Source: Endotrypanum monterogeii (lineage: Eukaryota; Euglenozoa; Kinetoplastea; Trypanosomatida; Trypanosomatidae). From it: DNA of 64,000 nt. Made by a program: the position numbers and the translations under genes. The notes beneath the pieces are model-generated. The model was not told the DNA's origin, did not search any database, and worked only from the letters and a program-made list of their open reading frames with translations. Where the stretch lies: the NCBI GenBank assembly GCA_000333855.2, contig CM007319.1, positions 324,604-388,603 of the forward strand. Direction: 5' to 3'. Shown here one piece after another: positions 1-64,000 of this stretch (position 1 is its first letter; every line of letters starts with the position of its first letter).

Positions 1-171
1 ACAGAAGCAGCAGCAGCAGTGGGCAGAGGTAAGCATCCAGCACAACAGCCCTGACTAGGCTATGAAATTCTATCCCACATACTTCGTGCGAGATAGCAAA
101 AAAAAAAAAATCGTCCCCCGACTAACGCCGGAGACCACACAGTCCACGCCGGGGCTAACAAATCTAACCAC

Positions 172-915
172 AAGGATTTGGGCTCTACGATCACGTTTAA
201 CTACACCAATCCCAGTATGAAGAACGCTTTCCCTGGCGAGCTGGCCTGTGAGGTGACTGACACCACAGCAAGAGTCACCCATAGACACTACATATGAGCT
301 TCCATGATGACATCACAAATGCAAACATCGTCACCATATGCAATCACACCTATCGGAGACTTAACGGCTTCAAAGACTAGGACTCGACCTCCACCTGGAG
401 TTAGCCGCCCTCGTTGTGCTACCGCTACCTCCGAATGCCGAATAGCGACGTTCTTGTTGACACCAACGCGCTTGCCATCCAGAACAGTAGTCACCTCCCA
501 GTTAAGGGAACGCTAGATTTTACTAAGAGCCGAAAGATCGTTGACAGTATTGACGACAAGGCCTCACTCAACGGAAAACTCGTGCGGCTACAACCAAGTA
601 CACTACATCAGCCACTGGAATCCGAGCGCTCTCGGTCTTCCCAGCACCAAGGTATGCAGCCTGTCCACCGACATTCTCATGCAGATCTATTCCACCGCTC
701 CCTATATAAGTGTGTACACGGCGAACCACCTCAAAGTGGACTCCAGCGGCGCGCCTGGCGAGCGCTTCGGTCGCTACAGCGCTGTTTGTCTAGAGCCGCA
801 GCAGCTAACTGGCACTGCGACTTCGAACTCCTTTCGGGAATCTGGTATGCGGCACGGCCCGCCCTACCACGAGAGCACCGTAAACGCTTTCACGATGACA
901 CCTACGAGCCTCTAA
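172..915 (+). pseudogene. Aldose 1-epimerase (galactose mutarotase) pseudogene
   Basis: Pieces of one aldose 1-epimerase-like protein follow each other in order but in different frames. Frame 1 at 175-297 reads GSTITFNYTNPSMKNAFPGEL, resembling the 'G..NGFPG.L' region, and ends at TGA 295-297. Frame 3 from 300 gives the substrate-binding 'NHTYRRLNGF' (usual NHTYWNL), runs through two TAG stops, then gives 'VLVDTNALAI' and 'VKGTLDFTKSRK', matching the family's 'P.....IPTGE..V.GT.FDF' stretch. After about position 570 frame 1 resumes with 'ISVYTANHL' (usual YTGN or YTAN) and 'YSAVCLEPQ' (usual GFCLETQ), ending at TAA 913-915. At least two frameshifts and two internal stops mean it cannot make the enzyme, which interconverts alpha and beta anomers of sugars. 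The N-terminal third is unrecognisable or outside the window. An intact copy may exist elsewhere in the genome. Confidence 0.8.
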
Positions 916-1899
916 GCGCACACCCACACACAGGAACGTGAGTTTTTTTTTTTTGGTGGTGGTGATGGGGTAAGGAGAGTGTGGAGGGGGAAAAAAAGAA
1001 ATAAATGAGGAAGCAAACGAGAAATTAATGCACCTAGCGGTGATACTGTGCTCCACGGGTGCAGAGCGTCGTGCACCTTTGCAGTATCGCTCACGCTCCC
1101 CCCATCTCACTCCCCTCTACCGTCCCGCCACTAACGGAAGTTGCTCCTATTTTATTATTTTTTTGACTTCACTGACAGGGCGAAAAATATATTCCCATAC
1201 AAGATGCTCACACATGTACACAAAACACATATTCTCGCTGGAAAACGATCAAAAAAACTTTTGTATGACTTAATATATTTTTTTTTATTGAGGAGGGAGG
1301 GGCATGATGCCTCCATTTGCGCACACATGGAAACAAGCATTATCCCCTAAGGCGTCCTGGACCCGCAGAGCAAGAGAAACCGCTTCGGTGGATGAAGGGT
1401 AAGAAAATCTCTCTGTTGTTGTTGTTGACATTTTTTACTGGCTCTCAAGGGGCACTGCCTATCCCTTGATTGGTGTACTACCTCTGTAGGCGCTGACTGT
1501 CTCCTTTTTTTTTTCAACGTCTCTCGGACTTGGTCAACCTTTGCAATGCTCGATTTAGGCCCTTGTTTCACCTTCCGCCATCTTTCCTGCTTCTTAGCAC
1601 TCTTCAACAGTCACTCCCTTTTTGAGCCAAGACACGTCCACACATCCTCTGTTGCCCCAATCCACACGTGCACTTCTTTTCTTTTTTTTTTGGCCAGATT
1701 ATCCTCTTTTCCCTGTGTCACTCCTTCCTAGTGGCTGATTCGCTTCCCCTCTCTCCCACCCCCCGAGAAACGAAGAGGAGAGGGAAGACAAGGATTGATA
1801 CCTATTCGTGCGGTCGTTCTCACAGCCCCTAGTCTCGAAAGGAAGGAATTTTAAAAAAACAAAAAATTCAGGTGACGAAGACGCGAAAGAAGTCACGAA
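916..1899. other. Intergenic region with trans-splicing signals for the UBX gene
   Basis: No supported gene. It holds T-rich and CT-rich stretches. The strongest polypyrimidine run is at about 1676-1763, with AG dinucleotides at 1696-1697, 1730-1731 and 1766-1767. Any of these could serve as the spliced-leader acceptor for the gene starting at 1900. Assignment is by pattern only. Confidence 0.5.
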
Positions 1900-4356
1900 A
1901 TGTTGCATAAATACGACAAAATCGAAGACGCTATGGCGGCGTGCATCTCTCTCGAGTTTCCCCTCATAGTAGGGGTGCACAACAAGCTGACGAGTGTCAA
2001 CACTACAGGAGAGGCAACGCACAACAGCGGGACAGATGGTACCCACTCAACGTTCTCATTTCTCCCAGCGTTGCACAGCGCAGACACAATGGGCCCCAGC
2101 AGCGGCAGCAACAGTCTCGATGCCGACACTGCTAACAAGTCCCTCGGCTACCTCCTCAAACCGGTTAGCCTAATGGGCTCCGATGCAGTGAGCGCATCGG
2201 TGATGGCGGAAGCACTAGCAGATGGTGAAGAACTTGCCATTGTACCCCAATTTCCGTTGGGTAGTGTACAAGGGGGTGCTGCACAACGCGAAGCGCTTCT
2301 CGTCACTCTGCTCGAGAGCCGTCTCAGCCCCGTCACAGTGCTGCATCTCATCGAGGAAGGGACGCCGGACTACGCTGCATTCTCCGCTGCATTTCTCGAT
2401 TATCCTACCACATCTGGCTCTGCGCTGCTTCGAGTGCACATTTTCTATCCTCCAAGGATCGGCCTAACACCGACGGCACTCAGTGGGAGCACGCTGACTC
2501 CGCAGAGTGTGCATCTTGGGGTGCACATGTGTCTGCTGAGGCCTCCGATACACTTGGGAGCGAGGGCCTCGGGTCACAGTGACGAGGTCCTTTCTTTCTT
2601 CACGACTACTGTGTCCGCCATGAATCGGGAATACAAGCGCACACGGCAGCAAGAGAATCGTACCTCCGCGTCTACTTACCTCTCGCCAGACCCAAATCAC
2701 CACACCGATCCAAACTCCACGACAACGTCGATCGTGGCGGTGCCGGCGCAGCGCGCGAAGGGCTCAAGCAATGCGGACACATTGAACGCTGCACATTTGA
2801 TTCGCATTGCGGGACTTCCCATGTCTTTCACCATTACTGCGACAAACACCGCAGCACACAAAACGATTTTCACTACGCCAAACATGACGCTCCAGACGGT
2901 GTGGCGGGCAGTAGAGAAGCATCTCGAGTGGGCCCAGCGTGAGATGCAGCAGGCGCAGGCGGCGTCAACGTGGAACGGGATCACGCCTCCGAAACCTACA
3001 GCCAAGTTTAAGTTAACGATTGAAGCGCCATCAGAGTCGCCAGAGGCGGGGGTGGTTACTGTCACTACCCCTGAGGAAGCTGCCGGAATGCCACTCCAAG
3101 ACTACCCACGCAACACTGTGGTACAGGTGCACTTCGAAGGCGTAGCGCCACCAACGCTGCCGCCAGCTGCAGCAGCCACACCTGCCCCATGCCCCACCGA
3201 GTATGTCTGCAAAGGAGACGCCTGCCGTCGGCGAGTTCTTGAAGACGCCTGTGCACCTGACTCAGCTTCGACTGCACCACCGCCACCGAAATCAAAATCG
3301 GAACCCGCCCCGTCCTCGGCAACGGTCAGTGCACCCGCCTCCGTGAAGCTACGCTGCTCACTCCCCGATGGTAGGACTCTGGACTTGGAGACGCTGGACC
3401 CGACCGTGGCCACCCTCCGCGCTAACGTCCGTCCTTCCGTGGAAGAGGCCCTGGGGCGCAGCAATTTCTTATTCGTCTGCGCCTACCCACCGAGGCGTTA
3501 CAGCCCCGAGACGGATGAACCCCTGCCGCTGAAGGATGTGGGACTTGGTCAGTCTTGTGCCCTGCGTGTTGTGTTGCTTGACGGGCCTGTGTCTTCCAAC
3601 GCGCCAAGAACGAGTGCAGAGGTGCAGCAGCAATCAGGGCATACACGGCAACTCCTTTTCAACGCCGCCTCCTCGCTGATGGGAATGTTCTCGGGTGCTC
3701 GCGGGAATCACAGTAATGCAGGAGATTCGGCAGCAGCAACAGCCCCTTCGCCTCCCGATCCACGTCCGTCGCAGCGGCACCGCCGTACGTACAACTCAAT
3801 GGCAGAGATACTGGCGGCCAACGAGGAGGCGGAGCGGCAGACGGCGATCGAACGCCTTCGGCAGGAACAGCAGAGGTCTGGTCTATCTTCCTCCTCGCGA
3901 CACCAGCCAGACGCTGAGCAGCGGGCACAAGGTAAAAAGTGTAACCGATACTTTGGCGGAGGCTCCACCGAATTCATCGCTGAAGACGGTCCCGATGAGG
4001 CCGGTGATCACGACGAGGGCAAGCATACTTCCCCAGAATCCCTTACAGCTGCCCAGCAAGAAGCCTTCCTATGTGAGCAACTGAAGCACCTCATGAACCG
4101 CTATCGGCGGCAGTCCAGAGAGGCGGGTGACGACGACGATGAGGATGCCGGGAACGGAATAGAGAAAAATGTGCAGGGGGGGGGAGTTAGAGGAGGCCAT
4201 CATGCCTTCCAGGGGCAAGGGCGACGCTTGGCCGACGATGCCCCGCCCGCGAGCAGCAACTCTGCAGATGCCGCCACTTCCCTACCCTCTACTGGCAATC
4301 AAATCGACACCCAGCGCGGCAGCGAGGTCTCGGAAAATGAGACCGAAGAGGGGTAG
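1900..4356 (+). CDS. UBX-domain protein, UBXN4/erasin-like layout
   Basis: 818 residues. A UBX domain, the usual adaptor for the AAA ATPase p97/VCP (Cdc48), lies at about residues 480-570: 'LPDGRTLDLETLDPTVATLR', then 'VCAYPPRRYSPE' near 526-537 at the place of the family's 'FPR' loop, then 'LKDVGLGQSCALRVVLL' as the last strands. The N-terminal 110 or so residues ('IEDAMAACISLEFPLIVGVHN', then 'VLHLIEEGTPDYAAFSAAFLDY' further on) resemble the thioredoxin-like UAS region of UBXN4 and UBXD7 proteins. The stretch at about 300-345 may be another ubiquitin-like fold (inference). A charged, helix-prone segment (about 635-670) and an acidic Ser/Gly-rich tail follow. No membrane segment is obvious, unlike animal UBXN4. 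The start at 1900 is the first ATG in the long frame and immediately precedes the conserved N-terminal part. Role inferred: p97 cofactor in ubiquitin-dependent quality control. Confidence 0.75.
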   Translation: MLHKYDKIEDAMAACISLEFPLIVGVHNKLTSVNTTGEATHNSGTDGTHSTFSFLPALHSADTMGPSSGSNSLDADTANKSLGYLLKPVSLMGSDAVSASVMAEALADGEELAIVPQFPLGSVQGGAAQREALLVTLLESRLSPVTVLHLIEEGTPDYAAFSAAFLDYPTTSGSALLRVHIFYPPRIGLTPTALSGSTLTPQSVHLGVHMCLLRPPIHLGARASGHSDEVLSFFTTTVSAMNREYKRTRQQENRTSASTYLSPDPNHHTDPNSTTTSIVAVPAQRAKGSSNADTLNAAHLIRIAGLPMSFTITATNTAAHKTIFTTPNMTLQTVWRAVEKHLEWAQREMQQAQAASTWNGITPPKPTAKFKLTIEAPSESPEAGVVTVTTPEEAAGMPLQDYPRNTVVQVHFEGVAPPTLPPAAAATPAPCPTEYVCKGDACRRRVLEDACAPDSASTAPPPPKSKSEPAPSSATVSAPASVKLRCSLPDGRTLDLETLDPTVATLRANVRPSVEEALGRSNFLFVCAYPPRRYSPETDEPLPLKDVGLGQSCALRVVLLDGPVSSNAPRTSAEVQQQSGHTRQLLFNAASSLMGMFSGARGNHSNAGDSAAATAPSPPDPRPSQRHRRTYNSMAEILAANEEAERQTAIERLRQEQQRSGLSSSSRHQPDAEQRAQGKKCNRYFGGGSTEFIAEDGPDEAGDHDEGKHTSPESLTAAQQEAFLCEQLKHLMNRYRRQSREAGDDDDEDAGNGIEKNVQGGGVRGGHHAFQGQGRRLADDAPPASSNSADAATSLPSTGNQIDTQRGSEVSENETEEG

Positions 4357-5280
4357 TCAAGAAAGCAATTCCCAAACTCGTTGCTTGTCGTATTTTGTGT
4401 GCCATCGAAGTCGTGCATGAACGTGTGTATCTATGCGGCTCCGGTGTAGTCCCTGAGCGTTTCCATGAGCAGACAGCGTAGGTAGAGAGGGGAAAGAGTT
4501 TGATTACTTTGAGCGCTCCAGCAGTCCTTCCTCCTCTATCGCTTGCATGTATCACTTTCAGTGTGTGTGTGTTTTTTTTTTGTTTGTTTGTTTGCTTTCC
4601 CCAGGAAAGAGCGTGGTGTCTCGTCGTTTCCACTTGTGTTTGGGCCTTCATTTTTTTTCCCCCAGTCTCAACTTCCCGCGTTCTCTTACTCAAACATCGA
4701 AAGCAAAACAAACACCGTCATTTCGTCGTCGTCTTCCCCGCCCCACCCCCTCCCCTCCCTCCCTCGCTGCCGTCTCCACCCTCAACCCTTACCTGACAGG
4801 GACTGAGTCAAGACGACAACGACAACGAAACAAAACAAGAGGAGGAGGAGGAAAGGATAAGTCGAGGTGTGCTGAGGCAGAGATGAACACACGGTACTAC
4901 ACAGGGGAACGGAAGAACCAGCGTCGGCGAGCCCGAGCCTGTAGCACGTCGGCACATACGGGGCACTGGGCAATAAAGGAATGCGTGCCGGGGGAGGGGA
5001 GATATATGGTGGTGAGCACTTATCACAGAAATGCGGAATGGTGAGCCTTTGTCTAACACTCCACCCTCGCTCGACTTGATGTCCCCCCCCCTTCCGCCTC
5101 CCTCCTATTCACTATGTCACTGGGGCCCTGGGCGCCCATCGCTCTATGGTGTCCGAAGGGCACATCCTCGTAAACCTCAACCGGGAGAGGGTGTACGGAG
5201 GAACTTCTCGGAGCTCTTCTGCCCCTCCCCCCCCCCCAAACACACACAACAAAACACTCTACTCGTACTACCTACCTCTC

Positions 5281-5390
5281 NNNNNNNNNNNNNNNNNNNN
5301 NNNNNNNNNNNNNNNNNNNNNNNNNNNNNNNNNNNNNNNNNNNNNNNNNNNNNNNNNNNNNNNNNNNNNNNNNNNNNNNNNNNNNNNNNN
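5281..5390. other. Assembly gap (110 N)
   Basis: A run of 110 N. It is followed by about 20 consecutive C and a CA repeat, so the gap probably reflects failure to read through a poly-C/CA tract. The true length is unknown. Confidence 0.95.
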
Positions 5391-5393
5391 CCC

Positions 5394-5424
<31 letters not shown>

Positions 5425-5436
5425 AAAAAAAAAAAC

Positions 5437-5479
5437 GCCTTTTCTGTCCCGTATACCCCCCCCCTCCCCTCCCTCACAG
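5437..5479 (+). promoter_or_regulatory. Candidate trans-splice acceptor for CK1.1
   Basis: A C/T-rich tract ends in CACAG, with AG at 5478-5479, 144 bases before the CK1.1 ATG. This is the kinetoplastid arrangement of polypyrimidine tract followed by the first AG. Mapping spliced-leader reads would decide it. Confidence 0.5.
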
Positions 5480-5622
5480 GATCCAGCACCTCATCTATTT
5501 CTCATCCTCCGCACAAAAGGAAGGGAAAAGGTGGTGGCATCGCGACCACTCGTCGGCGACGCCTAGTGTAAGCTACGAAGATACAAACACCCCCATCTCT
5601 CCCCAACATACGCTGCCGACAG

Positions 5623-6603
5623 ATGGCGGGGGGCAGGAACAAGACGTCCAACACGCTGGAGAACTGCTTGGTGCAGGGGGGCCGCTTCCGTATCGGCCGC
5701 CGCATCGGCGGTGGTTCCTTCGGGGAGATATTTCTTGGTGTTGACACTCATACCGGAGAGATGGTGGCCATCAAGGTAGAACGCACCAAAACAAGCCATC
5801 CGCAGCTTTTATCAGAATCGAGGCACTACACATTAGTGAGTCAAGGCCGCGCCGCATTGTACATGCCAACCATCTTCGGCTACTCCTCTGAGGGTGACTT
5901 CAACGCGATGGTGATGGAGCTCATGGATCTTTCGCTTGAAGAACTCCATGAGCAGTGCGGCAACCGTTTTTCACTCAAGACGACGCTGATGCTGGCGGAC
6001 CAGATTCTGTGGCTGATCGAGCTCGTGCACTGTCGCAGCATCGTGCACCGTGACATCAAGCCCGACAACTTCATCATGGGGCGTGGCAAGAAGGCACACC
6101 ACGTTCACATTATTGACTTTGGATTGGCAAAAAACTATCGAGATCCGCGCACGCATGTGCACATACCGTACAGAGAGGGCAAGAATCTAACGGGCACGGC
6201 CCGATACTGTAGCATCAACACACACCTCGGGGTCGAGCAGAGTCGCCGTGACGATCTCGAAGGGATCTCATACCTCCTCGTTTATTTCCTCCGTGGCTCG
6301 CTGCCATGGCAGGGCTTGAAGGGGTCGAACAAAGATAAAAAGTACGACATTATTGCGCAAGTGAAAATGAGCACCTCTACTGAGTCGCTCTGCAAAGGAC
6401 TTCCTGTCGAGTTTGCGTCCTTCGTGAACTACTCGCGTGCGTTGCGGTTCGAAGATCGCCCCGATTACGGTTACCTTCGTGCCATGTTTCGTCAACTCTT
6501 CGAGAGAGAGGGCTACCAGGAGGACTACATTTATGATTGGACCGCGCGCCTCATGCACGCACAGATTACCGCACAGAAGCGAATGATTTCTGAAATGAAA
6601 TGA
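5623..6603 (+). CDS. CK1.1: Casein kinase 1, CK1.1-type isoform
   Basis: 326 residues, a compact CK1-family serine/threonine kinase with almost no C-terminal tail. Visible motifs are the glycine loop GGGSFGE at 29-35, the ATP-anchoring VAIK with Lys51, catalytic HRD at 142-144 in '[11 protein letters not shown]', DFG at 165-167, and the CK1 hallmark SIN at 197-199 in place of APE. '[17 protein letters not shown]' is the typical CK1 activation segment. It sits directly upstream of a second, longer CK1 gene, the usual trypanosomatid tandem. Compared with that neighbour the central region differs ([13 protein letters not shown] against [13 protein letters not shown]), so they are distinct isoforms and not a recent duplication. 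The substrate is unknown. Confidence 0.93.
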
Positions 6604-8519
6604 GAAAGGGAAAACAGAAGTAGTAGCGAATGTCTTTTTTCTATTATTATTATTTCCATGATTAATAGATGAGCCTGTCAGCAAAACGAAAGAGGGGGCT
6701 CATCAGTAAGATCACGAGGGCACCACGGGGAGCTCGTGTAGGAATGTATGTGTATGTCGCACTATACCACCGCCGGCGCGTCTTTTCCGGCATCTATAAC
6801 CCAACCCCAACCCCAACCCCCCCTTTTCTCGAATTGAGAGGTGCTCGCATACACGCACACCATTTTTCTCTCTGCTGCATTCCTCCTCTTCACGGGGATG
6901 CAATGAAGACGGTGTGAGAGAGAAGGGGAGGGGGTAGCGCTCATCACATAAGCTGTTTTGAGCAAGTTGAACTGTGATCTCGTCGATGTGTTATCGTGTG
7001 CTCTTCCTCCTTGTTTTATTGGGCATTCGTCTCGATTCGTTATTCTGTTTTTTTTTTTTTGCGCATCAAGTAGTTATTGTGTACCGTCAACGAGGTATGT
7101 CGTGACATTCTTTTGTCGTTTCATGTGTGTGAGTGTGTGTTTCTCCTGTCCTTGTCGATAGTGTTGTGCATTGTGCTGTTGTTATTTTTTTTTTTCCGCT
7201 TCGGCACGTGGAGAAGGTTTCTATGAATGGATGCCGATGCTGACATGTCCCATGACTCTCATCGTTGTTATTATTACTACCATTCTCCACCTCTATCCAT
7301 GGGCCACCTTTAACGCGCACGCAGGCGCTCTCTCCTTGTTTTTTTTTTTTCTTTTTTTTGGGGGGGGGTTGTTTCGCTTTGTTTTCTTCACCCCAAGCAC
7401 ACCTACATCCACCCCTCACTTCGCTACTACCCTATCGTACATGTACATTCCACCGATCCCCTCCTCTTTCTACTTTGTTCACATCTTTATTTAAGCGGGT
7501 GGGAGGGGTCTTGCTCCTGCTTGCCGATACCCCTTGTATAGGGAGTGCCCGATGAAAGACCAACACGAAATATATATAAAAAAAAAACAGAAGTGGTTGG
7601 TTGTTGCTGCTGAACCTAACTTCCTTATACCCTGCAACGCGGGAGTTCCAGTCCATCGCCAGGCCTGCCTACGGGGACCCCATCATATGATGCGAAGAAA
7701 CAGCAGATGCACCTCACGCAAATGGCAACCTCAGTGACCTCACAGCGCCGCACCCCCTCCTCCTTCTCCACCATGAGCAAGCCGTGAAGGTCGGGGGAGA
7801 TGCACTCGAGTCACTCTAACACGTTGTCCATACTGCATGGATAGTGCCACCCCTCCCCCCCCCACCCACACACACACACGACATATATATATATATACTT
7901 GTGGGTGTGTGTATATTGTTATATTTCTCCAGAAAAAATATACCGCAAAGGTAATAAAATCTTCGAGGGCGTTATGTTCTGCAATCCAAATCCCCCCCTC
8001 CCCTCCACTCCCCCTACCCAGCATACCCCACTGCGGGTGTTGTGGCTATGGCGTACATAAGATACAACGCCTGCGAGAGTGTGAGGAATGCTTACACTGT
8101 GATGATGATGGCGGTTCTCAGCCCCTTGTGTCATCCTCATGAAGCGATTGCAAGTAATGTGAGGGCCACCTTATGGAAGCCTGACTACTACACATCAACA
8201 CTCCCCCCTCTTCTCCTCGTCGTCCTCCTTCATGTCACCTCACTTCCACAGTTAAATCGACTGTTTTTTTTTTTTTTACCGCGTGCCCTCATTCACTGAC
8301 TGGTCAGAAAACAAAACACATTTTTTTTTTACTTGAGCTCATTCGTTTTCGCTTTCTGATCTTCTCTTTTTTTTTTTTTGCGTGGTCAGACACACGAGAG
8401 ACGAAGGAAAACCCTAACGAAGCTGACAGGGCAGAGACCTGTTTCTCTGTCAAAGATCAACGCACGTGCTGTGAAACTGTTTCCTGTTGTACAAAAACAA
8501 CGGAGGGGGGAAAAAAAAA
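6604..8519. other. Intergenic region between the two CK1 genes
   Basis: About 1.9 kb with no credible gene. It has poly-T runs, a G9 run near 7362-7370, an AACCCC triplet near 6798-6820, and a CA-plus-TA composite near 7860-7897. It should contain the CK1.1 3' UTR and the CK1.2 5' UTR. Confidence 0.6.
8361..8389 (+). promoter_or_regulatory. Candidate trans-splice acceptor for CK1.2
   Basis: A pyrimidine run, mostly T, at 8361-8379 is followed by the first AG at 8388-8389 in GGTCAG. It lies 131 bases before the preferred ATG at 8520. Confidence 0.5.
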
Positions 8520-9581
8520 ATGAACGTTGAGCTGCGCGTCGGCAACCGCTACCGGATCGGTCAGAAGATCGGTTCGGGCTCCTTTGGGGAAATCTTTCGT
8601 GGCACCAATATTCAGACCGGTGACCCGGTGGCCATCAAGCTCGAGCAAGTGAAGACACGCCACCCACAGCTCACATATGAATCGCGCTTCTATCGCATCC
8701 TTGGCAGCGGCGGCGGGGCCATCGGCATTCCCATGATGTTCTACTACGGCGTCGAGGGTGAGTTCAATGTTATGGTGATTGAGCTCCTCGGTCCCTCGCT
8801 AGAGGACCTCTTCTCCTTCTGTGGTCGTCGCCTCTCCTTGAAGACAACGCTGATGTTGGCGGACCAGTTGATCAGCCGCGTCGAGTTTGTGCATAGCAAG
8901 AGCGTCCTCCATCGCGATATCAAGCCGGACAACTTCCTCATGGGCACGGGGAAGAAGGGCCATCATGTGTACATCATCGACTTCGGCCTGGCGAAGAAGT
9001 ATCGTGACCCCCGCACGCACACCCACATCGCATACCGAGAAGGAAAGTCTCTGACGGGCACGGCACGCTACTGTAGCATCAACACGCATATGGGCATTGA
9101 GCAAGGCCGCCGAGACGACCTCGAGGGAGTTGGCTACATTCTCCTGTACTTCCTTCGTGGCTCACTTCCCTGGCAAGGGCTGAAGGCGCACACGAAGCAA
9201 GAGAAATACCACCGCATATCTGAGCGGAAGCAGACAACGCCGGTGGAATTGCTTTGCAAAGGATTTCCCAGCGAGTTTGCATCCTACATGAACTATGTGC
9301 GCGCGCTCCGCTTCGAGGATAAGCCTGACTACTCCTACCTGAAGCGTATGTTCCGCGACCTCTTTGTGCGCGAGGGCTTCCATGTCGACTACGTCTATGA
9401 CTGGACGTTGAAGCGCATTCACGAAAGTCTGCAGGAGCAGCAGTCCTTCCCGGGCGGTAACAACGGCGACGCCCCCGCAGGCAACGGTTCTCCAGCAAAC
9501 GCCAACGCCACACAAGGAGGGGGTAACAGTGGTGCGCCAAACCCGAACAATCAGGAGTCGGGTACGCCAGATCAACAGTAA
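8520..9581 (+). CDS. CK1.2: Casein kinase 1, CK1.2-type major isoform
   Basis: 353 residues from the ATG at 8520. An in-frame ATG at 8487 would add eleven residues (ending GGGKKK) that read through a poly-A run; [14 protein letters not shown] is the known start of Leishmania CK1.2, so 8520 is preferred. Motifs: glycine loop GSGSFGE at 18-24, Lys40 in VAIK, HRD 131-133, DFG 154-156, and CK1-type SIN 186-188. The last 55 or so residues are Gly/Asn/Pro/Gln-rich low complexity. In Leishmania this isoform is the main, very conserved CK1, essential in the parasite and released in exosomes into host cells (established knowledge). Sequence alone shows no signal peptide. Confidence 0.95.
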
Positions 9582-9602
9582 GTGGGAATGGGGGAGCGGG
9601 GC

Positions 9603-9636
<34 letters not shown>

Positions 9637-9896
9637 GGGAGGGACACATGTGCTGCAACCTTTTTCTCTGTTGTTTTTTTTTGTTGTTTAAAGGGAATAG
9701 AGAAAAGGAAAAAAAGAACGAGTTCGTGTGTGGGCGATATAGAAAAGATGAAGAGAGGGGAATAGGAACTTCTTTTCCCTGTTACGCACTGCCATGGATG
9801 ATACTGATGTGTGAACCAGACATGGCCCTCCACCTCCCCACCCCACCCCTCCCACTGAGCATTTCCTCACCTCACCTCTGAGCAAATATGTCATCC

Positions 9897-9900
<4 letters not shown>

Positions 9901-9937
<37 letters not shown>
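9901..9937. repeat. (TG)n dinucleotide tract
   Basis: An uninterrupted TG repeat of about 18 units in the presumed CK1.2 3' UTR. A second tract of about 14 units lies at 9605-9633, just after the CK1.2 stop. Confidence 0.95.
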
Positions 9938-9941
<4 letters not shown>

Positions 9942-10965
9942 CCTTTAGCTTCCCTTTGATCGCTTGGTTGGCGTGTTAGCTACCGCACGCCCCCCTCCTC
10001 CATCTCCGAAAAGCGCTGTGTAGTGACATTGTGTATCTCATGTTTTCCGTTTCTTCATTGGGTGATGTTGAGAAATTCAGGTGTTCGCGTTTAGTATTAC
10101 TATTTTTTCCTGAAGAAAAGAAGCACGGATGGAGAAGGTGAATAGCTGAGAAAGCAGTGATTGGGAAAACCACGAAATACATTCCGAATAGACGAAGACG
10201 GGAGGAAAGAAATTTGATACTCTACCCTCGCACACGCACACACATCCCCGTGCTTTTTCTGCGCGTGCTGCTGTTGCTGTTGGCATTTTTTCTCGTTTTT
10301 TTTTTTCACTGTTAGCCGTCGTCTCGTGTTCTCTATTTCCCCTGTTTCTGTGTTGCGTGTGGAGTGCAAGCGTCCTTGGCGTTGTGTGAGTGCGGATGTT
10401 ATGTTTAGTGTCCACAAGTTTGCGTTGTGGTGCTTTTTCTGTGTGTTTTTTTTATTCTCCTTTCCGTATGGACATGCATATAAATATATATTTATATAGT
10501 CATATATTTATTTATATATATATATATGGAGGATTTCTACTTCCCCCGTTCCCGCGCCCTCTCTCCTTGCTGATCTGTTCATGTGCCGTTGCCCCGCTCC
10601 CACTCTCCCCTCCCTTTCCATATATGTATGTGTCTGTGTGTATGCCTCCTCCCAGTGAGGAGGGAGCGGAAAGATGAGCGGGGTAAGGAGTGTGAATATT
10701 TGTCTATCTGTGTTTTGCCTCCACTCCGTTTTGATGCCCCCGTGTGCGCTGTGGCGGTTTGTGGTTTTTATCTCAGTCCCTGTTAATGTTTTTTTTTTCT
10801 TTCATACGAGCATCTACATTTGTAATTCTCCTGTCCGCTCACCCCCACACACCACCCCACACCACCCCTTTCCATCGTTACTCTTTCTCACTGGTGATAT
10901 AGGGCTGGTAGCTTTCTGCACTGACCCAATGCCCCCCCCTCCCCTCCCCTCCCCTCCCTCCCCCC

Positions 10966-10996
<31 letters not shown>

Positions 10997-11889
10997 CTCC
11001 CATCTTACATCTGCTGCTGTTCGAGTTGGTGCTTTCTTTTCTCTGTTCTGTTGACATGTATTGTACTGTGTTCGTGCATCTATGTCTCGCACCACGTTGC
11101 CGAACACTCATCCGATACGAGATGAAAAAAAAAAACAAGAAAGAGAGAGAGTCGAAGTGCCCCTCTTCTCATCACTACATGCCTTTTTTTTTTTTAGATC
11201 CTTCGAGTGTACTTGCACACTTATGTAGCGAACCTTTCCTGTGTCTCCCTGTGCTTGTAGGACTGTTGTCTTTTCGTTGTTGCCCTTTTGTTGCTGTTTG
11301 TTAGGCTTATGTCTGTTCTCCTCCGTTCTTTATTATGTTATTGTTTTTTTTTTTGGTTGGATGTCTCTCCCGATCACCGCCATCTTCCCTTCCGTCGCTC
11401 GTTTATTTGGAGTGTCGAGGGGAAGAAAAGTCGACCGCACAGAAGAACGTGCACGCAGGAATTTACATCTACATAGACCTTTCTACTTGCCCCCCTCCCT
11501 CTTCTCCTTCCCCCCATATTCGCCCATGTGTGCTTTCCTTCATCGGGGGGGGGGTATCACGAACAAAGTGATTGAAGCAACTTGCGCAACAGAATTGTCA
11601 CAGCGAGTGTCACCTGGTGCATGTGTGGATCTTCTCTCTTGCTCTGTGTGTGTGTGTGGAGGTATAGACAGAAAAGAGGCGAAGTAGCCTGCGCCGTCGG
11701 CGGAGGTGAGGGAAACTTTTTTTTTAAGGATTAGTGGCGGTGGTGGTCTTGAGCGAGCCGAATTTCGAAGGAAACAAAATATTGAAGAGAAAAAAAAGGA
11801 GGGGGAGGGGGTTAGGGAGGATCAGTCGTGGGAGCGGCGTAAGTGAAAGGAAGAAGAGTCCTTCGAGGAGGTACAGCAAACGAAGGTAA

Positions 11890-11916
11890 TTATATATATA
11901 TATATATATATATATA
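11890..11916. repeat. (TA)n dinucleotide tract
   Basis: About 13 TA units, self-complementary and able to fold as a hairpin in RNA. Confidence 0.95.
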
Positions 11917-14900
11917 ATGAGAAGAGATGAGGAGAGCGCAGGATGGGGAGGGAGCGATTCAGTACAGATGTGATTTTTTTTATCATTCCCTTATGGTGTT
12001 ACCGGCTTGTGTTTGTTTCCGATTTGAGTTGCCTCCCTCCCCCGCCCCCTCCCCCCCCCCTTCCAGTGTGTGTATGTGTGTGTGTGTGTGTGTGTGTGTC
12101 TTTGTGTGCTTGATTTTTTGAGATCCCCTCTCCTCCTAAAAAAGGGGACAAGGAAGGCACTGGAAATCCGACGGGGGATAAACAGCTCCGCAGAGAGTGA
12201 GGGAGTGAGGGGTTACGCGCTGACGGGCGAAGGTTGGAAAGAAGAGGTGGATTCTACAATTAAAGCATATTGCCTTCTCTCCCCTCCCCCCTCCCCTCAT
12301 CTCCCCTCTTCTTTCCCTTGAACTCTTTCCTGTGATTTTTGTTTTCGGGCTTCTTTTATTTTTCGATTTGTTCAACGACTGCACTGACTTGTCTCTCTGG
12401 GTAATTCCTTCCAAGTACTCAAAAAAAACAAAAGGAACATTGTTACTCCTCGCCTCCCTCCCCACCCCCACACACACGCTCACACCTCACCACCACTGTC
12501 GCCACCACTTGGTGATCACCATGTATAACATTTACAACGGTGAAATAGATGATGAACGAAGTCAATGCGCACGATGCGAGGAACTCTCCACAATACGAAC
12601 TAGCGTCCTCACATTCTGCCTTGGATAACCTTCATCGTCTTCAAAAAAAAAAAAGAGAAACCGTACGAGTGGAGGGAGGGAGGGAGGAAGGGAACTGTAG
12701 GAGGGTCATTGCAAGAGACAGGAGAGAACTTGTCGCACGGGCTCGCTCTGTCTCCTCTTCCCCTCCCCTCCCTAACACAGACAAACGCTATCGATGCAGC
12801 GTGAAGCTGAGGAAGAAGATGTGCACGCATGTGTGTCCACAAATACATTCACGATCAAATTGTCTCCACTATAATTTCTCTTCCACCTCTTTTCTTTCTT
12901 TCTCAATCCCCCCTACAACTACTCCTGTTTCTGTCAACGCGCGCACATGTGATTCATTCTTGATGTCATGCACAACACCGCATCAACTCCGCCTCTCCCC
13001 CCATTTCGTCTCACTACTCCCAGTGAACTCAATAGAGATAGACGACGCATTTTTTTTTTCATCTTTTTATTTCTACCTGTCGCCCTTGCACACGCGTGTC
13101 GTCCCTGAAAAATTCTCCGTTTGATTCACATCTGTCACCTCCGTCTCGGTGCATTTGCGAGTGATTCATTCTCTCACATCCAAACCGAGCACACACACTG
13201 GGAAACAAAAAAAGAAGAATTGTGTTTGGGTACTCCATTACCTCTTTTCTCGAGTCAAGAACGTGAACAGTTTTGGCAATAAAAAAAAATTAAACAAAAC
13301 TGTTTCCCTCCAAGTCTCGCTTCGACCTACTCCTTCTCCCCCTAATCTCCTTTATTTCTCAGACTCATACAGCCCTCCCTCCTCCGAACCGACATCCACA
13401 CACACACAAACATATCTAGCTACGCATACCTAAGCACACACACACACCGCGTTGCCAGCTCGAGTGAGGGGGCGTGAAAAGCAAAATAAAAAAAGAAGGA
13501 AGGGAATTTTTTTTCTTCAACTATTGTGCGTGTGTTTTTTTGTGGATTTTTTTTCTCCGGCGCTCCCGCCTCAGTGTTTTCCCTTTTATTGTCCTTCGTT
13601 TTATTTTCTTTGCTTTTCTTTTTTTTCTTCATTGACTCCATTGTCCCGATTCTCGAACAACTAGACACGTGTGTGCACATATAACGTCACCGACGTACAT
13701 CCCCTCCCCTTTTTTTTTACGTCTTTCCCCCTCTTATTTGCCTCCTGTACGTTTATGTATTTATTCACTCGTCCAGTGTCTTAGTTTGTGTCCTCGTGCT
13801 ACGAGTGTTATCCCATCCACCAGCACCACTACCACCTCCGCATCTTCGCTTCACCACACCTTTTCTATTCGCTTCTCCTTCTCCCCCCCCCTTACTATTG
13901 CTACCATTCCCGTCTAGCTGCTTTGCACATACACGAGCGGAGAGCGTACGTGTACGTCGTGCACTCCCAACTCCCTCGCTTCGGACTGGGGATACAAGAA
14001 AGGTAAGGAAGAAGTTCAACAAACAACAAAAAAAGAGAAAATATAGAAACACATATTCTAAAAAGAGGTAACTATATATATATATATATATTCGCAAAAG
14101 GAAAAAAAAAAGACCCACAATAAAAAAAGGAAAAATAAGAAAAAGTAAAGTGAACAACGAAGCAGCGTGTGTGTTTTTGTATTCTCCAGCACTTCGTTCT
14201 GCCCCCTTGGCTCCTCCCCTCCTCCTCTCCCCCCCCCCAACCCTCAGGCTATCTCGTCTCTGACACACTTCCTCCTTACATTTGGCCATAATAAATATAA
14301 TCCCGCTCCTATTTGTGTGCAGTGTTGTGATTTCTTCTCTCCGTTTGTGTGTCGCCTTTATTCTCGGTCCTTAGTCTGCACTTCAAATATTGTCGCCAAC
14401 TGCCTCCCTCCCCCACACACACAGAGAGACAGACACGCACACTTTCTCCCCTTTTCTGAGTGTGAGTGTGTGTGTGTGTGTGTGTTTGTGAATTTGTATT
14501 AGAAGGCTGGAAAAAAAAAGAAGAAACAAGGGTACCTCAAAGTCGAGTCCTGAACTTTCGATTTTGGCACGCCGTACGATCTCTGGGACTCAAAAAAAAA
14601 ATTGTTTTTTAACCGGTCCCTCCTCCTTTTCGTATTGATTTAGGTTTTTGTTTATTTTCGTTCTTCTCTCCGTTTTTGATTCTGTGTGCGTTTGTGTCAT
14701 CGCTGTGACCTCTGCCAACTGTTTCACTTATTTTTTTTTTCATTTAATATTAATATTATTATTATTTGACACGCACCCACGCACACAGGAAGAGAGAGTG
14801 AGGGTGTGGGTGAGTGAGTATATGTATATAAAATATAAGAGAGACGTTTTTTTTTTTTGCTTACTCAGACTTTTCTGAAAACATCTGACTGATCCCAACT

Positions 14901-17094
14901 GAAAAAAAAAAAAGGCTTGCCTCCGCCCTCTCCTCGACGATTCCCAACACACAGCGACATACCTCTTGATAAGGATAGAAAGAAAAATTCAGAAAAAGAG
15001 AAGAAAGTCTCTGTCCCACAATACTTTACGTGTATAATCGTCAAGTTAATAAGGCAAAGCAAAAGAAAAAAAACACGGGAAGAGATTTCTGTATCGAAAA
15101 GGGAGGAACGGGGTCAGTAGCACAAATACCACCCCCACCTCCACTCAACGTAACGCACAAGTCAACAACGAAGGAGCATAAATAGATATATTCAGAGGCA
15201 GGGTTATAACAAACGAGAAAACACAAAGCTGAAGACCAGGAAAAGGGGCCTTACTCGCTACAAGTAGCCCCTCTTCTCGTGTGTTTATCACCTGTTTTTC
15301 GCTTCCTCTAGTTTTCCTCAAAGCTGCTTCCAAAGTGTGTTTGCCGGACTTGGTTTGAGCCCGTTTGTGACTGGTGTGCATCATACCCTCCCCTCGTCTA
15401 TTCACGTCTACGCCCACCTCGGTTGCTCCCTTGCTCACTCACCTCAACTGCTTCGTGTTGCTGGTCGACCTTCTGCGTGCGAAAAAAAAAATCTTCTTTT
15501 CAACTCGCACTATTTTTTTTTCCTTCTTATCTTTTACCTAGTGAAGTGCTTTTTTTTTTTTCTTCCCTCGTGAGAAGAGCATCCCGTTCTGTTTGCTTGC
15601 TCTTCATCCCCTCGTCCTTTTTTTTCTCTGTATCTTCTCTTACAAGTTAACACCCTGAACAGGTAAGTCGTGTCTGAGAAGAGGTTTTGATTCTTGTCTC
15701 CGGTTGTGTTTCCTTTTTTTCCCGCTTCTGTGCAACAAAAAGATATTATATATATATATACATACATAGTTGAGTTCTGGCTCGACTTGGGATTCGCGTT
15801 TAGTGCTCTTTAATTTTTTTGTTGTTGTTTGAGTGCGCGTTTCTGTCCGTGAATCTGTATTTTATAGTGTGTGGCGGCTCCTCCCTTTACGTTTTCTCCT
15901 GTTTCCATTCTTTACCGGACTCATACCCCCCCCCTCCCCTCCCCCTCCCCTCCCAGGTTTGCTTAGGTGTGTGTGTTTGTGTGTAAGTGACTTGAGGAAA
16001 ATCCTCACCAACCCCAACAGCGAGATCAGTCACATCGAATCAAGCAAAGCGTAACTCCATCGCCTTACCTGTGTGGGTATATCCTTCTGTAGCTCGCTCC
16101 TACTCACTCGCAACTACGTGCCACCTGAGTGTTTCTGTGCTTGTATTCCAGATCTTTTTGCCTTTGCTTTTCGTGTGTCTCTTGTCACTTGTACTACCTC
16201 AACGCTCACGCATTTTGTGTGAGAGCGAGTATTTTCTTTTGCCTTTTTGTGTGTGTGTAGCCCCACAAGGAGCACACATACGAACACATATACATCAATA
16301 TATATATATATATATACACACACACTATTTTAAAATCAAATAAAAGAGCGTCCTCTCAGTATTTTTTTCCCCCTTTACGTTATTTTTTTTTTTCGTTGTT
16401 TGCTTTTCTTCGCGTGTTTGGATTTTTCTTTTGGTTTACTTAGTCTCCTCCCTTGCGTCTGTTCATAAGTGTCCTTGTATTGCCGCCCTCCCCGCCTGAC
16501 GTTCCCCTCCCCCCTCTCCCTCCCTGTGTAGTCCTCTTTCCCTTTTTTTTTCTGAACGAGTTCATCCTCTTCCTGATTTTTTTTATATATTATCTTTTTT
16601 CTCCTATTTGACCTGTTTTCCCTTTTTTTCCCCGTCCTCTTTCGTGCTCACTCCCACCCCCCCCCCCTTTCCCCCCATTCCCTTCCACCCTCTTGTATAC
16701 GCCGCACGACCTCAACCATTCGGTCTCCCTCCATCCATCATTTCCTCCCTTTATTTCGGTCAATCTGGCACCGCCCACACACACATATATATATATATAT
16801 ATATACATACATATATATATACCCAGGGGGGGAAAGAAAATCTGAACCGATATTTTTTCTACAAGTGGAAACTAATTTTTTTTTTTTTATCTGACCCAAA
16901 CCCTAGAATCAAGAAAAAAAAAACAAAAGGTCTACCTCCCCTAGTGTATCGATTACGAATCTGTGAACCTCCTTATTTTGTGTGTGTGTGTATTGGGGCG
17001 TGTTCTCCTTTTTCTATTTGTGATTCTTTTGTTTTCTCTTTCTTTTCTCCCTCCCATCTATTCATCGGGTATAAATAAATATATATATATATAT

Positions 17095-18651
17095 ATGTCC
17101 TCCTTGAACAACGCCAACCCGATGATAGCCGCCGCTGCTGATGCGACTAATTCCTCATTTGTTTTACCAGCGACATCACAAGGCTCCTCTGTGAACTTGA
17201 ACTTCGAAGGCTTCTCAGCGGATCTTTCCGAAACTCACTGCCGCGCAATGTTGGAGCAACTTGTTCGAGACGCAGTCAGTCATTCTGATAAACCACCCCT
17301 CCGCCACAGCAGCACAGTCCAGTCCTCTACCATGAACGAGGTACACACAAGTGCATCCTTGACAGAACAGCAGAATGATGTTTCTAGCTCCGGAAACAGT
17401 CGCAGTGACAGTCTCACGCACGCCAACTGGATCACCGCCACGTCATCAGCCGGTCAGCAGCTATGGCAGTATGGCGCCAGCGAACGCTCGCCAGGCTGCA
17501 CCACCATCGCATCGATCGGCTATCTAGAAACAGATGTGTCTCCGTCGTGGCAGTCGCTCTCAAATCAAGAATCTCAGTTCACCGCACCCGCCTCTCCTTC
17601 TGGCGTGGTCCCAGACAGCACAGCCCCAAAGACCGGTGAGGGTGATTCCAGCGGCTCCCACAAGAACACACCTGTAAGGTCGGCAACAACAACTGCCGAC
17701 TCCGTGCTGACCAGCAACGCGAGCTCACACTACAAGACAAAGAGGTGTCGTCATTTTGATCAGTCCGGTTGGTGCCCTTACCAGCACCGCTGTGTTTTTG
17801 CTCACGGTGACCGCGAGTTCGCTCTTAACACGGCACAAAAAGGCACTGTAAGCGGGGGGAAAGTCGATGACAGCAGCCCAACAGCCTCCCAGCTCGTGCG
17901 CGAGCACATTGAGCGGAATGTTCGGCAACTGGTCGAGGAGTATGAACAGGCTGTGGCGGAGGCAAGCGGCAAGGCTGCCGTGAAGGACAACAGCGCTGGT
18001 GACCCCCCCGCTCTCCACGGCCCCCGAGGCGCACAGAGAAGCACCACTACCGAGGCTCCAGCAGTGAGCATCGTGAGAAGTCTACCGCACACCCAGCCCC
18101 CTCCTCCTCTCTCGACCGCTGCCCCAAATCACCTCCCATCGAATATGCACCTCCTCACGGCTACCCCGCTGGCACATCCGGCCATGGTGACGATGAATGG
18201 CACATCCAACCCGATGGCGCAGTTTCAGGTCTCGCATCCTCAGAGCTCTCAGCAGTACCACACACACCGACGGTCATTTCCCATGCTGAATCATCACCCC
18301 CTTCTCATCGCCTCGATGAATGGACCCCCCACTGGATCAACGTTGTCCATGATGTCGCCAAACCAATCCTCAGCGCCTGTCTCGCAGCCCTTCAGCACCC
18401 CTCCTTCGTATCAGCAACAGCAGCAGCGGCCGATGCTGTTCACGATGCCGTCTGGTGCGGTTGGTGTGCTCCAGATGCATCCACACCAGCAACAACTCCG
18501 GCAGCAGCAGCAGATCTACTTGGTGGAAACACCCTACTACAATGTAATGGCCGCAAATGGCGGAAACACTGTGATGCCGGTGGCCCCTGCTGGGTACACA
18601 AGTGTTCCCGCTGGTTCCATCAACAATATGTTAACTACTCGCCTCGTCTGA
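17095..18651 (+). CDS. CCCH-type zinc-finger protein
   Basis: 518 residues from the ATG at 17095. A single CCCH finger, C218-x8-C227-x5-C233-x3-H237, lies in 'YKTKRCRHFDQSGWCPY' followed by 'CVFAHG'. The 'YKTK' lead-in is typical of RNA-binding TTP-like fingers. The N-terminal 200 residues are Ser/Thr-rich; the C-terminal half is rich in Pro, Gln, His and Met, with short poly-Gln runs. In trypanosomatids such proteins regulate mRNA stability or translation. A start at 16963 would add 44 hydrophobic residues encoded by T-rich and TA-repeat UTR sequence, so it is rejected. The chosen ATG is the last three bases of a TA repeat. A second CCCH gene with a very similar finger lies 8 kb downstream. 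I see no H-x-P-Y MKT1-binding motif here. The target RNA is unknown. Confidence 0.85.
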   Translation: MSSLNNANPMIAAAADATNSSFVLPATSQGSSVNLNFEGFSADLSETHCRAMLEQLVRDAVSHSDKPPLRHSSTVQSSTMNEVHTSASLTEQQNDVSSSGNSRSDSLTHANWITATSSAGQQLWQYGASERSPGCTTIASIGYLETDVSPSWQSLSNQESQFTAPASPSGVVPDSTAPKTGEGDSSGSHKNTPVRSATTTADSVLTSNASSHYKTKRCRHFDQSGWCPYQHRCVFAHGDREFALNTAQKGTVSGGKVDDSSPTASQLVREHIERNVRQLVEEYEQAVAEASGKAAVKDNSAGDPPALHGPRGAQRSTTTEAPAVSIVRSLPHTQPPPPLSTAAPNHLPSNMHLLTATPLAHPAMVTMNGTSNPMAQFQVSHPQSSQQYHTHRRSFPMLNHHPLLIASMNGPPTGSTLSMMSPNQSSAPVSQPFSTPPSYQQQQQRPMLFTMPSGAVGVLQMHPHQQQLRQQQQIYLVETPYYNVMAANGGNTVMPVAPAGYTSVPAGSINNMLTTRLV

Positions 18652-19417
18652 CACCCGAAATTGGACGAGGTAGCGAAGGATGGAGCAGATAGCTTTCGAA
18701 GAAGCTTTGTTAACGGCTACACCAAGACAGAAACAAAAAGAGTAACATCATAAGGAAAGCGAAGTCGAGCGCAGGGTGACGAGGGGGGTGATCAAGGGAT
18801 TCCTTCCACCACCCTTCTCGTTCATCATCCTCTTGTGTGTCGACTCGTCGTCGTCGTCGTCGTCGCTTACTTGTTTTCCTTTCCCTTTTTTTTTTTTTGT
18901 TGCTCCACGTCGTGGACGCTCCGCCGCCTCCCCCCTCCCTCCCCTCCCCCCCCTTCCCTGACCACCGCTCCGCTTTACACTTTACATCTTTTTAAACTAT
19001 TTTGCTCTTACACAGATTTCCTTTCTTTTCCTGCATGGAAACAGCGTCTCTTATGACCTGTTATGTGTGTGGATGAGGGGCAGAGGTGAGCTTGTTGCGC
19101 TACCATATCTCCCCCTTCCCCCCCCCTCCCTCGTTGTAGTGAATTTATCATATTTTTTTTCTGTTTTTTTTTTTCTTTGTCTTCCTCATACCACCCCTCC
19201 TCGCCTCGTTTATCGCCCAGGCACACACGCACGCACGCCTCCCCCTCACACTCTGCATGCGACCATTAATCCGCGTATCAGTTGAAATAAAAGAGGGAAA
19301 AGGCGGGGAGGGGGGAGGAGGCAGAAGAGTACAACATGAGTTATGATACAATAAATGATCGATATATATATATATATATTATAGTATATATTATATATAT
19401 AATATATAATAGTATAT

Positions 19418-19523
19418 ATTATATATATAATATAATATATAATATGTTCACAAAGACACACAGCGTATTACTCCTTCGATGCCAAAGGGTCCTTAATAAC
19501 AAACGAGTGGAGAAAGAGAAGAA
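19418..19523. repeat. Left copy of a 106-bp exact duplication at an assembly gap
   Basis: These 106 bases are repeated exactly at 19673-19778, an offset of 255. The left copy ends at the N run, while the right copy continues into unique sequence. This is best explained as an unmerged contig end, not a biological duplication. Confidence 0.85.
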
Positions 19524-19553
19524 NNNNNNNNNNNNNNNNNNNNNNNNNNNNNN
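19524..19553. other. Assembly gap (30 N)
   Basis: A run of 30 N inside AT-rich repeat sequence, flanked by two copies of the same 106 bases. Confidence 0.95.
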
Positions 19554-19577
19554 ATATATTATAGTATAGTATTATAT

Positions 19578-19650
19578 ATTATAGTATATATTATATATTA
19601 TAGTATATATTATATATTATAGTATATATTATATATTATAGTATATATAT
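19578..19650. repeat. 19-bp AT-only tandem repeat
   Basis: Three full copies plus a partial copy of ATTATAGTATATATTATAT, starting at 19578, 19597, 19616 and 19635. It is part of a longer AT-only tract from about 19554 to 19700. Confidence 0.85.
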
Positions 19651-19672
19651 TATATACAATATTATATACAAT

Positions 19673-19778
19673 ATTATATATATAATATAATATATAATAT
19701 GTTCACAAAGACACACAGCGTATTACTCCTTCGATGCCAAAGGGTCCTTAATAACAAACGAGTGGAGAAAGAGAAGAA
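19673..19778. repeat. Right copy of the 106-bp duplication
   Basis: Identical to 19418-19523. It continues into a TG tract and unique sequence, so it probably represents the true locus. Confidence 0.85.
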
Positions 19779-22666
19779 ATACGAAAATAATGTGTGTGTG
19801 TGTGTGTGTATGTGGGTGATGTTACACTGCTGTTGCTTTGAGGCCTCGAATGTACCGAAAGAGCAGTTCAGGCGGAGGCAAAGAGAGGGGACGCACACGC
19901 ATGCATCCTCAACACCTCTGGAAATATATTTATATTTATTTATATATGTGTAGCTACGCCACGATCCTTCAAGACAAAATCATCTCTGACTGTGAATCAG
20001 ATCGCTGCAAAGAGTACTGGGCTGAGCTGTATGCCTCGCCTACGTCAGTCGTGGCTGTGCTTCTACCGGAATGTAAAATGAGAGGCTTTTGGTAGAGCAT
20101 GAGCCGGAGGAGAAAAAAGGGTTTGGGGGCAGGTCGAAGGTGCCTACCGTGGCTCCAGGACACGCGGCATTGTGAGGAGGGGGAGAGAGTGAGCCTATTC
20201 GGTTGGCCCAACTACATATTTTATCCGCCAGAAACGGAGACGTCTCTGTGTGTGTGTGCGGGGTTGGAAGGAGGGTGATTCTCTGACGCAACACAAGTAG
20301 TGCAGATCCACCCTCTTTTTGAGCAGCAATTTTCGTTGGCAAAGATGTGGAGCGTTTCAGGCGAAAAAGATGGAACAATTTTTACAAAAGAAACGTATTG
20401 TCCTCGATGTTTTTTTTTCATATTCCCTCAACCCCCCGCAGTCGTTTTGTTTCTTGCTGATGCTGATGTTTTTTTTTGGGGGGGGGAGGGGGTCTTTCCT
20501 CAAACATTTTTCCCATTTATCCCTTTGGGTTTTCTGTTCCTGAACCCTGCCACCCCACCTCTCTACCTCGCCGTATACCACTACTCGTCTGCTCGGGGAA
20601 AACTGCTGCCCAGACATCTGATAAATGGATTTCTCACTGTATGTATATGTATATATATATATATATATATATGTATATGTTTGTGTCTGGTGTGTGTTTT
20701 AAACCTTTGCATGTGTGCAGATGGCCACGGTTCGTACACTCGTTTCGTTTTTGGCTTCGTTTAGTATTGATGGTTTTGTTTTTGTTGACTGCTGAGTATC
20801 ACACCATCTCTTCCTAGCTCGGCCGGTCTCCTCCCCCTACACGAGCATTTGTCCTATCCCTGTTTTTTTTATTTTTTTATTTATTTTCTTCTGCACATCA
20901 GTGTTTGACGCTTTTTCCCTTCGCTTAAGTTTATTTTACTAGCTGTGTACCTCTCTCCCTTGTCTGTCTGTCTGTCTGTGTTGTCCCCTCGCCCTGTATG
21001 TGTGTTTGTATGTCTCTCACATTTCATTTCACGTTTCTATTTCATTTTGCACGTTCGATATCGGGGGTTCTCCCCACCCACCCCCTCTTCCCCTTTGCTT
21101 TATATCCCCCCCTTTTTTCCTCTGAGTCAGACTAGCCTCGTCAGCAAACAAGAGAGGGTCCTTACACACGACGCATCCTCTGCCGAGACCAACGGCAGCA
21201 AAAAAAGGAGGAAGAGAGGGTGCAGGGCGAATCTTCCCCCCCTCCTCCTCCTGACTAGCCCATTCCCCATCACCCCCTCGCCCCCCCCCTCCTGGCGAGG
21301 TAACAGTGCACTGTCCATGTTCTCGATACTCGTCATTTCCGTTTTTTTGTCTATGAATGTTTCGGGGCTCAAAAGTACATATATATATATATATACAGAT
21401 CGATATATATTGTTATTGGATGCCCCCTTGTTGCTTTTTTTTTTTGCGTTCACGGGAAAATGAAAAAGGGGGCTGCCTATAGGCTGCTGTGATCTTCCAA
21501 ATGACTCTGGAGCTCCCGCGTGTATATCTCTGATACCTTCCCCTTAGAATGTTTGGACTTCTCCCTCATTCTGTGTGTGTGTGTCGGTGTCTTAGTCTTT
21601 GCCACTCTTGACGGCACATTCCTTAAGCGCGCGTGTCCTGTACGGACGTCTTCCCTTACTACCCCTTTTTTTCTGTCGGGGGATATTTTTATATCTACAA
21701 ATAATCCTCGGTCTTTCCTCTCTGGTATTTTGTTTTTTTATGTCTTTTCCATTGTATCGGTTCCATCGTTGGAGTCTGTTCATAACTATTAAATGGCTCT
21801 ACATCAAACCCATTACTATTATTATTACTTTTCTTATTTTTATTACGTTCGCTGTTGATGTTATTTTTGTCATAAATTTTGAAAGTTTATCTTCTTTTTT
21901 TTTTCATTTCTCATCTCCGCCCCCCCCTTTCCCTTTTTTTTTTCATGATCCCGGATTACCTCTTGCTTTCTGCTAGTATGACGGGTGAGCGGACAGGGAG
22001 AAGTTAAAGAAGCGGTGTGTCTGCATGGGTATGCGTGTGCACCTTCTCGCACCTGCTCTCGGATGATACACCCCACCGCCCCTGCCCTTCGACTCTCATA
22101 ATGACCACTCCCTTTTATTTTTCCTTCCATTGTTCCCTTTGACGTACGTGCACCTCTCTCTCTACATGCTCGCATCAGGCAGGTGAGAAAGCGGGAAAAA
22201 AAAGATTCTTTTTTCAAAGGGAATTCAATCCCTTCTTTTCAATTATGTTTCCCTCTTTCTCCATTGTAGCCTCCTCCCATCCCTTCAAACGCTTGCGCCG
22301 TTTTCAGCTACCACCAACACCTCCTCTTCTCCTTTCCACACACACACACACACACACACTGTTAACTGCTGGAACGCAAAACCATTACTTGGGTGCCTAT
22401 CTACGATTTACTTTTCCCCTATTTTTTTTATTTTTTTCCACTCTACGTTCGACTCACCATTTTATTTCTAACGGTCGCAATGATTTCCTTGAAGAAGAAC
22501 AAAGACGAGCGCCCTAACCACACCGGAAGACTCACGCACTGACTCAATTCGGGACTCACTCCCTCTTGGTGTGTATGTTTTTTTTTGTTTGTTTGTTTCT
22601 TGGTAAGTGAATGCTGTGACGTACACGAAACCTTCCCAGGCTCGGCCTCCTCTTCATGTAAATCGG

Positions 22667-22698
<32 letters not shown>

Positions 22699-23191
22699 TC
22701 AATTCGGCATTTCTATTCTACGTCAACAGATTCTTTTGCTGCACCAATGACTACTGAAATACCCTCTTCGGCTCGTGTTCACGCGCAGAGGAACGCCTAC
22801 CCAGACGCAAAGCATAGACACGAGCATCTACACTTGTTGGCATGCACATGAAACTCTCCCTCGCCCCTTTTTTTTTTCGCCCTCCCCTCCTCTGCCCCCT
22901 CCCTCCCACACACACACACACATGCGTCTACGTATGCGTGTGTGCGCGGGTGGCTTGGAAAAGCACTACTCGTACGCACTCTTGTAGTGGATCAGGCTTG
23001 CAAGGTGTAAAAAAGCCCTACGTTTGGTGCCTCCCGTGGTTTTTTTTTCCTCGAGAGACACGCATTACAAGTGAGTGGGCGGTGCTTCCTTGCATTGGAG
23101 CCCATATAAACTTATGTATGATGGTGGTGGTGACTGGAGGCAGTGGTGGTTTTGGATTCCCCTCTGTTGTCTTCGTTCCCCCCTCAGGTGT

Positions 23192-23194
<3 letters not shown>

Positions 23195-23228
<34 letters not shown>
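23195..23228. repeat. (TA)n dinucleotide tract
   Basis: About 17 uninterrupted TA units, the longest simple TA run in this spacer. Confidence 0.95.
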
Positions 23229-23231
<3 letters not shown>

Positions 23232-25640
23232 GAATGTGGAACTCGGCGTAACCGTTTCGTTGGCTGCAGTCATACTTCTGTGGCTCTGTGTGTATTACTC
23301 TTCGTGTTGCCATCCGCTCTGTCTGGGCAAGTGCGCGCCCCTCTTTCTTCCTTCCTTCCTTTCGGCGACTGATAGGAGTGGCTACGCTGCGGTGAGGCGT
23401 GCCCCCCACCCCCACCTCATCAAATCTTCTTCCTCCTCTCTCTCTCCCCCCCCCCTTCCCCAATACCCTGATTTGCTTCGATGGACGGGATGTAGTTGTG
23501 ACTGGTCGCTTTTATTTGTTTTCTTTTGGCTCGGCCACAGTATCTCTCCCCCCATCTTCAGTATTTTTCCCCACCACCACTACCCATCTCGTTCGTGTCT
23601 ATCTGTTTCGTGCCTCCCGCCCTTGGTGCGTGGGACCATGCGGAAGGCTTAGTGGCACAGCCCATGTGACTTGAGCCTCTGTCAGTGGGAGAGAAAACCA
23701 AATGCTGCAGATGCACTTGTTCACAAAAGCCGCTCGCGGTGGCACTTGATAAGTTTTTTTTTTATTTAGGGTGACAAATGTATCTGAGGAGCAGCTATTT
23801 GCGGCTTGCCCCTTGCCGATCGCTTTTTTTCCCTCCAGCCTGGATCAAACGAAAAAGAAGTGGTGCCGTAACGCGGTGAGTGGATTAAGATGCATGTCCC
23901 AGAGGAAGGTGAGGATGGTAACTATATGGTCTCGTCCTCCCCAATCTGCGTACATTTCTCATACCATTATTCGGCCCATCCCCCCCCCTGCAACCCTCAC
24001 TGAACTCGCATCACTCAGAGTTGATCCTTCCTTTCGTGTTTCTTTTTTTTTTTGCTGTTCAGTGATGTGTTTGTGTGTGTGTGTGTGTGTTTTGTTCATC
24101 GACCGTGTTTTGCCTCGCGGTCGTTGAGGAGGGTATACGCACAGATGCGCGTAGGCGCATGCACTGTAAATAAATATGGGTAAATATATATTTAGATGTA
24201 TATGTATGCGCATATATATGTTGTGTGTGTTTGGTTGTTTTTTCGCTTACTTGCCCGACTCTCTCCCGATCACCACATCCCAGCCCCCCCCCCCCACATT
24301 CCCCCAACGTATCGTTCCTCGATCTGGAAGGGCACGTAGCTCCACATCTCTTTTTTATTTATTTTATCGAGTGAGAAAAGGAGGCAAAAAGGAAAAGCGG
24401 GTGGGGAGGGGGGGTTACACTGCCGTGCACACAGTGAAACATCAAGACCTCACGATGTGTTCCGTTTGTTATCTGGAGCCTTTGCTGAGTGGGGTTATTT
24501 ACACATGTGCATAGATAAAGATAAATAACTGTACATATATATATATATATATATACATGTGTGTGTGTGTGTTCTGTGTATATTTTCTATCTAGAATGAA
24601 CAACAAGAAGCTTGTCATCTCCTCACCCCCCCCCATATATATATATATATCTGTACTTCCTTCATGTTCATCACCCCGTACTCCTACCCCGTTCTTCAAT
24701 CTCATCTCAGGTGTTGTTTGAGACCTTTATGTTTTTCCTCCTGAATTCTTGTGCTCAGGCTTTTGGTAGGTGCACTCGAATACACCATCCACTGACAGAG
24801 ACCCGCCAACTCAAGCACCAACGCCGGTGAGGTAGGTACACGGGAAAGGGGGGGGTGCACGGACATACGAGATAGTCAAGGTAGTCGCGGAATAAATAAG
24901 TATACATATATCTTGATATATCTTTTTCTTCTTTGTTCAAGAAGATCGAGTCAGTGAAATAATAATAGTAATAATGAAAAAAAGGAAGACCCATTTGGGG
25001 GCAATATCTCTGCAAGGCCATTCAGGTGGTTTGCACGCACAAACACTCAACGAGTCGAGGATACAAACGAGTACTCATTGTATATTCTGGAGAAGAACAT
25101 CGCGTTTGACAGTCCGATTGCTAACGACTAACACACCATCCCTCTACTCACTCTCCCTTCTTCCCACCACCATTCTTGCTGAGTATGAAGACGACACAAC
25201 ACGTTCCCGGATTTAAAAAGGCTCATATGCGTGTGTATTCTCTCTTTATACATACCCTTGCCCATCTCTTTTGTTGGATTCCTCTACGGTTTTTATCAAG
25301 TGGACAACGGTGTGCGGAAATAAAATAAAATAAAAAGGAACAAGTATGGGCATGCTTGCTCCCTCCTTCAGATGAGCGCGGACGAGGTACTCTTTCTCCC
25401 CGAGTCGCTCCCTTTTCTTTAGTTTCTCTGCTATGTTCACCCCTCAGAGTTTACCCAGCTATTCCTTTGATAGTGAGCACTCCTCCCCCTCCCCTCCCCT
25501 CCCCTCCCCTCAGGGCACCAGTAACACACAGAGACGTGTATGTATGCCCTGTCGCAGGAACTAGACACACTTTTTTCTTTTATCGTCTGCCTACAATATC
25601 AGCGCTGCGGCTGCGATGCAAGCGTAACGTGCGGCTCACC

Positions 25641-26110
25641 ATGACCTCCCAACTCTCTGCAGTTGGACTCCATCCTGGAGGCCCTGCGGGACGAGACCTA
25701 CACGGCTGTATCACCCTCGTCCAGCACCACTAGTGGAGAGAGAGAGCGCAGATGTTCGACCGTCACGGCAACAAGAGTATAACGTTCGCGTGTTTGTTGT
25801 GTGCACTCCTCAAAAAAAAAAAAATGGAAGGAAGAGATTTGCAGCCGCATGCGATTGTGAATAAACCGAGCCTCAGTACGTCCGTGGACGTAGCAGCTAC
25901 GGCTGGACATGGTGGGTCCCCCCGCATCAGCGGTGCGTGTTGCACTGCTAAATTCTCCATTTTCGTGCGACGCGGATGTTGTTGTTGTTGTTGCGGGCCG
26001 AAAATCTCTACGCCGGGAGTTCCTCTGAGGAGAACGAGGCGGTCATCAATCAGATGGTCAAAGCGACTGTATGCAAATGAATGCCTGCCATCACTGCACC
26101 GACAGGCGAG
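25641..26110 (+). pseudogene. Possible degenerate EF-hand-type gene relic
   Basis: A GC-balanced island in simple-repeat DNA. From the ATG at 25641, frame 3 reads MTSQLSAV. Frame 1 then reads 'LQLDSILEALRDETYTAV' from 25657, and frame 3 again gives 'MFDRHGNKSI' at 25752, which resembles the start of a calcium-loop-like EF-hand in axonemal proteins such as DRC8/EFCAB2. Further on, 'SSSEENEAVINQMVKATV' (about 26017-26070) also looks coding. The frames are broken by shifts, a poly-A run and stops. The family guess is inference from one short motif, and the whole island may instead be non-coding. Confidence 0.3.
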
Positions 26111-26753
26111 AGAAGTCTTTTCCTTTGGGGGAGAAACGGAGCACTAACCTACACAATGACCGAGAGGGGAGTCGAGTGAAAGAGGCTAGCTCCATCGCTG
26201 CGAATAGAAAACAGACACGCAATGTGTACAAACAGCGCCGCCAAGATACCCCAGGATTCTTCTGTTTGTTTTGTTTGTGTTCGGTAATATCGCTCCCTCC
26301 CGATCCTTTGACTTGGGCACGTGCAGGGCGGAGAAAAGGGGACGCCAAACCAAAGAAAGCTCAGCGCCACCGAGTACAATATTTCATGCCGGATCAGCAT
26401 CGCCCTATCCTTGGTAGGACATCCTCTCCCCCCCCCCCTCCCCCTCCTGAGGACGGGCTCACATCTGCACACGCGACATAGGTAGGCGAGATCTACAGAA
26501 GACACACCACTGCCGCGACACCCATCTTCAACCATCCTCTCTCTCTCTATATCCCAACACTGCCCTTCATCTCATGTGTGCGAACATATATACTCATGCA
26601 TACACCTCCGCAGGTCTGAAGAAGCATCACCAGTATACGCACCTACCACTCGGCCTCTTTTTTTTTCGTGTCAACAACTTTTTTTCGACCTTGCCTCACC
26701 CCACCACTCCCCCCACCTCTTGATCAGTCTTCTCTTGCACGCAAACACACACA

Positions 26754-26804
26754 CACACACCTTCTCGTTGATCGTGTCTTCTTTCCTTTCGTAAAAAAAA
26801 AAAG
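26754..26804 (+). promoter_or_regulatory. Candidate trans-splice acceptor for the second CCCH gene
   Basis: A pyrimidine-rich stretch (26761-26790) is followed by a poly-A run ending in AG at 26803-26804, only 29 bases before the ATG at 26833. If correct, the 5' UTR is very short. Upstream pyrimidine runs near 26660-26720 are alternatives. Confidence 0.4.
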
Positions 26805-26832
26805 GTGGGGAAAGACATCATTACCACTGAAA

Positions 26833-27732
26833 ATGACAAACCAGTCGCACGTAACGATGTCCAGGCGCAACGGCGCTTCAGGGGAGCAGCACAAGCGCAC
26901 CTCCCACGCCGCCGGCGACGAGGAAGAGAAACATATGTTTGCTGGTCGTTACAAGACAAAGATGTGCAAGAACTACATAGAGAAAGGTGAGTGCCCGTAC
27001 GATATGCGCTGCATGTTTGCCCATGGTGAAGAGGAACTGCGCACCATGGACGACAACGTGCGCGACGGCCTCACCACAGAGGAGGCGATTAAAAATTTTC
27101 AGCGCCATCAAAACCAAGCGAAGCGCCGGGCCGCCGGTGCGGCTGGGCGTGAGCACCACAACCGCAGCCAAACTGATACCGCACGCGCCGCGCACTACCG
27201 AAACGCGTCCGAAACCGAGAAGAGCACGAACAGCAGTGAAGTCTCTCGCAAGCACCACCACGTTAACAGCACCAGTTCGCGTATGCGCAACATGCAGGAG
27301 GCCGCGCCGATTCCCCCACGTCAGCGGCAGCTTCAGAGCGTGATGACGCCGTGCTACGCACACAACCCCTACACACTTGACCTCATCCCCAGCACATCAC
27401 GACTATTTCCACTGTACCACGAGTTGGTGGAGGAAGGTTGCTGGTACGAGGAGGAGCCTGTGCACGCACAAGAGGACTACTACTTCCCCTCTTCGGATAT
27501 GATGATTCCACTTGTGCCGAGCGTGTTGACGCAACAGTACTCCCAGTACCCACACCAGCGGTCCGGAAAGCAACTCGAGATGGTTGCCTCTACCAGCAGC
27601 TACAGTGGCGAGGAGGCCATGTACATCCACAGCGATTCCTCGCCTAACTCGGTGTACTGCCCCATGGTACGCTGCACGGCTGCTGACCTTCCCAGCAGCT
27701 CCGACATCCCGACAATGGTGATGGAGCCGTAA
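26833..27732 (+). CDS. CCCH zinc-finger protein with HNPY motif, probably ZC3H11-like
   Basis: 299 residues from the ATG at 26833; an alternative start is Met9 (MSRRNG). One CCCH finger near the N-terminus, C45-x8-C54-x5-C60-x3-H64, sits in 'YKTKMCKNYIEKGECPY' then 'CMFAHGEEEL'. Residues 177-180 are HNPY, fitting the H-(D/E/N/Q)-P-Y motif by which T. brucei ZC3H11 and some other regulators bind MKT1 (family knowledge). T. brucei ZC3H11, which stabilises chaperone mRNAs by binding AUU repeats, lies from memory next to the CK1 pair on chromosome 5. The motif and synteny together suggest an orthologue. Residues before 56 of the longer open frame come from pyrimidine-tract sequence, so the 26668 start is rejected. 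The finger closely resembles that of the upstream gene, suggesting old paralogy. Confidence 0.85.
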   Translation: MTNQSHVTMSRRNGASGEQHKRTSHAAGDEEEKHMFAGRYKTKMCKNYIEKGECPYDMRCMFAHGEEELRTMDDNVRDGLTTEEAIKNFQRHQNQAKRRAAGAAGREHHNRSQTDTARAAHYRNASETEKSTNSSEVSRKHHHVNSTSSRMRNMQEAAPIPPRQRQLQSVMTPCYAHNPYTLDLIPSTSRLFPLYHELVEEGCWYEEEPVHAQEDYYFPSSDMMIPLVPSVLTQQYSQYPHQRSGKQLEMVASTSSYSGEEAMYIHSDSSPNSVYCPMVRCTAADLPSSSDIPTMVMEP

Positions 27733-29471
27733 TGGAGGGAGAGGGTTAAGACCCGCTATCGCCAGAGAAAACACAATACAGGAACCCAAATCAACAACAA
27801 AAAAAAACATCATAAAAGAGGGAAAGGATAAAACCTGTGTCTGAGTCTCATTCTATCCTGTCCATTTTTTCCATTTTTTTTTCCGGCTGCTTGTTTCTAA
27901 TAAGGGTTGATGTTTATTTTTTTCTCTCCCCCCCCCACACACACAATCTCTCTCCCCCTCTCCCCGATGTCCTTGCTTGGTAGTGGTAAGGATAGCGGTT
28001 AAGGGGCAGGAAGGGGCCCCCGTGTAGGCGTACGCGACTGTGTGTACGAATGTGTATGTTTCTGTACGTCTGCTTCCTCTACAAACACGCTTACACGAGA
28101 CATACACGGACACCCCACATACAGATGTAGACACATCAAATCACCCGTGTCCCCCTGTCAGGTGAGGGGGGAGGGGTCCACAGGGAAGAGAAGGAAGAAG
28201 CCACACAAACACAAAAAAGGAGACACCGGGGAAGGGTAAGTCGTCTGTGGTCACCTTTCCAGCACATGTGCGTATTTGTATGTGTATCCGTGACTGACTT
28301 CTCTCTATCCCTTCCCCGCACAACCTCCCCTCTTCTTCCCCCCCCCTCCTTCCCTCCCTCCCGTTCTCTTTTGTTGTTGCTCCTCGCGCGCTTTCTATTT
28401 GAGTTTGTTTGCTTTTTTTTTTTTGCTTCATCCTTCATTCATTTACGCAAGCCGCCTGTCTGCGAGTGTGTGTGTGTGTGAGTACGTTCTTCTTTCTCGT
28501 TCACACATTTCGTTGTTGCTGATTACCTTTTCTCCCTCTCCCCTTTCTCTCTCCACTTCATTTATTTGTGCGTGGAGGGGTGCCTTTCTTGTTTTTTTTG
28601 TTTTGTTTTTTGCTTCATCCATCTACGTTGTCGGGGCAGTCTCAAGGTAGATATGGGTGGCGCGTGCTTTGCTTGATCGACTCGTGAGCATCTCCTTTCG
28701 CTTTATATATTTTTTTTTGCTTTGTTTTCCCCCTTTTTCTCTTTGTTGCGCCTTTTCCTTGGGCTTTTTTTTTTTTGCTTTTCCGTGTGATGGTTGCGGT
28801 TCTACCTTCCCCAGCTGTCTCGCTTCTCCTTTTGACATACACACACGCACCGCCTCACCCTCCCTCTCTCCTCCTCTCGCCCACTATCTTCTCTGTCGAC
28901 CAGGGTGGTCAATCTCTGTGTGCGCGTGTGGCAAGGATGAGATGGATACACACAAAGTTGTGTGACCCTCACACACGCACGCGCCTTCTTTTTTTTTTTT
29001 TCATTGTTGCTCTCTACACCTCCATTCCGCTCCTCATTCGCCTTATCCTAGATAAGACCTACGCACTGGGAAAACGGGGACGAAATGACGTGGAGGCCCC
29101 ACTCAAGGGGAACACCCACGTCCCGAGTTCGGTGTGTCTGGTGGAGAGACGAAGAAAGAGGGGGATAAGCGCACACGTCTACAGACCCAGCCAGTGCCCA
29201 TACATGGTGTATATTTTTATACACGGCAGAGGCATCTGCATGGAGGGCTATGCTTATCAGCTGCTCTCACGGGCTCTTGGCGTGTAAGGCTGGTGTGGAG
29301 GAGAGAGGGAGGAGGAGGGGATGAACGAGAATTGGAGAGTTGAAGAAAAAAAAAGAAGGCGGGACGAGTTGCGGCATGTCAACCGGTGCGCTTTGTTTGT
29401 TTTTTCTTTGATGGAGGGAAATATGAGGCAAGTCGAGTCGGCAGCGAAAAGCAAAAAAAAAATGAAAAAGA

Positions 29472-29539
29472 GGAAATAACAGACACACCTTTATGTGTGT
29501 GGGGGTGCATACACACATAAAGGTGTGTCTGTTATTTCC
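29472..29539. repeat. Perfect 29-bp inverted repeat with 10-base loop
   Basis: The left arm at 29472-29500 starts GGAAATAACAGACACACC. The right arm at 29511-29539 is its exact reverse complement. The loop is GGGGGTGCAT (29501-29510). The flanking bases 29471 and 29540 no longer pair, so the arms have sharp ends. It is not a simple repeat; its RNA would form a 29-bp uninterrupted duplex on either strand. Confidence 0.95.
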
Positions 29540-30869
29540 GTGTAGTAGTGTCAGTCTAAGCGAAGCATCACAAAATCACCACCACGCGCAGAAGTATCTC
29601 TCCCTTTTCTCCGCTCTCTCTCTCCCGGTGGGCGTGAGGAAGCGCACCGGTGGGGGGGGGAAAGAAGAAGAAGAAAATATATATATATAAGGAATACAGT
29701 TCACCCGCTGCCAAAGAGAATGTAGATGAACTCTTTACAGAGGGATCGCGTCTGCTGGCATCCTTTTTTTTTTCTACTCCCCTTCCAGAGCTCTGCATGC
29801 CTTGTGTTTTCTAGTTCAACCCCATAATGGTTAATCCCCACACACACACACACACACACACACACCTCCAACCTTCTCCTAGGGTCCGCCATTCCACCAG
29901 ATGTCTTGACCCCTCTGCCCTCCTCCAACCCCCTTCGTTGTCGATACGGTTGCTTCTTTTGTTTTTCGGGCTGATCCTTTTGGGGTTTTTTTTCTCACAT
30001 TGAGTGGTGTATGTGTGTTTTTTTTTTTTGCCTGCCTCCCTGTGACACCTTCGTGGCAATCAGACACGAAGGTGCGCATGAGCACGCACGCACACCCACT
30101 CAAGCGCAATGCAAACGCATCCCATATCATTATATATATATATATACATATGTGTGTATGAGTGTACATATGGATATGGTGGGCGTGTAAGAAAATGCAG
30201 GAAAGAGAAATCGGAAGAAAAAATCTCAGCGTTTTTCTCATATTTATTACATTCGTGGGACTCTAATACCGCTGCAGAGCTGCGTGATCGAGGCCTCTTT
30301 CAAAGTAAGATTGCCTCTATTGTCTTCTCTGCTGTCTTTTTTTTTCTTTTTTCTTTTCGATTTGAAATTTGATGACAGTGAACCCGGGTGTGTGTATGTG
30401 TGTGTTTGTCTGTGTGCGTCTAGATACGAGGGACTGCGTCGACACACACACACACTTGTACACACATCTCCCTCTCCCCTTTTCCCTCTCCCTTGATCTT
30501 TTTTTTCAGTAGATGAAGACCAAATACGGCGACAGAGTACGCAGACGCATGCACACACGCATACATACATACATTCATTCTCAGAGAAACGCTAAACTAC
30601 ACATTTCTTAGTCACGCCTTCCGCACCATGTCACATAAACGTCTTTCTGATTTTGAGCTGAACTCGGTGTGTGAGTGTATGTATGTATGTATATATGTGT
30701 GTGTATGTATGTATGTATGTCTGTCTGTCACTCTCTCAGTCTGATGAAGTGAGCTTGTGTGTTTGGCTTCGCTCCTATCCTTTTCCATTCCCTCTTACCT
30801 CTTGGCATACACACCCGATATGGCCAAGTGTTTGGATGTTCCTTTGTTTTTTTACTTGCTGCTTTCATG

Positions 30870-30919
<50 letters not shown>
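30870..30919. repeat. (TA)n(TG)n composite tract
   Basis: About 13 TA units run directly into about 12 TG units. The same composite occurs at 39004-39037 and, in other proportions, at several further spacers in the window. Confidence 0.95.
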
Positions 30920-33900
30920 ATTTTTTGTTGTTCTTTGGATTCGTTGATTTCGGTAGTTAGCTCGTTCGCCCCTCTCTCTTTTATTGTTTTTATGCTCTTT
31001 TCGTTTCTGAATGGTTTCGCACGCGTGCGCAAATCCCTTCTGGTGAATGTAGCGTATGTGTGTGTGATTGTTTTTTGGTTGCTGATGCATCTGTGTCTTT
31101 CGTTCGTAGTGGTAGCTCCGCACTGGAGGGTGTTCAGAGGGCGTTGATGGATGCGATTATATAATCCCAGACGACAAAAAAAAAATATCATTTTCTGTAT
31201 ATATTTATATATATATATATATAAAGACTGAGAGTGATAGGATTCGGGGGGAGAAGAAAGAAGGAAGAAAAAAACAAGTAATGAATGAAATGATAGGATC
31301 TGACTTGAGCAGTGAGATGGTGCAGCGAAAGAAAGACTCATATCTGCTCAAACCACTGCATGTGCAGCTGTCGGGTATACTGGAAATGCAAGAACAACAT
31401 AGGAGTCTATAGTGTGTCGAGAAGAAAACGAAACAGATTCCAAGATCAAAAATCGTGAAGAGGCGCCTCTTAAATTTTTTTTCTTTCTTTTCCCACTGCT
31501 CAGAAGCGGGGTACGGTGGGGGGGGAAAAAAGGTGAAGAAAGCTTGCTTGATCCCCTTTGCTCTTTTATTTGTGTGTGTGTTCGAATATCGATGTGAATG
31601 TGTATGAGGTATCTATGCAATTGATATTGACAACGCACACTTGACAAGAGCCCAACAGCCATATTTGCCTCTCACATTCTCTCGCACCGCTGAACCTTCT
31701 TGTTGTTATCAGTCGTGCTGAGGCTCCACCTACTGTGCTGCCCGGTGATTCTTCTGCCTCTGCCCTATACACGCACGCATCATCTCCGGTTTGATTGTGA
31801 AGAGAACCTGCTCGCCTTACAACACCAATGAAACCTATCACGTGTACGCTCGACTGCCATGCACTCACAGCACAGAGCATGGCATCGTCATTGCCCTCCT
31901 CGCTTTCCTCCCCCCGCCCTCCTCTCACCTACTCTCTCTCCCTCCCCGAATCGTATTTTTGGCGTACATATGCACAACTCAAACGCATGGAACCTTCCCC
32001 TGTCGGTGTTATGAATGTGAATGCTGCTCCTTTTTTTTTTTTTGTAGTGATCGTTTCTTCTGACTTTGATACCCTTTTTGCCCTCTCAACCCCTTTCTTT
32101 TTGTTTTATGATTTCATAGTTGTTTGTTTCGCAACTTCCTCTTTCTCCCCACGCCTCCCCTCCCCCCCTTGACCCTCCCTTGACCCTCCCGCAAGCGTAT
32201 CTTTAGGTCGGCGACGATGCATGAAAGAAAAACTATATATCTTTCTCGCTTTCAAAACGCTGTGGATTAGGGTGTGTGCGAATGCAACTGTGGTGCTCGT
32301 AGAAAGCGCATCGGATTTCCCGCCTTTCTTTCTTCACCTTTTCACGACAGCACTCACTCCCTATATTTTCCTTTCCCTTATAATGAGCCTTCCCTTCTCA
32401 TTTCCCCATTCTGTGCACAGCCCAGCTACTGACACCCACACACACACGTGTGTGCAGGTCTGATAGCGGCCACTGCTCGTGGATGTCAATGTGGAGCCCT
32501 CTCTCTGTCAAGCCACCACCGTTTTTTTTTTTTTTGCTGTTGTTGGTTGCTGCATGAGTCACGATCCGATATTTATCACCCATTTGGCACCCGCTTTTTT
32601 TTTTTTTTGACTCCTCCGCGAATATTCTTCATCCAAAACGTTTACATATATATACACGTATATATATAGAGAGAGAGAGAGAGACTCTTTCGCTGAGTCG
32701 CCGAGAAAGAAATGGCAGGGTCGGAAAAGAAAGAAAAAAGTTGGATTGCTGCTATGGCTCTTTGCGGCCCCCTACGGCTTCCGTTTTCCTTGGGAAGAAG
32801 TTCAGACTATCCTTTCTTGAGCGCACCTGCTCAAGTAAAGAATGGAAAATTTGCAATAAAGACTCGATGCAACACAAGCGCATCTTTCTTTCACTGCCGT
32901 GTCTCCCTCCCTTTTTCACAGCCCCCAGGAGCCCTCCTCCCCCTCCAAAAACAAAAATTGTCGGCAGTGGCGGAAAAAAATATGAATGCAACTCACACTT
33001 ATGTTTCTTATTCTTCCCCCACAAACACACCGTCCTATATTTATCGATGGTGACTGGAGGAGAGGGAAGGTAAGGTCACCCCGGTAGGTATGCGCGGACT
33101 ATTGTGGACCGCCTGTGTGCGAGAGTGACTGGAAAGAAGAGGTAGTGAAAAGGGGAGAAACGTGATGGTGAGGGGTGTGCAAATCATTTCGGGACCGGCA
33201 CGGGAGCGGGGGAGAAAAATGCAAGCGCCCATGAGAATGAGGAAGGGGGAAGTAAGAAACCCTACATAAACCGATTAACGAAAAAAAAAAAGGAGGGGAC
33301 ATACCGCTCCGTCTCATTCGGAGAAGATGGGTGGGTACCAAGGATCTAAGCCTTCTTAATCCTCAAGATAGCTACTGCTTCCGCCTCTGCGTCCCATCTT
33401 TGGTGAGTGCTCCCTCCTCGCCCTGACATTCACCTCCAAGCAAAAAGGAATGCGCTCGAATAGAATGTTTACGTCTTCATTCAACGAATTTCTCCGCGCG
33501 TCAGCTCGTTTTTTTTTTTTTGTTGTTGTTGTTGTTGCTCTAGTTTTTTTTTTTTCCCTCACCTTTGTTCTTTGTTTCGTGCTGCGTAGGTCGTCGTCTT
33601 CCCGTCGCAACCTACTACACAGTATCGTGCCGTACTCCAGAGAAGATTTTTTTTTTCTCTGTGTTTATGCATATGGGGATGGAGGTGAGGTGTTTGGTTT
33701 TTTTTTTCCTCAAAACGGAGGTGCTGAGTTGGAAGGACGTATATTCGATGTGCAGTCACGCACCCACGCGCCATATCAACAGACGTGTACCCCAGCGCGA
33801 AACATCTTTATATGGACGGAGAGAAAGCAGAAAATATATGGATATATAGATGAGCGGCAAGAAAATCAAGTGTAAGAAAACGATTGTGTTCATGCCCCTG

Positions 33901-35091
33901 TCCCAGGGATCGGTTGAGCTCTACCCCTCACTCACCTCTCCTCAATCCCCAGCGAAGAAATGTGCGTTAGTCCCCAGCGGGGAGGAGAAAGGGGGAGCGT
34001 GACGGTGCGAACCAGCGGCAGGTACGCCCTCGAAAGCGATCGGACCTCTTCATCCGACCAAGGTATCGTCCCTAAACTCGAGCTGTCTGCGCCTCTCCTC
34101 CCCTTTTTCACAAGCTTTCCCTGCACATGCCCTCCCCCCGTCCCTCTGATGCCCTCCCCGTTTGTTACTCCACATGGAAAGGTCTCCTCCGTCATCAAAA
34201 CTGGAACATAAAGAAGTGTAGATCAACGAGGAACATCCACAAGTAAATGAAGGGGACAAGGGAGCGGGCGGGACTCATTGAGAAAGGGAAAACAACACTG
34301 GGGCGAAGATACGCATTCCATATATATAAATATTATCATTTATTTATTTGTGTATGTGCTTTTCTCTTCACCTTCTAAATTCATACTTTCTTTACTGTAT
34401 TGTTTGCTTTTCTGTTTGATCTCTTTGCTTTTTTTTCCCCTTCTCCATTGTTGCCAGCCTCCCTCTTGCTTTTGTTCCGCCACACACCTCGTCCGGTTTC
34501 TATTTCTTTTCTTCGGTTGAAAATATATTGGTTTCTTGTTGCTGATGATACGGGCACGTTCTGTCACCCTGAGACCGCCTCGCGCCCAGCACCCGCACTC
34601 CACACACTTGTGTCTTCCTTTTCTGGTTGGCAATCTCCGTGTGACTTTCGTTGCCATTTTTTCCAAGAGAGAAACGCCTAACAAAAAAAGAGATATGAGC
34701 AGCCCCCCTCCCCTCCCCCCCCCCCCTCTTGGGTACGCCCACAACACACACATATGACAACGATGCTATGTCTTGTCCCTTTTTGCTGTATTAAGGTCTT
34801 CATCACTGTCGAGTTTTTTTTTTTTATCTTGTTCTCTCGCTCTCCCCTGTTCATCTCTTTTCGTTCCTATATTCGCTGCCGTTCTTGCGTGTGTGTTCAT
34901 GTGCATGGAAGGGGACATGGTCTCCTCATTCCCATTTCCTGTATAGCGTTCATCTTTTGGAATTTGTTTTTATTTTCTCTGTGGCTGGTGAGTGCTTTAC
35001 TTTTCAGGTGCATCCTCCCTCTCTTCCTTTCCCACCCCCAATCCGTACCGCCAAAACTATTGGGCTCGATCTCTCCTCCTCGTTACACTGT

Positions 35092-35117
35092 TATATATAT
35101 ATATATATATATATATA
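35092..35117. repeat. (TA)n dinucleotide tract
   Basis: About 13 TA units, followed by AT-rich TTAT repeats. Confidence 0.9.
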
Positions 35118-37092
35118 ATTATTTGTTTATTTATTTAATGTATTCTTGATTTTCGTCAACTTGATCTCCACACAATTGTTCTATTTTGTTTCGTCGAATT
35201 ATTTCTACACGCCTGTATTACGATATCTCACGTCCTACTAGATTTTTTTTTCATGTATCCTCCCACACCACATTCCCCGCATCACCAACGTCTACCTTGC
35301 TCTCTCGTTCTCTCGTGTGTGCAAAGAATTTGCTCATACTCCCGACCTTCCCTCTCCTCCCGCAGCCACTGCTCTGGCACCTGTGCCCGCCCCCTCTTCA
35401 TTTGTTTGTATTTGAGGGGCGCAGCGCTTGTGATCCGCCATCTTCAGCACACCCAGCCACACACACACACAAACATACATTTATGAAACGAGAAGAAACC
35501 CTTCACAAGGAGAGAAAGAAAAACTGAAGTGTGTTTTCGTTCTGTGTGGCGGGGAGCGGTCTGCTTTAGCGAGGCATTGTACAGGTTGCTTGACGCACAT
35601 GCCCGAGAAGGCTCTGGGAGCGAATAAAAATGTCTCCTGCGCCAGAAATTGCTTCAGTGCTCACCCTCCTCTATCGCCTGTCCTCGCGAAACCCTCACCC
35701 TCCTGCAACTCGTTCTTTTTCTATTGATAACTGGTTTTATTTGTATTTTTTTTTCTATCTTGGTGGGAGCTGTCGACGGGGGTGAGGTACTGTTGAGTGT
35801 GGTACAATCCTCTCAACTAGAGAAACGAAAAAAAAAAGGCATTCAAGCAAGAGACCCAGAGACATGAACCGGCGATGTGAGAAGGGGGAAACGTTCCCCT
35901 GCACACGCATATACGCATTCCAGAAACCGACTCGAAAAGGGGCAAAGCGAGATGACCTCGCCCACGGCCGAGGTGACACACATTATCTAGTGAAACTATA
36001 GGCGGAGGGAAGGAAGAGAAAGGGGGTGTAGGCCATTCAAAACAAGAAACGTTGGAGCTCATCAGATAATATTGTGTGTATGTGTCTACGTGTGTGTGTG
36101 GGGGGGGGGGATGCATGTTAACCCACGCATGACTGCGGGTGACTACAATGCTCCGGGCTCTGATCTTTCCCTCCTCCAATCGCATGGGTTCATGCCTTCG
36201 TCATTGCTGCCATCGCGTCCCCTTCCTTTCCCCCTCGATAAAGTGTTTCTTGTGTTTTCTCCTTCCTCTTTACCGCTGGAGGTTCTGACCTATCGATATA
36301 GCTTCGCCCGTCGTTTTTTTTTTTTTATATTGCCTTTTTTCTACAGCAATGCATTTCTTCATCCTTTTCCCCCTTCACCCCTGGACCTTGCGTCGTGTTC
36401 TGCGGTGCTGCAAACGTACCTGAAGATAGTTGCACACATGTATCAAACAAAAAATTCTTTCCCATTATAATTTATTATTACTATTATCATTTCAGAGAAA
36501 GGGGAGTAACGTATCTCGAGACTAAAACGTGAAACATATGCGATACAGCCTTCTGTAAATTCATTTCTTTTTCTGTGTTTGTTTTTGTAGCGTTGCGCGT
36601 GTGTATGTGAATTTATTTCCATCATGTTTTTTTTTTTCTCTGCACACACACACACACAGACACAGACACCCTTTTCTCATGTATTGAGTGACACTCTGTG
36701 TCTGCGTCAAGTATGCCGGGCGTGTGTGGAGTGTGAAGCGCAACCCCATCGCCCCTCCGCTTGCCATTCATTTCCGATGGCCTCCGTGATCATATAGATG
36801 GGTGTACATGTGTTTACACGACGAAAATCATTTGTACTTTTTGTTTTCTCTTTTATCACCGTCTTTTTGTGCTCGGAGAAAGCGCAAGCGCACATGAACT
36901 CGTCATCGCACTCACAGCAACCTCACGCACACCTCCTCCCTCCACCCCTGCCACTGCATTGACTGTGCTTCTGTAGCGAATATACGAGTCCCACGGAGAA
37001 AGAGGGAAACGGAAAAAAGGGGGAGGCAATCAAAAGAAGATTTTTTTAGTCACTCAAGAATTGCTGCAAAACCATTCACCATTCGAGAGGAA

Positions 37093-37119
<27 letters not shown>
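37093..37119. repeat. (TA)n dinucleotide tract
   Basis: About 13 TA units, followed by further AT-only sequence to about 37137. Confidence 0.9.
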
Positions 37120-37124
<5 letters not shown>

Positions 37125-38149
37125 TATATATTTTTTATGTCTCTGGGTGTGCGCACGGGCCTATATCAAACCTGAAATGAAACGGGGAGAAAGGAAATAC
37201 GCTCTCTGAGAGCGGCTACGCGCTCTCTCTCATTAGTGATGCAGTGACAGACGTGCATCTTTCGGGGAAGGTCACACTGTAGGTCGTACCTACAGCACCC
37301 AACAACGTGAATGCACCTTACCTTCCTCCACCTAATTATTCCTCATATCACGCACCATCTCCCCTCCCCCCTCGACCCCACTGGACTCTCGCGCATTGTT
37401 CTGGGAGGCCTCGCTAATTACACAAACACACATATATACACCTCGATGATGACTTGTCTCTACAAGCCCATCTACACGTCTGTCGATCACCACATTCTCT
37501 GCCGCGCCTAGGAGAGGGGCGTGCTCATATTCCTTCCCCTCCCTCTCCTGCGTCAGAAAATGATTCGAAGATCTGCATGTATGTGACTGTGCGTGAGGCT
37601 TACTGCACCGAAACCATCAAACAAGTTTCTCGGGCTGAACCGCTATATTCCTGGGATGAGGCTGTCACAGACCAACAGAGAGAAGCTGCCGGATCCCAAC
37701 ATCGATATCCTGTATCCATAGTCCCTTGAGGGGGAGGGGGAAGATGTTTCTCTCAGCTCTGATAAACCGCAGGTATTGAGGTGGGTTGCGTCTTCCTTTG
37801 GGCATGATGACAGATTCGGGGGGGGGGGCAAGTGTGTGTGTGTGTCTCTCTCCCCCATTCTCATTGCAAGCACCAGACAGTGGGCACCTCACTGTCTTCG
37901 GCAACGTGCCCCGAAGGAAAAAAAACAATTTAATCATCTACAGGGACGGAATGGGGAGGATAATCTCTCTCAGGACACCTGAAGAGGGTAGACGTTGTTG
38001 AAAGAAATTTATACCACTTTTGACCAAACGGGTGCATCGACTCCTGCCGATGATCGACCACACTCATCAGCAGCGAGGGGGAAAAAGAGCCTGCGAATAC
38101 CGTAGGGCTGTCATGAACCCGGCTCTGTCTCTTTCCACTCGCACATGGT

Positions 38150-38893
38150 TTGGGACCCGACCTGCAATCGATTCCTGTCCGTCTAGCCCTTCAAACCTTT
38201 TTTTTTTTTTTTGCCTCCTCGGACTCCGGCGAAGACCATTTTTCTAGCCTGAAGGTGAAAAGAAGTCTCACAATAAAAGTCAGCACTCTTTCGCTCATCG
38301 GAGAATCCACCGTACGAAGCGTTTTCCGACACACTCTGTCGTTGATCCTGCGCCTCAAATGGCGGGAATTAAACACAGGGGAGGCACCCTTAACGCCGTG
38401 GGCGGACATATTCTTGCTACATGTGCGACTGGGGGCAATGATTCGCTCTCAGCAACACCACCACCGCCATCTCCTCGGGAGGTGGGCACAATGGATTGAG
38501 GTGTATCGGCTGCATTCCTCGGCCACGAGCACCAATCCACGGTGGCGGAGGCACACGCCTCCGCGATCGAGCGCGCGACACAGATGGAAACGTCGTTGTC
38601 ATGCCGACGAAGCCCTTCCCTCCCTCTCTCGTGTGAGAGCCGAAAACGAAAAGAAAAATAAACTGTGCAGTGGAAGGATGCAAATGCACAGACATGCCTG
38701 CACACATCCTCCTCAATGGATGCTGAGCATTCTTGTAAGAACCCGGGACCACGCTTATGTGTGGAGTCACGTGCACAGCCAGTGTGGGGAAATTCGAGCC
38801 ACACCCTCAACGAGCGCCACTTCCCTTTCCTACATATCTTCTCTCTACCCTTCTGTCGAGCCATCCTTACACGCTCTTTCTCTCTCTCTGTGA
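38150..38893 (+). other. GC-richer island with unassigned long open frames
   Basis: A 247-codon + frame is open over this island, but its product has no recognisable domain and includes a Phe run from poly-T. A different frame starts at ATG 38359 (MAGIKHRGGTLNAVGG), reaches TGA at 38497-38499 after 46 codons, then stays open to TAA at 38659-38661. Several frames on both strands are open here because the local GC content is higher, so none can be preferred. It could be a decayed gene, part of a long 5' UTR or a degenerate repeat. Confidence 0.2.
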
Positions 38894-38933
38894 GTACAGC
38901 ACTGTTGTAGAACCTTCTTTTATTGCTCCCACG

Positions 38934-38959
38934 TTGCCCCCCCCCCCCTCCCCCTTCAG
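38934..38959 (+). promoter_or_regulatory. Candidate trans-splice acceptor for the CAMK-like kinase
   Basis: A C-rich pyrimidine tract ends in TTCAG, with AG at 38958-38959, 216 bases before the ATG at 39175. A TA/TG composite repeat lies between acceptor and start codon and would be in the 5' UTR. Confidence 0.5.
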
Positions 38960-39003
38960 CTCACTCGAACTCATCCACCATCTTACCAGAGTGCAGCATA
39001 CAC

Positions 39004-39037
<34 letters not shown>
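39004..39037. repeat. (TA)n(TG)n composite tract in the kinase 5' UTR
   Basis: About nine TA units followed by about seven TG units, between the probable splice acceptor and the kinase ATG. Confidence 0.9.
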
Positions 39038-39174
39038 CTAGCCGATCTCTCCTCCTTTTGGGTAAGCTTTATTGGTTCTTGATTTATCCCTGCATATTTT
39101 GGACGCATACCTTTTTTTGTTTTTTGTCTTATCCCGCGCATCGCATATTATTATTATTATTATTTTCGGGCGCC

Positions 39175-40617
39175 ATGACCTCTCTGCCGCCGAGGACTCA
39201 TGTCCCAGCTACGCCCGCGCTGGATGGGGTCGATATTCACTCTCTTTACGATGTCGATAACGGCACTCTTCTCGGTAAAGGTGGGTTCTCAGAGGTCCTG
39301 GCGGTGCGCCATATGCCAACGGGTGAGATACGCGCCTTGAAGGTGATGATGCGCTCGTTATTGGTCGGGAAGAAGGCGGAAATGGTGGCGCATGAGAAGG
39401 AAATCCTGCGCCGCACCTCTCATCCCTCCATCGTAACGCTTCACGAGACGCTGCAAACGCCTGACAAGGTGTATTTCGCCCTGGATCTCATGAACGAGGA
39501 TCTGTTCGAGTTTATTGTGCGAAATACGACCGTCAACGAGGGCCTCTCACGCGCCATCATGCATCAAATTATCTCCGGCATTGCGTACCTGCACGAACAA
39601 AGCATTGTGCATCGTGACATTAAACCAGAAAATATCCTCATTAATATCTCTCTCAAGGATGACAAAAGCAAGAACGAGAGACACGGTTTGACCAATAAAA
39701 TTATCAGTGAAAACGAAACGCACCCGAACAGGGAAGACTCCTCTGTGATCTCCAACCTCAACAGCATCCCGGTGGAGAAGCTTGATGTGGAAGTGAAGAT
39801 CGCCGACTTTGGCCTCGCCAAGGTCGTCATGGATTGGGATGTGCGCAGTACACCGTGTGGCACGTCCTTCTACATTGCGCCTGAAGTAATCCGGAGTATT
39901 GAAGAACAGGGTGCCAAACCGCTCTGCACAACTCAGCAACTTGTCAAGAGTGTCGATGTGTGGTCCGCGGGTGTCGTCTTCTATGTGCTTCTCTGCGGCC
40001 GGCCCCCGTTTCATGGCCAGGTGAATACCGGGCTCGACCGTCGCAACCTCCTGCGCAAGATTGACCACGGGGTCCTGTTCAGCACAAAACACGGCTGGGA
40101 TTCCATTTCCATTGAAGCGAAGGACCTCATCCTGAAGATGCTGGAACAAGACACCTCCAAGCGGATCACCTCCGAGGAGGTGCTGCGACACCCCTTTTTC
40201 ACCCATCACGGCTATTTGACGCCTGTGCCAGCCTTTGACCCCCGTCGTCGCTTTGTGCAGAATCAGAGACCCCTTCAGCAGGCCAAATCGGACGTGGAGA
40301 ACCCACCGAAGAAACACCACTCGACCGGCTCGAGCTCCTCCGGCAAGCACAGTGGCACCGGTACGGGGAGCATCCTGGGGAGCATTAAGGGCTTTTTCGG
40401 CCACCTCTCCAAGAGCACATCCAGTATCTCCAAGGAAGAGCGGCAGCGCATGCACGAAGAGTTAGCGGAGCTACAGGCGGACGTCCTTGCCGTCTATGAC
40501 CGGGAGGGCGATGTGACCTCCTACAAGCCCTCAATCCCCGTAAGGGAGTCGAGGCCGGCGCGGATCGCAGTTATGAACCCAAAGGCGAAGGTAGGGCCCG
40601 GTGCTCTGCGCAAGTGA
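39175..40617 (+). CDS. CAMK-like serine/threonine protein kinase
   Basis: 480 residues from the ATG at 39175; in-frame codons upstream read UTR repeats and are excluded. The full kinase domain spans about residues 28-343: glycine loop GKGGFSEV 34-41, Lys56 in ALK, HRD 146-148 in 'VHRDIKPENIL', DFG 211-213, APE 235-237, DVWSAGV 261-267, and a C-terminal 'SKRITSEEVLRHPFF'. All catalytic residues are present. The layout is CaMK/CAMKL-like. A polar insert of about 45 residues (161-205) sits between the catalytic loop and DFG, a place where most kinases have a few residues. The C-terminal 130 residues are Ser/Gly-rich, then charged, with no obvious calmodulin-binding or other domain. Substrate and pathway are unknown. 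Confidence 0.88.
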   Translation: MTSLPPRTHVPATPALDGVDIHSLYDVDNGTLLGKGGFSEVLAVRHMPTGEIRALKVMMRSLLVGKKAEMVAHEKEILRRTSHPSIVTLHETLQTPDKVYFALDLMNEDLFEFIVRNTTVNEGLSRAIMHQIISGIAYLHEQSIVHRDIKPENILINISLKDDKSKNERHGLTNKIISENETHPNREDSSVISNLNSIPVEKLDVEVKIADFGLAKVVMDWDVRSTPCGTSFYIAPEVIRSIEEQGAKPLCTTQQLVKSVDVWSAGVVFYVLLCGRPPFHGQVNTGLDRRNLLRKIDHGVLFSTKHGWDSISIEAKDLILKMLEQDTSKRITSEEVLRHPFFTHHGYLTPVPAFDPRRRFVQNQRPLQQAKSDVENPPKKHHSTGSSSSGKHSGTGTGSILGSIKGFFGHLSKSTSSISKEERQRMHEELAELQADVLAVYDREGDVTSYKPSIPVRESRPARIAVMNPKAKVGPGALRK

Positions 40618-42526
40618 GGAGGAGGAGAGGGAGACCCTCTGAGAATTCCCTTTCTGTCACCCACCCCTCGCCCTCACCTTCACTTACCCCCACTCGCCAT
40701 CGAATGGCCTGGTGTTGCTGATGTCGCCACTTTTCATTTACAAATAGGAGAACAAGACACGGGTAGGGGGTCAACAATGTCGTGAACACCTCACTCTGTC
40801 CTATACTTCTCCCAGGATTCGGGTAAACGCCCAAGCACGCGAAGGGGCAGCTGAAGTCGAGGGGGTGGGAAAGGGAGCTATAAGATGTGGTGCTGGTGAG
40901 AACCCATCTTCCGACTAGAAATAAAACGTGAAATGCAGTCCTTGTCGCCGCACTTTAGGCTTGGTGGTTGAGAGCAAAGCCCTCTTGTCATCCACGACAC
41001 CTCCTTTTTTTTTTTCTCTACTATATCGACAGATCATTGTTTTGCACGTTTCTTATTGTTCCGCTGCCACACCCACCGGCCCCTGTCTCTGTGTTGAGCT
41101 GTGTGGGCGTGTCTGCGCAATCTCGCTCGAGTTATTAATCCCTCCACCCTCCCTCTCCTCACGATCACCACCGTACCCTACGGCACTCCCCACCCGCTTA
41201 TCCATGTTATGTCTTTTTTTTTTCTTTTTGAAGTCCTTGCTCTGTTACCTTTACACTGCACACACTTTCGACCCATAATCATTACGGGCCTATGTGCTGG
41301 TCTTTTTGATGTGTGTGTGTGTGTGTGTGTTGCTTGATATTCCGCTGCCAAATGATCTAATCTCTGCAGCTCTGCTTTGTCCCATCACGTACTCGCGAAA
41401 GGCACACTTCCTTGTGCACTGAAAACAAAAGAGGAGAGTGGGTTACATGTAAAGACCCCTTCCACATATTTGTCTCCCACATACAGGGCATCATTGTGCC
41501 CAGTGGAAAGGGGGGCCTTTAGCAACGTTTGCAGATACATGTGCGTGTCACTTACACGCCCCTGCCCCTGACTGAAGCCCACATTCATTGCTGAAGGCAA
41601 TCGTGGCCCCATTTTTCTTTTATTTGGCTTTTCTGTTTCGAGCCCCTCACCGTAAAGCCCTGGTTCATCCCACCTGGTACGGAGAACACGAAATTCCCCT
41701 CCCCCTCCCTGCATTCCCCATTCGACGGATGCAAAACGATAAGAACAAGTGAGTATTCATCATGAAGTATCACTTCTCTCTCTCTATATATATATATATA
41801 TTTATTTATTGATTGATTGATTTATATGGGTATGTGTAACTATGCGACTGTGTCAATTCGCGTTGGCTACCATCGCGTTCAGACAACGCCACGAATGAAA
41901 AGAAAAAAATAAATTAAAAATTGATGAGCAAGAGTCAAGACCAACTATTCCGAATACCCAAGACACAGGCAGACTCACACACGTGACGCGCTTTACGTGG
42001 GAGGAAAGAAAAAAGAATGCAAGAAAATTGTGTTTATTTTTTTTTTTTGATTGTATGGGGGGAAGGGGGGGGCTCCCCTCCTGGCCAACCTCCTCCATAA
42101 CCCTAGTGTCGACCTGCTGATGCATGCCAATAACATCTCACCCTCTTATCTGACGTTCTTGTACCGATCCGGGATAATCACAAACACATACACGTGTCTT
42201 GGCCGTTTGTAATATTTACTGGGCAATGAGAAACCATCACGGCGGCGACGGCACGATTTCTTCTCTGCCCCCGCTCAACACAGTCGGTCTCGTTGCTCAC
42301 AAAATAGTCGAGCCAGTATATTCCCATCCCCCTAACACACACGGCTACTGATACATATACACGTACCGCCTGAAGCCCTCGCGACCGCACAAAGCAGAAA
42401 TTTGTTGACGGGTGACAAACATACTTTTTTTTTGGGAGCAAGCCTCTGGCTAGGTGTCTAGGTGTATCTCTAAAAGAAGCTCAATACCGGGGGGGGACAT
42501 CACGGCATCGAGGCGAGTGCGACATA
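40618..42526. other. Intergenic region
   Basis: About 1.9 kb with no credible gene. It has poly-T runs, a TG tract near 41311-41330, a TA tract near 41785-41800 followed by TTTA/TTGA repeats, and a GC-balanced island at 41340-41720 of unknown nature. Confidence 0.55.
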
Positions 42527-44214
42527 ATGAGCAAGCGAAACGAAAGCGCCGGGGACGATCCATTCTCCTCGCACCGCCGTCGTAGTCATCGGTCCGACCG
42601 GCGTCACACGGACGATACAGCCAACTCTGGTGATCGTCACCGTCACCGGCGTCACAACAGCACCAACTACTCCACTGATGATCTGCTCGATGATCACCAG
42701 CGCCGCCATCGCCACCGCAGTCCGCATCATCATCGTCACCACCGCCGGGGCAACGCGGAGGGGCGAAATGATGAACACGACTCCACGCGGGCGGATCGGA
42801 CCTCGAGTTCTCACCACCGCTCTCGACGAGAGCGCAGCGCCAGGGATGATGAGTACGCTGGCATTGATGATGGTCGTCTCTCGCGGAGGCGGCGGCAGCG
42901 CGACGGGAAGCAATATCGTGAGGACAGTCGTAGTGAAGAGGACATGGACGCTCAGAGTAGTCGTCAAGAAAAACACAAGCGGCTGCGCGACAGTGCTGCG
43001 GCAGACGAAGATGACGGCCAGCAAGATCGAAAGCGCCGTCCTGTTGACGGTCCACGGGGCGACGACAACGTGAGCCGCAGGGTGGACAACAGTGTGACTA
43101 GTACAAGTAACGCGAGGAGCAGCACCGTAGACTGGAGCTCACGTCGAGGCCGTCAGCACGTGCCTGGACTCGCATGCGACGTTGATCAGCAAAAGCGCTT
43201 TCTGGGCTTTCTAGACCGCCGTGATGCGTCCGGCGGTGGGGCAGCAGCGATGCAGTTCACCATCGGCAAAGACGGCCTCGTGCAAATGCCTCCACCACCC
43301 ACGCTTGTGCACCGCCAGAGTCGGCACCGACCCGGCGCCACGGATACCAACAATAGAAATGACACTAGCCTCCGGCAGCAACACCGTCGACGCCCCACGC
43401 CGAGCGACACAGTCCCCTCCGCCATCACTCATGACGAGGACGGTGACGACAGAAGCTCGTCGCATCGCACGAGTCTCTCTACAACGACCCCTCGACTGCG
43501 CAAATGGGTATCTTACCAGATATCATACCACCGTCCAACCTCTACCGTGTCGCGCTCTATGGGGTAGATCTTTCACTGACGACTTCTCATCTGATCTCGA
43601 TGGTAACGCAGCTGCTGGGCAGTAGTGCGAAACCGTGGCGCGTGCGCCGACCAGCGCGTGAGATGCTGCACGCTGCAGTAAGCTACAACCGCGCTGCGCG
43701 ACAACAGCCGCAGTCCCAATTGCCGTCATCACACAAGGGCGCCATTATAAGCGCGGCATCGTCGTCTGAGGTGCTCGTTGGCCAACCGTCAAGTTCCAGC
43801 AACCCCCCTCACACCGTCTCAGCCTCAGCGATCGGTGTACTGGTAGACGAATCCCCTGTCATTAGCCACAGAGACAGATGTGTGCCTCCTGCCACCGACA
43901 GCAGTGACGTCGCCTACGGGGTACTCGGCATTGGGACAGAGAACACCAGCGGCATTTTGCGAAGCGATCTGGAAGACCAACGGAATCGTGAAACATCTCA
44001 GGAAAACAACGAGGGTGTGTTGCCTGATGCATCATCACTTCATCAGCCACCACAGCGTTCCCCGCCCGCCTGTTACCTCCCAGGCTTGCACGACGTCAAT
44101 GGCCCAGGTGGGATGGTGGTGCTGGAATTCACAGAGCAGGCTCATGCACTTCGTACCACAGAGATGCTTAACGGTGCATATCTGAATGGTCGGCGCGTGG
44201 CTGCATCCATGTAG
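42527..44214 (+). CDS. RS/RD-rich protein with RRM-like regions, split by one frameshift
   Basis: Two open frames cover one gene. The first (from ATG 42527) encodes an Arg/His/Asp/Ser-rich N-terminal half like the RS domain of splicing factors and then 'GKDGLVQMPPPPTLVHRQ'. At about 43502-43505 the coding frame moves by one base; the second frame gives 'MGILPDIIPPSNLYRVALYGV', an RRM-like strand, and ends with 'GPGGMVVLEFTEQAHALRTT' and 'LNGAYLNGRRVAAS', which resembles the last strand, helix and strand of an RRM or U2AF homology motif. Adding one A to the AAA run at 43502-43504 would join the frames into about 562 codons. The first frame alone would stop at 43565-43567 after 18 or so unrelated residues. 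A role in RNA processing is inferred from composition and the C-terminal motif. The frameshift may be a sequencing error, a real mutation, or less likely programmed. Confidence 0.65.
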
Positions 44215-45065
44215 TCGCTGCTGTGTGCGCGTGGTCGTGGTGGAACAACAAATGAGGTCTGGTGCATCACTATTGTAGACTCACCCTTGTGTTTTCTTGT
44301 GTGCTTTTTTTTTTTTGAGTACTCTGCCTTCCAGCCGTCTCGGCAGGGGATCCTCCGACAACACTTTCTCGAGGGAGGCGGGGCCTCTGCGGGGAAGAGA
44401 CAGTGTCCTAAAGTATGCCGGAGGTACTGCATCCCCGTCTGTGTGTGTGGGTGGGTCTGTGTATTGTCAATCGAAACGAAACTATAGATATATATATATA
44501 TATATATATATATTGCAACCAAAGAAAAAGGGGGGCACATCTCTTGAGTGAGTGTGTGGGTGGGTGTGCTGGTCACATGTGAATCGATGTTTCTCCTGGG
44601 TGCTGGAAAGGTGCCAGCGACCGACCCTGTGTGTTTGGCCTGCTTTCATGAGAGCACCACAGCTGTTTCTCCACATTGGCATTGTATGGTGCTGTAGCTA
44701 CTTGTGCATGTTTGCCCCTCCACTGCTTCACCCATTCTTCCTCCATGAGAGCGTGCACTCATATATAAGTTGCAGCGACGGAGCCTCCCCCCCCCCCTAC
44801 CTTCCTCCGGTTCTGCTGATTATTTATTTTTTGTGTGTGTGTGTGTGCCGAATGTATGCAGATAGCGAAGCGAAAACTTAGACAGCAAAAACAGTCGACT
44901 CTCCCGTTTTTCAGAGCCATTATTTTCTTTTACTGACGTGTTCGCCGCAGCAGCCGTCCCATCACCCCGGCATGTGTAGGTGTACATAAGCCCATCCAAT
45001 TGGTTTATCTATTTTACACTAGCACGTACACAGGGGCACAAGTGTGCGGTCTGCAAGGAGTCATT
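44215..45065. other. Intergenic region
   Basis: No gene seen. It contains a (TA)n tract at about 44489-44513 and pyrimidine-rich runs near 44790-44840 and 44900-44935. Possible splice acceptors for the next gene are the AGs at about 44949 and 44976. Confidence 0.5.
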
Positions 45066-47498
45066 ATGGATACCTTAGATCTTCCCGTCACCCCAGGATC
45101 AACCACCGCAATTCTACATCCATTTAATGTGCTGTACGTCGGCCACGCTGTTCTTCGACATGCCCTCAGTGCCTTCAACCCTGACACCGCGGTGGTTCGC
45201 CGCACACACCACCGTCCGCGCTCCCACGCAGGGACTACGGGAAATCGTCGCGGAGACGGTGGTGGCGACACAGCCTCGGTAGCATCCTCACGCCACTCGC
45301 GGAGGTCTTCGCGCAACGCGACTGAGCGGGCAGGGGAACACTCCCATCGACGGCACCACTCCACCAGAAACGACACATCCGATAAGTCTACAAGCCACCG
45401 TCGCCACCGCCGCTCATCTGTCGAGAGCAACAAGAGCAGCGGAGATGCAGCAACCGGGCTGTCGACAGCATCTGCGAGTCGCCGCACGCGCAGCGCTGAA
45501 GAACCACTCGCTGTGCTGAGGAGTGCATCGACAGACAACGGAAGCAGCAGTGTGGCCGGGGCGACGGGGGGTCGGGTGCGCCGCAGCCATAGCGATGGCG
45601 CCGGCAGCCGTGCACGTGGCATTCCTGGAAAGCAAGCCGGCCTTGACATCGATAACAGCCTTATAAACGCTCGAATAGCACCTTTGACGCCGCGCCCGCT
45701 GTCCCCCGCATCGGCAAGTGGTCTGACTCCTCCACTGGCTCCACCGCCACCTCTCGCAGATATCGGCAAACCACCGCTGAGCTCTCGACGCCCCTTGAGC
45801 GCCCACAATGGTGCGAGCACCCCAGATGCGGCAACTCGCTCGCGGCATCGCCATCACCGCAGCGGCAGCAGTGGTGGCCTCAGCAACAGCAGCCAGCGCT
45901 CCTCGCGCTCCCATCGAAGCGATAAGAACAGAGATGACGAGACGGACCACGTCGTTGGTGACGTTATCGTTATTCAAGATGGCGAGACGAGTCGACTCGC
46001 GTCAACCCTCTCAGCCTGGTCACCGACGAGCTGGTGGCAACACATGCGAGCGCGGAGTATGACACGGCCGGCATACCTTCTCGATCACATCATTCACGCC
46101 GTTCCAGTTGCCATAGTACACTACTGTTGTGAGCTGAAGCGGCAGCTGGTGACTCTGCCGCTGCTGCGCTTCTCGGACCTCCAGTGCTCGCCTGGCACTG
46201 CAGAGACGTGGTTGCCGACAGAGGAGCGGTTTGAGACGCTTCCTGCGCCGCACATGGCACACCTCCTCTTCGTACGGTGGATCCTGGCAGCAACGGAGTC
46301 GTACATCGAAAAACTTTTCCTGGATGAAAGCCTTGTAGTGCGGCAGCTGCGCAGCAAGCGAGCTCGGCGAAGGCTGTTAGGCTGGGGTCTGAGGCTCGCC
46401 TCCCATACTGTTTTCGATTCCCTCCTGCTAAGTATTGTGGTGCCGATGCTCCTCTCCTATGAGGCGACATCGCTGCTGAGGTTACAACCGCCGCGAACCC
46501 TCTTCACAGTACCCGGTGCCGTCCGTGGACTGATGATGAGTGCAGTCGGCGTGATAGTACAGCGGCTCCTGATGCCCCTTGCAAGCCAGCTGGTGGACCG
46601 GGCAGTCTTGACTGTCTTCGAGGCAGTAGAGTATCTCATCATGCGCCGCTACGCGCAGTGGTCAGAGGACGAAGAGGACGACGACGACGATGACGATGAC
46701 GATGACGGGGACCACGCATCGCTCGCTTCGGGTGTTAGCGAGGGAGGTCACTCTCAACGAACTATGAAGGGGTCGCTTGCCCCCACTGCTATCACTGGGA
46801 CAAATGCCGGCGGGGTCGTCGCAAACTCCGCAGAGAAGCGCGTGCAGCGAGAACAGCGTCGACTCCGACGAGAACGTCACGAACGACGAAAGCAACGTGA
46901 GAAGCGACGGGAAGATCGTGAGAATGCTATGAGACGAGCAATCCTTCGTGCTATTGTGTACCGCGTAGTGGCCTCTCTGGCGGCTCAGCTTCTCATTGAT
47001 CATCCGCTTAGCGTGCTGGTGGAACTCTTGCGTGGTCGTGCGGCATTGCACTTCACAGGGCTTCTTCAACCGTATGCCTGCATGGCAGCTGCAAGCGATG
47101 GACTCTCATGGACGAACCTGTGGCGGTACACTTCACAACTGACAAGCTCGACAAGAATAGAGAAAGGGAAAACAGATAGGGAACTCATTGCCGACGAAGA
47201 CGTGCCGCTGTTGGTGAGGGCATTGCGTCGCGCTGGTCGCGTCGCTACGCAAGAAGTCGTTTTGATGAGCTCAAGCGTGCTGACAGCGTCTGGGCAGACG
47301 GAGGCCATTGCAGCAGTACAGCAGCGTGCTGCACAGATTGTTGCGCGTGGTGGCATTCCGTCAGCAGCTGACAGCGTAGATTTCATGGCACGCACCTGTT
47401 TATCATTTTCACCCTTCTATTACGGAATCCAGTTCACCGTGATTGACAAGGTGCTCAGCTTCTACATGGCCGTTTGGACGCGGCTGACAAAGCAGTAA
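45066..47498 (+). CDS. Conserved-looking membrane protein of unknown function, faintly carrier-like
   Basis: 810 residues from the ATG at 45066 (MDTLDLPVTPG). The frame is also open from an ATG at 45000, giving 22 more residues; the choice is uncertain. Residues about 60-300 are a Ser/Arg/His-rich low-complexity region. The second half has several hydrophobic segments, for example 'HAVPVAIVHYCCEL', 'VFDSLLLSIVVPMLLSYEA', 'VEYLIMRRY', 'RVVASLAAQLLIDHPLSVLV' and 'GIQFTVIDKVLSFYMAVW'. An acidic Asp run (about 531-546) and a basic Arg-rich helix (about 593-625) interrupt it. Paired hydrophobic helices with a 'HPLSVLVELLRG' element recall degenerate mitochondrial carriers such as MTCH proteins. 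That resemblance is weak and is inference only. I do not recognise a definite family. Confidence 0.7.
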   Translation: MDTLDLPVTPGSTTAILHPFNVLYVGHAVLRHALSAFNPDTAVVRRTHHRPRSHAGTTGNRRGDGGGDTASVASSRHSRRSSRNATERAGEHSHRRHHSTRNDTSDKSTSHRRHRRSSVESNKSSGDAATGLSTASASRRTRSAEEPLAVLRSASTDNGSSSVAGATGGRVRRSHSDGAGSRARGIPGKQAGLDIDNSLINARIAPLTPRPLSPASASGLTPPLAPPPPLADIGKPPLSSRRPLSAHNGASTPDAATRSRHRHHRSGSSGGLSNSSQRSSRSHRSDKNRDDETDHVVGDVIVIQDGETSRLASTLSAWSPTSWWQHMRARSMTRPAYLLDHIIHAVPVAIVHYCCELKRQLVTLPLLRFSDLQCSPGTAETWLPTEERFETLPAPHMAHLLFVRWILAATESYIEKLFLDESLVVRQLRSKRARRRLLGWGLRLASHTVFDSLLLSIVVPMLLSYEATSLLRLQPPRTLFTVPGAVRGLMMSAVGVIVQRLLMPLASQLVDRAVLTVFEAVEYLIMRRYAQWSEDEEDDDDDDDDDDGDHASLASGVSEGGHSQRTMKGSLAPTAITGTNAGGVVANSAEKRVQREQRRLRRERHERRKQREKRREDRENAMRRAILRAIVYRVVASLAAQLLIDHPLSVLVELLRGRAALHFTGLLQPYACMAAASDGLSWTNLWRYTSQLTSSTRIEKGKTDRELIADEDVPLLVRALRRAGRVATQEVVLMSSSVLTASGQTEAIAAVQQRAAQIVARGGIPSAADSVDFMARTCLSFSPFYYGIQFTVIDKVLSFYMAVWTRLTKQ

Positions 47499-48618
47499 AA
47501 CAAGTTAGCGAAACAAGCGAAAGAACTGCGTGCCGCTCTGCTCTCGTTGTGAGTTGCCGTGCACCGCTAACACCTCCCCCCCCCTTCGGTGGACATCTAA
47601 ATAGAGATGCACATGCTCGGTGTGCACGCATGAAACAACAGGGTTCACGTTTCTTTTTTTCTGTGTGTACTCCGCTCAGCTTTTTTTTTTTTATTGGGAG
47701 ACAACAGCATGACATCCCACCTCTGTGTGTGTGTGTGTGTGTGTGTGTGCGCAGGGCCATGCTTGTATGCGGGCCTCGTTACTACATTTGATCTCCACAC
47801 CACTCCTCGTCTTCGTCCTCCTCATAGATATATCTGTACAGCGACGCTGTTTTTATGCAGCCATTGGTCTGCTTTCTTGGCTAGTGTAAGTATGTGTGTG
47901 AAGTGTTTTTATCTCCGCTAATCGTGTCTTGTCTTCTTTTTCTCCCTCCGCCCTTGAAGTGTTATTCAGAAACCTTTGGGTAGAGGCACAACAACGACAT
48001 CCAAAAAAAAAAATGATTTCTTTGATTTTCTACCAGGAGTGTGTTTCTCGTCTTTTCGCCGCGCGTTCTAAATAGAGATGCAGCTTCAGACCTCGGTACT
48101 CGGCTGCAGGGATTTTCATGAGAATGCTCGGGTGAGCAGAGCTCCCTGAGTCCACAAGAGCGGCGATAATAGCTCTCGCTTTTTTTTTTTTTACTGGAAT
48201 GCACGTAACTGCAGTTGCACACATCTCCCACTCATACCCAATGTAGTGTAGACCGTGTATTTCTCATGAGCTTGGTTCCTTTCTATGGGTGTATACATGT
48301 ATATTCCCCTTCTTTTGCCCTCCCCCAAATCTCTGCTCTCCCCTCTCCCAAAGTGTGGACAAACCATCTTGTCATCTTCCACTGAACACTTTTTCTTGGT
48401 GCGTGCGTGTCGACACAAGAAAAAAAAAGAAAAGGAAAATAGTTTTTTTTTTTTGTAACGGCACGGTGGTGTGTGTGTGTGTGTCTGTCTGTCTGTCTGG
48501 AGAAGGGAGGGGACTCGTCCTCAGCATCCCAACCGCCGTATTCCCAGTTGTACACGTCGCTTACAGGCGCCGCAACCGTCTGGAGCCAAGAAGAAGAAGA
48601 AAGGTGTATAGGGTGGAA
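47499..48618. other. Intergenic region
   Basis: No gene seen. It has poly-T runs, a TG tract at about 47724-47750 and a T-rich stretch at 48441-48455. Any of several AGs between about 48501 and 48600 could be the KRI1 splice acceptor. Confidence 0.5.
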
Positions 48619-51600
48619 ATGCCGCCCGCGACCTCGACATCCCCCGCTTCGGCGAAGGTGCCCCCCCGTGTTGCGTTTGATTCGGATGACTCTTCTTCAA
48701 GTGATAGCGAACGGATCCAATCCGGAGGGGACTCGCTCTCGCGAGAGATGGCAGCGGCGGCAGAACGTCAGCGTCGCAAGAACCCGCACGCGGAGAGCGG
48801 TCGCGCTAGGCTGCCTCGCCCCCACCCGCTGGCCCCATCGGGTCGGACCGCCCCCACAGCGTCATCGACCGCGGTGCCGTACAAAGCGAAAAAGGTCGAT
48901 CTCTTCTGCAGTGACTCCTCCACCTCAGACGAAGAAGACGCAGAAAATCTTCCCACGTCAGCGGGCGAAACTTTACGCTCAAACTCCTCCACATCCCCGC
49001 TAGCCCCCACCGCCCCAGGACGCGCGCGCTGTACGGCCGGTGGACCGGCCAGGAAAGCAGAGCATGTGCAGGGTCTTTGCTTGAGGGTCTCCGATGCCGC
49101 TGCGGCAGACGGCAAGAAACGTCAAGAAACCCAAGAATCAGAGGAAGATAATGGCAGCAGCGATGAGAACAGTGGCCTGCACATCAACAAAGCGTACGCA
49201 ACCCGTTACGAGGAACAGAAGCGCAAGCAGGAGCTCCACACGCTGGCTGAAAAATACAAGGGGAAGCTCGGTAAGATCGCCGCTTTCGACTTCGATAATG
49301 ACGAGGATGGGACGGAGAACAGTTCTGATGATGAGGAAGCTGAAGAAGACGACGACGCAGTGCTTCTCACCCGTGAGAACAACATCAGCTTTGCCAAAGC
49401 CCTGCTTGCCGTGCGCAAGGCTACGGTGCCGCTCCGCGTCGGCCGTCGTGACACGAAGAATAACGGAGTGGGGGTAGATGACTCTGCCGCAGACCATAAG
49501 GACTCTCCGACCTCTCACCCCGACACGGACGCCACTGTGGAGGTTCTATTGCCCAAAGAGGAACTTCTCAAGGAGCGCTTCTTCCCTCCTGCTGAGGAAC
49601 AAATTCGCGTGAACACTGATGTCTTCGAGCGACGCATGAAGCAGAAGCAGAAGAAGGAGGCTAAAAAGAAAAGATTCACGCTTTCCGACGAGTACAAGCG
49701 CTCCCTCAAAGCCACCGCCGAGTCAGAGGATGCTGTCGTGGACGACTCCAACGAAGCAGGCGAGCGCGACGGACTGCGGAAACTCAGACCGCAGAGCGAA
49801 GAGGAAGCTAAACTCCGTGCCGCTTTCTTGCGCAACGTGGAAGACAGCGCCAGCACCTTTGAAGTGGTCCGGGGCGCCACCGCAGCACACGCGTCAGCGC
49901 CAACAGCAGAATCCACCAGCGACGAGGACAGCACTGACGAAAGCGTGCAGTCCCACATGGCCGATGACGAAAAACAACTGCTGGAAACAGCGTTTGCGCT
50001 GGGCATCTCCACTCCTGCAGCGAAGAAAAAGAAGAAGCAAAGCACCACCGACGGTGCCACCGAAGACGACAATGAGGTGTTTCTGCGCGACTTCTTCATC
50101 CAGGAGCTCTGGCGTCCTGGTGTGGCGCGCAAAAAGAAGAAGGCACAGAAAGGCAGTGCTGTTGCCGACGAGGGAGGACAAGAAGAGGAGGGGGAGGAAG
50201 GAGAAGAAGGGCCCGCTGGCTCCTATTACGACCGCCTCGCCCAACTCGCGCGTGAGGAAGAAGATGATACCTTCTTCAGTCACGCCGAGGTATGGGAGCG
50301 GGAATACCAAGACAAGAAGTACCGCCACCAAGAAGCAGAGGAAGAGACAACCAATGGCGGCGTGTCGGCAGCGCACGTGCAAACGTTTCCTCGCCCAATT
50401 GGTGATGCTGTCACAGGGCTCCTCCGCAAGTCAGATACCGCACGCAAGGACGCACGTCAGCGACGCCGCGAGCGCGCAGAGGCAGCACGTACGCAGCAGA
50501 TTGAGGAGCTGAAGAGACTGAAGCACCTAAAACGAAAAGAGATTGAAGACCAGCGTGCCCTTATCGCCTCCGTTGCCGGTCTGAAAACAATAACCGCCGA
50601 CGACTTTGGAGGAGATGCGCAAGAAGAAGCGGAGCTGGCAAAGCTCAAGGCGGTATGGTCAGACCAAGACCTCAGCGCCCCGTTCGATCCGGAGGAGTTT
50701 GACCGAAAGATGGCGCAGCTCTTTAACGATGACTACTACAACGAAAAAAACGTCGATGAGGATGAGATAGCGTACTTCGACGAAGAGCTCGACAAGGAAC
50801 ACAATGAAGACGAAATGGGTACAGCAGAGGATATCCGCTGTGGCGAGGCACCCGCGCTGTTCGCAGCGAGCTCGTTAGAAGAGGCGCTATCAATGGCACC
50901 GGCGGCCGCGGTGGGGGAGAACAAAAACAAAGAGAGCAGTGCTGAAGTTTTCTTCAACGACGACTTCGGGCCTTCGCAGGTGGCTGGTACCAGTGACGCG
51001 GTCTCGCTCCTCTACCCATCAGAAGCACTAAAGCAACTGGAAAAAGAGCGGCAGCAGCTAAATAACTTAATCGCCTCCTCCTCAGGAAAGCGCGAAACCA
51101 ACGCCGAGCTGCTGGAGCGTCTGCAAGCATCTCTGAAACAGAAGGAGGAAGAATACTACGAACTGCACCGTAACGCTGGCGCCGCGTCATCAGACGGCGC
51201 AGGCGTCAGCGGCGGCTTCCGGTACCGTGAGGTGCCCCCCGAAGACTTCACATTATCCATCGAGGAAATCTTGGCACTTGATGATCGACAACTGAACATG
51301 ATTGCCCCAATGAACTGCTATGCGGCCTACCTGGACAAGGAAAGCAACGAGCGTGATCGGCATCGCATTGAACGCCGCAGGCAGAAAGGCTTCCGCCAGG
51401 TGGACTCGGATCGCACCTCGCGACGCTACGGTAATGTTAAAAGCACTGCCGTGTTAAACCCGGAGCAGATAAACGACGTAGAAGGCGAAGCGATCGCCGA
51501 GAGCCTATCGAAGCGTCTGCGCGAGGAAGGCGAAGACCCCGATGCACCGCTGGAGACGCCCCAGTACGCGAGAAGCCGAGGACGTGGCAGAGGTGGCGCA

Positions 51601-51762
51601 CCGGCTGGTTGGTCACGTGACGCGTCGTCCTCTCGAGGCAAATGGCCGCGTACGGAAGGTCGAGGCCGAGGCGGTCGAGGAAGCAGTAGGGCACCTGGTG
51701 GCGCCAGCAGTTTCTCCTCCTCTTCACGTGGTGGGCAGAGAGGGCGAGGTCGTGGCAGGTGA
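48619..51762 (+). CDS. KRI1: KRI1-like ribosome biogenesis protein
   Basis: 1047 residues from the ATG at 48619. The frame continues upstream to an ATG at 48289, but that part reads poly-T and TG repeats and is excluded. Family features in order: acidic Ser/Asp/Glu-rich N-terminus; 'LHINKAYATRYEEQKRKQEL' near 188; 'FLRDFFIQELW' near 487; a long basic helical stretch with 'EELKRLKHLKRKEI' near 631-645; 'FDPEEFDRKMAQLFNDDYY' near 690; and the C-terminal block 'FRYREVPPEDFTLSIEEILA' near 867, which marks KRI1. A 65-residue Arg/Gly-rich tail follows, common in nucleolar RNA-binding proteins. KRI1 is a nucleolar factor needed for 40S subunit assembly (established in yeast). The protein is longer than yeast Kri1 because of extra acidic low-complexity segments. 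Confidence 0.9.
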   Translation: MPPATSTSPASAKVPPRVAFDSDDSSSSDSERIQSGGDSLSREMAAAAERQRRKNPHAESGRARLPRPHPLAPSGRTAPTASSTAVPYKAKKVDLFCSDSSTSDEEDAENLPTSAGETLRSNSSTSPLAPTAPGRARCTAGGPARKAEHVQGLCLRVSDAAAADGKKRQETQESEEDNGSSDENSGLHINKAYATRYEEQKRKQELHTLAEKYKGKLGKIAAFDFDNDEDGTENSSDDEEAEEDDDAVLLTRENNISFAKALLAVRKATVPLRVGRRDTKNNGVGVDDSAADHKDSPTSHPDTDATVEVLLPKEELLKERFFPPAEEQIRVNTDVFERRMKQKQKKEAKKKRFTLSDEYKRSLKATAESEDAVVDDSNEAGERDGLRKLRPQSEEEAKLRAAFLRNVEDSASTFEVVRGATAAHASAPTAESTSDEDSTDESVQSHMADDEKQLLETAFALGISTPAAKKKKKQSTTDGATEDDNEVFLRDFFIQELWRPGVARKKKKAQKGSAVADEGGQEEEGEEGEEGPAGSYYDRLAQLAREEEDDTFFSHAEVWEREYQDKKYRHQEAEEETTNGGVSAAHVQTFPRPIGDAVTGLLRKSDTARKDARQRRRERAEAARTQQIEELKRLKHLKRKEIEDQRALIASVAGLKTITADDFGGDAQEEAELAKLKAVWSDQDLSAPFDPEEFDRKMAQLFNDDYYNEKNVDEDEIAYFDEELDKEHNEDEMGTAEDIRCGEAPALFAASSLEEALSMAPAAAVGENKNKESSAEVFFNDDFGPSQVAGTSDAVSLLYPSEALKQLEKERQQLNNLIASSSGKRETNAELLERLQASLKQKEEEYYELHRNAGAASSDGAGVSGGFRYREVPPEDFTLSIEEILALDDRQLNMIAPMNCYAAYLDKESNERDRHRIERRRQKGFRQVDSDRTSRRYGNVKSTAVLNPEQINDVEGEAIAESLSKRLREEGEDPDAPLETPQYARSRGRGRGGAPAGWSRDASSSRGKWPRTEGRGRGGRGSSRAPGGASSFSSSSRGGQRGRGRGR

Positions 51763-53077
51763 TAAGTGGGTGTGTCTCCAAGGTCTGTCCTTGATGACGC
51801 TGCTTGCCATATATTTTCATTTGCACACGCACACGCGTACGTACATGGATGTACATGTGCCTTGAGTTGTGCATCGCACTGCAGGGTGTGTGTGTGTGTG
51901 TGTGTGTGTGTCTGTGTACAAAACAGGAGTTGTCAACTTCTGGGCACTGCTGATGAGCCTCAGTTGTTTGTTGATGTATCCCTCTGTGTTTGATCTAACG
52001 AGTAATGCAACATTTTCTGTTGCCCCATGACCGATAAGCCATTGCGCAGCATACGAAGGTACGCACAAATGCGCAGAATTTCCTGCCTACAAAAGGGAGG
52101 AGCACCAAATATCAAAGAGGGTGGCTCACCGTCTGTCTCCCAACTGGTGCACACACGCTCCCACGACACCCTCCAACCCCGTCTCGACAAAGCGGAGAGA
52201 AGATCGTGCGCGGCAGGCTACACTTATGAGTACCCAACACAAAGGAAGCAATCTATACACACATATGTATATATACATATATATATATATGTATATATAT
52301 AGCGCTTCAGATGTTCGCATTCACCTATCTGTGCACCATGCAGCACAGCTTGGTAGACGGTTCAGCCTCGATTACGGTCGATGGCTCTAGCCTTCGACTA
52401 GTACACAAGAGGGAGGCCCCGTAGAGTTGAAGGCTCATCAACCTCATCTACACCGGCTGCACTGGACTGTCCCTCCCTCCGTCGGTTTGGTGTGCTCTCC
52501 GCCACCCTCATCTCTCTGACTCCCCTTGACTTCTCCCCGCTGCACATGCCCACACAAATGCCGTTACACTCACCGCTAGTGTCAGCTCCGCACTGCTGTG
52601 TGTGTACGCGTGCGCTTTCCGTCCTTGAGACTCACACTCAGCGTTCTCTATCGCGACGTACGAGTGCCCTACGGAGTGTCCGTAACGGATATATTAAATA
52701 AATATACATTTTTTTTTCCCTCAACAGCCCCCGTTTTAGAAGCATACACACTCACATACATACGCACATTTTTTTTTTTTAGGCCACCCCGTATAGACAC
52801 ATTCATATATTTTATTTATTTATTTATTTAGAGGCCTTCGACTCCTTCATTTCCCCTCGTGTATTTCTGCTGTCGTTGCTGAATACATCTCCGCTGTTCA
52901 CTATTTTGTCACGCACGATTCATAAACTGTTATCCCCAACAGCGCTCAGTAGATTCCCCATACATCTCCCCCCCCCCTCCAAAAAATATATATAAATATA
53001 TATATATATATATATGTAATCCGCATATCCGGCGGAATTCCCCTCGCGCGAAAAGTCTTGAAGCAACCCTCGACGTC
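51763..53077. other. Intergenic region
   Basis: About 1.3 kb with no supported gene. It has a TG tract at about 51886-51911, TA-rich repeats near 52264-52301, poly-T at 52708-52718 and 52769-52779, and a C-run plus TA repeat (52968-53015) just before the next gene. Confidence 0.5.
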
Positions 53078-55099
53078 ATGCATCCGACACACTCGATCAG
53101 CAAGAAGCAGCGAGTAGTCGTTGCGGGACCTCAACACAACAACACCGCATCTCTCTCTCCACAGGAAACAAAATCGGTGGATCAATCCATCAACACAACA
53201 GCTACTGCCAGGAGCGGACGCCATAGCAGCAGCAGCAGCAGCAGCGGCGGCAAAGATCAATGCAGCCATTTGACGATGCGCGAGGCTTCTGCAGTGGCCT
53301 CCTCTTTTGACTCACCCTCTCTTCTACCCATGATGACGGAAACCACATCACCCCCACGCATCTCTGCGACGACCCCTGCCACCGCTTCGCGCAAACGAGC
53401 ACGTGAGCTCGCAGAGCACAGCAGCGACGCTAACTCGCCAACTGGTCAAAGTCCTACCGAGCTATCAGACGCCGGTGTGCTGCGGTGCAGGAAAACGAGG
53501 ACTGAACAGGACGAAGCAGAAGTTTTCCTTGATATGCCGACCACCAGGGCCTCCCTTGGGCACTTGCAACAGACACCGACCTCGCAGCTTCTGAGCCAGC
53601 AACTGGCCGCACCTTACGCCGAGCATTCCGATGACACGGGCGATATTTCACGAGAGCTGCCCGTTGAGCAGATGTTATTCACTCCTGCGACAGTGGCGCG
53701 TCGCCCGCAACCGCCAGTCATCCTTGGCGAGGCGCCTCGGTCCTCTGCGTCTTCGACAGCTTCGGCGCTGAGCGTCGTCTCTCCCGCTGCCTCCAGTGAA
53801 TCTCGCCCCTCCTCCCACGACGAAGCAGTTCAGGCAATCTTGCGCGCAGGTCCACCCACAACGACGCGTCTCGTGCAACTGAAGCCTGGATACCAACTTC
53901 CAAGTCCGCAAACACCCTTGTGGACCGCCCTTGAGGACGACGGAGATGACGACGACGACGCTGCAGCAGGCGACAGCAGCCAGACGTTAGGGGAAACACT
54001 ACTGAACAGCGACACTCAAGTGAGCCCCTTTCAGCTTGCGGACGAAGAGGAAGCGGACAAGAGCGGCACGACAGCGACAACCATGCAGTGTGGGGCACTA
54101 CCGCGCTCAGGGCGTAACTCAGCCATCACGTCTATCACGGTACCCACGGTAGGCGGCCACGTTCCAGCAACCACGCGCGAGAGCAGGCGTCTCGGCACGC
54201 GGGCAGCCGGAAGTGGAAGCATCAGCCTTCCAGCACCAGGAAGATCGATTTGTTTGCTCGACGAAGACGGCCTCCATGAGGATGAACGTCTGCCCCTGTT
54301 CATTGGTATCGATAGTGATGGTCAGGGCGGCATGACCGACAGCGAATACTTTTCACTTACACAGGAGGCAAATCGGCAAGAGCGGGCCCAGGATACGCAT
54401 GTCTCCCTGCCACGCTCGCGCAAGGGCCGTGGAAAGGTCAGTCCTGCAGCTGCTCGAGTATCCTCCACTGCGATGCCGCACGCTGGCAAGCGGGGTTCTG
54501 CGAACATGTCCACACCAAGCCCCGCTCGTCAGGGTGCGGCACGCACCTTTGCCCGCACCGCACAGCAGAGCGCGAGCCCATACAGCCAACTGCAGCGAGA
54601 TGTGGAGAATACTATGGTTGCTGCAGCGGCGACAGCAAGGAGTGAAGGCGGTACCACAGCCCCTGCGGCTGCCGTGGTGCCGCATGCGTCCCTATCCCAG
54701 AAGGAACTGCGCTGGAAAAGTGAAATGCTAAAGTGGGCGGAGCGTACCCGTGCCTTCTTCCACTTCATCGATACGCGTCCGCTGCACGTGACCTCATCGC
54801 CGCCGAAGTCCTCTGCGTCTGCATCCTCGCGGCCGCAGAGAGAGAGCCGCAGCCAAAGTATCGCTAACATGACTCGTCGCGGCAGTATGGCACAAGTGTC
54901 AAAGCAGATGGGCAACAGAGCCTCAACGTCGATGAGCCTAGTGCGTCGTAGCAGCAGTACCAGCGTTGTTCCGGCTGCATCATCGTTGCCTGTCGTAGCG
55001 CATCGAAGCCACGACAGTGCCTTCGATGCTGTCGTCTCGCGAGTGAAGCGGGAAGCAGCGGCAATGATCACCGCGACTCGCTCCACCTCTGCCAAGTAA
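53078..55099 (+). CDS. Hypothetical low-complexity protein
   Basis: 673 residues, rich in Ser, Thr, Ala and Arg with homopolymeric Ser runs and acidic patches (DDDGDDDDDAAAGD region near 286-300). No domain is recognised. The most protein-like segment is near residue 540: 'LSQKELRWKSEMLKWAERTR' then 'AFFHFID', an amphipathic helix rich in Trp and Arg that may be the conserved functional part. No signal peptide or membrane segment. Composition and codon use match the neighbouring genes, so it is very probably a real trypanosomatid-specific gene. Confidence 0.7.
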   Translation: MHPTHSISKKQRVVVAGPQHNNTASLSPQETKSVDQSINTTATARSGRHSSSSSSSGGKDQCSHLTMREASAVASSFDSPSLLPMMTETTSPPRISATTPATASRKRARELAEHSSDANSPTGQSPTELSDAGVLRCRKTRTEQDEAEVFLDMPTTRASLGHLQQTPTSQLLSQQLAAPYAEHSDDTGDISRELPVEQMLFTPATVARRPQPPVILGEAPRSSASSTASALSVVSPAASSESRPSSHDEAVQAILRAGPPTTTRLVQLKPGYQLPSPQTPLWTALEDDGDDDDDAAAGDSSQTLGETLLNSDTQVSPFQLADEEEADKSGTTATTMQCGALPRSGRNSAITSITVPTVGGHVPATTRESRRLGTRAAGSGSISLPAPGRSICLLDEDGLHEDERLPLFIGIDSDGQGGMTDSEYFSLTQEANRQERAQDTHVSLPRSRKGRGKVSPAAARVSSTAMPHAGKRGSANMSTPSPARQGAARTFARTAQQSASPYSQLQRDVENTMVAAAATARSEGGTTAPAAAVVPHASLSQKELRWKSEMLKWAERTRAFFHFIDTRPLHVTSSPPKSSASASSRPQRESRSQSIANMTRRGSMAQVSKQMGNRASTSMSLVRRSSSTSVVPAASSLPVVAHRSHDSAFDAVVSRVKREAAAMITATRSTSAK

Positions 55100-56764
55100 C
55101 CCTACAGAGGCACAGCTATTAATTGTGCGGACGCGCCACACACACACAAAAAAAAAAAAACCTCCCGGTCAGTGTGCCTGCACTCACACACACATACACA
55201 TACACACAGCTCTTATCTCTCTCTTCCCATTGGTGAGTATGCTCGCTGATTAATGTCTGAGGCCTAGGAACGGGTACGTTGAGTTTCCATGGGCCGCGTA
55301 CCTCTTCCTTGCACACCCATTCCACTCACCCACGGAAATTTTTCTCAAGGGGAGACCAAGGAAAGGGGTGAGATGCCGAGACAGATCAAAGGGGCGGTGA
55401 TGAAGAAGGTTTGTTGGTGCGGCGGCGGCCGTTGCTGCTTCTCCACTGGCAACAGTGGCACATGTGCAGGAGCACACCATTTATTAGATTTTTTTTTTGC
55501 ACTGACACCATTTGAACACGGTCCCATCGCTGATCCTCCCCGTCGATCCTTCTGGTGTCTTCTCGGACTGGCGAGGATGAACTTCGACAGGACTTTATTT
55601 TTCGTTTGTGTGTGTGTGTGTGTGTTCGTATCTGTAGATTTTCCCCTCAAGCTTGTATTTGTAAACGGATGCTTTATCGTTTGGAAGGGACGGGAAACGA
55701 AAAATATATATTTAAAAAAATCGACGTGGAGCGGATTCGGCGTTTTGTGAAAGTGCACTGATGAGCAACTGTAGCCTGTACATCTATAGTAACTCAGTGA
55801 TTGTGTGTGTGCGTGTGTGTTTTCGCAGAGAGGGGAAAGTTTGTTGTGCTGATGCTGTCTTTTTTTTTTTTGTCAACATGGCAAGAGAAGCAATGGCGCA
55901 CACCTCCCTACTTTGTCCTTCTGTTCTCTCCAAACCGTCTTCAGGGGAAAGCACCTGTTATATGGGTCTTCAATAGCGCCACCGACTCATATGCCATCCA
56001 TCCCATCTCTGCTCCCTCCCTGACCCTTACTCGCTCAACCTTCATGAAGACCTACTGGTGCAACTACCCCCCCCCTACTCCTTTCTCTTTCGCCCCTCAT
56101 CCCCCGACACCACAACACACCAACTGTCGACTTCTATTTGGAAAAAACTAAATAGGTGCTCATTTTGATTTCTCTAAGCGAAAATCTATGAATGCCAAAC
56201 AACTGATCCCCACACACACAAGCGGCTCCCTCTCTTCCCTTTCCCCTCTTCCTCACAGACTTACGCCCACAGTGCGCACCCAAACAATCACACGGCTGCG
56301 ACTCCGTTGACAAGTCAGCAGACGTACCTTGGTTCCACTCCTCCCTCATCTTTAAGCCTCTGCGTGTTGATAGCAAACACAGCGTCCCTCCCTCCCTCTC
56401 TCTCTCTCTCTCTTGTTCTCTAACCCCTTCATCGTAGTTGTGATGATTGTAGTCAGTGTCTCCATCTTGCGTTAATCCCCACTAGTTTGTGTATCGGTGC
56501 GCTCCTTACTAGTCCTATTATTAGTTCAAACGTTGGTTTGAAGAGGTCCTCCTTGCTCACTTTTTTTTTCGGATTCGAGCATCTACGCTTGGGCTGTCCT
56601 ATCCCCCTCCTCCTCCCCCTCCTCTGCTAGGACAAACTGTGTAAGGGAGACCCATAGCGCTTATTTATAATTCATAACATACATACATACACATACACAC
56701 ACACACACACACACGGACATACATTTATTTTTATTTATTCAAGACATATCACCGAGAAAAAATA
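55100..56764. other. Intergenic region
   Basis: About 1.7 kb without a credible gene. It has TG tracts near 55606-55625 and 55801-55820, poly-T at 55859-55870, a CT repeat at about 56388-56413, and a CA tract at about 56694-56714 just before the SelT-like gene. The pyrimidine-rich region at 56580-56630 is a plausible splice-acceptor area. Confidence 0.5.
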
Positions 56765-57892
56765 ATGGCTCCTTCCTTCGCCTCCTTGACAGGGATGCGT
56801 GGCATCAGTCACGTGCGCACTGTAGTGATGCTGCTGGCAAGTCTAGTTCTTGCTATCCTCCTGCTTGGAGGTGGAAACAGTGGCAACGACCAGGGCAGCT
56901 TCCTCAGCGCCACTGTCTATCCGCTGTGGCATGGTGTACCATTTGCCGTTGGTGCGATGGCAACGCCAAGCGAGGGAAACGTTGCGGAGCCCGCCGAGCC
57001 CCGCACGCTGGAAGGGGACGAGGCGTTCGTGGAACGTCTGCACTTGGACTTCGACGACACGGCAGAGGCAGAGGAAGCGGCGGCCATCGCTGCCGAGTCG
57101 CCGACCGCCCACCTTGACGGGATGAGCGTTGAGGAACTAAAAGCGCTGCTCTCTGAAAAGAAAAAGGGATGGGTGAACCTCAACAATTTTAAGGATCGCG
57201 CTGCTCTCATTGAGGCCATCCACCGTCTGGAGCAGGAGGAAGCTGCTCGGGTAGCGTTCCGTGCCGAAGTCGCGCTCGCTGCCGACTGGTATGCGGAAAA
57301 AAAGGCGCAACTCAATGTTGCATATCGCGGCTCTCAAGGCAACAGCGAAATTCTCCGAGAGAGTACTGAACCAGCAGACGATGGTGACACAGAAGAAGGC
57401 AGGCTATTGCACAAGCTCGTCGTCGTCTACAACGAAGCCCAAGGATACAAGTCAAACTTTGAGAAGCTTCGCAAGGAACTGCACGAATCGCCAACGGTGA
57501 ATCTGCCGAATTTCGCTGATTTCGAGATCATAGGAACAGAATACCCCATGAGCCCCAAACGGGTGCTGATCAGCAAGGTGCTACAGGCTGTGTTTGTCCT
57601 CGTGCTAGGGTTCAGCCTTTTGGCAGATCAGTTGTATTTTGTTCCAGAGCCAGTTCGCAATTTTCTGCGCGGGCGTCGCAGCCTCATGATCAGCGCCAGC
57701 CTCCTGCTCAACGTGCTTAGTCGTTCCGCGTTGCAGAACAGTGCATTTGAGATATTTTTGGATGATGAGCTAATCTACTCCACCCTAGGCGCGGGTGGAC
57801 GGTTGCCGACGGCAGAGCTTCTGAGCAACCTGATCTTGAAGCGAACCCTATTAAAGGACTACTACGCAGCCACCATAGCAAGTGCGGTTTGA
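56765..57892 (+). CDS. SelT-like protein lacking the Cys/Sec redox pair
   Basis: 375 residues. An N-terminal hydrophobic anchor or signal peptide (about 17-36) is followed by an acidic linker. A short helical SAP-like segment spans about 119-156 ('MSVEELKALLSEKKKGWVNL', then 'AALIEAIHRLE'). The C-terminal half is a SelT-type Rdx domain: strand 'HKLVVVYNEAQGYKSNF' (217-231), hydrophobic hairpin at about 270-295 and 306-320, and a final 'FEIFLDDELIYSTLGAGGRLP' (328-348). In SelT the position of N223-x-x-Q226 before Gly-Tyr is Cys-x-x-Sec (or Cys). Here both redox residues are missing, so thioredoxin-like activity is not expected. It is the tandem paralogue of the gene at 59015. ER membrane location is inferred from the SelT family. 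The motif codons are sense, so no recoding is involved. Confidence 0.8.
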   Translation: MAPSFASLTGMRGISHVRTVVMLLASLVLAILLLGGGNSGNDQGSFLSATVYPLWHGVPFAVGAMATPSEGNVAEPAEPRTLEGDEAFVERLHLDFDDTAEAEEAAAIAAESPTAHLDGMSVEELKALLSEKKKGWVNLNNFKDRAALIEAIHRLEQEEAARVAFRAEVALAADWYAEKKAQLNVAYRGSQGNSEILRESTEPADDGDTEEGRLLHKLVVVYNEAQGYKSNFEKLRKELHESPTVNLPNFADFEIIGTEYPMSPKRVLISKVLQAVFVLVLGFSLLADQLYFVPEPVRNFLRGRRSLMISASLLLNVLSRSALQNSAFEIFLDDELIYSTLGAGGRLPTAELLSNLILKRTLLKDYYAATIASAV

Positions 57893-57925
57893 ACTCTCAG
57901 TCCCCAGTGAACAATGGGTATAAAT

Positions 57926-57958
<33 letters not shown>

Positions 57959-59014
57959 TGTATATATAGCAGAAAACGAGCCCCACTCATTAAGATGCTA
58001 CACGCACAAACTAGACGCCCAAGCATTTTTTTTTTTCAAGAAGGATAAGAGAGGGGATAAACACATAATAATAATAAGAAAACAAAATCGAAAGAGTGCC
58101 ACTTGATAGTTCTACGCAATCAGAGAAAAAAAATGCAGAAAGTTTCCAGACAAGTGCTTGCTCCCTCATCCACACAGACACTCGGTTTGAGGCCTCTGTT
58201 GTTGCACGTTTCTCCGAAAACCTGCGTGCAAGCATCTCCATGTTCGCGAGCACTCCACTGTGCCCCCCCCCCTTCCTTTATTCATGTCCCTATCACCTGC
58301 GTATGTCCCCCTTTTTTGAGCTTTTTGTTGCGCTCTTTTTGGCTTTTCCCACGTTGATCACCGCATCTGGACAAATTGTCTTTGGCGGGACACATTGGGC
58401 ACAAACGCACGCGCATACACGCTGACACAACTCATCCGTATGTATGTCCATGCCTGTCTCTGAAGTACATCATCGTTGGTTCCAACTCTTGGTTTCGTCT
58501 ACACACCGTAGCAGCTGTGCGGGAAGAACACTCCGACAGTCGTGAAGGTGGCGGTGGTGGTGTGCAGACAGAGGTGAGAAAGGGGGGGGGAGAGAGGAAC
58601 AAACGAAGATAGCAGAGTTGAAAGGGGAAAGCAACGGCATTGCGCAATCTCTCTTCAACCTGTGTGTCTGTTGGGGCGCGTGCCACCGCATCACCTTTAA
58701 AAGCATCTTGTTCTCCACCCTCATCCTCATCATTTGTCGGGGTCTCTCTCTCTCTTTTTTTTTTTGCGGTGGTGGATAATATCTCCTTTTCTCGTGCGTA
58801 CGCCGTACATAGGCAGAGGCGAAGGACGACGAAGCTCGGTTAGCGTAGCGACAACTATATTGAGTGGAACCCTTGTGCGTCGTGTACGCTGCAAGGCATC
58901 TGCATCAGGAGCAACCTATGTGTTCTGCTTCCCTCTCTCATAGTTGAGCAAAGTGTAGATCGCAGGGATACAAAAAAAAAAAAACGCTATTCACGCCCGC
59001 GCACACACACTCAT
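57893..59014. other. Intergenic region between the SelT-like genes
   Basis: About 1.1 kb with no gene. A TA-rich repeat lies at about 57925-57968, soon after the stop. A poly-T tract at 58757-58767 is followed by AG at about 58811-58812, a plausible splice acceptor for the downstream gene. Confidence 0.5.
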
Positions 59015-60087
59015 ATGCTTTTCTCTTTCCTCGGAAGGCGACCGTGGCTTCGAGCCACGGCGCCGCTCATTGTAACATTGCTGCTGCTCTATGTCGTTGT
59101 CATTGCGTCCACAGGGAGCTCGGCGCATCCACAGGGGCCCTCTGAAGGGAATAAACAGGACCCGTACGCTTACCTCGACATGCTTGATGAGGTGGACCTG
59201 CAGCAGATGCTGCACGAAAAGACACATGGAAGAGTGCATGCCAACGCCTTTCGTAGCAAGAAAGAACTTGTCGCAGAAGTGCGCAAGATCGAAGAGCGTG
59301 AGGATGCGGAAGCCGAGTTCAACGAGCGCGTGAAGGCAGCGATGAGGCAGAAGAAAGCCGGTGCAGCAGCGGCTGCGTCGGAGAAGTCTGGTAGTGGAGA
59401 GTTGCCACCCCACTCGCAGCATCGCCAAGCGCGGTGGGGGACAACCATATCAAGGATACTAACAAGCAACATAAAAAAGGAAAAGCAGTACATTTGGCGG
59501 GTGAAAATAGCGAACCAACAACCCTGGGGAAAAGACGAGGTCACAGTGAACATGGTGGGCATGCCGAGAACAGATACACAGATGTGAAGAAAGCGTCCAG
59601 TGGACGCCGACCCTCGGATGTGCATCAATTGGAAGTGCTGTACTGCACTGGATGAGGATACGCGAAGTATTTTGAAGATATAAAGCAGCAGCTGCAACGA
59701 ACGCTGCCCAACGCGGAAGATGTGGCCATTGTGGGTGGTACTTACCCCACCCCCCCTGCCCGCGCGCTTGTCGCAAAAATGTGCTCAACGGCCTTTCTGG
59801 CCTCTCTTGGAATCGCTCTAGGGGGACAACATCTCGCTTTTCTGCCCGCTGCTGTTGTGAATTTCGTCGCCCAGCAGCGGGGGATGTTCATCGGCGCCGG
59901 CTTCATGCTCAACATGATTGGTGGCGCTCTCGCTCAGACCGGTGCCTTTGAGGTGACTCTGGATGGCGAACTCATTTTCTCCAAGCTAGAAACTGGATCT
60001 GTGCCGGCCCCTGCTGAACTGCGTCGTATTATCCTGCAGCGAACGCTGCTAGACAAGTACAGCAGCGAGAGTACAACAAAATCGTAG
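59015..60087 (+). CDS. SelT: Selenoprotein T-like protein, TGA read as selenocysteine; one frameshift upstream
   Basis: The start (MLFSFLGRRPWLR) gives an N-terminal hydrophobic segment (about 15-31) and a SAP-like helical segment ('LDEVDLQQMLHEKTHGRVHA', then 'ELVAEVRKIE'). This frame ends at TGA 59585-59587. The next frame, open from 59395, carries a polar linker and then reads 'LEVLYCTG', TGA (59653-59655), 'GYAKYFEDIKQQL', followed without interruption to TAG at 60085-60087. Cys-x-x-TGA-Gly-Tyr is exactly the SelT redox motif, and the end 'TGAFEVTLDGELIFSKLETG' is the SelT C-terminal signature. The TGA is therefore very probably Sec. Joining the first two frames needs one base between 59395 and 59584; the five-G run at 59436-59440 is the likeliest place. 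Kinetoplastids are known to have SelT, SelK and SelTryp. Function: ER membrane thiol redox. A SECIS element is expected in the 3' UTR but was not confirmed. Confidence 0.85.
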
Positions 60088-60838
60088 AGAGCACTCAAAA
60101 AGGTCAACGAGAACAGAAACACAGTCTAGGAAGCGAGGCTGCGCCTCCACGCACAGACAAGCGTCTACTAGCTCGTTTGTGTATCAGAGGGAAGGGGGCA
60201 TAAGTGAAGGTGTAGGGCGAGGAAGTGATGACACATAGAGATCGTTTCTTTCTGTGTAGCAATGTCCCTCGCTTCCTCCCTTTTCCCCCTCTCACGGCCT
60301 CTTTCTGTGATGGATACTGTTGATCCTGTTCCAATGTGTAGGACACTCTCTACTCGCTGGCGTAGCGTAGGAGGGCCCTCCTCGTGTTGCGAGGACAAGT
60401 GCCGCTCCTGGATGCTGCTTTTATCTTCAATCTACTTCGCTTGAGTGAAAAAAAAAAGGAAAACAAAGGACAGTAACACGTGTTCTGGGGAAAAGCACCA
60501 AACACGCGCGCACATCATGCACACCGAGACTTCGTGCTTTCTTCTTTTTGTTGTCGAGCTCACATGAAGGTATATCGACGATGAGCTTTAAAAAAAAAGA
60601 AAACGTGTACATAAATGAAAGACAAAAAAAGGAGGAAGGCAGCGAATCCGTTCCCGGACGTGTCTACCCATAAATTCACATCACAGAAGGTGCACTTGTA
60701 AGAACGGAGAAGAGAGAGGTGTGCGAAAGCGAATCTCAGATGCTACTCCGCCACGTCCCTCCCTCCGAGAAGCCCTATCTCCTCTCCTATTCATATGTCT
60801 CGTTATTTCGGGAGAACCTCTCAAAGCACTTCTCTCGG

Positions 60839-60876
<38 letters not shown>

Positions 60877-63253
60877 TTCGTCTGTCATATGTAGTAGGAT
60901 CTGCAGCTTGGTTCCGGTTATGAGCTTAGACGTTTGCAATATTTTGTTAAGGTGTATCCGAATTGCAGGTCAGAATGACCTTATGGCGTGTGTATGTGTG
61001 CAAAGACGCTTTTCCCACCCCTCGATGTTTCTCATCTCCCTCTGAAGGTCCATCCTGTTTGAAGACAGGTGCATGTGAACAAGATGTGGACACGGGAATG
61101 GGAGAACAACAACAAAGGAAAAAAAGAGGGAGACACAGCAAAACGTACAAAAGATCAAACCCTTGCAACGTCATGTTTTTTTTTCCAAAAAAAAAATTTG
61201 TTATTTGTATGACGGTGCCCCTGGTAAAACTCAACATGTGTGTCAAACAGACGGCGATGGACAAGTGTCACTGTGCCACACCTCCCCCTCCCTTCACCAA
61301 CGCAACCACCACCACAAGATGAACTCCTCGCTCCCGTATACAGAGTTGAGGGAGGAAGAATGGAGGGGTTGCGAAGCAAGGGAAGTCGGAGTACTTCCTA
61401 GTGGGGGTATAAAAAAAAAAAAAAGGAAGGGCACAGCGCCTATTGTCCTCGCCTCTACGACACACGAGTCCGGGACACTTGACTTTCTCTCTCTACTCTC
61501 TAGCTCGGAAAACAGCCAAGTCGCCTAGCAGTTCTATACTGCGAGAACAGACCTATTTGTTTGATAGGCAACGCACCTGGACTCTCTCTCCTCGAGGTTC
61601 TTTTTTTTTTTTTCGTACACGGGTAGAGCCTGCTGTTTCAAAGACACACGCCCCATCACACCACAACACACACCCCTCGTCAAGATCCAATCAGCCTGTG
61701 CGTGTATGTGGGAGATGGGAAAGGGGTTGTGTATGCAGGTTTTTTGCCCTATTTTCCTCTTCTTTCGCCTCGGGCACTCTTCCCTTTCTTCTCTGCATTT
61801 GCAGAAGCTCACAAGTTGGGAAACGGCAATGGACTGCCGGTGTGCGTCCCCAAATATGTGCCTCCTCGTCTTTCCATGAGCATGATGTGTGCACATGTCT
61901 ATGATATTTGCGCTCGCCAGAAGCAACTCGATGGCTCACCCAGGGACACATATACCTCATGTTCTTGTTGCTCTAGTACCTTTCTGTGACAGTCATTCCC
62001 TCGTCAATTTTTCATTCACTACTCCACCCCCACACTGCCATATTTCCTTTTTTATTTTAGTATGCGTCTTTTCGATTAACTTTTTTTTGTCGTTTCTTTG
62101 CCTGTTTATTTCCCTCAAATATGTCTACATCAAATTTCCTCAACGGGTGAAGTCCCCCCTCCCCCTCCCCTCGTCAAAAAAAATTTTTTTTTTCTCTCCG
62201 GTGTCTTTTTTTTTTTTTGGTGTGTGAAGTGAGAAGAGGAGGAGGAGGAATAAATCTATTATGAAATATATATTGGTTCATGAGTGTCCCCATCTCCAGT
62301 CAAGGCGGCATTGGTGAGTAGCGTGTGTGATGGTGTGTTTATGCATTGTTGCTTCAGGATGCTCGTTTTGTTACTGTTGTTGTTGTTTGCATCCTGGCCG
62401 CCTCTCCGTGCACCAGTGTGTAGATATGTCCCAAGAATGCGTGCAGGAGTTCACACTAGCAAGATGCTCGAGCAAGGGAAAAACAAGTATCATACGACCT
62501 ACGCGAGTAGGACCTAGAAAAATAAAAATGTGGAACCACTGACGGCAAGACAAACAAGTGATTCATAGAACGACCATCATTCAAGAAACAACTCCTGCTC
62601 CTCTGCCCTGCCTCTACCTGTTCCCTATGCTATCCAATAATTCAGAGTACCGATATATAATTAAAAAAAGAAAAAAGAGGGAGGAGGAGGAGGAGTGAGG
62701 GAGTGCACCAATAGGTCTCAGTGGATGAGGATGAGGATGTGTGTGTGTGTGTGCCTGTGTGCATGCACACACACAGCTGAGGAAAATTCATGAATGATCT
62801 CACTTCTCCCGTCATCGATATTGGTACTGTCCGCCTTCTTCCATGCGTGCGAAATACCCGGCAATAAAAAGTGGAGCATCATCAGACCTCCGGCCTGCAC
62901 ATTACCTGTAGCGCAGCACAACCGTATATTTGCAGCTGTATCTTTATTCCACTGCCACCATCATATCCGTCTACCAATGCGCGCAACAAGCAACACATTA
63001 GCTCATGAACATTTCCTTTGGTATTGCAGGTGCACCATACACTGATCCCAGATACATCTTCAGAAACCTATCGCTCTCCTCTACAAATTAGATCCAAACA
63101 AAAACTACTTGATACATCTTTCGTGGTCCAGACAACTACTCTTATTATCGCGGCAAACGGTATACTTGATTTGCATCTGCCAACATTTACACTCCACGGC
63201 ACCTGCCCCCACGCAACTCATTTCCCACCACCCACCCACCCACCCACCCCACT
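60088..63253. other. 3.2 kb spacer, SelT 3' UTR and STT3 5' region
   Basis: No gene is supported. The first few hundred bases should be the SelT 3' UTR and contain a two-part stem-loop (60215-60274). Further on there are a TG tract at 60842-60873, poly-A and poly-T runs, and a (CCCA)n tract at about 63226-63250 next to the STT3 start. The AG at 63028-63029 in TATTGCAG is a weak splice-acceptor candidate for STT3. Confidence 0.5.
60215..60274 (+). other. Two-helix stem-loop in the SelT 3' UTR
   Basis: The lower helix pairs GCGAGG (60217-60222) with CCTCGC (60267-60272), extendable by two G-U pairs. An internal loop with GTGATG on the 5' side leads to an upper helix: ACACATAGAGA (60231-60241) pairs with TCTTTCTGTGT (60247-60257) with one mismatch and a five-base loop TCGTT. 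Position and layout are SECIS-like, but the 3' side lacks the required GA and the apical loop lacks AA or CC, so it does not meet the SECIS consensus. Confidence 0.4.
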
Positions 63254-64000
63254 ATGTCGAGTCTCAATCCGCCCCAAAAAGGGAGCGAAGAATGTCCTGC
63301 ACCAGACCCCGACAGTGACAAAGCAAAACATCACAATGGCGCAGCCACCCGGCGCACCTCTGCCGATCACCCCTCCTCCTCTCCCGGTGGCGCGACGTAT
63401 TTCCTGAACATCCGCGCCGTGCCTTACTCGCTAGTGTCCTACGCCTACAATGGATTTATGGTCATAGTCGTCCTCTACGCAATCCGCATGGCGTATGTGA
63501 TTCGCTTTGCCTCCGTTCACATGTACGGGTACTTGATCCACGAGTTCGACCCGTGGTTCAACTACCGCGCTGCCGAGTACATGTCGACGCACGGCTGGTC
63601 CGCCTTCTTTAGCTGGTTCGACTACATGAGTTGGTACCCGCTGGGCCGCCCCGTCGGCAGCACCACATACCCAGGTCTTCAGATCACCGCGGTGGCCATC
63701 CACCGCGCATTGGCCGCCGTCGGCATGCCGATGTCCCTCAATAACGTGTGCGTGCTCATGCCGGCGTGGTTTGGCTCTATAGCCACGGCGATACTCGCCC
63801 TCTGTACGTACGAAATCAATGGGTCACTGGCGGCCACAGCGGTTGCAGCGTTCTCGTTTGCCATCGTTCCAGCCCACCTGATGCGGTCCATGGCCGGTGA
63901 ATTCGATAACGAGTGTATCGCCATCGCAGCCATGCTGCTCGCCTTCTCCCTCTGGGTTGGCTCGCTGCGTGCGCGGGCCTTGTGGCCCGTCGGCATCCTC
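63254..64000 (+). CDS. STT3: Oligosaccharyltransferase subunit STT3, 5' part
   Basis: 249 codons from the ATG at 63254 to the window end, with no stop; the rest of the gene lies outside. A polar cytosolic N-terminus of about 50 residues precedes 'FLNIRAVPYSL' and the first membrane helix (about 62-82). 'HEFDPWFNYRAAEYM' in the first lumenal loop holds the conserved catalytic and metal-binding DPWFNYR element; 'WYPLGRPVGSTTYPGL' and 'MAGEFDNECIAI', the second acidic motif, follow, with further membrane helices. STT3 is the catalytic subunit that transfers glycans to Asn-X-Ser/Thr in the ER; in kinetoplastids it works as a single subunit, often encoded by tandem copies. The ATG at 63336 is in a different frame, ending at 63407, and is not the start. 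63254 is the only upstream in-frame ATG seen after the CCCA tract. Confidence 0.9.
   Translation, partial: MSSLNPPQKGSEECPAPDPDSDKAKHHNGAATRRTSADHPSSSPGGATYFLNIRAVPYSLVSYAYNGFMVIVVLYAIRMAYVIRFASVHMYGYLIHEFDPWFNYRAAEYMSTHGWSAFFSWFDYMSWYPLGRPVGSTTYPGLQITAVAIHRALAAVGMPMSLNNVCVLMPAWFGSIATAILALCTYEINGSLAATAVAAFSFAIVPAHLMRSMAGEFDNECIAIAAMLLAFSLWVGSLRARALWPVGIL

What the first reader, a model, noticed from the sequence alone, without database searches (positions are those of the whole stretch)
59626..59670. In-frame TGA at the SelT active site: a selenocysteine codon that gene callers will break
The sequence directly shows Tyr-Cys-Thr-Gly-TGA-Gly-Tyr followed by 143 more open codons that end in the SelT signature. 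The Cys-x-x-Sec-Gly-Tyr motif is the family's redox site, and kinetoplastids are known to decode UGA as Sec. An ORF-based annotation gives two or three short fragments here and misses the protein.
Basis: partly seen in the sequence, partly recalled or inferred. Interest (0 to 1): 0.85.

Follow-up and report, generated by a model that had tools for sequence, protein, structure and literature searches.

The report
Selenoprotein T gene and redox-dead neighbour
A stop-like codon in this relative of Leishmania very probably encodes selenocysteine in the known protein SelT, and the gene just upstream is a conserved sister copy that has lost the whole reactive site, which may be the more interesting find.

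Summary
In detail: at 59641-59661 the sequence reads Tyr-Cys-Thr-Gly-TGA-Gly-Tyr, followed by 143 open codons. Homology runs through the TGA (Pfam Rdx, E 3.6e-17). It is the Sec codon of SelT, a known kinetoplastid selenoprotein. Records of relatives break there: 8 of 8 N-terminal pieces end exactly at YCTG, and 0 of 18 records carry the intact site. The genome has tRNA-Sec(UCA), SepSecS, selenophosphate synthetase and a UGA-bearing SelK. eEFSec was not identified. SECIS is unconfirmed (one weak candidate, 61319).

(1) The N-terminal coding part (ATG 59015) lies in another frame; the change is near 59425-59445, so SelT is interrupted in this assembly, by error or by mutation. (2) The gene just upstream (56765-57892) is a second SelT-type protein without the redox site (YCTGUGY becomes YNEAQGY). 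All 9 orthologues found also lack both redox residues. SelT and paralogue form separate clades (100/100), and locus tags put them side by side in P. hertigi and L. martiniquensis.

SelT is an ordinary new member of its family. The conserved redox-dead copy deserves a test as a prozyme-like partner.

The parts
59653..59655 (+). In-frame TGA, the Sec codon of SelT (motif YCTG-U-GY at 59641-59661)
   Evidence: relatives end at the same residue
59395..60087 (+). SelT, frame 1: end of the N-terminal extension, redox site, Rdx (thioredoxin-like) domain with inserted hydrophobic stretch, stop TAG
   Evidence: Pfam Rdx, TIGR02174, alignment with 9 relatives, hydropathy
59015..59587 (+). SelT N-terminal part, frame 2 ORF (hydrophobic leader at residues 14-32, conserved motif); coding similarity ends near 59437
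59425..59445 (+). Interval in which the coding frame changes from 2 to 1 (break in this assembly; relatives uninterrupted)
   Evidence: separate alignments of the two pieces; codon model ends frame 2 at 59431 and takes up frame 1 only from 59664
61301..61374 (+). Weak SECIS candidate: AUGA at 61319, CC in the loop, GA, strong basal helix
   Evidence: no Rfam match
56765..57892 (+). Redox-dead SelT paralogue (375 aa), YNEAQGY at the redox site, no cysteine

Best explanation
The TGA at 59653 is the selenocysteine codon of SelT, a thioredoxin-like redox protein of the ER. Sec-tRNA(Sec), brought by the eukaryotic Sec machinery and directed by a SECIS in the 3' UTR, inserts Sec there; Cys and Sec then form the Cys-x-x-Sec redox pair. 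Shown here: the codon, homology on both sides of it, relatives' gene models broken at the same residue, and tRNA-Sec, SepSecS, selenophosphate synthetase and SelK in the same genome. Inferred: decoding, SECIS, ER site, redox activity. In this assembly the gene is also interrupted upstream by a frame change, so whether this copy is made as one protein is open. Beside it stands a full-length paralogue that kept the fold and lost the redox residues.
For: Rdx match across the TGA; CXXU_selWTH match; C-terminal part 64-81% identical to 9 relatives; 8 of 8 N-terminal relatives end at YCTG and 9 of 9 C-terminal pieces begin at the ninth residue after Sec; one Rdx match over the cut-off in the genome, with 1 TGA inside; tRNA-Sec with anticodon TCA; SepSecS; selenophosphate synthetase, aligned over 398 of 398 residues with L. 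major 5L16; SelK ending GGCASG-U-GS. Literature: trypanosomatid SelT with Sec (PMC7595633 and PMC12153298, passages).
Against: No Rfam SECIS match in the window, in 60070-62200 or in the genome; the only candidate has an expectation of about 0.06 by chance. eEFSec not identified. Frame change upstream and no in-frame ATG. The orthologues' codon at the Sec position could not be read, as only proteins were available.
Confidence: 0.93

Rival explanations
1. This copy is a recent pseudogene: the upstream frame change is a real mutation, and no full SelT is made in this lineage.
For: Frame change near 59425-59445 against 8 of 8 uninterrupted relatives; no second copy found; the codon model flagged few same-strand switches elsewhere (1 in 19 sampled loci, one of which is all N, with 80.6 kb called coding by my sum), so the assembly is not grossly error-prone.
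Against: The 143 codons after the Sec site and the rest of frame 1 show no further stop, and the residues that are invariant in the 9 relatives are kept. Another possible break lies in the window at 43450, so isolated errors may occur.
Confidence: 0.3
2. The upstream frame change is an assembly error and the gene is intact in the organism.
For: Conserved coding sequence on both sides without other damage; the neighbouring paralogue is intact; the genome keeps the Sec machinery and SelK.
Against: No reads could be examined; frame switches flagged elsewhere are few.
Confidence: 0.65
3. Programmed ribosomal frameshifting joins the two frames.
For: Both sides look coding: frame 2 up to 59431 and frame 1 from 59664 in the codon model, with similarity to relatives on both sides.
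Against: Relatives have one continuous frame there (8 of 8). By eye I saw no in-frame X-XXY-YYZ heptamer (motif recalled, not searched by a tool).
Confidence: 0.03
4. TGA is an ordinary stop; the N-terminal part is one gene and the downstream frame is another.
For: Public records of relatives are annotated this way.
Against: The Rdx domain and its redox motif straddle the TGA, and the genome has tRNA-Sec(UCA) and SelK with UGA.
Confidence: 0.03

Closest known systems
Trypanosomatid selenoprotein T (SELENOT/SelT; Pfam PF10262 Rdx, NCBIfam TIGR02174)
   Same: Cys-x-x-Sec motif, Rdx domain, N-terminal extension shared with Porcisia and Leishmania records
   Different: Interrupted by a frame change in this assembly; SECIS not confirmed
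Trypanosomatid prozymes: AdoMetDC prozyme and the dead subunit of deoxyhypusine synthase (PMC5201418, PMC6221367, PMC3663545; starts of abstracts in the listings)
   Same: A catalytically dead paralogue conserved alongside a living enzyme in trypanosomatids
   Different: Other enzymes; no evidence here that the SelT paralogue binds or activates SelT
SelW/Rdx thioredoxin-like proteins (PDB 2fa8, 2oka, 2npb, 2ljk)
   Different: The paralogue has an inserted hydrophobic helical part and no redox Cys or Sec

Membership tests
Selenoprotein T (59015-60087) | Rdx / CXXU_selWTH domain | tested here: met
   62.8 bits against cut-off 22.6; 66.1 bits against cut-off 34.2
Selenoprotein T (59015-60087) | Cys-x-x-Sec with Sec encoded by in-frame TGA | tested here: met
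   TGC ACT GGA TGA at 59644-59655, homology on both sides
Selenoprotein T (59015-60087) | SECIS element in the 3' UTR | tested here: inconclusive
   No Rfam match; one home-made candidate, chance expectation about 0.06
Selenoprotein T (59015-60087) | Sec machinery in the genome | tested here: inconclusive
   tRNA-Sec, SepSecS and selenophosphate synthetase met; eEFSec not identified, its two models rang in no control
Selenoprotein T (59015-60087) | One continuous coding frame from an ATG | tested here: not met
   Frame change near 59425-59445 in this assembly; 8 of 8 N-terminal relatives are continuous there. Taken as damage or error in a member, not as a mark of another family
Selenoprotein T (59015-60087) | ER location and redox activity | not testable with these tools
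   Hydrophobic leader seen; the rest needs experiment
Prozyme-like dead paralogue (56765-57892) | Paralogue of a living enzyme in the same genome | tested here: met
   38% identity over 152 aa to SelT; Rdx 22.9 bits, cut-off 22.6; but CXXU_selWTH 26.9 bits is under its cut-off of 34.2
Prozyme-like dead paralogue (56765-57892) | Catalytic residues lost, and lost in orthologues | tested here: met
   Y[NS][EQ]A[QSND]GY in 10 of 10 rows; no cysteine from the motif on in 9 of 10
Prozyme-like dead paralogue (56765-57892) | Binds and activates the living enzyme | not testable with these tools
   Needs co-purification and an assay

The most novel reading that the evidence does not exclude
Leishmania and its close relatives keep a tandem SelT prozyme: a full-length SelT copy that lost both redox residues before Porcisia and Leishmania parted, stayed beside SelT, kept the fold and the N-terminal domain, and acts as a stabilising, regulating or substrate-binding partner of the selenoenzyme in the ER.
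Probability: 0.2. Interest if true: 0.65.

Novelty: new member of a known kind. Interest (0 to 1): 0.38.

Why it matters
The Sec codon is a documented trap: of the 18 relatives found, none of the records shows the intact SelT site, and one L. donovani gene model skips it altogether, so studies built on these models miss the active site. If the redox-dead neighbour is a partner of SelT, it would give a handle on what SelT does in parasites in which its knock-down has little effect (T. brucei; PMC7595633, passages), and would extend the trypanosomatid use of dead paralogues to a selenoprotein.

Tried and rejected
SECIS. Rfam at gathering score on the window, at E up to 10 on 60070-62200 and on the SelK locus, and RF00031 on the whole genome gave no SECIS match. 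Earlier hairpin descriptors gave unconvincing sites. The later ones leave one candidate at 61319. It scores -26.5 kcal, where 10 sites in 504,000 background strand-bases (N stretches included) score -26 or better. It scores -29.0, where 8 AUGA sites in 446,372 background strand-bases score -26.5 or better. The SelK 3' region (2,931 bases) has only a -20.2 site, a score reached by chance about 0.3 times in such a length. The unconstrained fold of the SelT candidate has z -2.78 (2 of 200 shuffles fold as well) and does not show the SECIS apical part. Local fold z-scores gave a stronger hairpin at 62293; I saw no AUGA core in it and did not pursue it.

eEFSec. PF21208 and PF21131 gave nothing, but rang in no control either. 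TIGR00475 gave 19 matches, none over the cut-off. The eleven ORFs that I read (L008 to L015, L017, L023, L024) look by eye like organellar EF-Tu, eRF3, IF2, Hbs1, eIF2-gamma, EF-G and other GTPases, none recognisable as eEFSec (names are my reading, not a tool's). L018 to L022 were fetched and not read.

A second SelK-family place (C7, 28.9 bits, cut-off 23.3) was printed in translation but not studied.

Structure. The SelT model was too poor (mean pLDDT 44.7) and was not searched. For the paralogue, Foldseek gave no match under E 0.001; its best E was 0.017, a DsbA, and SelW-type chains had E 0.07-0.26.

Species. PMC8004069 (passages) gives 30.4, 29.5 and 29.1 Mb for E. monterogeii, P. deanei and P. 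hertigi; none fits 30.70 Mb closely, so the species was left open.

Not done: SelTryp was not looked for (no query at hand). Orthologue DNA could not be read, so selection and SECIS covariation were not tested. T. cruzi and T. brucei SelT were not compared.

Full report
WHAT IS THERE. The window lies at G000:C35:324604-388603 of a 30.7 Mb, 44-contig genome. The nearest named relative of both genes studied here is Porcisia hertigi. It is unlikely to be P. hertigi itself, as SelT's C-terminal part is 81% and the paralogue 61% identical. The setting is Leishmania-like: the selenophosphate synthetase aligns over 398 of 398 residues with the L. major structure 5L16. At 59641-59661 the plus strand reads TAC TGC ACT GGA TGA GGA TAC.

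IT IS SELT. With TGA as a residue, 59593-60084 matches Pfam Rdx with E 3.6e-17 (62.8 bits, cut-off 22.6), aligned from residue 13 to 147, the TGA being residue 21. NCBIfam CXXU_selWTH gives E 2.6e-18. A search of 5.8 billion proteins with the frame-1 piece found 10 relatives. Nine are C-terminal pieces of 135-141 aa that begin with Met at the ninth residue after the Sec position; this genome has Ile there. A search with the N-terminal ORF found 9. Eight end exactly at YCTG; the ninth, P0010, was in the first list too. So 0 of the 18 distinct records carry the intact site. P0010, an L. donovani 'Rdx family protein' of 282 aa, equals P0014 for its first 154 residues and P0004 for its last 102, and lacks YCTG-Sec: a gene model that leaves the active site out. 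At least four of the 18 records already bear the name Selenoprotein T (P0001, P0005, P0007, P0014).

THE MACHINERY. The genome has a tRNA-Sec with anticodon TCA (76.3 bits, cut-off 47). The tRNA-Sec model also rang in all 14 control genomes, over its cut-off in 5, so the anticodon call matters. It also has SepSecS (174 and 120 bits), selenophosphate synthetase (192.7 bits, cut-off 125) and SelK ending GGCASG-UGA-GS-stop. eEFSec was not identified: two eukaryotic models found nothing here and rang in no control, and none of the 19 matches of the selB model passes its cut-off, the best being an ORF that reads like an organellar EF-Tu. Published work states that T. brucei, T. cruzi and L. major keep this machinery with SelK, SelT and SelTryp (PMC7595633, passages), and that SelT with in-frame UGA is found in Blastocrithidia (PMC12153298, passages). 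The first reports on Leishmania selenoproteins and SECIS (Cassago 2006, Lobanov 2006) I know only from the reference list and from recall; the second is not held.

SECIS. Not confirmed. No Rfam match. A home-made descriptor finds one fair site, at 61319, 1.2 kb after the stop: AUGA, CC in the loop, GA, and a strong basal helix. Other sequence of this genome would give a site as good about 0.06 times in such a length. The SelK 3' region has only a weaker site. This is a lead, no more.

THE FRAME CHANGE. Frame 1, which carries the Sec codon, has no ATG between the TAG at 59392 and the TGA. The N-terminal coding part starts at ATG 59015 in frame 2. Compared apart, the frame-2 piece matches P. hertigi JKF63_01105 with 58% identity over 163 columns, and the frame-1 piece matches its later part up to the final YCTG (39% over 89 columns). 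The alignment puts the change near 59425-59445. A codon-usage model trained on this genome ends frame 2 at 59431 and takes up frame 1 only from 59664. The 8 N-terminal relatives are uninterrupted there. No second copy was found. In 19 sampled loci (one all N, others partly N) the model called 80.6 kb coding (my sum) and flagged 1 same-strand frame switch. In the window it flagged 2: 51572 is false, as the ORF 48289-51762 runs through it, and 43450 may be real; SelT's own change is not among the flagged ones. So such breaks seem uncommon, but the model's sensitivity is unknown. Error and recent mutation both stay open. I name no change that would join the frames.

HOW IT MAY WORK. SelT: Sec insertion at 59653, then Cys-Sec redox chemistry in the ER, as in its family (inferred). 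The neighbour cannot do that chemistry but is kept. Trypanosomatids have two published cases of catalytically dead paralogues that activate the living enzyme, AdoMetDC prozyme and deoxyhypusine synthase (PMC5201418, PMC6221367, PMC3663545; starts of abstracts in the listings). A SelT prozyme is thus a fair guess, as is a non-redox binding protein. Nothing here shows contact between the two.

NOVELTY. The Sec codon and SelT are known. My searches showed no report of the redox-dead paralogue: 'selenoprotein T' with 'paralog' and 'trypanosomatid' (3 papers), with 'Rdx family' and 'Leishmania', two of three terms (10 of 37 listed), with 'SelT-like', 'Leishmania' and 'pseudoenzyme', two of four (8 of 57 listed), SelT loss terms, four of six (8 of 153 listed), and 'selenoprotein T' with 'pseudoenzyme' (0 papers). 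These cover open-licence papers only, and except for passages of PMC7595633 I saw listings. Public databases already hold the paralogue as a hypothetical, transmembrane or Rdx family protein.

Noticed in passing
56765-57892: Second SelT-type gene directly upstream of SelT with both redox residues lost; orthologues in Porcisia and Leishmania have lost them too.
   Followed up: yes
   Followed up: partly
P0010 (L. donovani record, 282 aa): Gene model that joins the start of SelT to its last 102 residues and leaves out the redox site.
   Followed up: yes
42527-44214: Two overlapping ORFs in different frames; the codon model switches frame at 43450: possibly another broken gene.
   Followed up: no
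63254-64000: Next gene downstream of SelT is an STT3-type oligosaccharyltransferase (Pfam STT3, E 1.5e-33), running off the window.
   Followed up: no
48289-51762: KRI1-like protein (Pfam Kri1 and Kri1_C, about 2e-17).
   Followed up: no
9579-39164: Long stretch in which the codon model calls little coding sequence (only 17097-18624 and 26829-27729), unusual for a gene-dense trypanosomatid.
   Followed up: no
62293-62382: Long two-part hairpin (z -3.5 against shuffles) between SelT and STT3; no AUGA core seen, function unknown.
   Followed up: no
5281-5390 and 19524-19553: Runs of N in the window.
   Followed up: no
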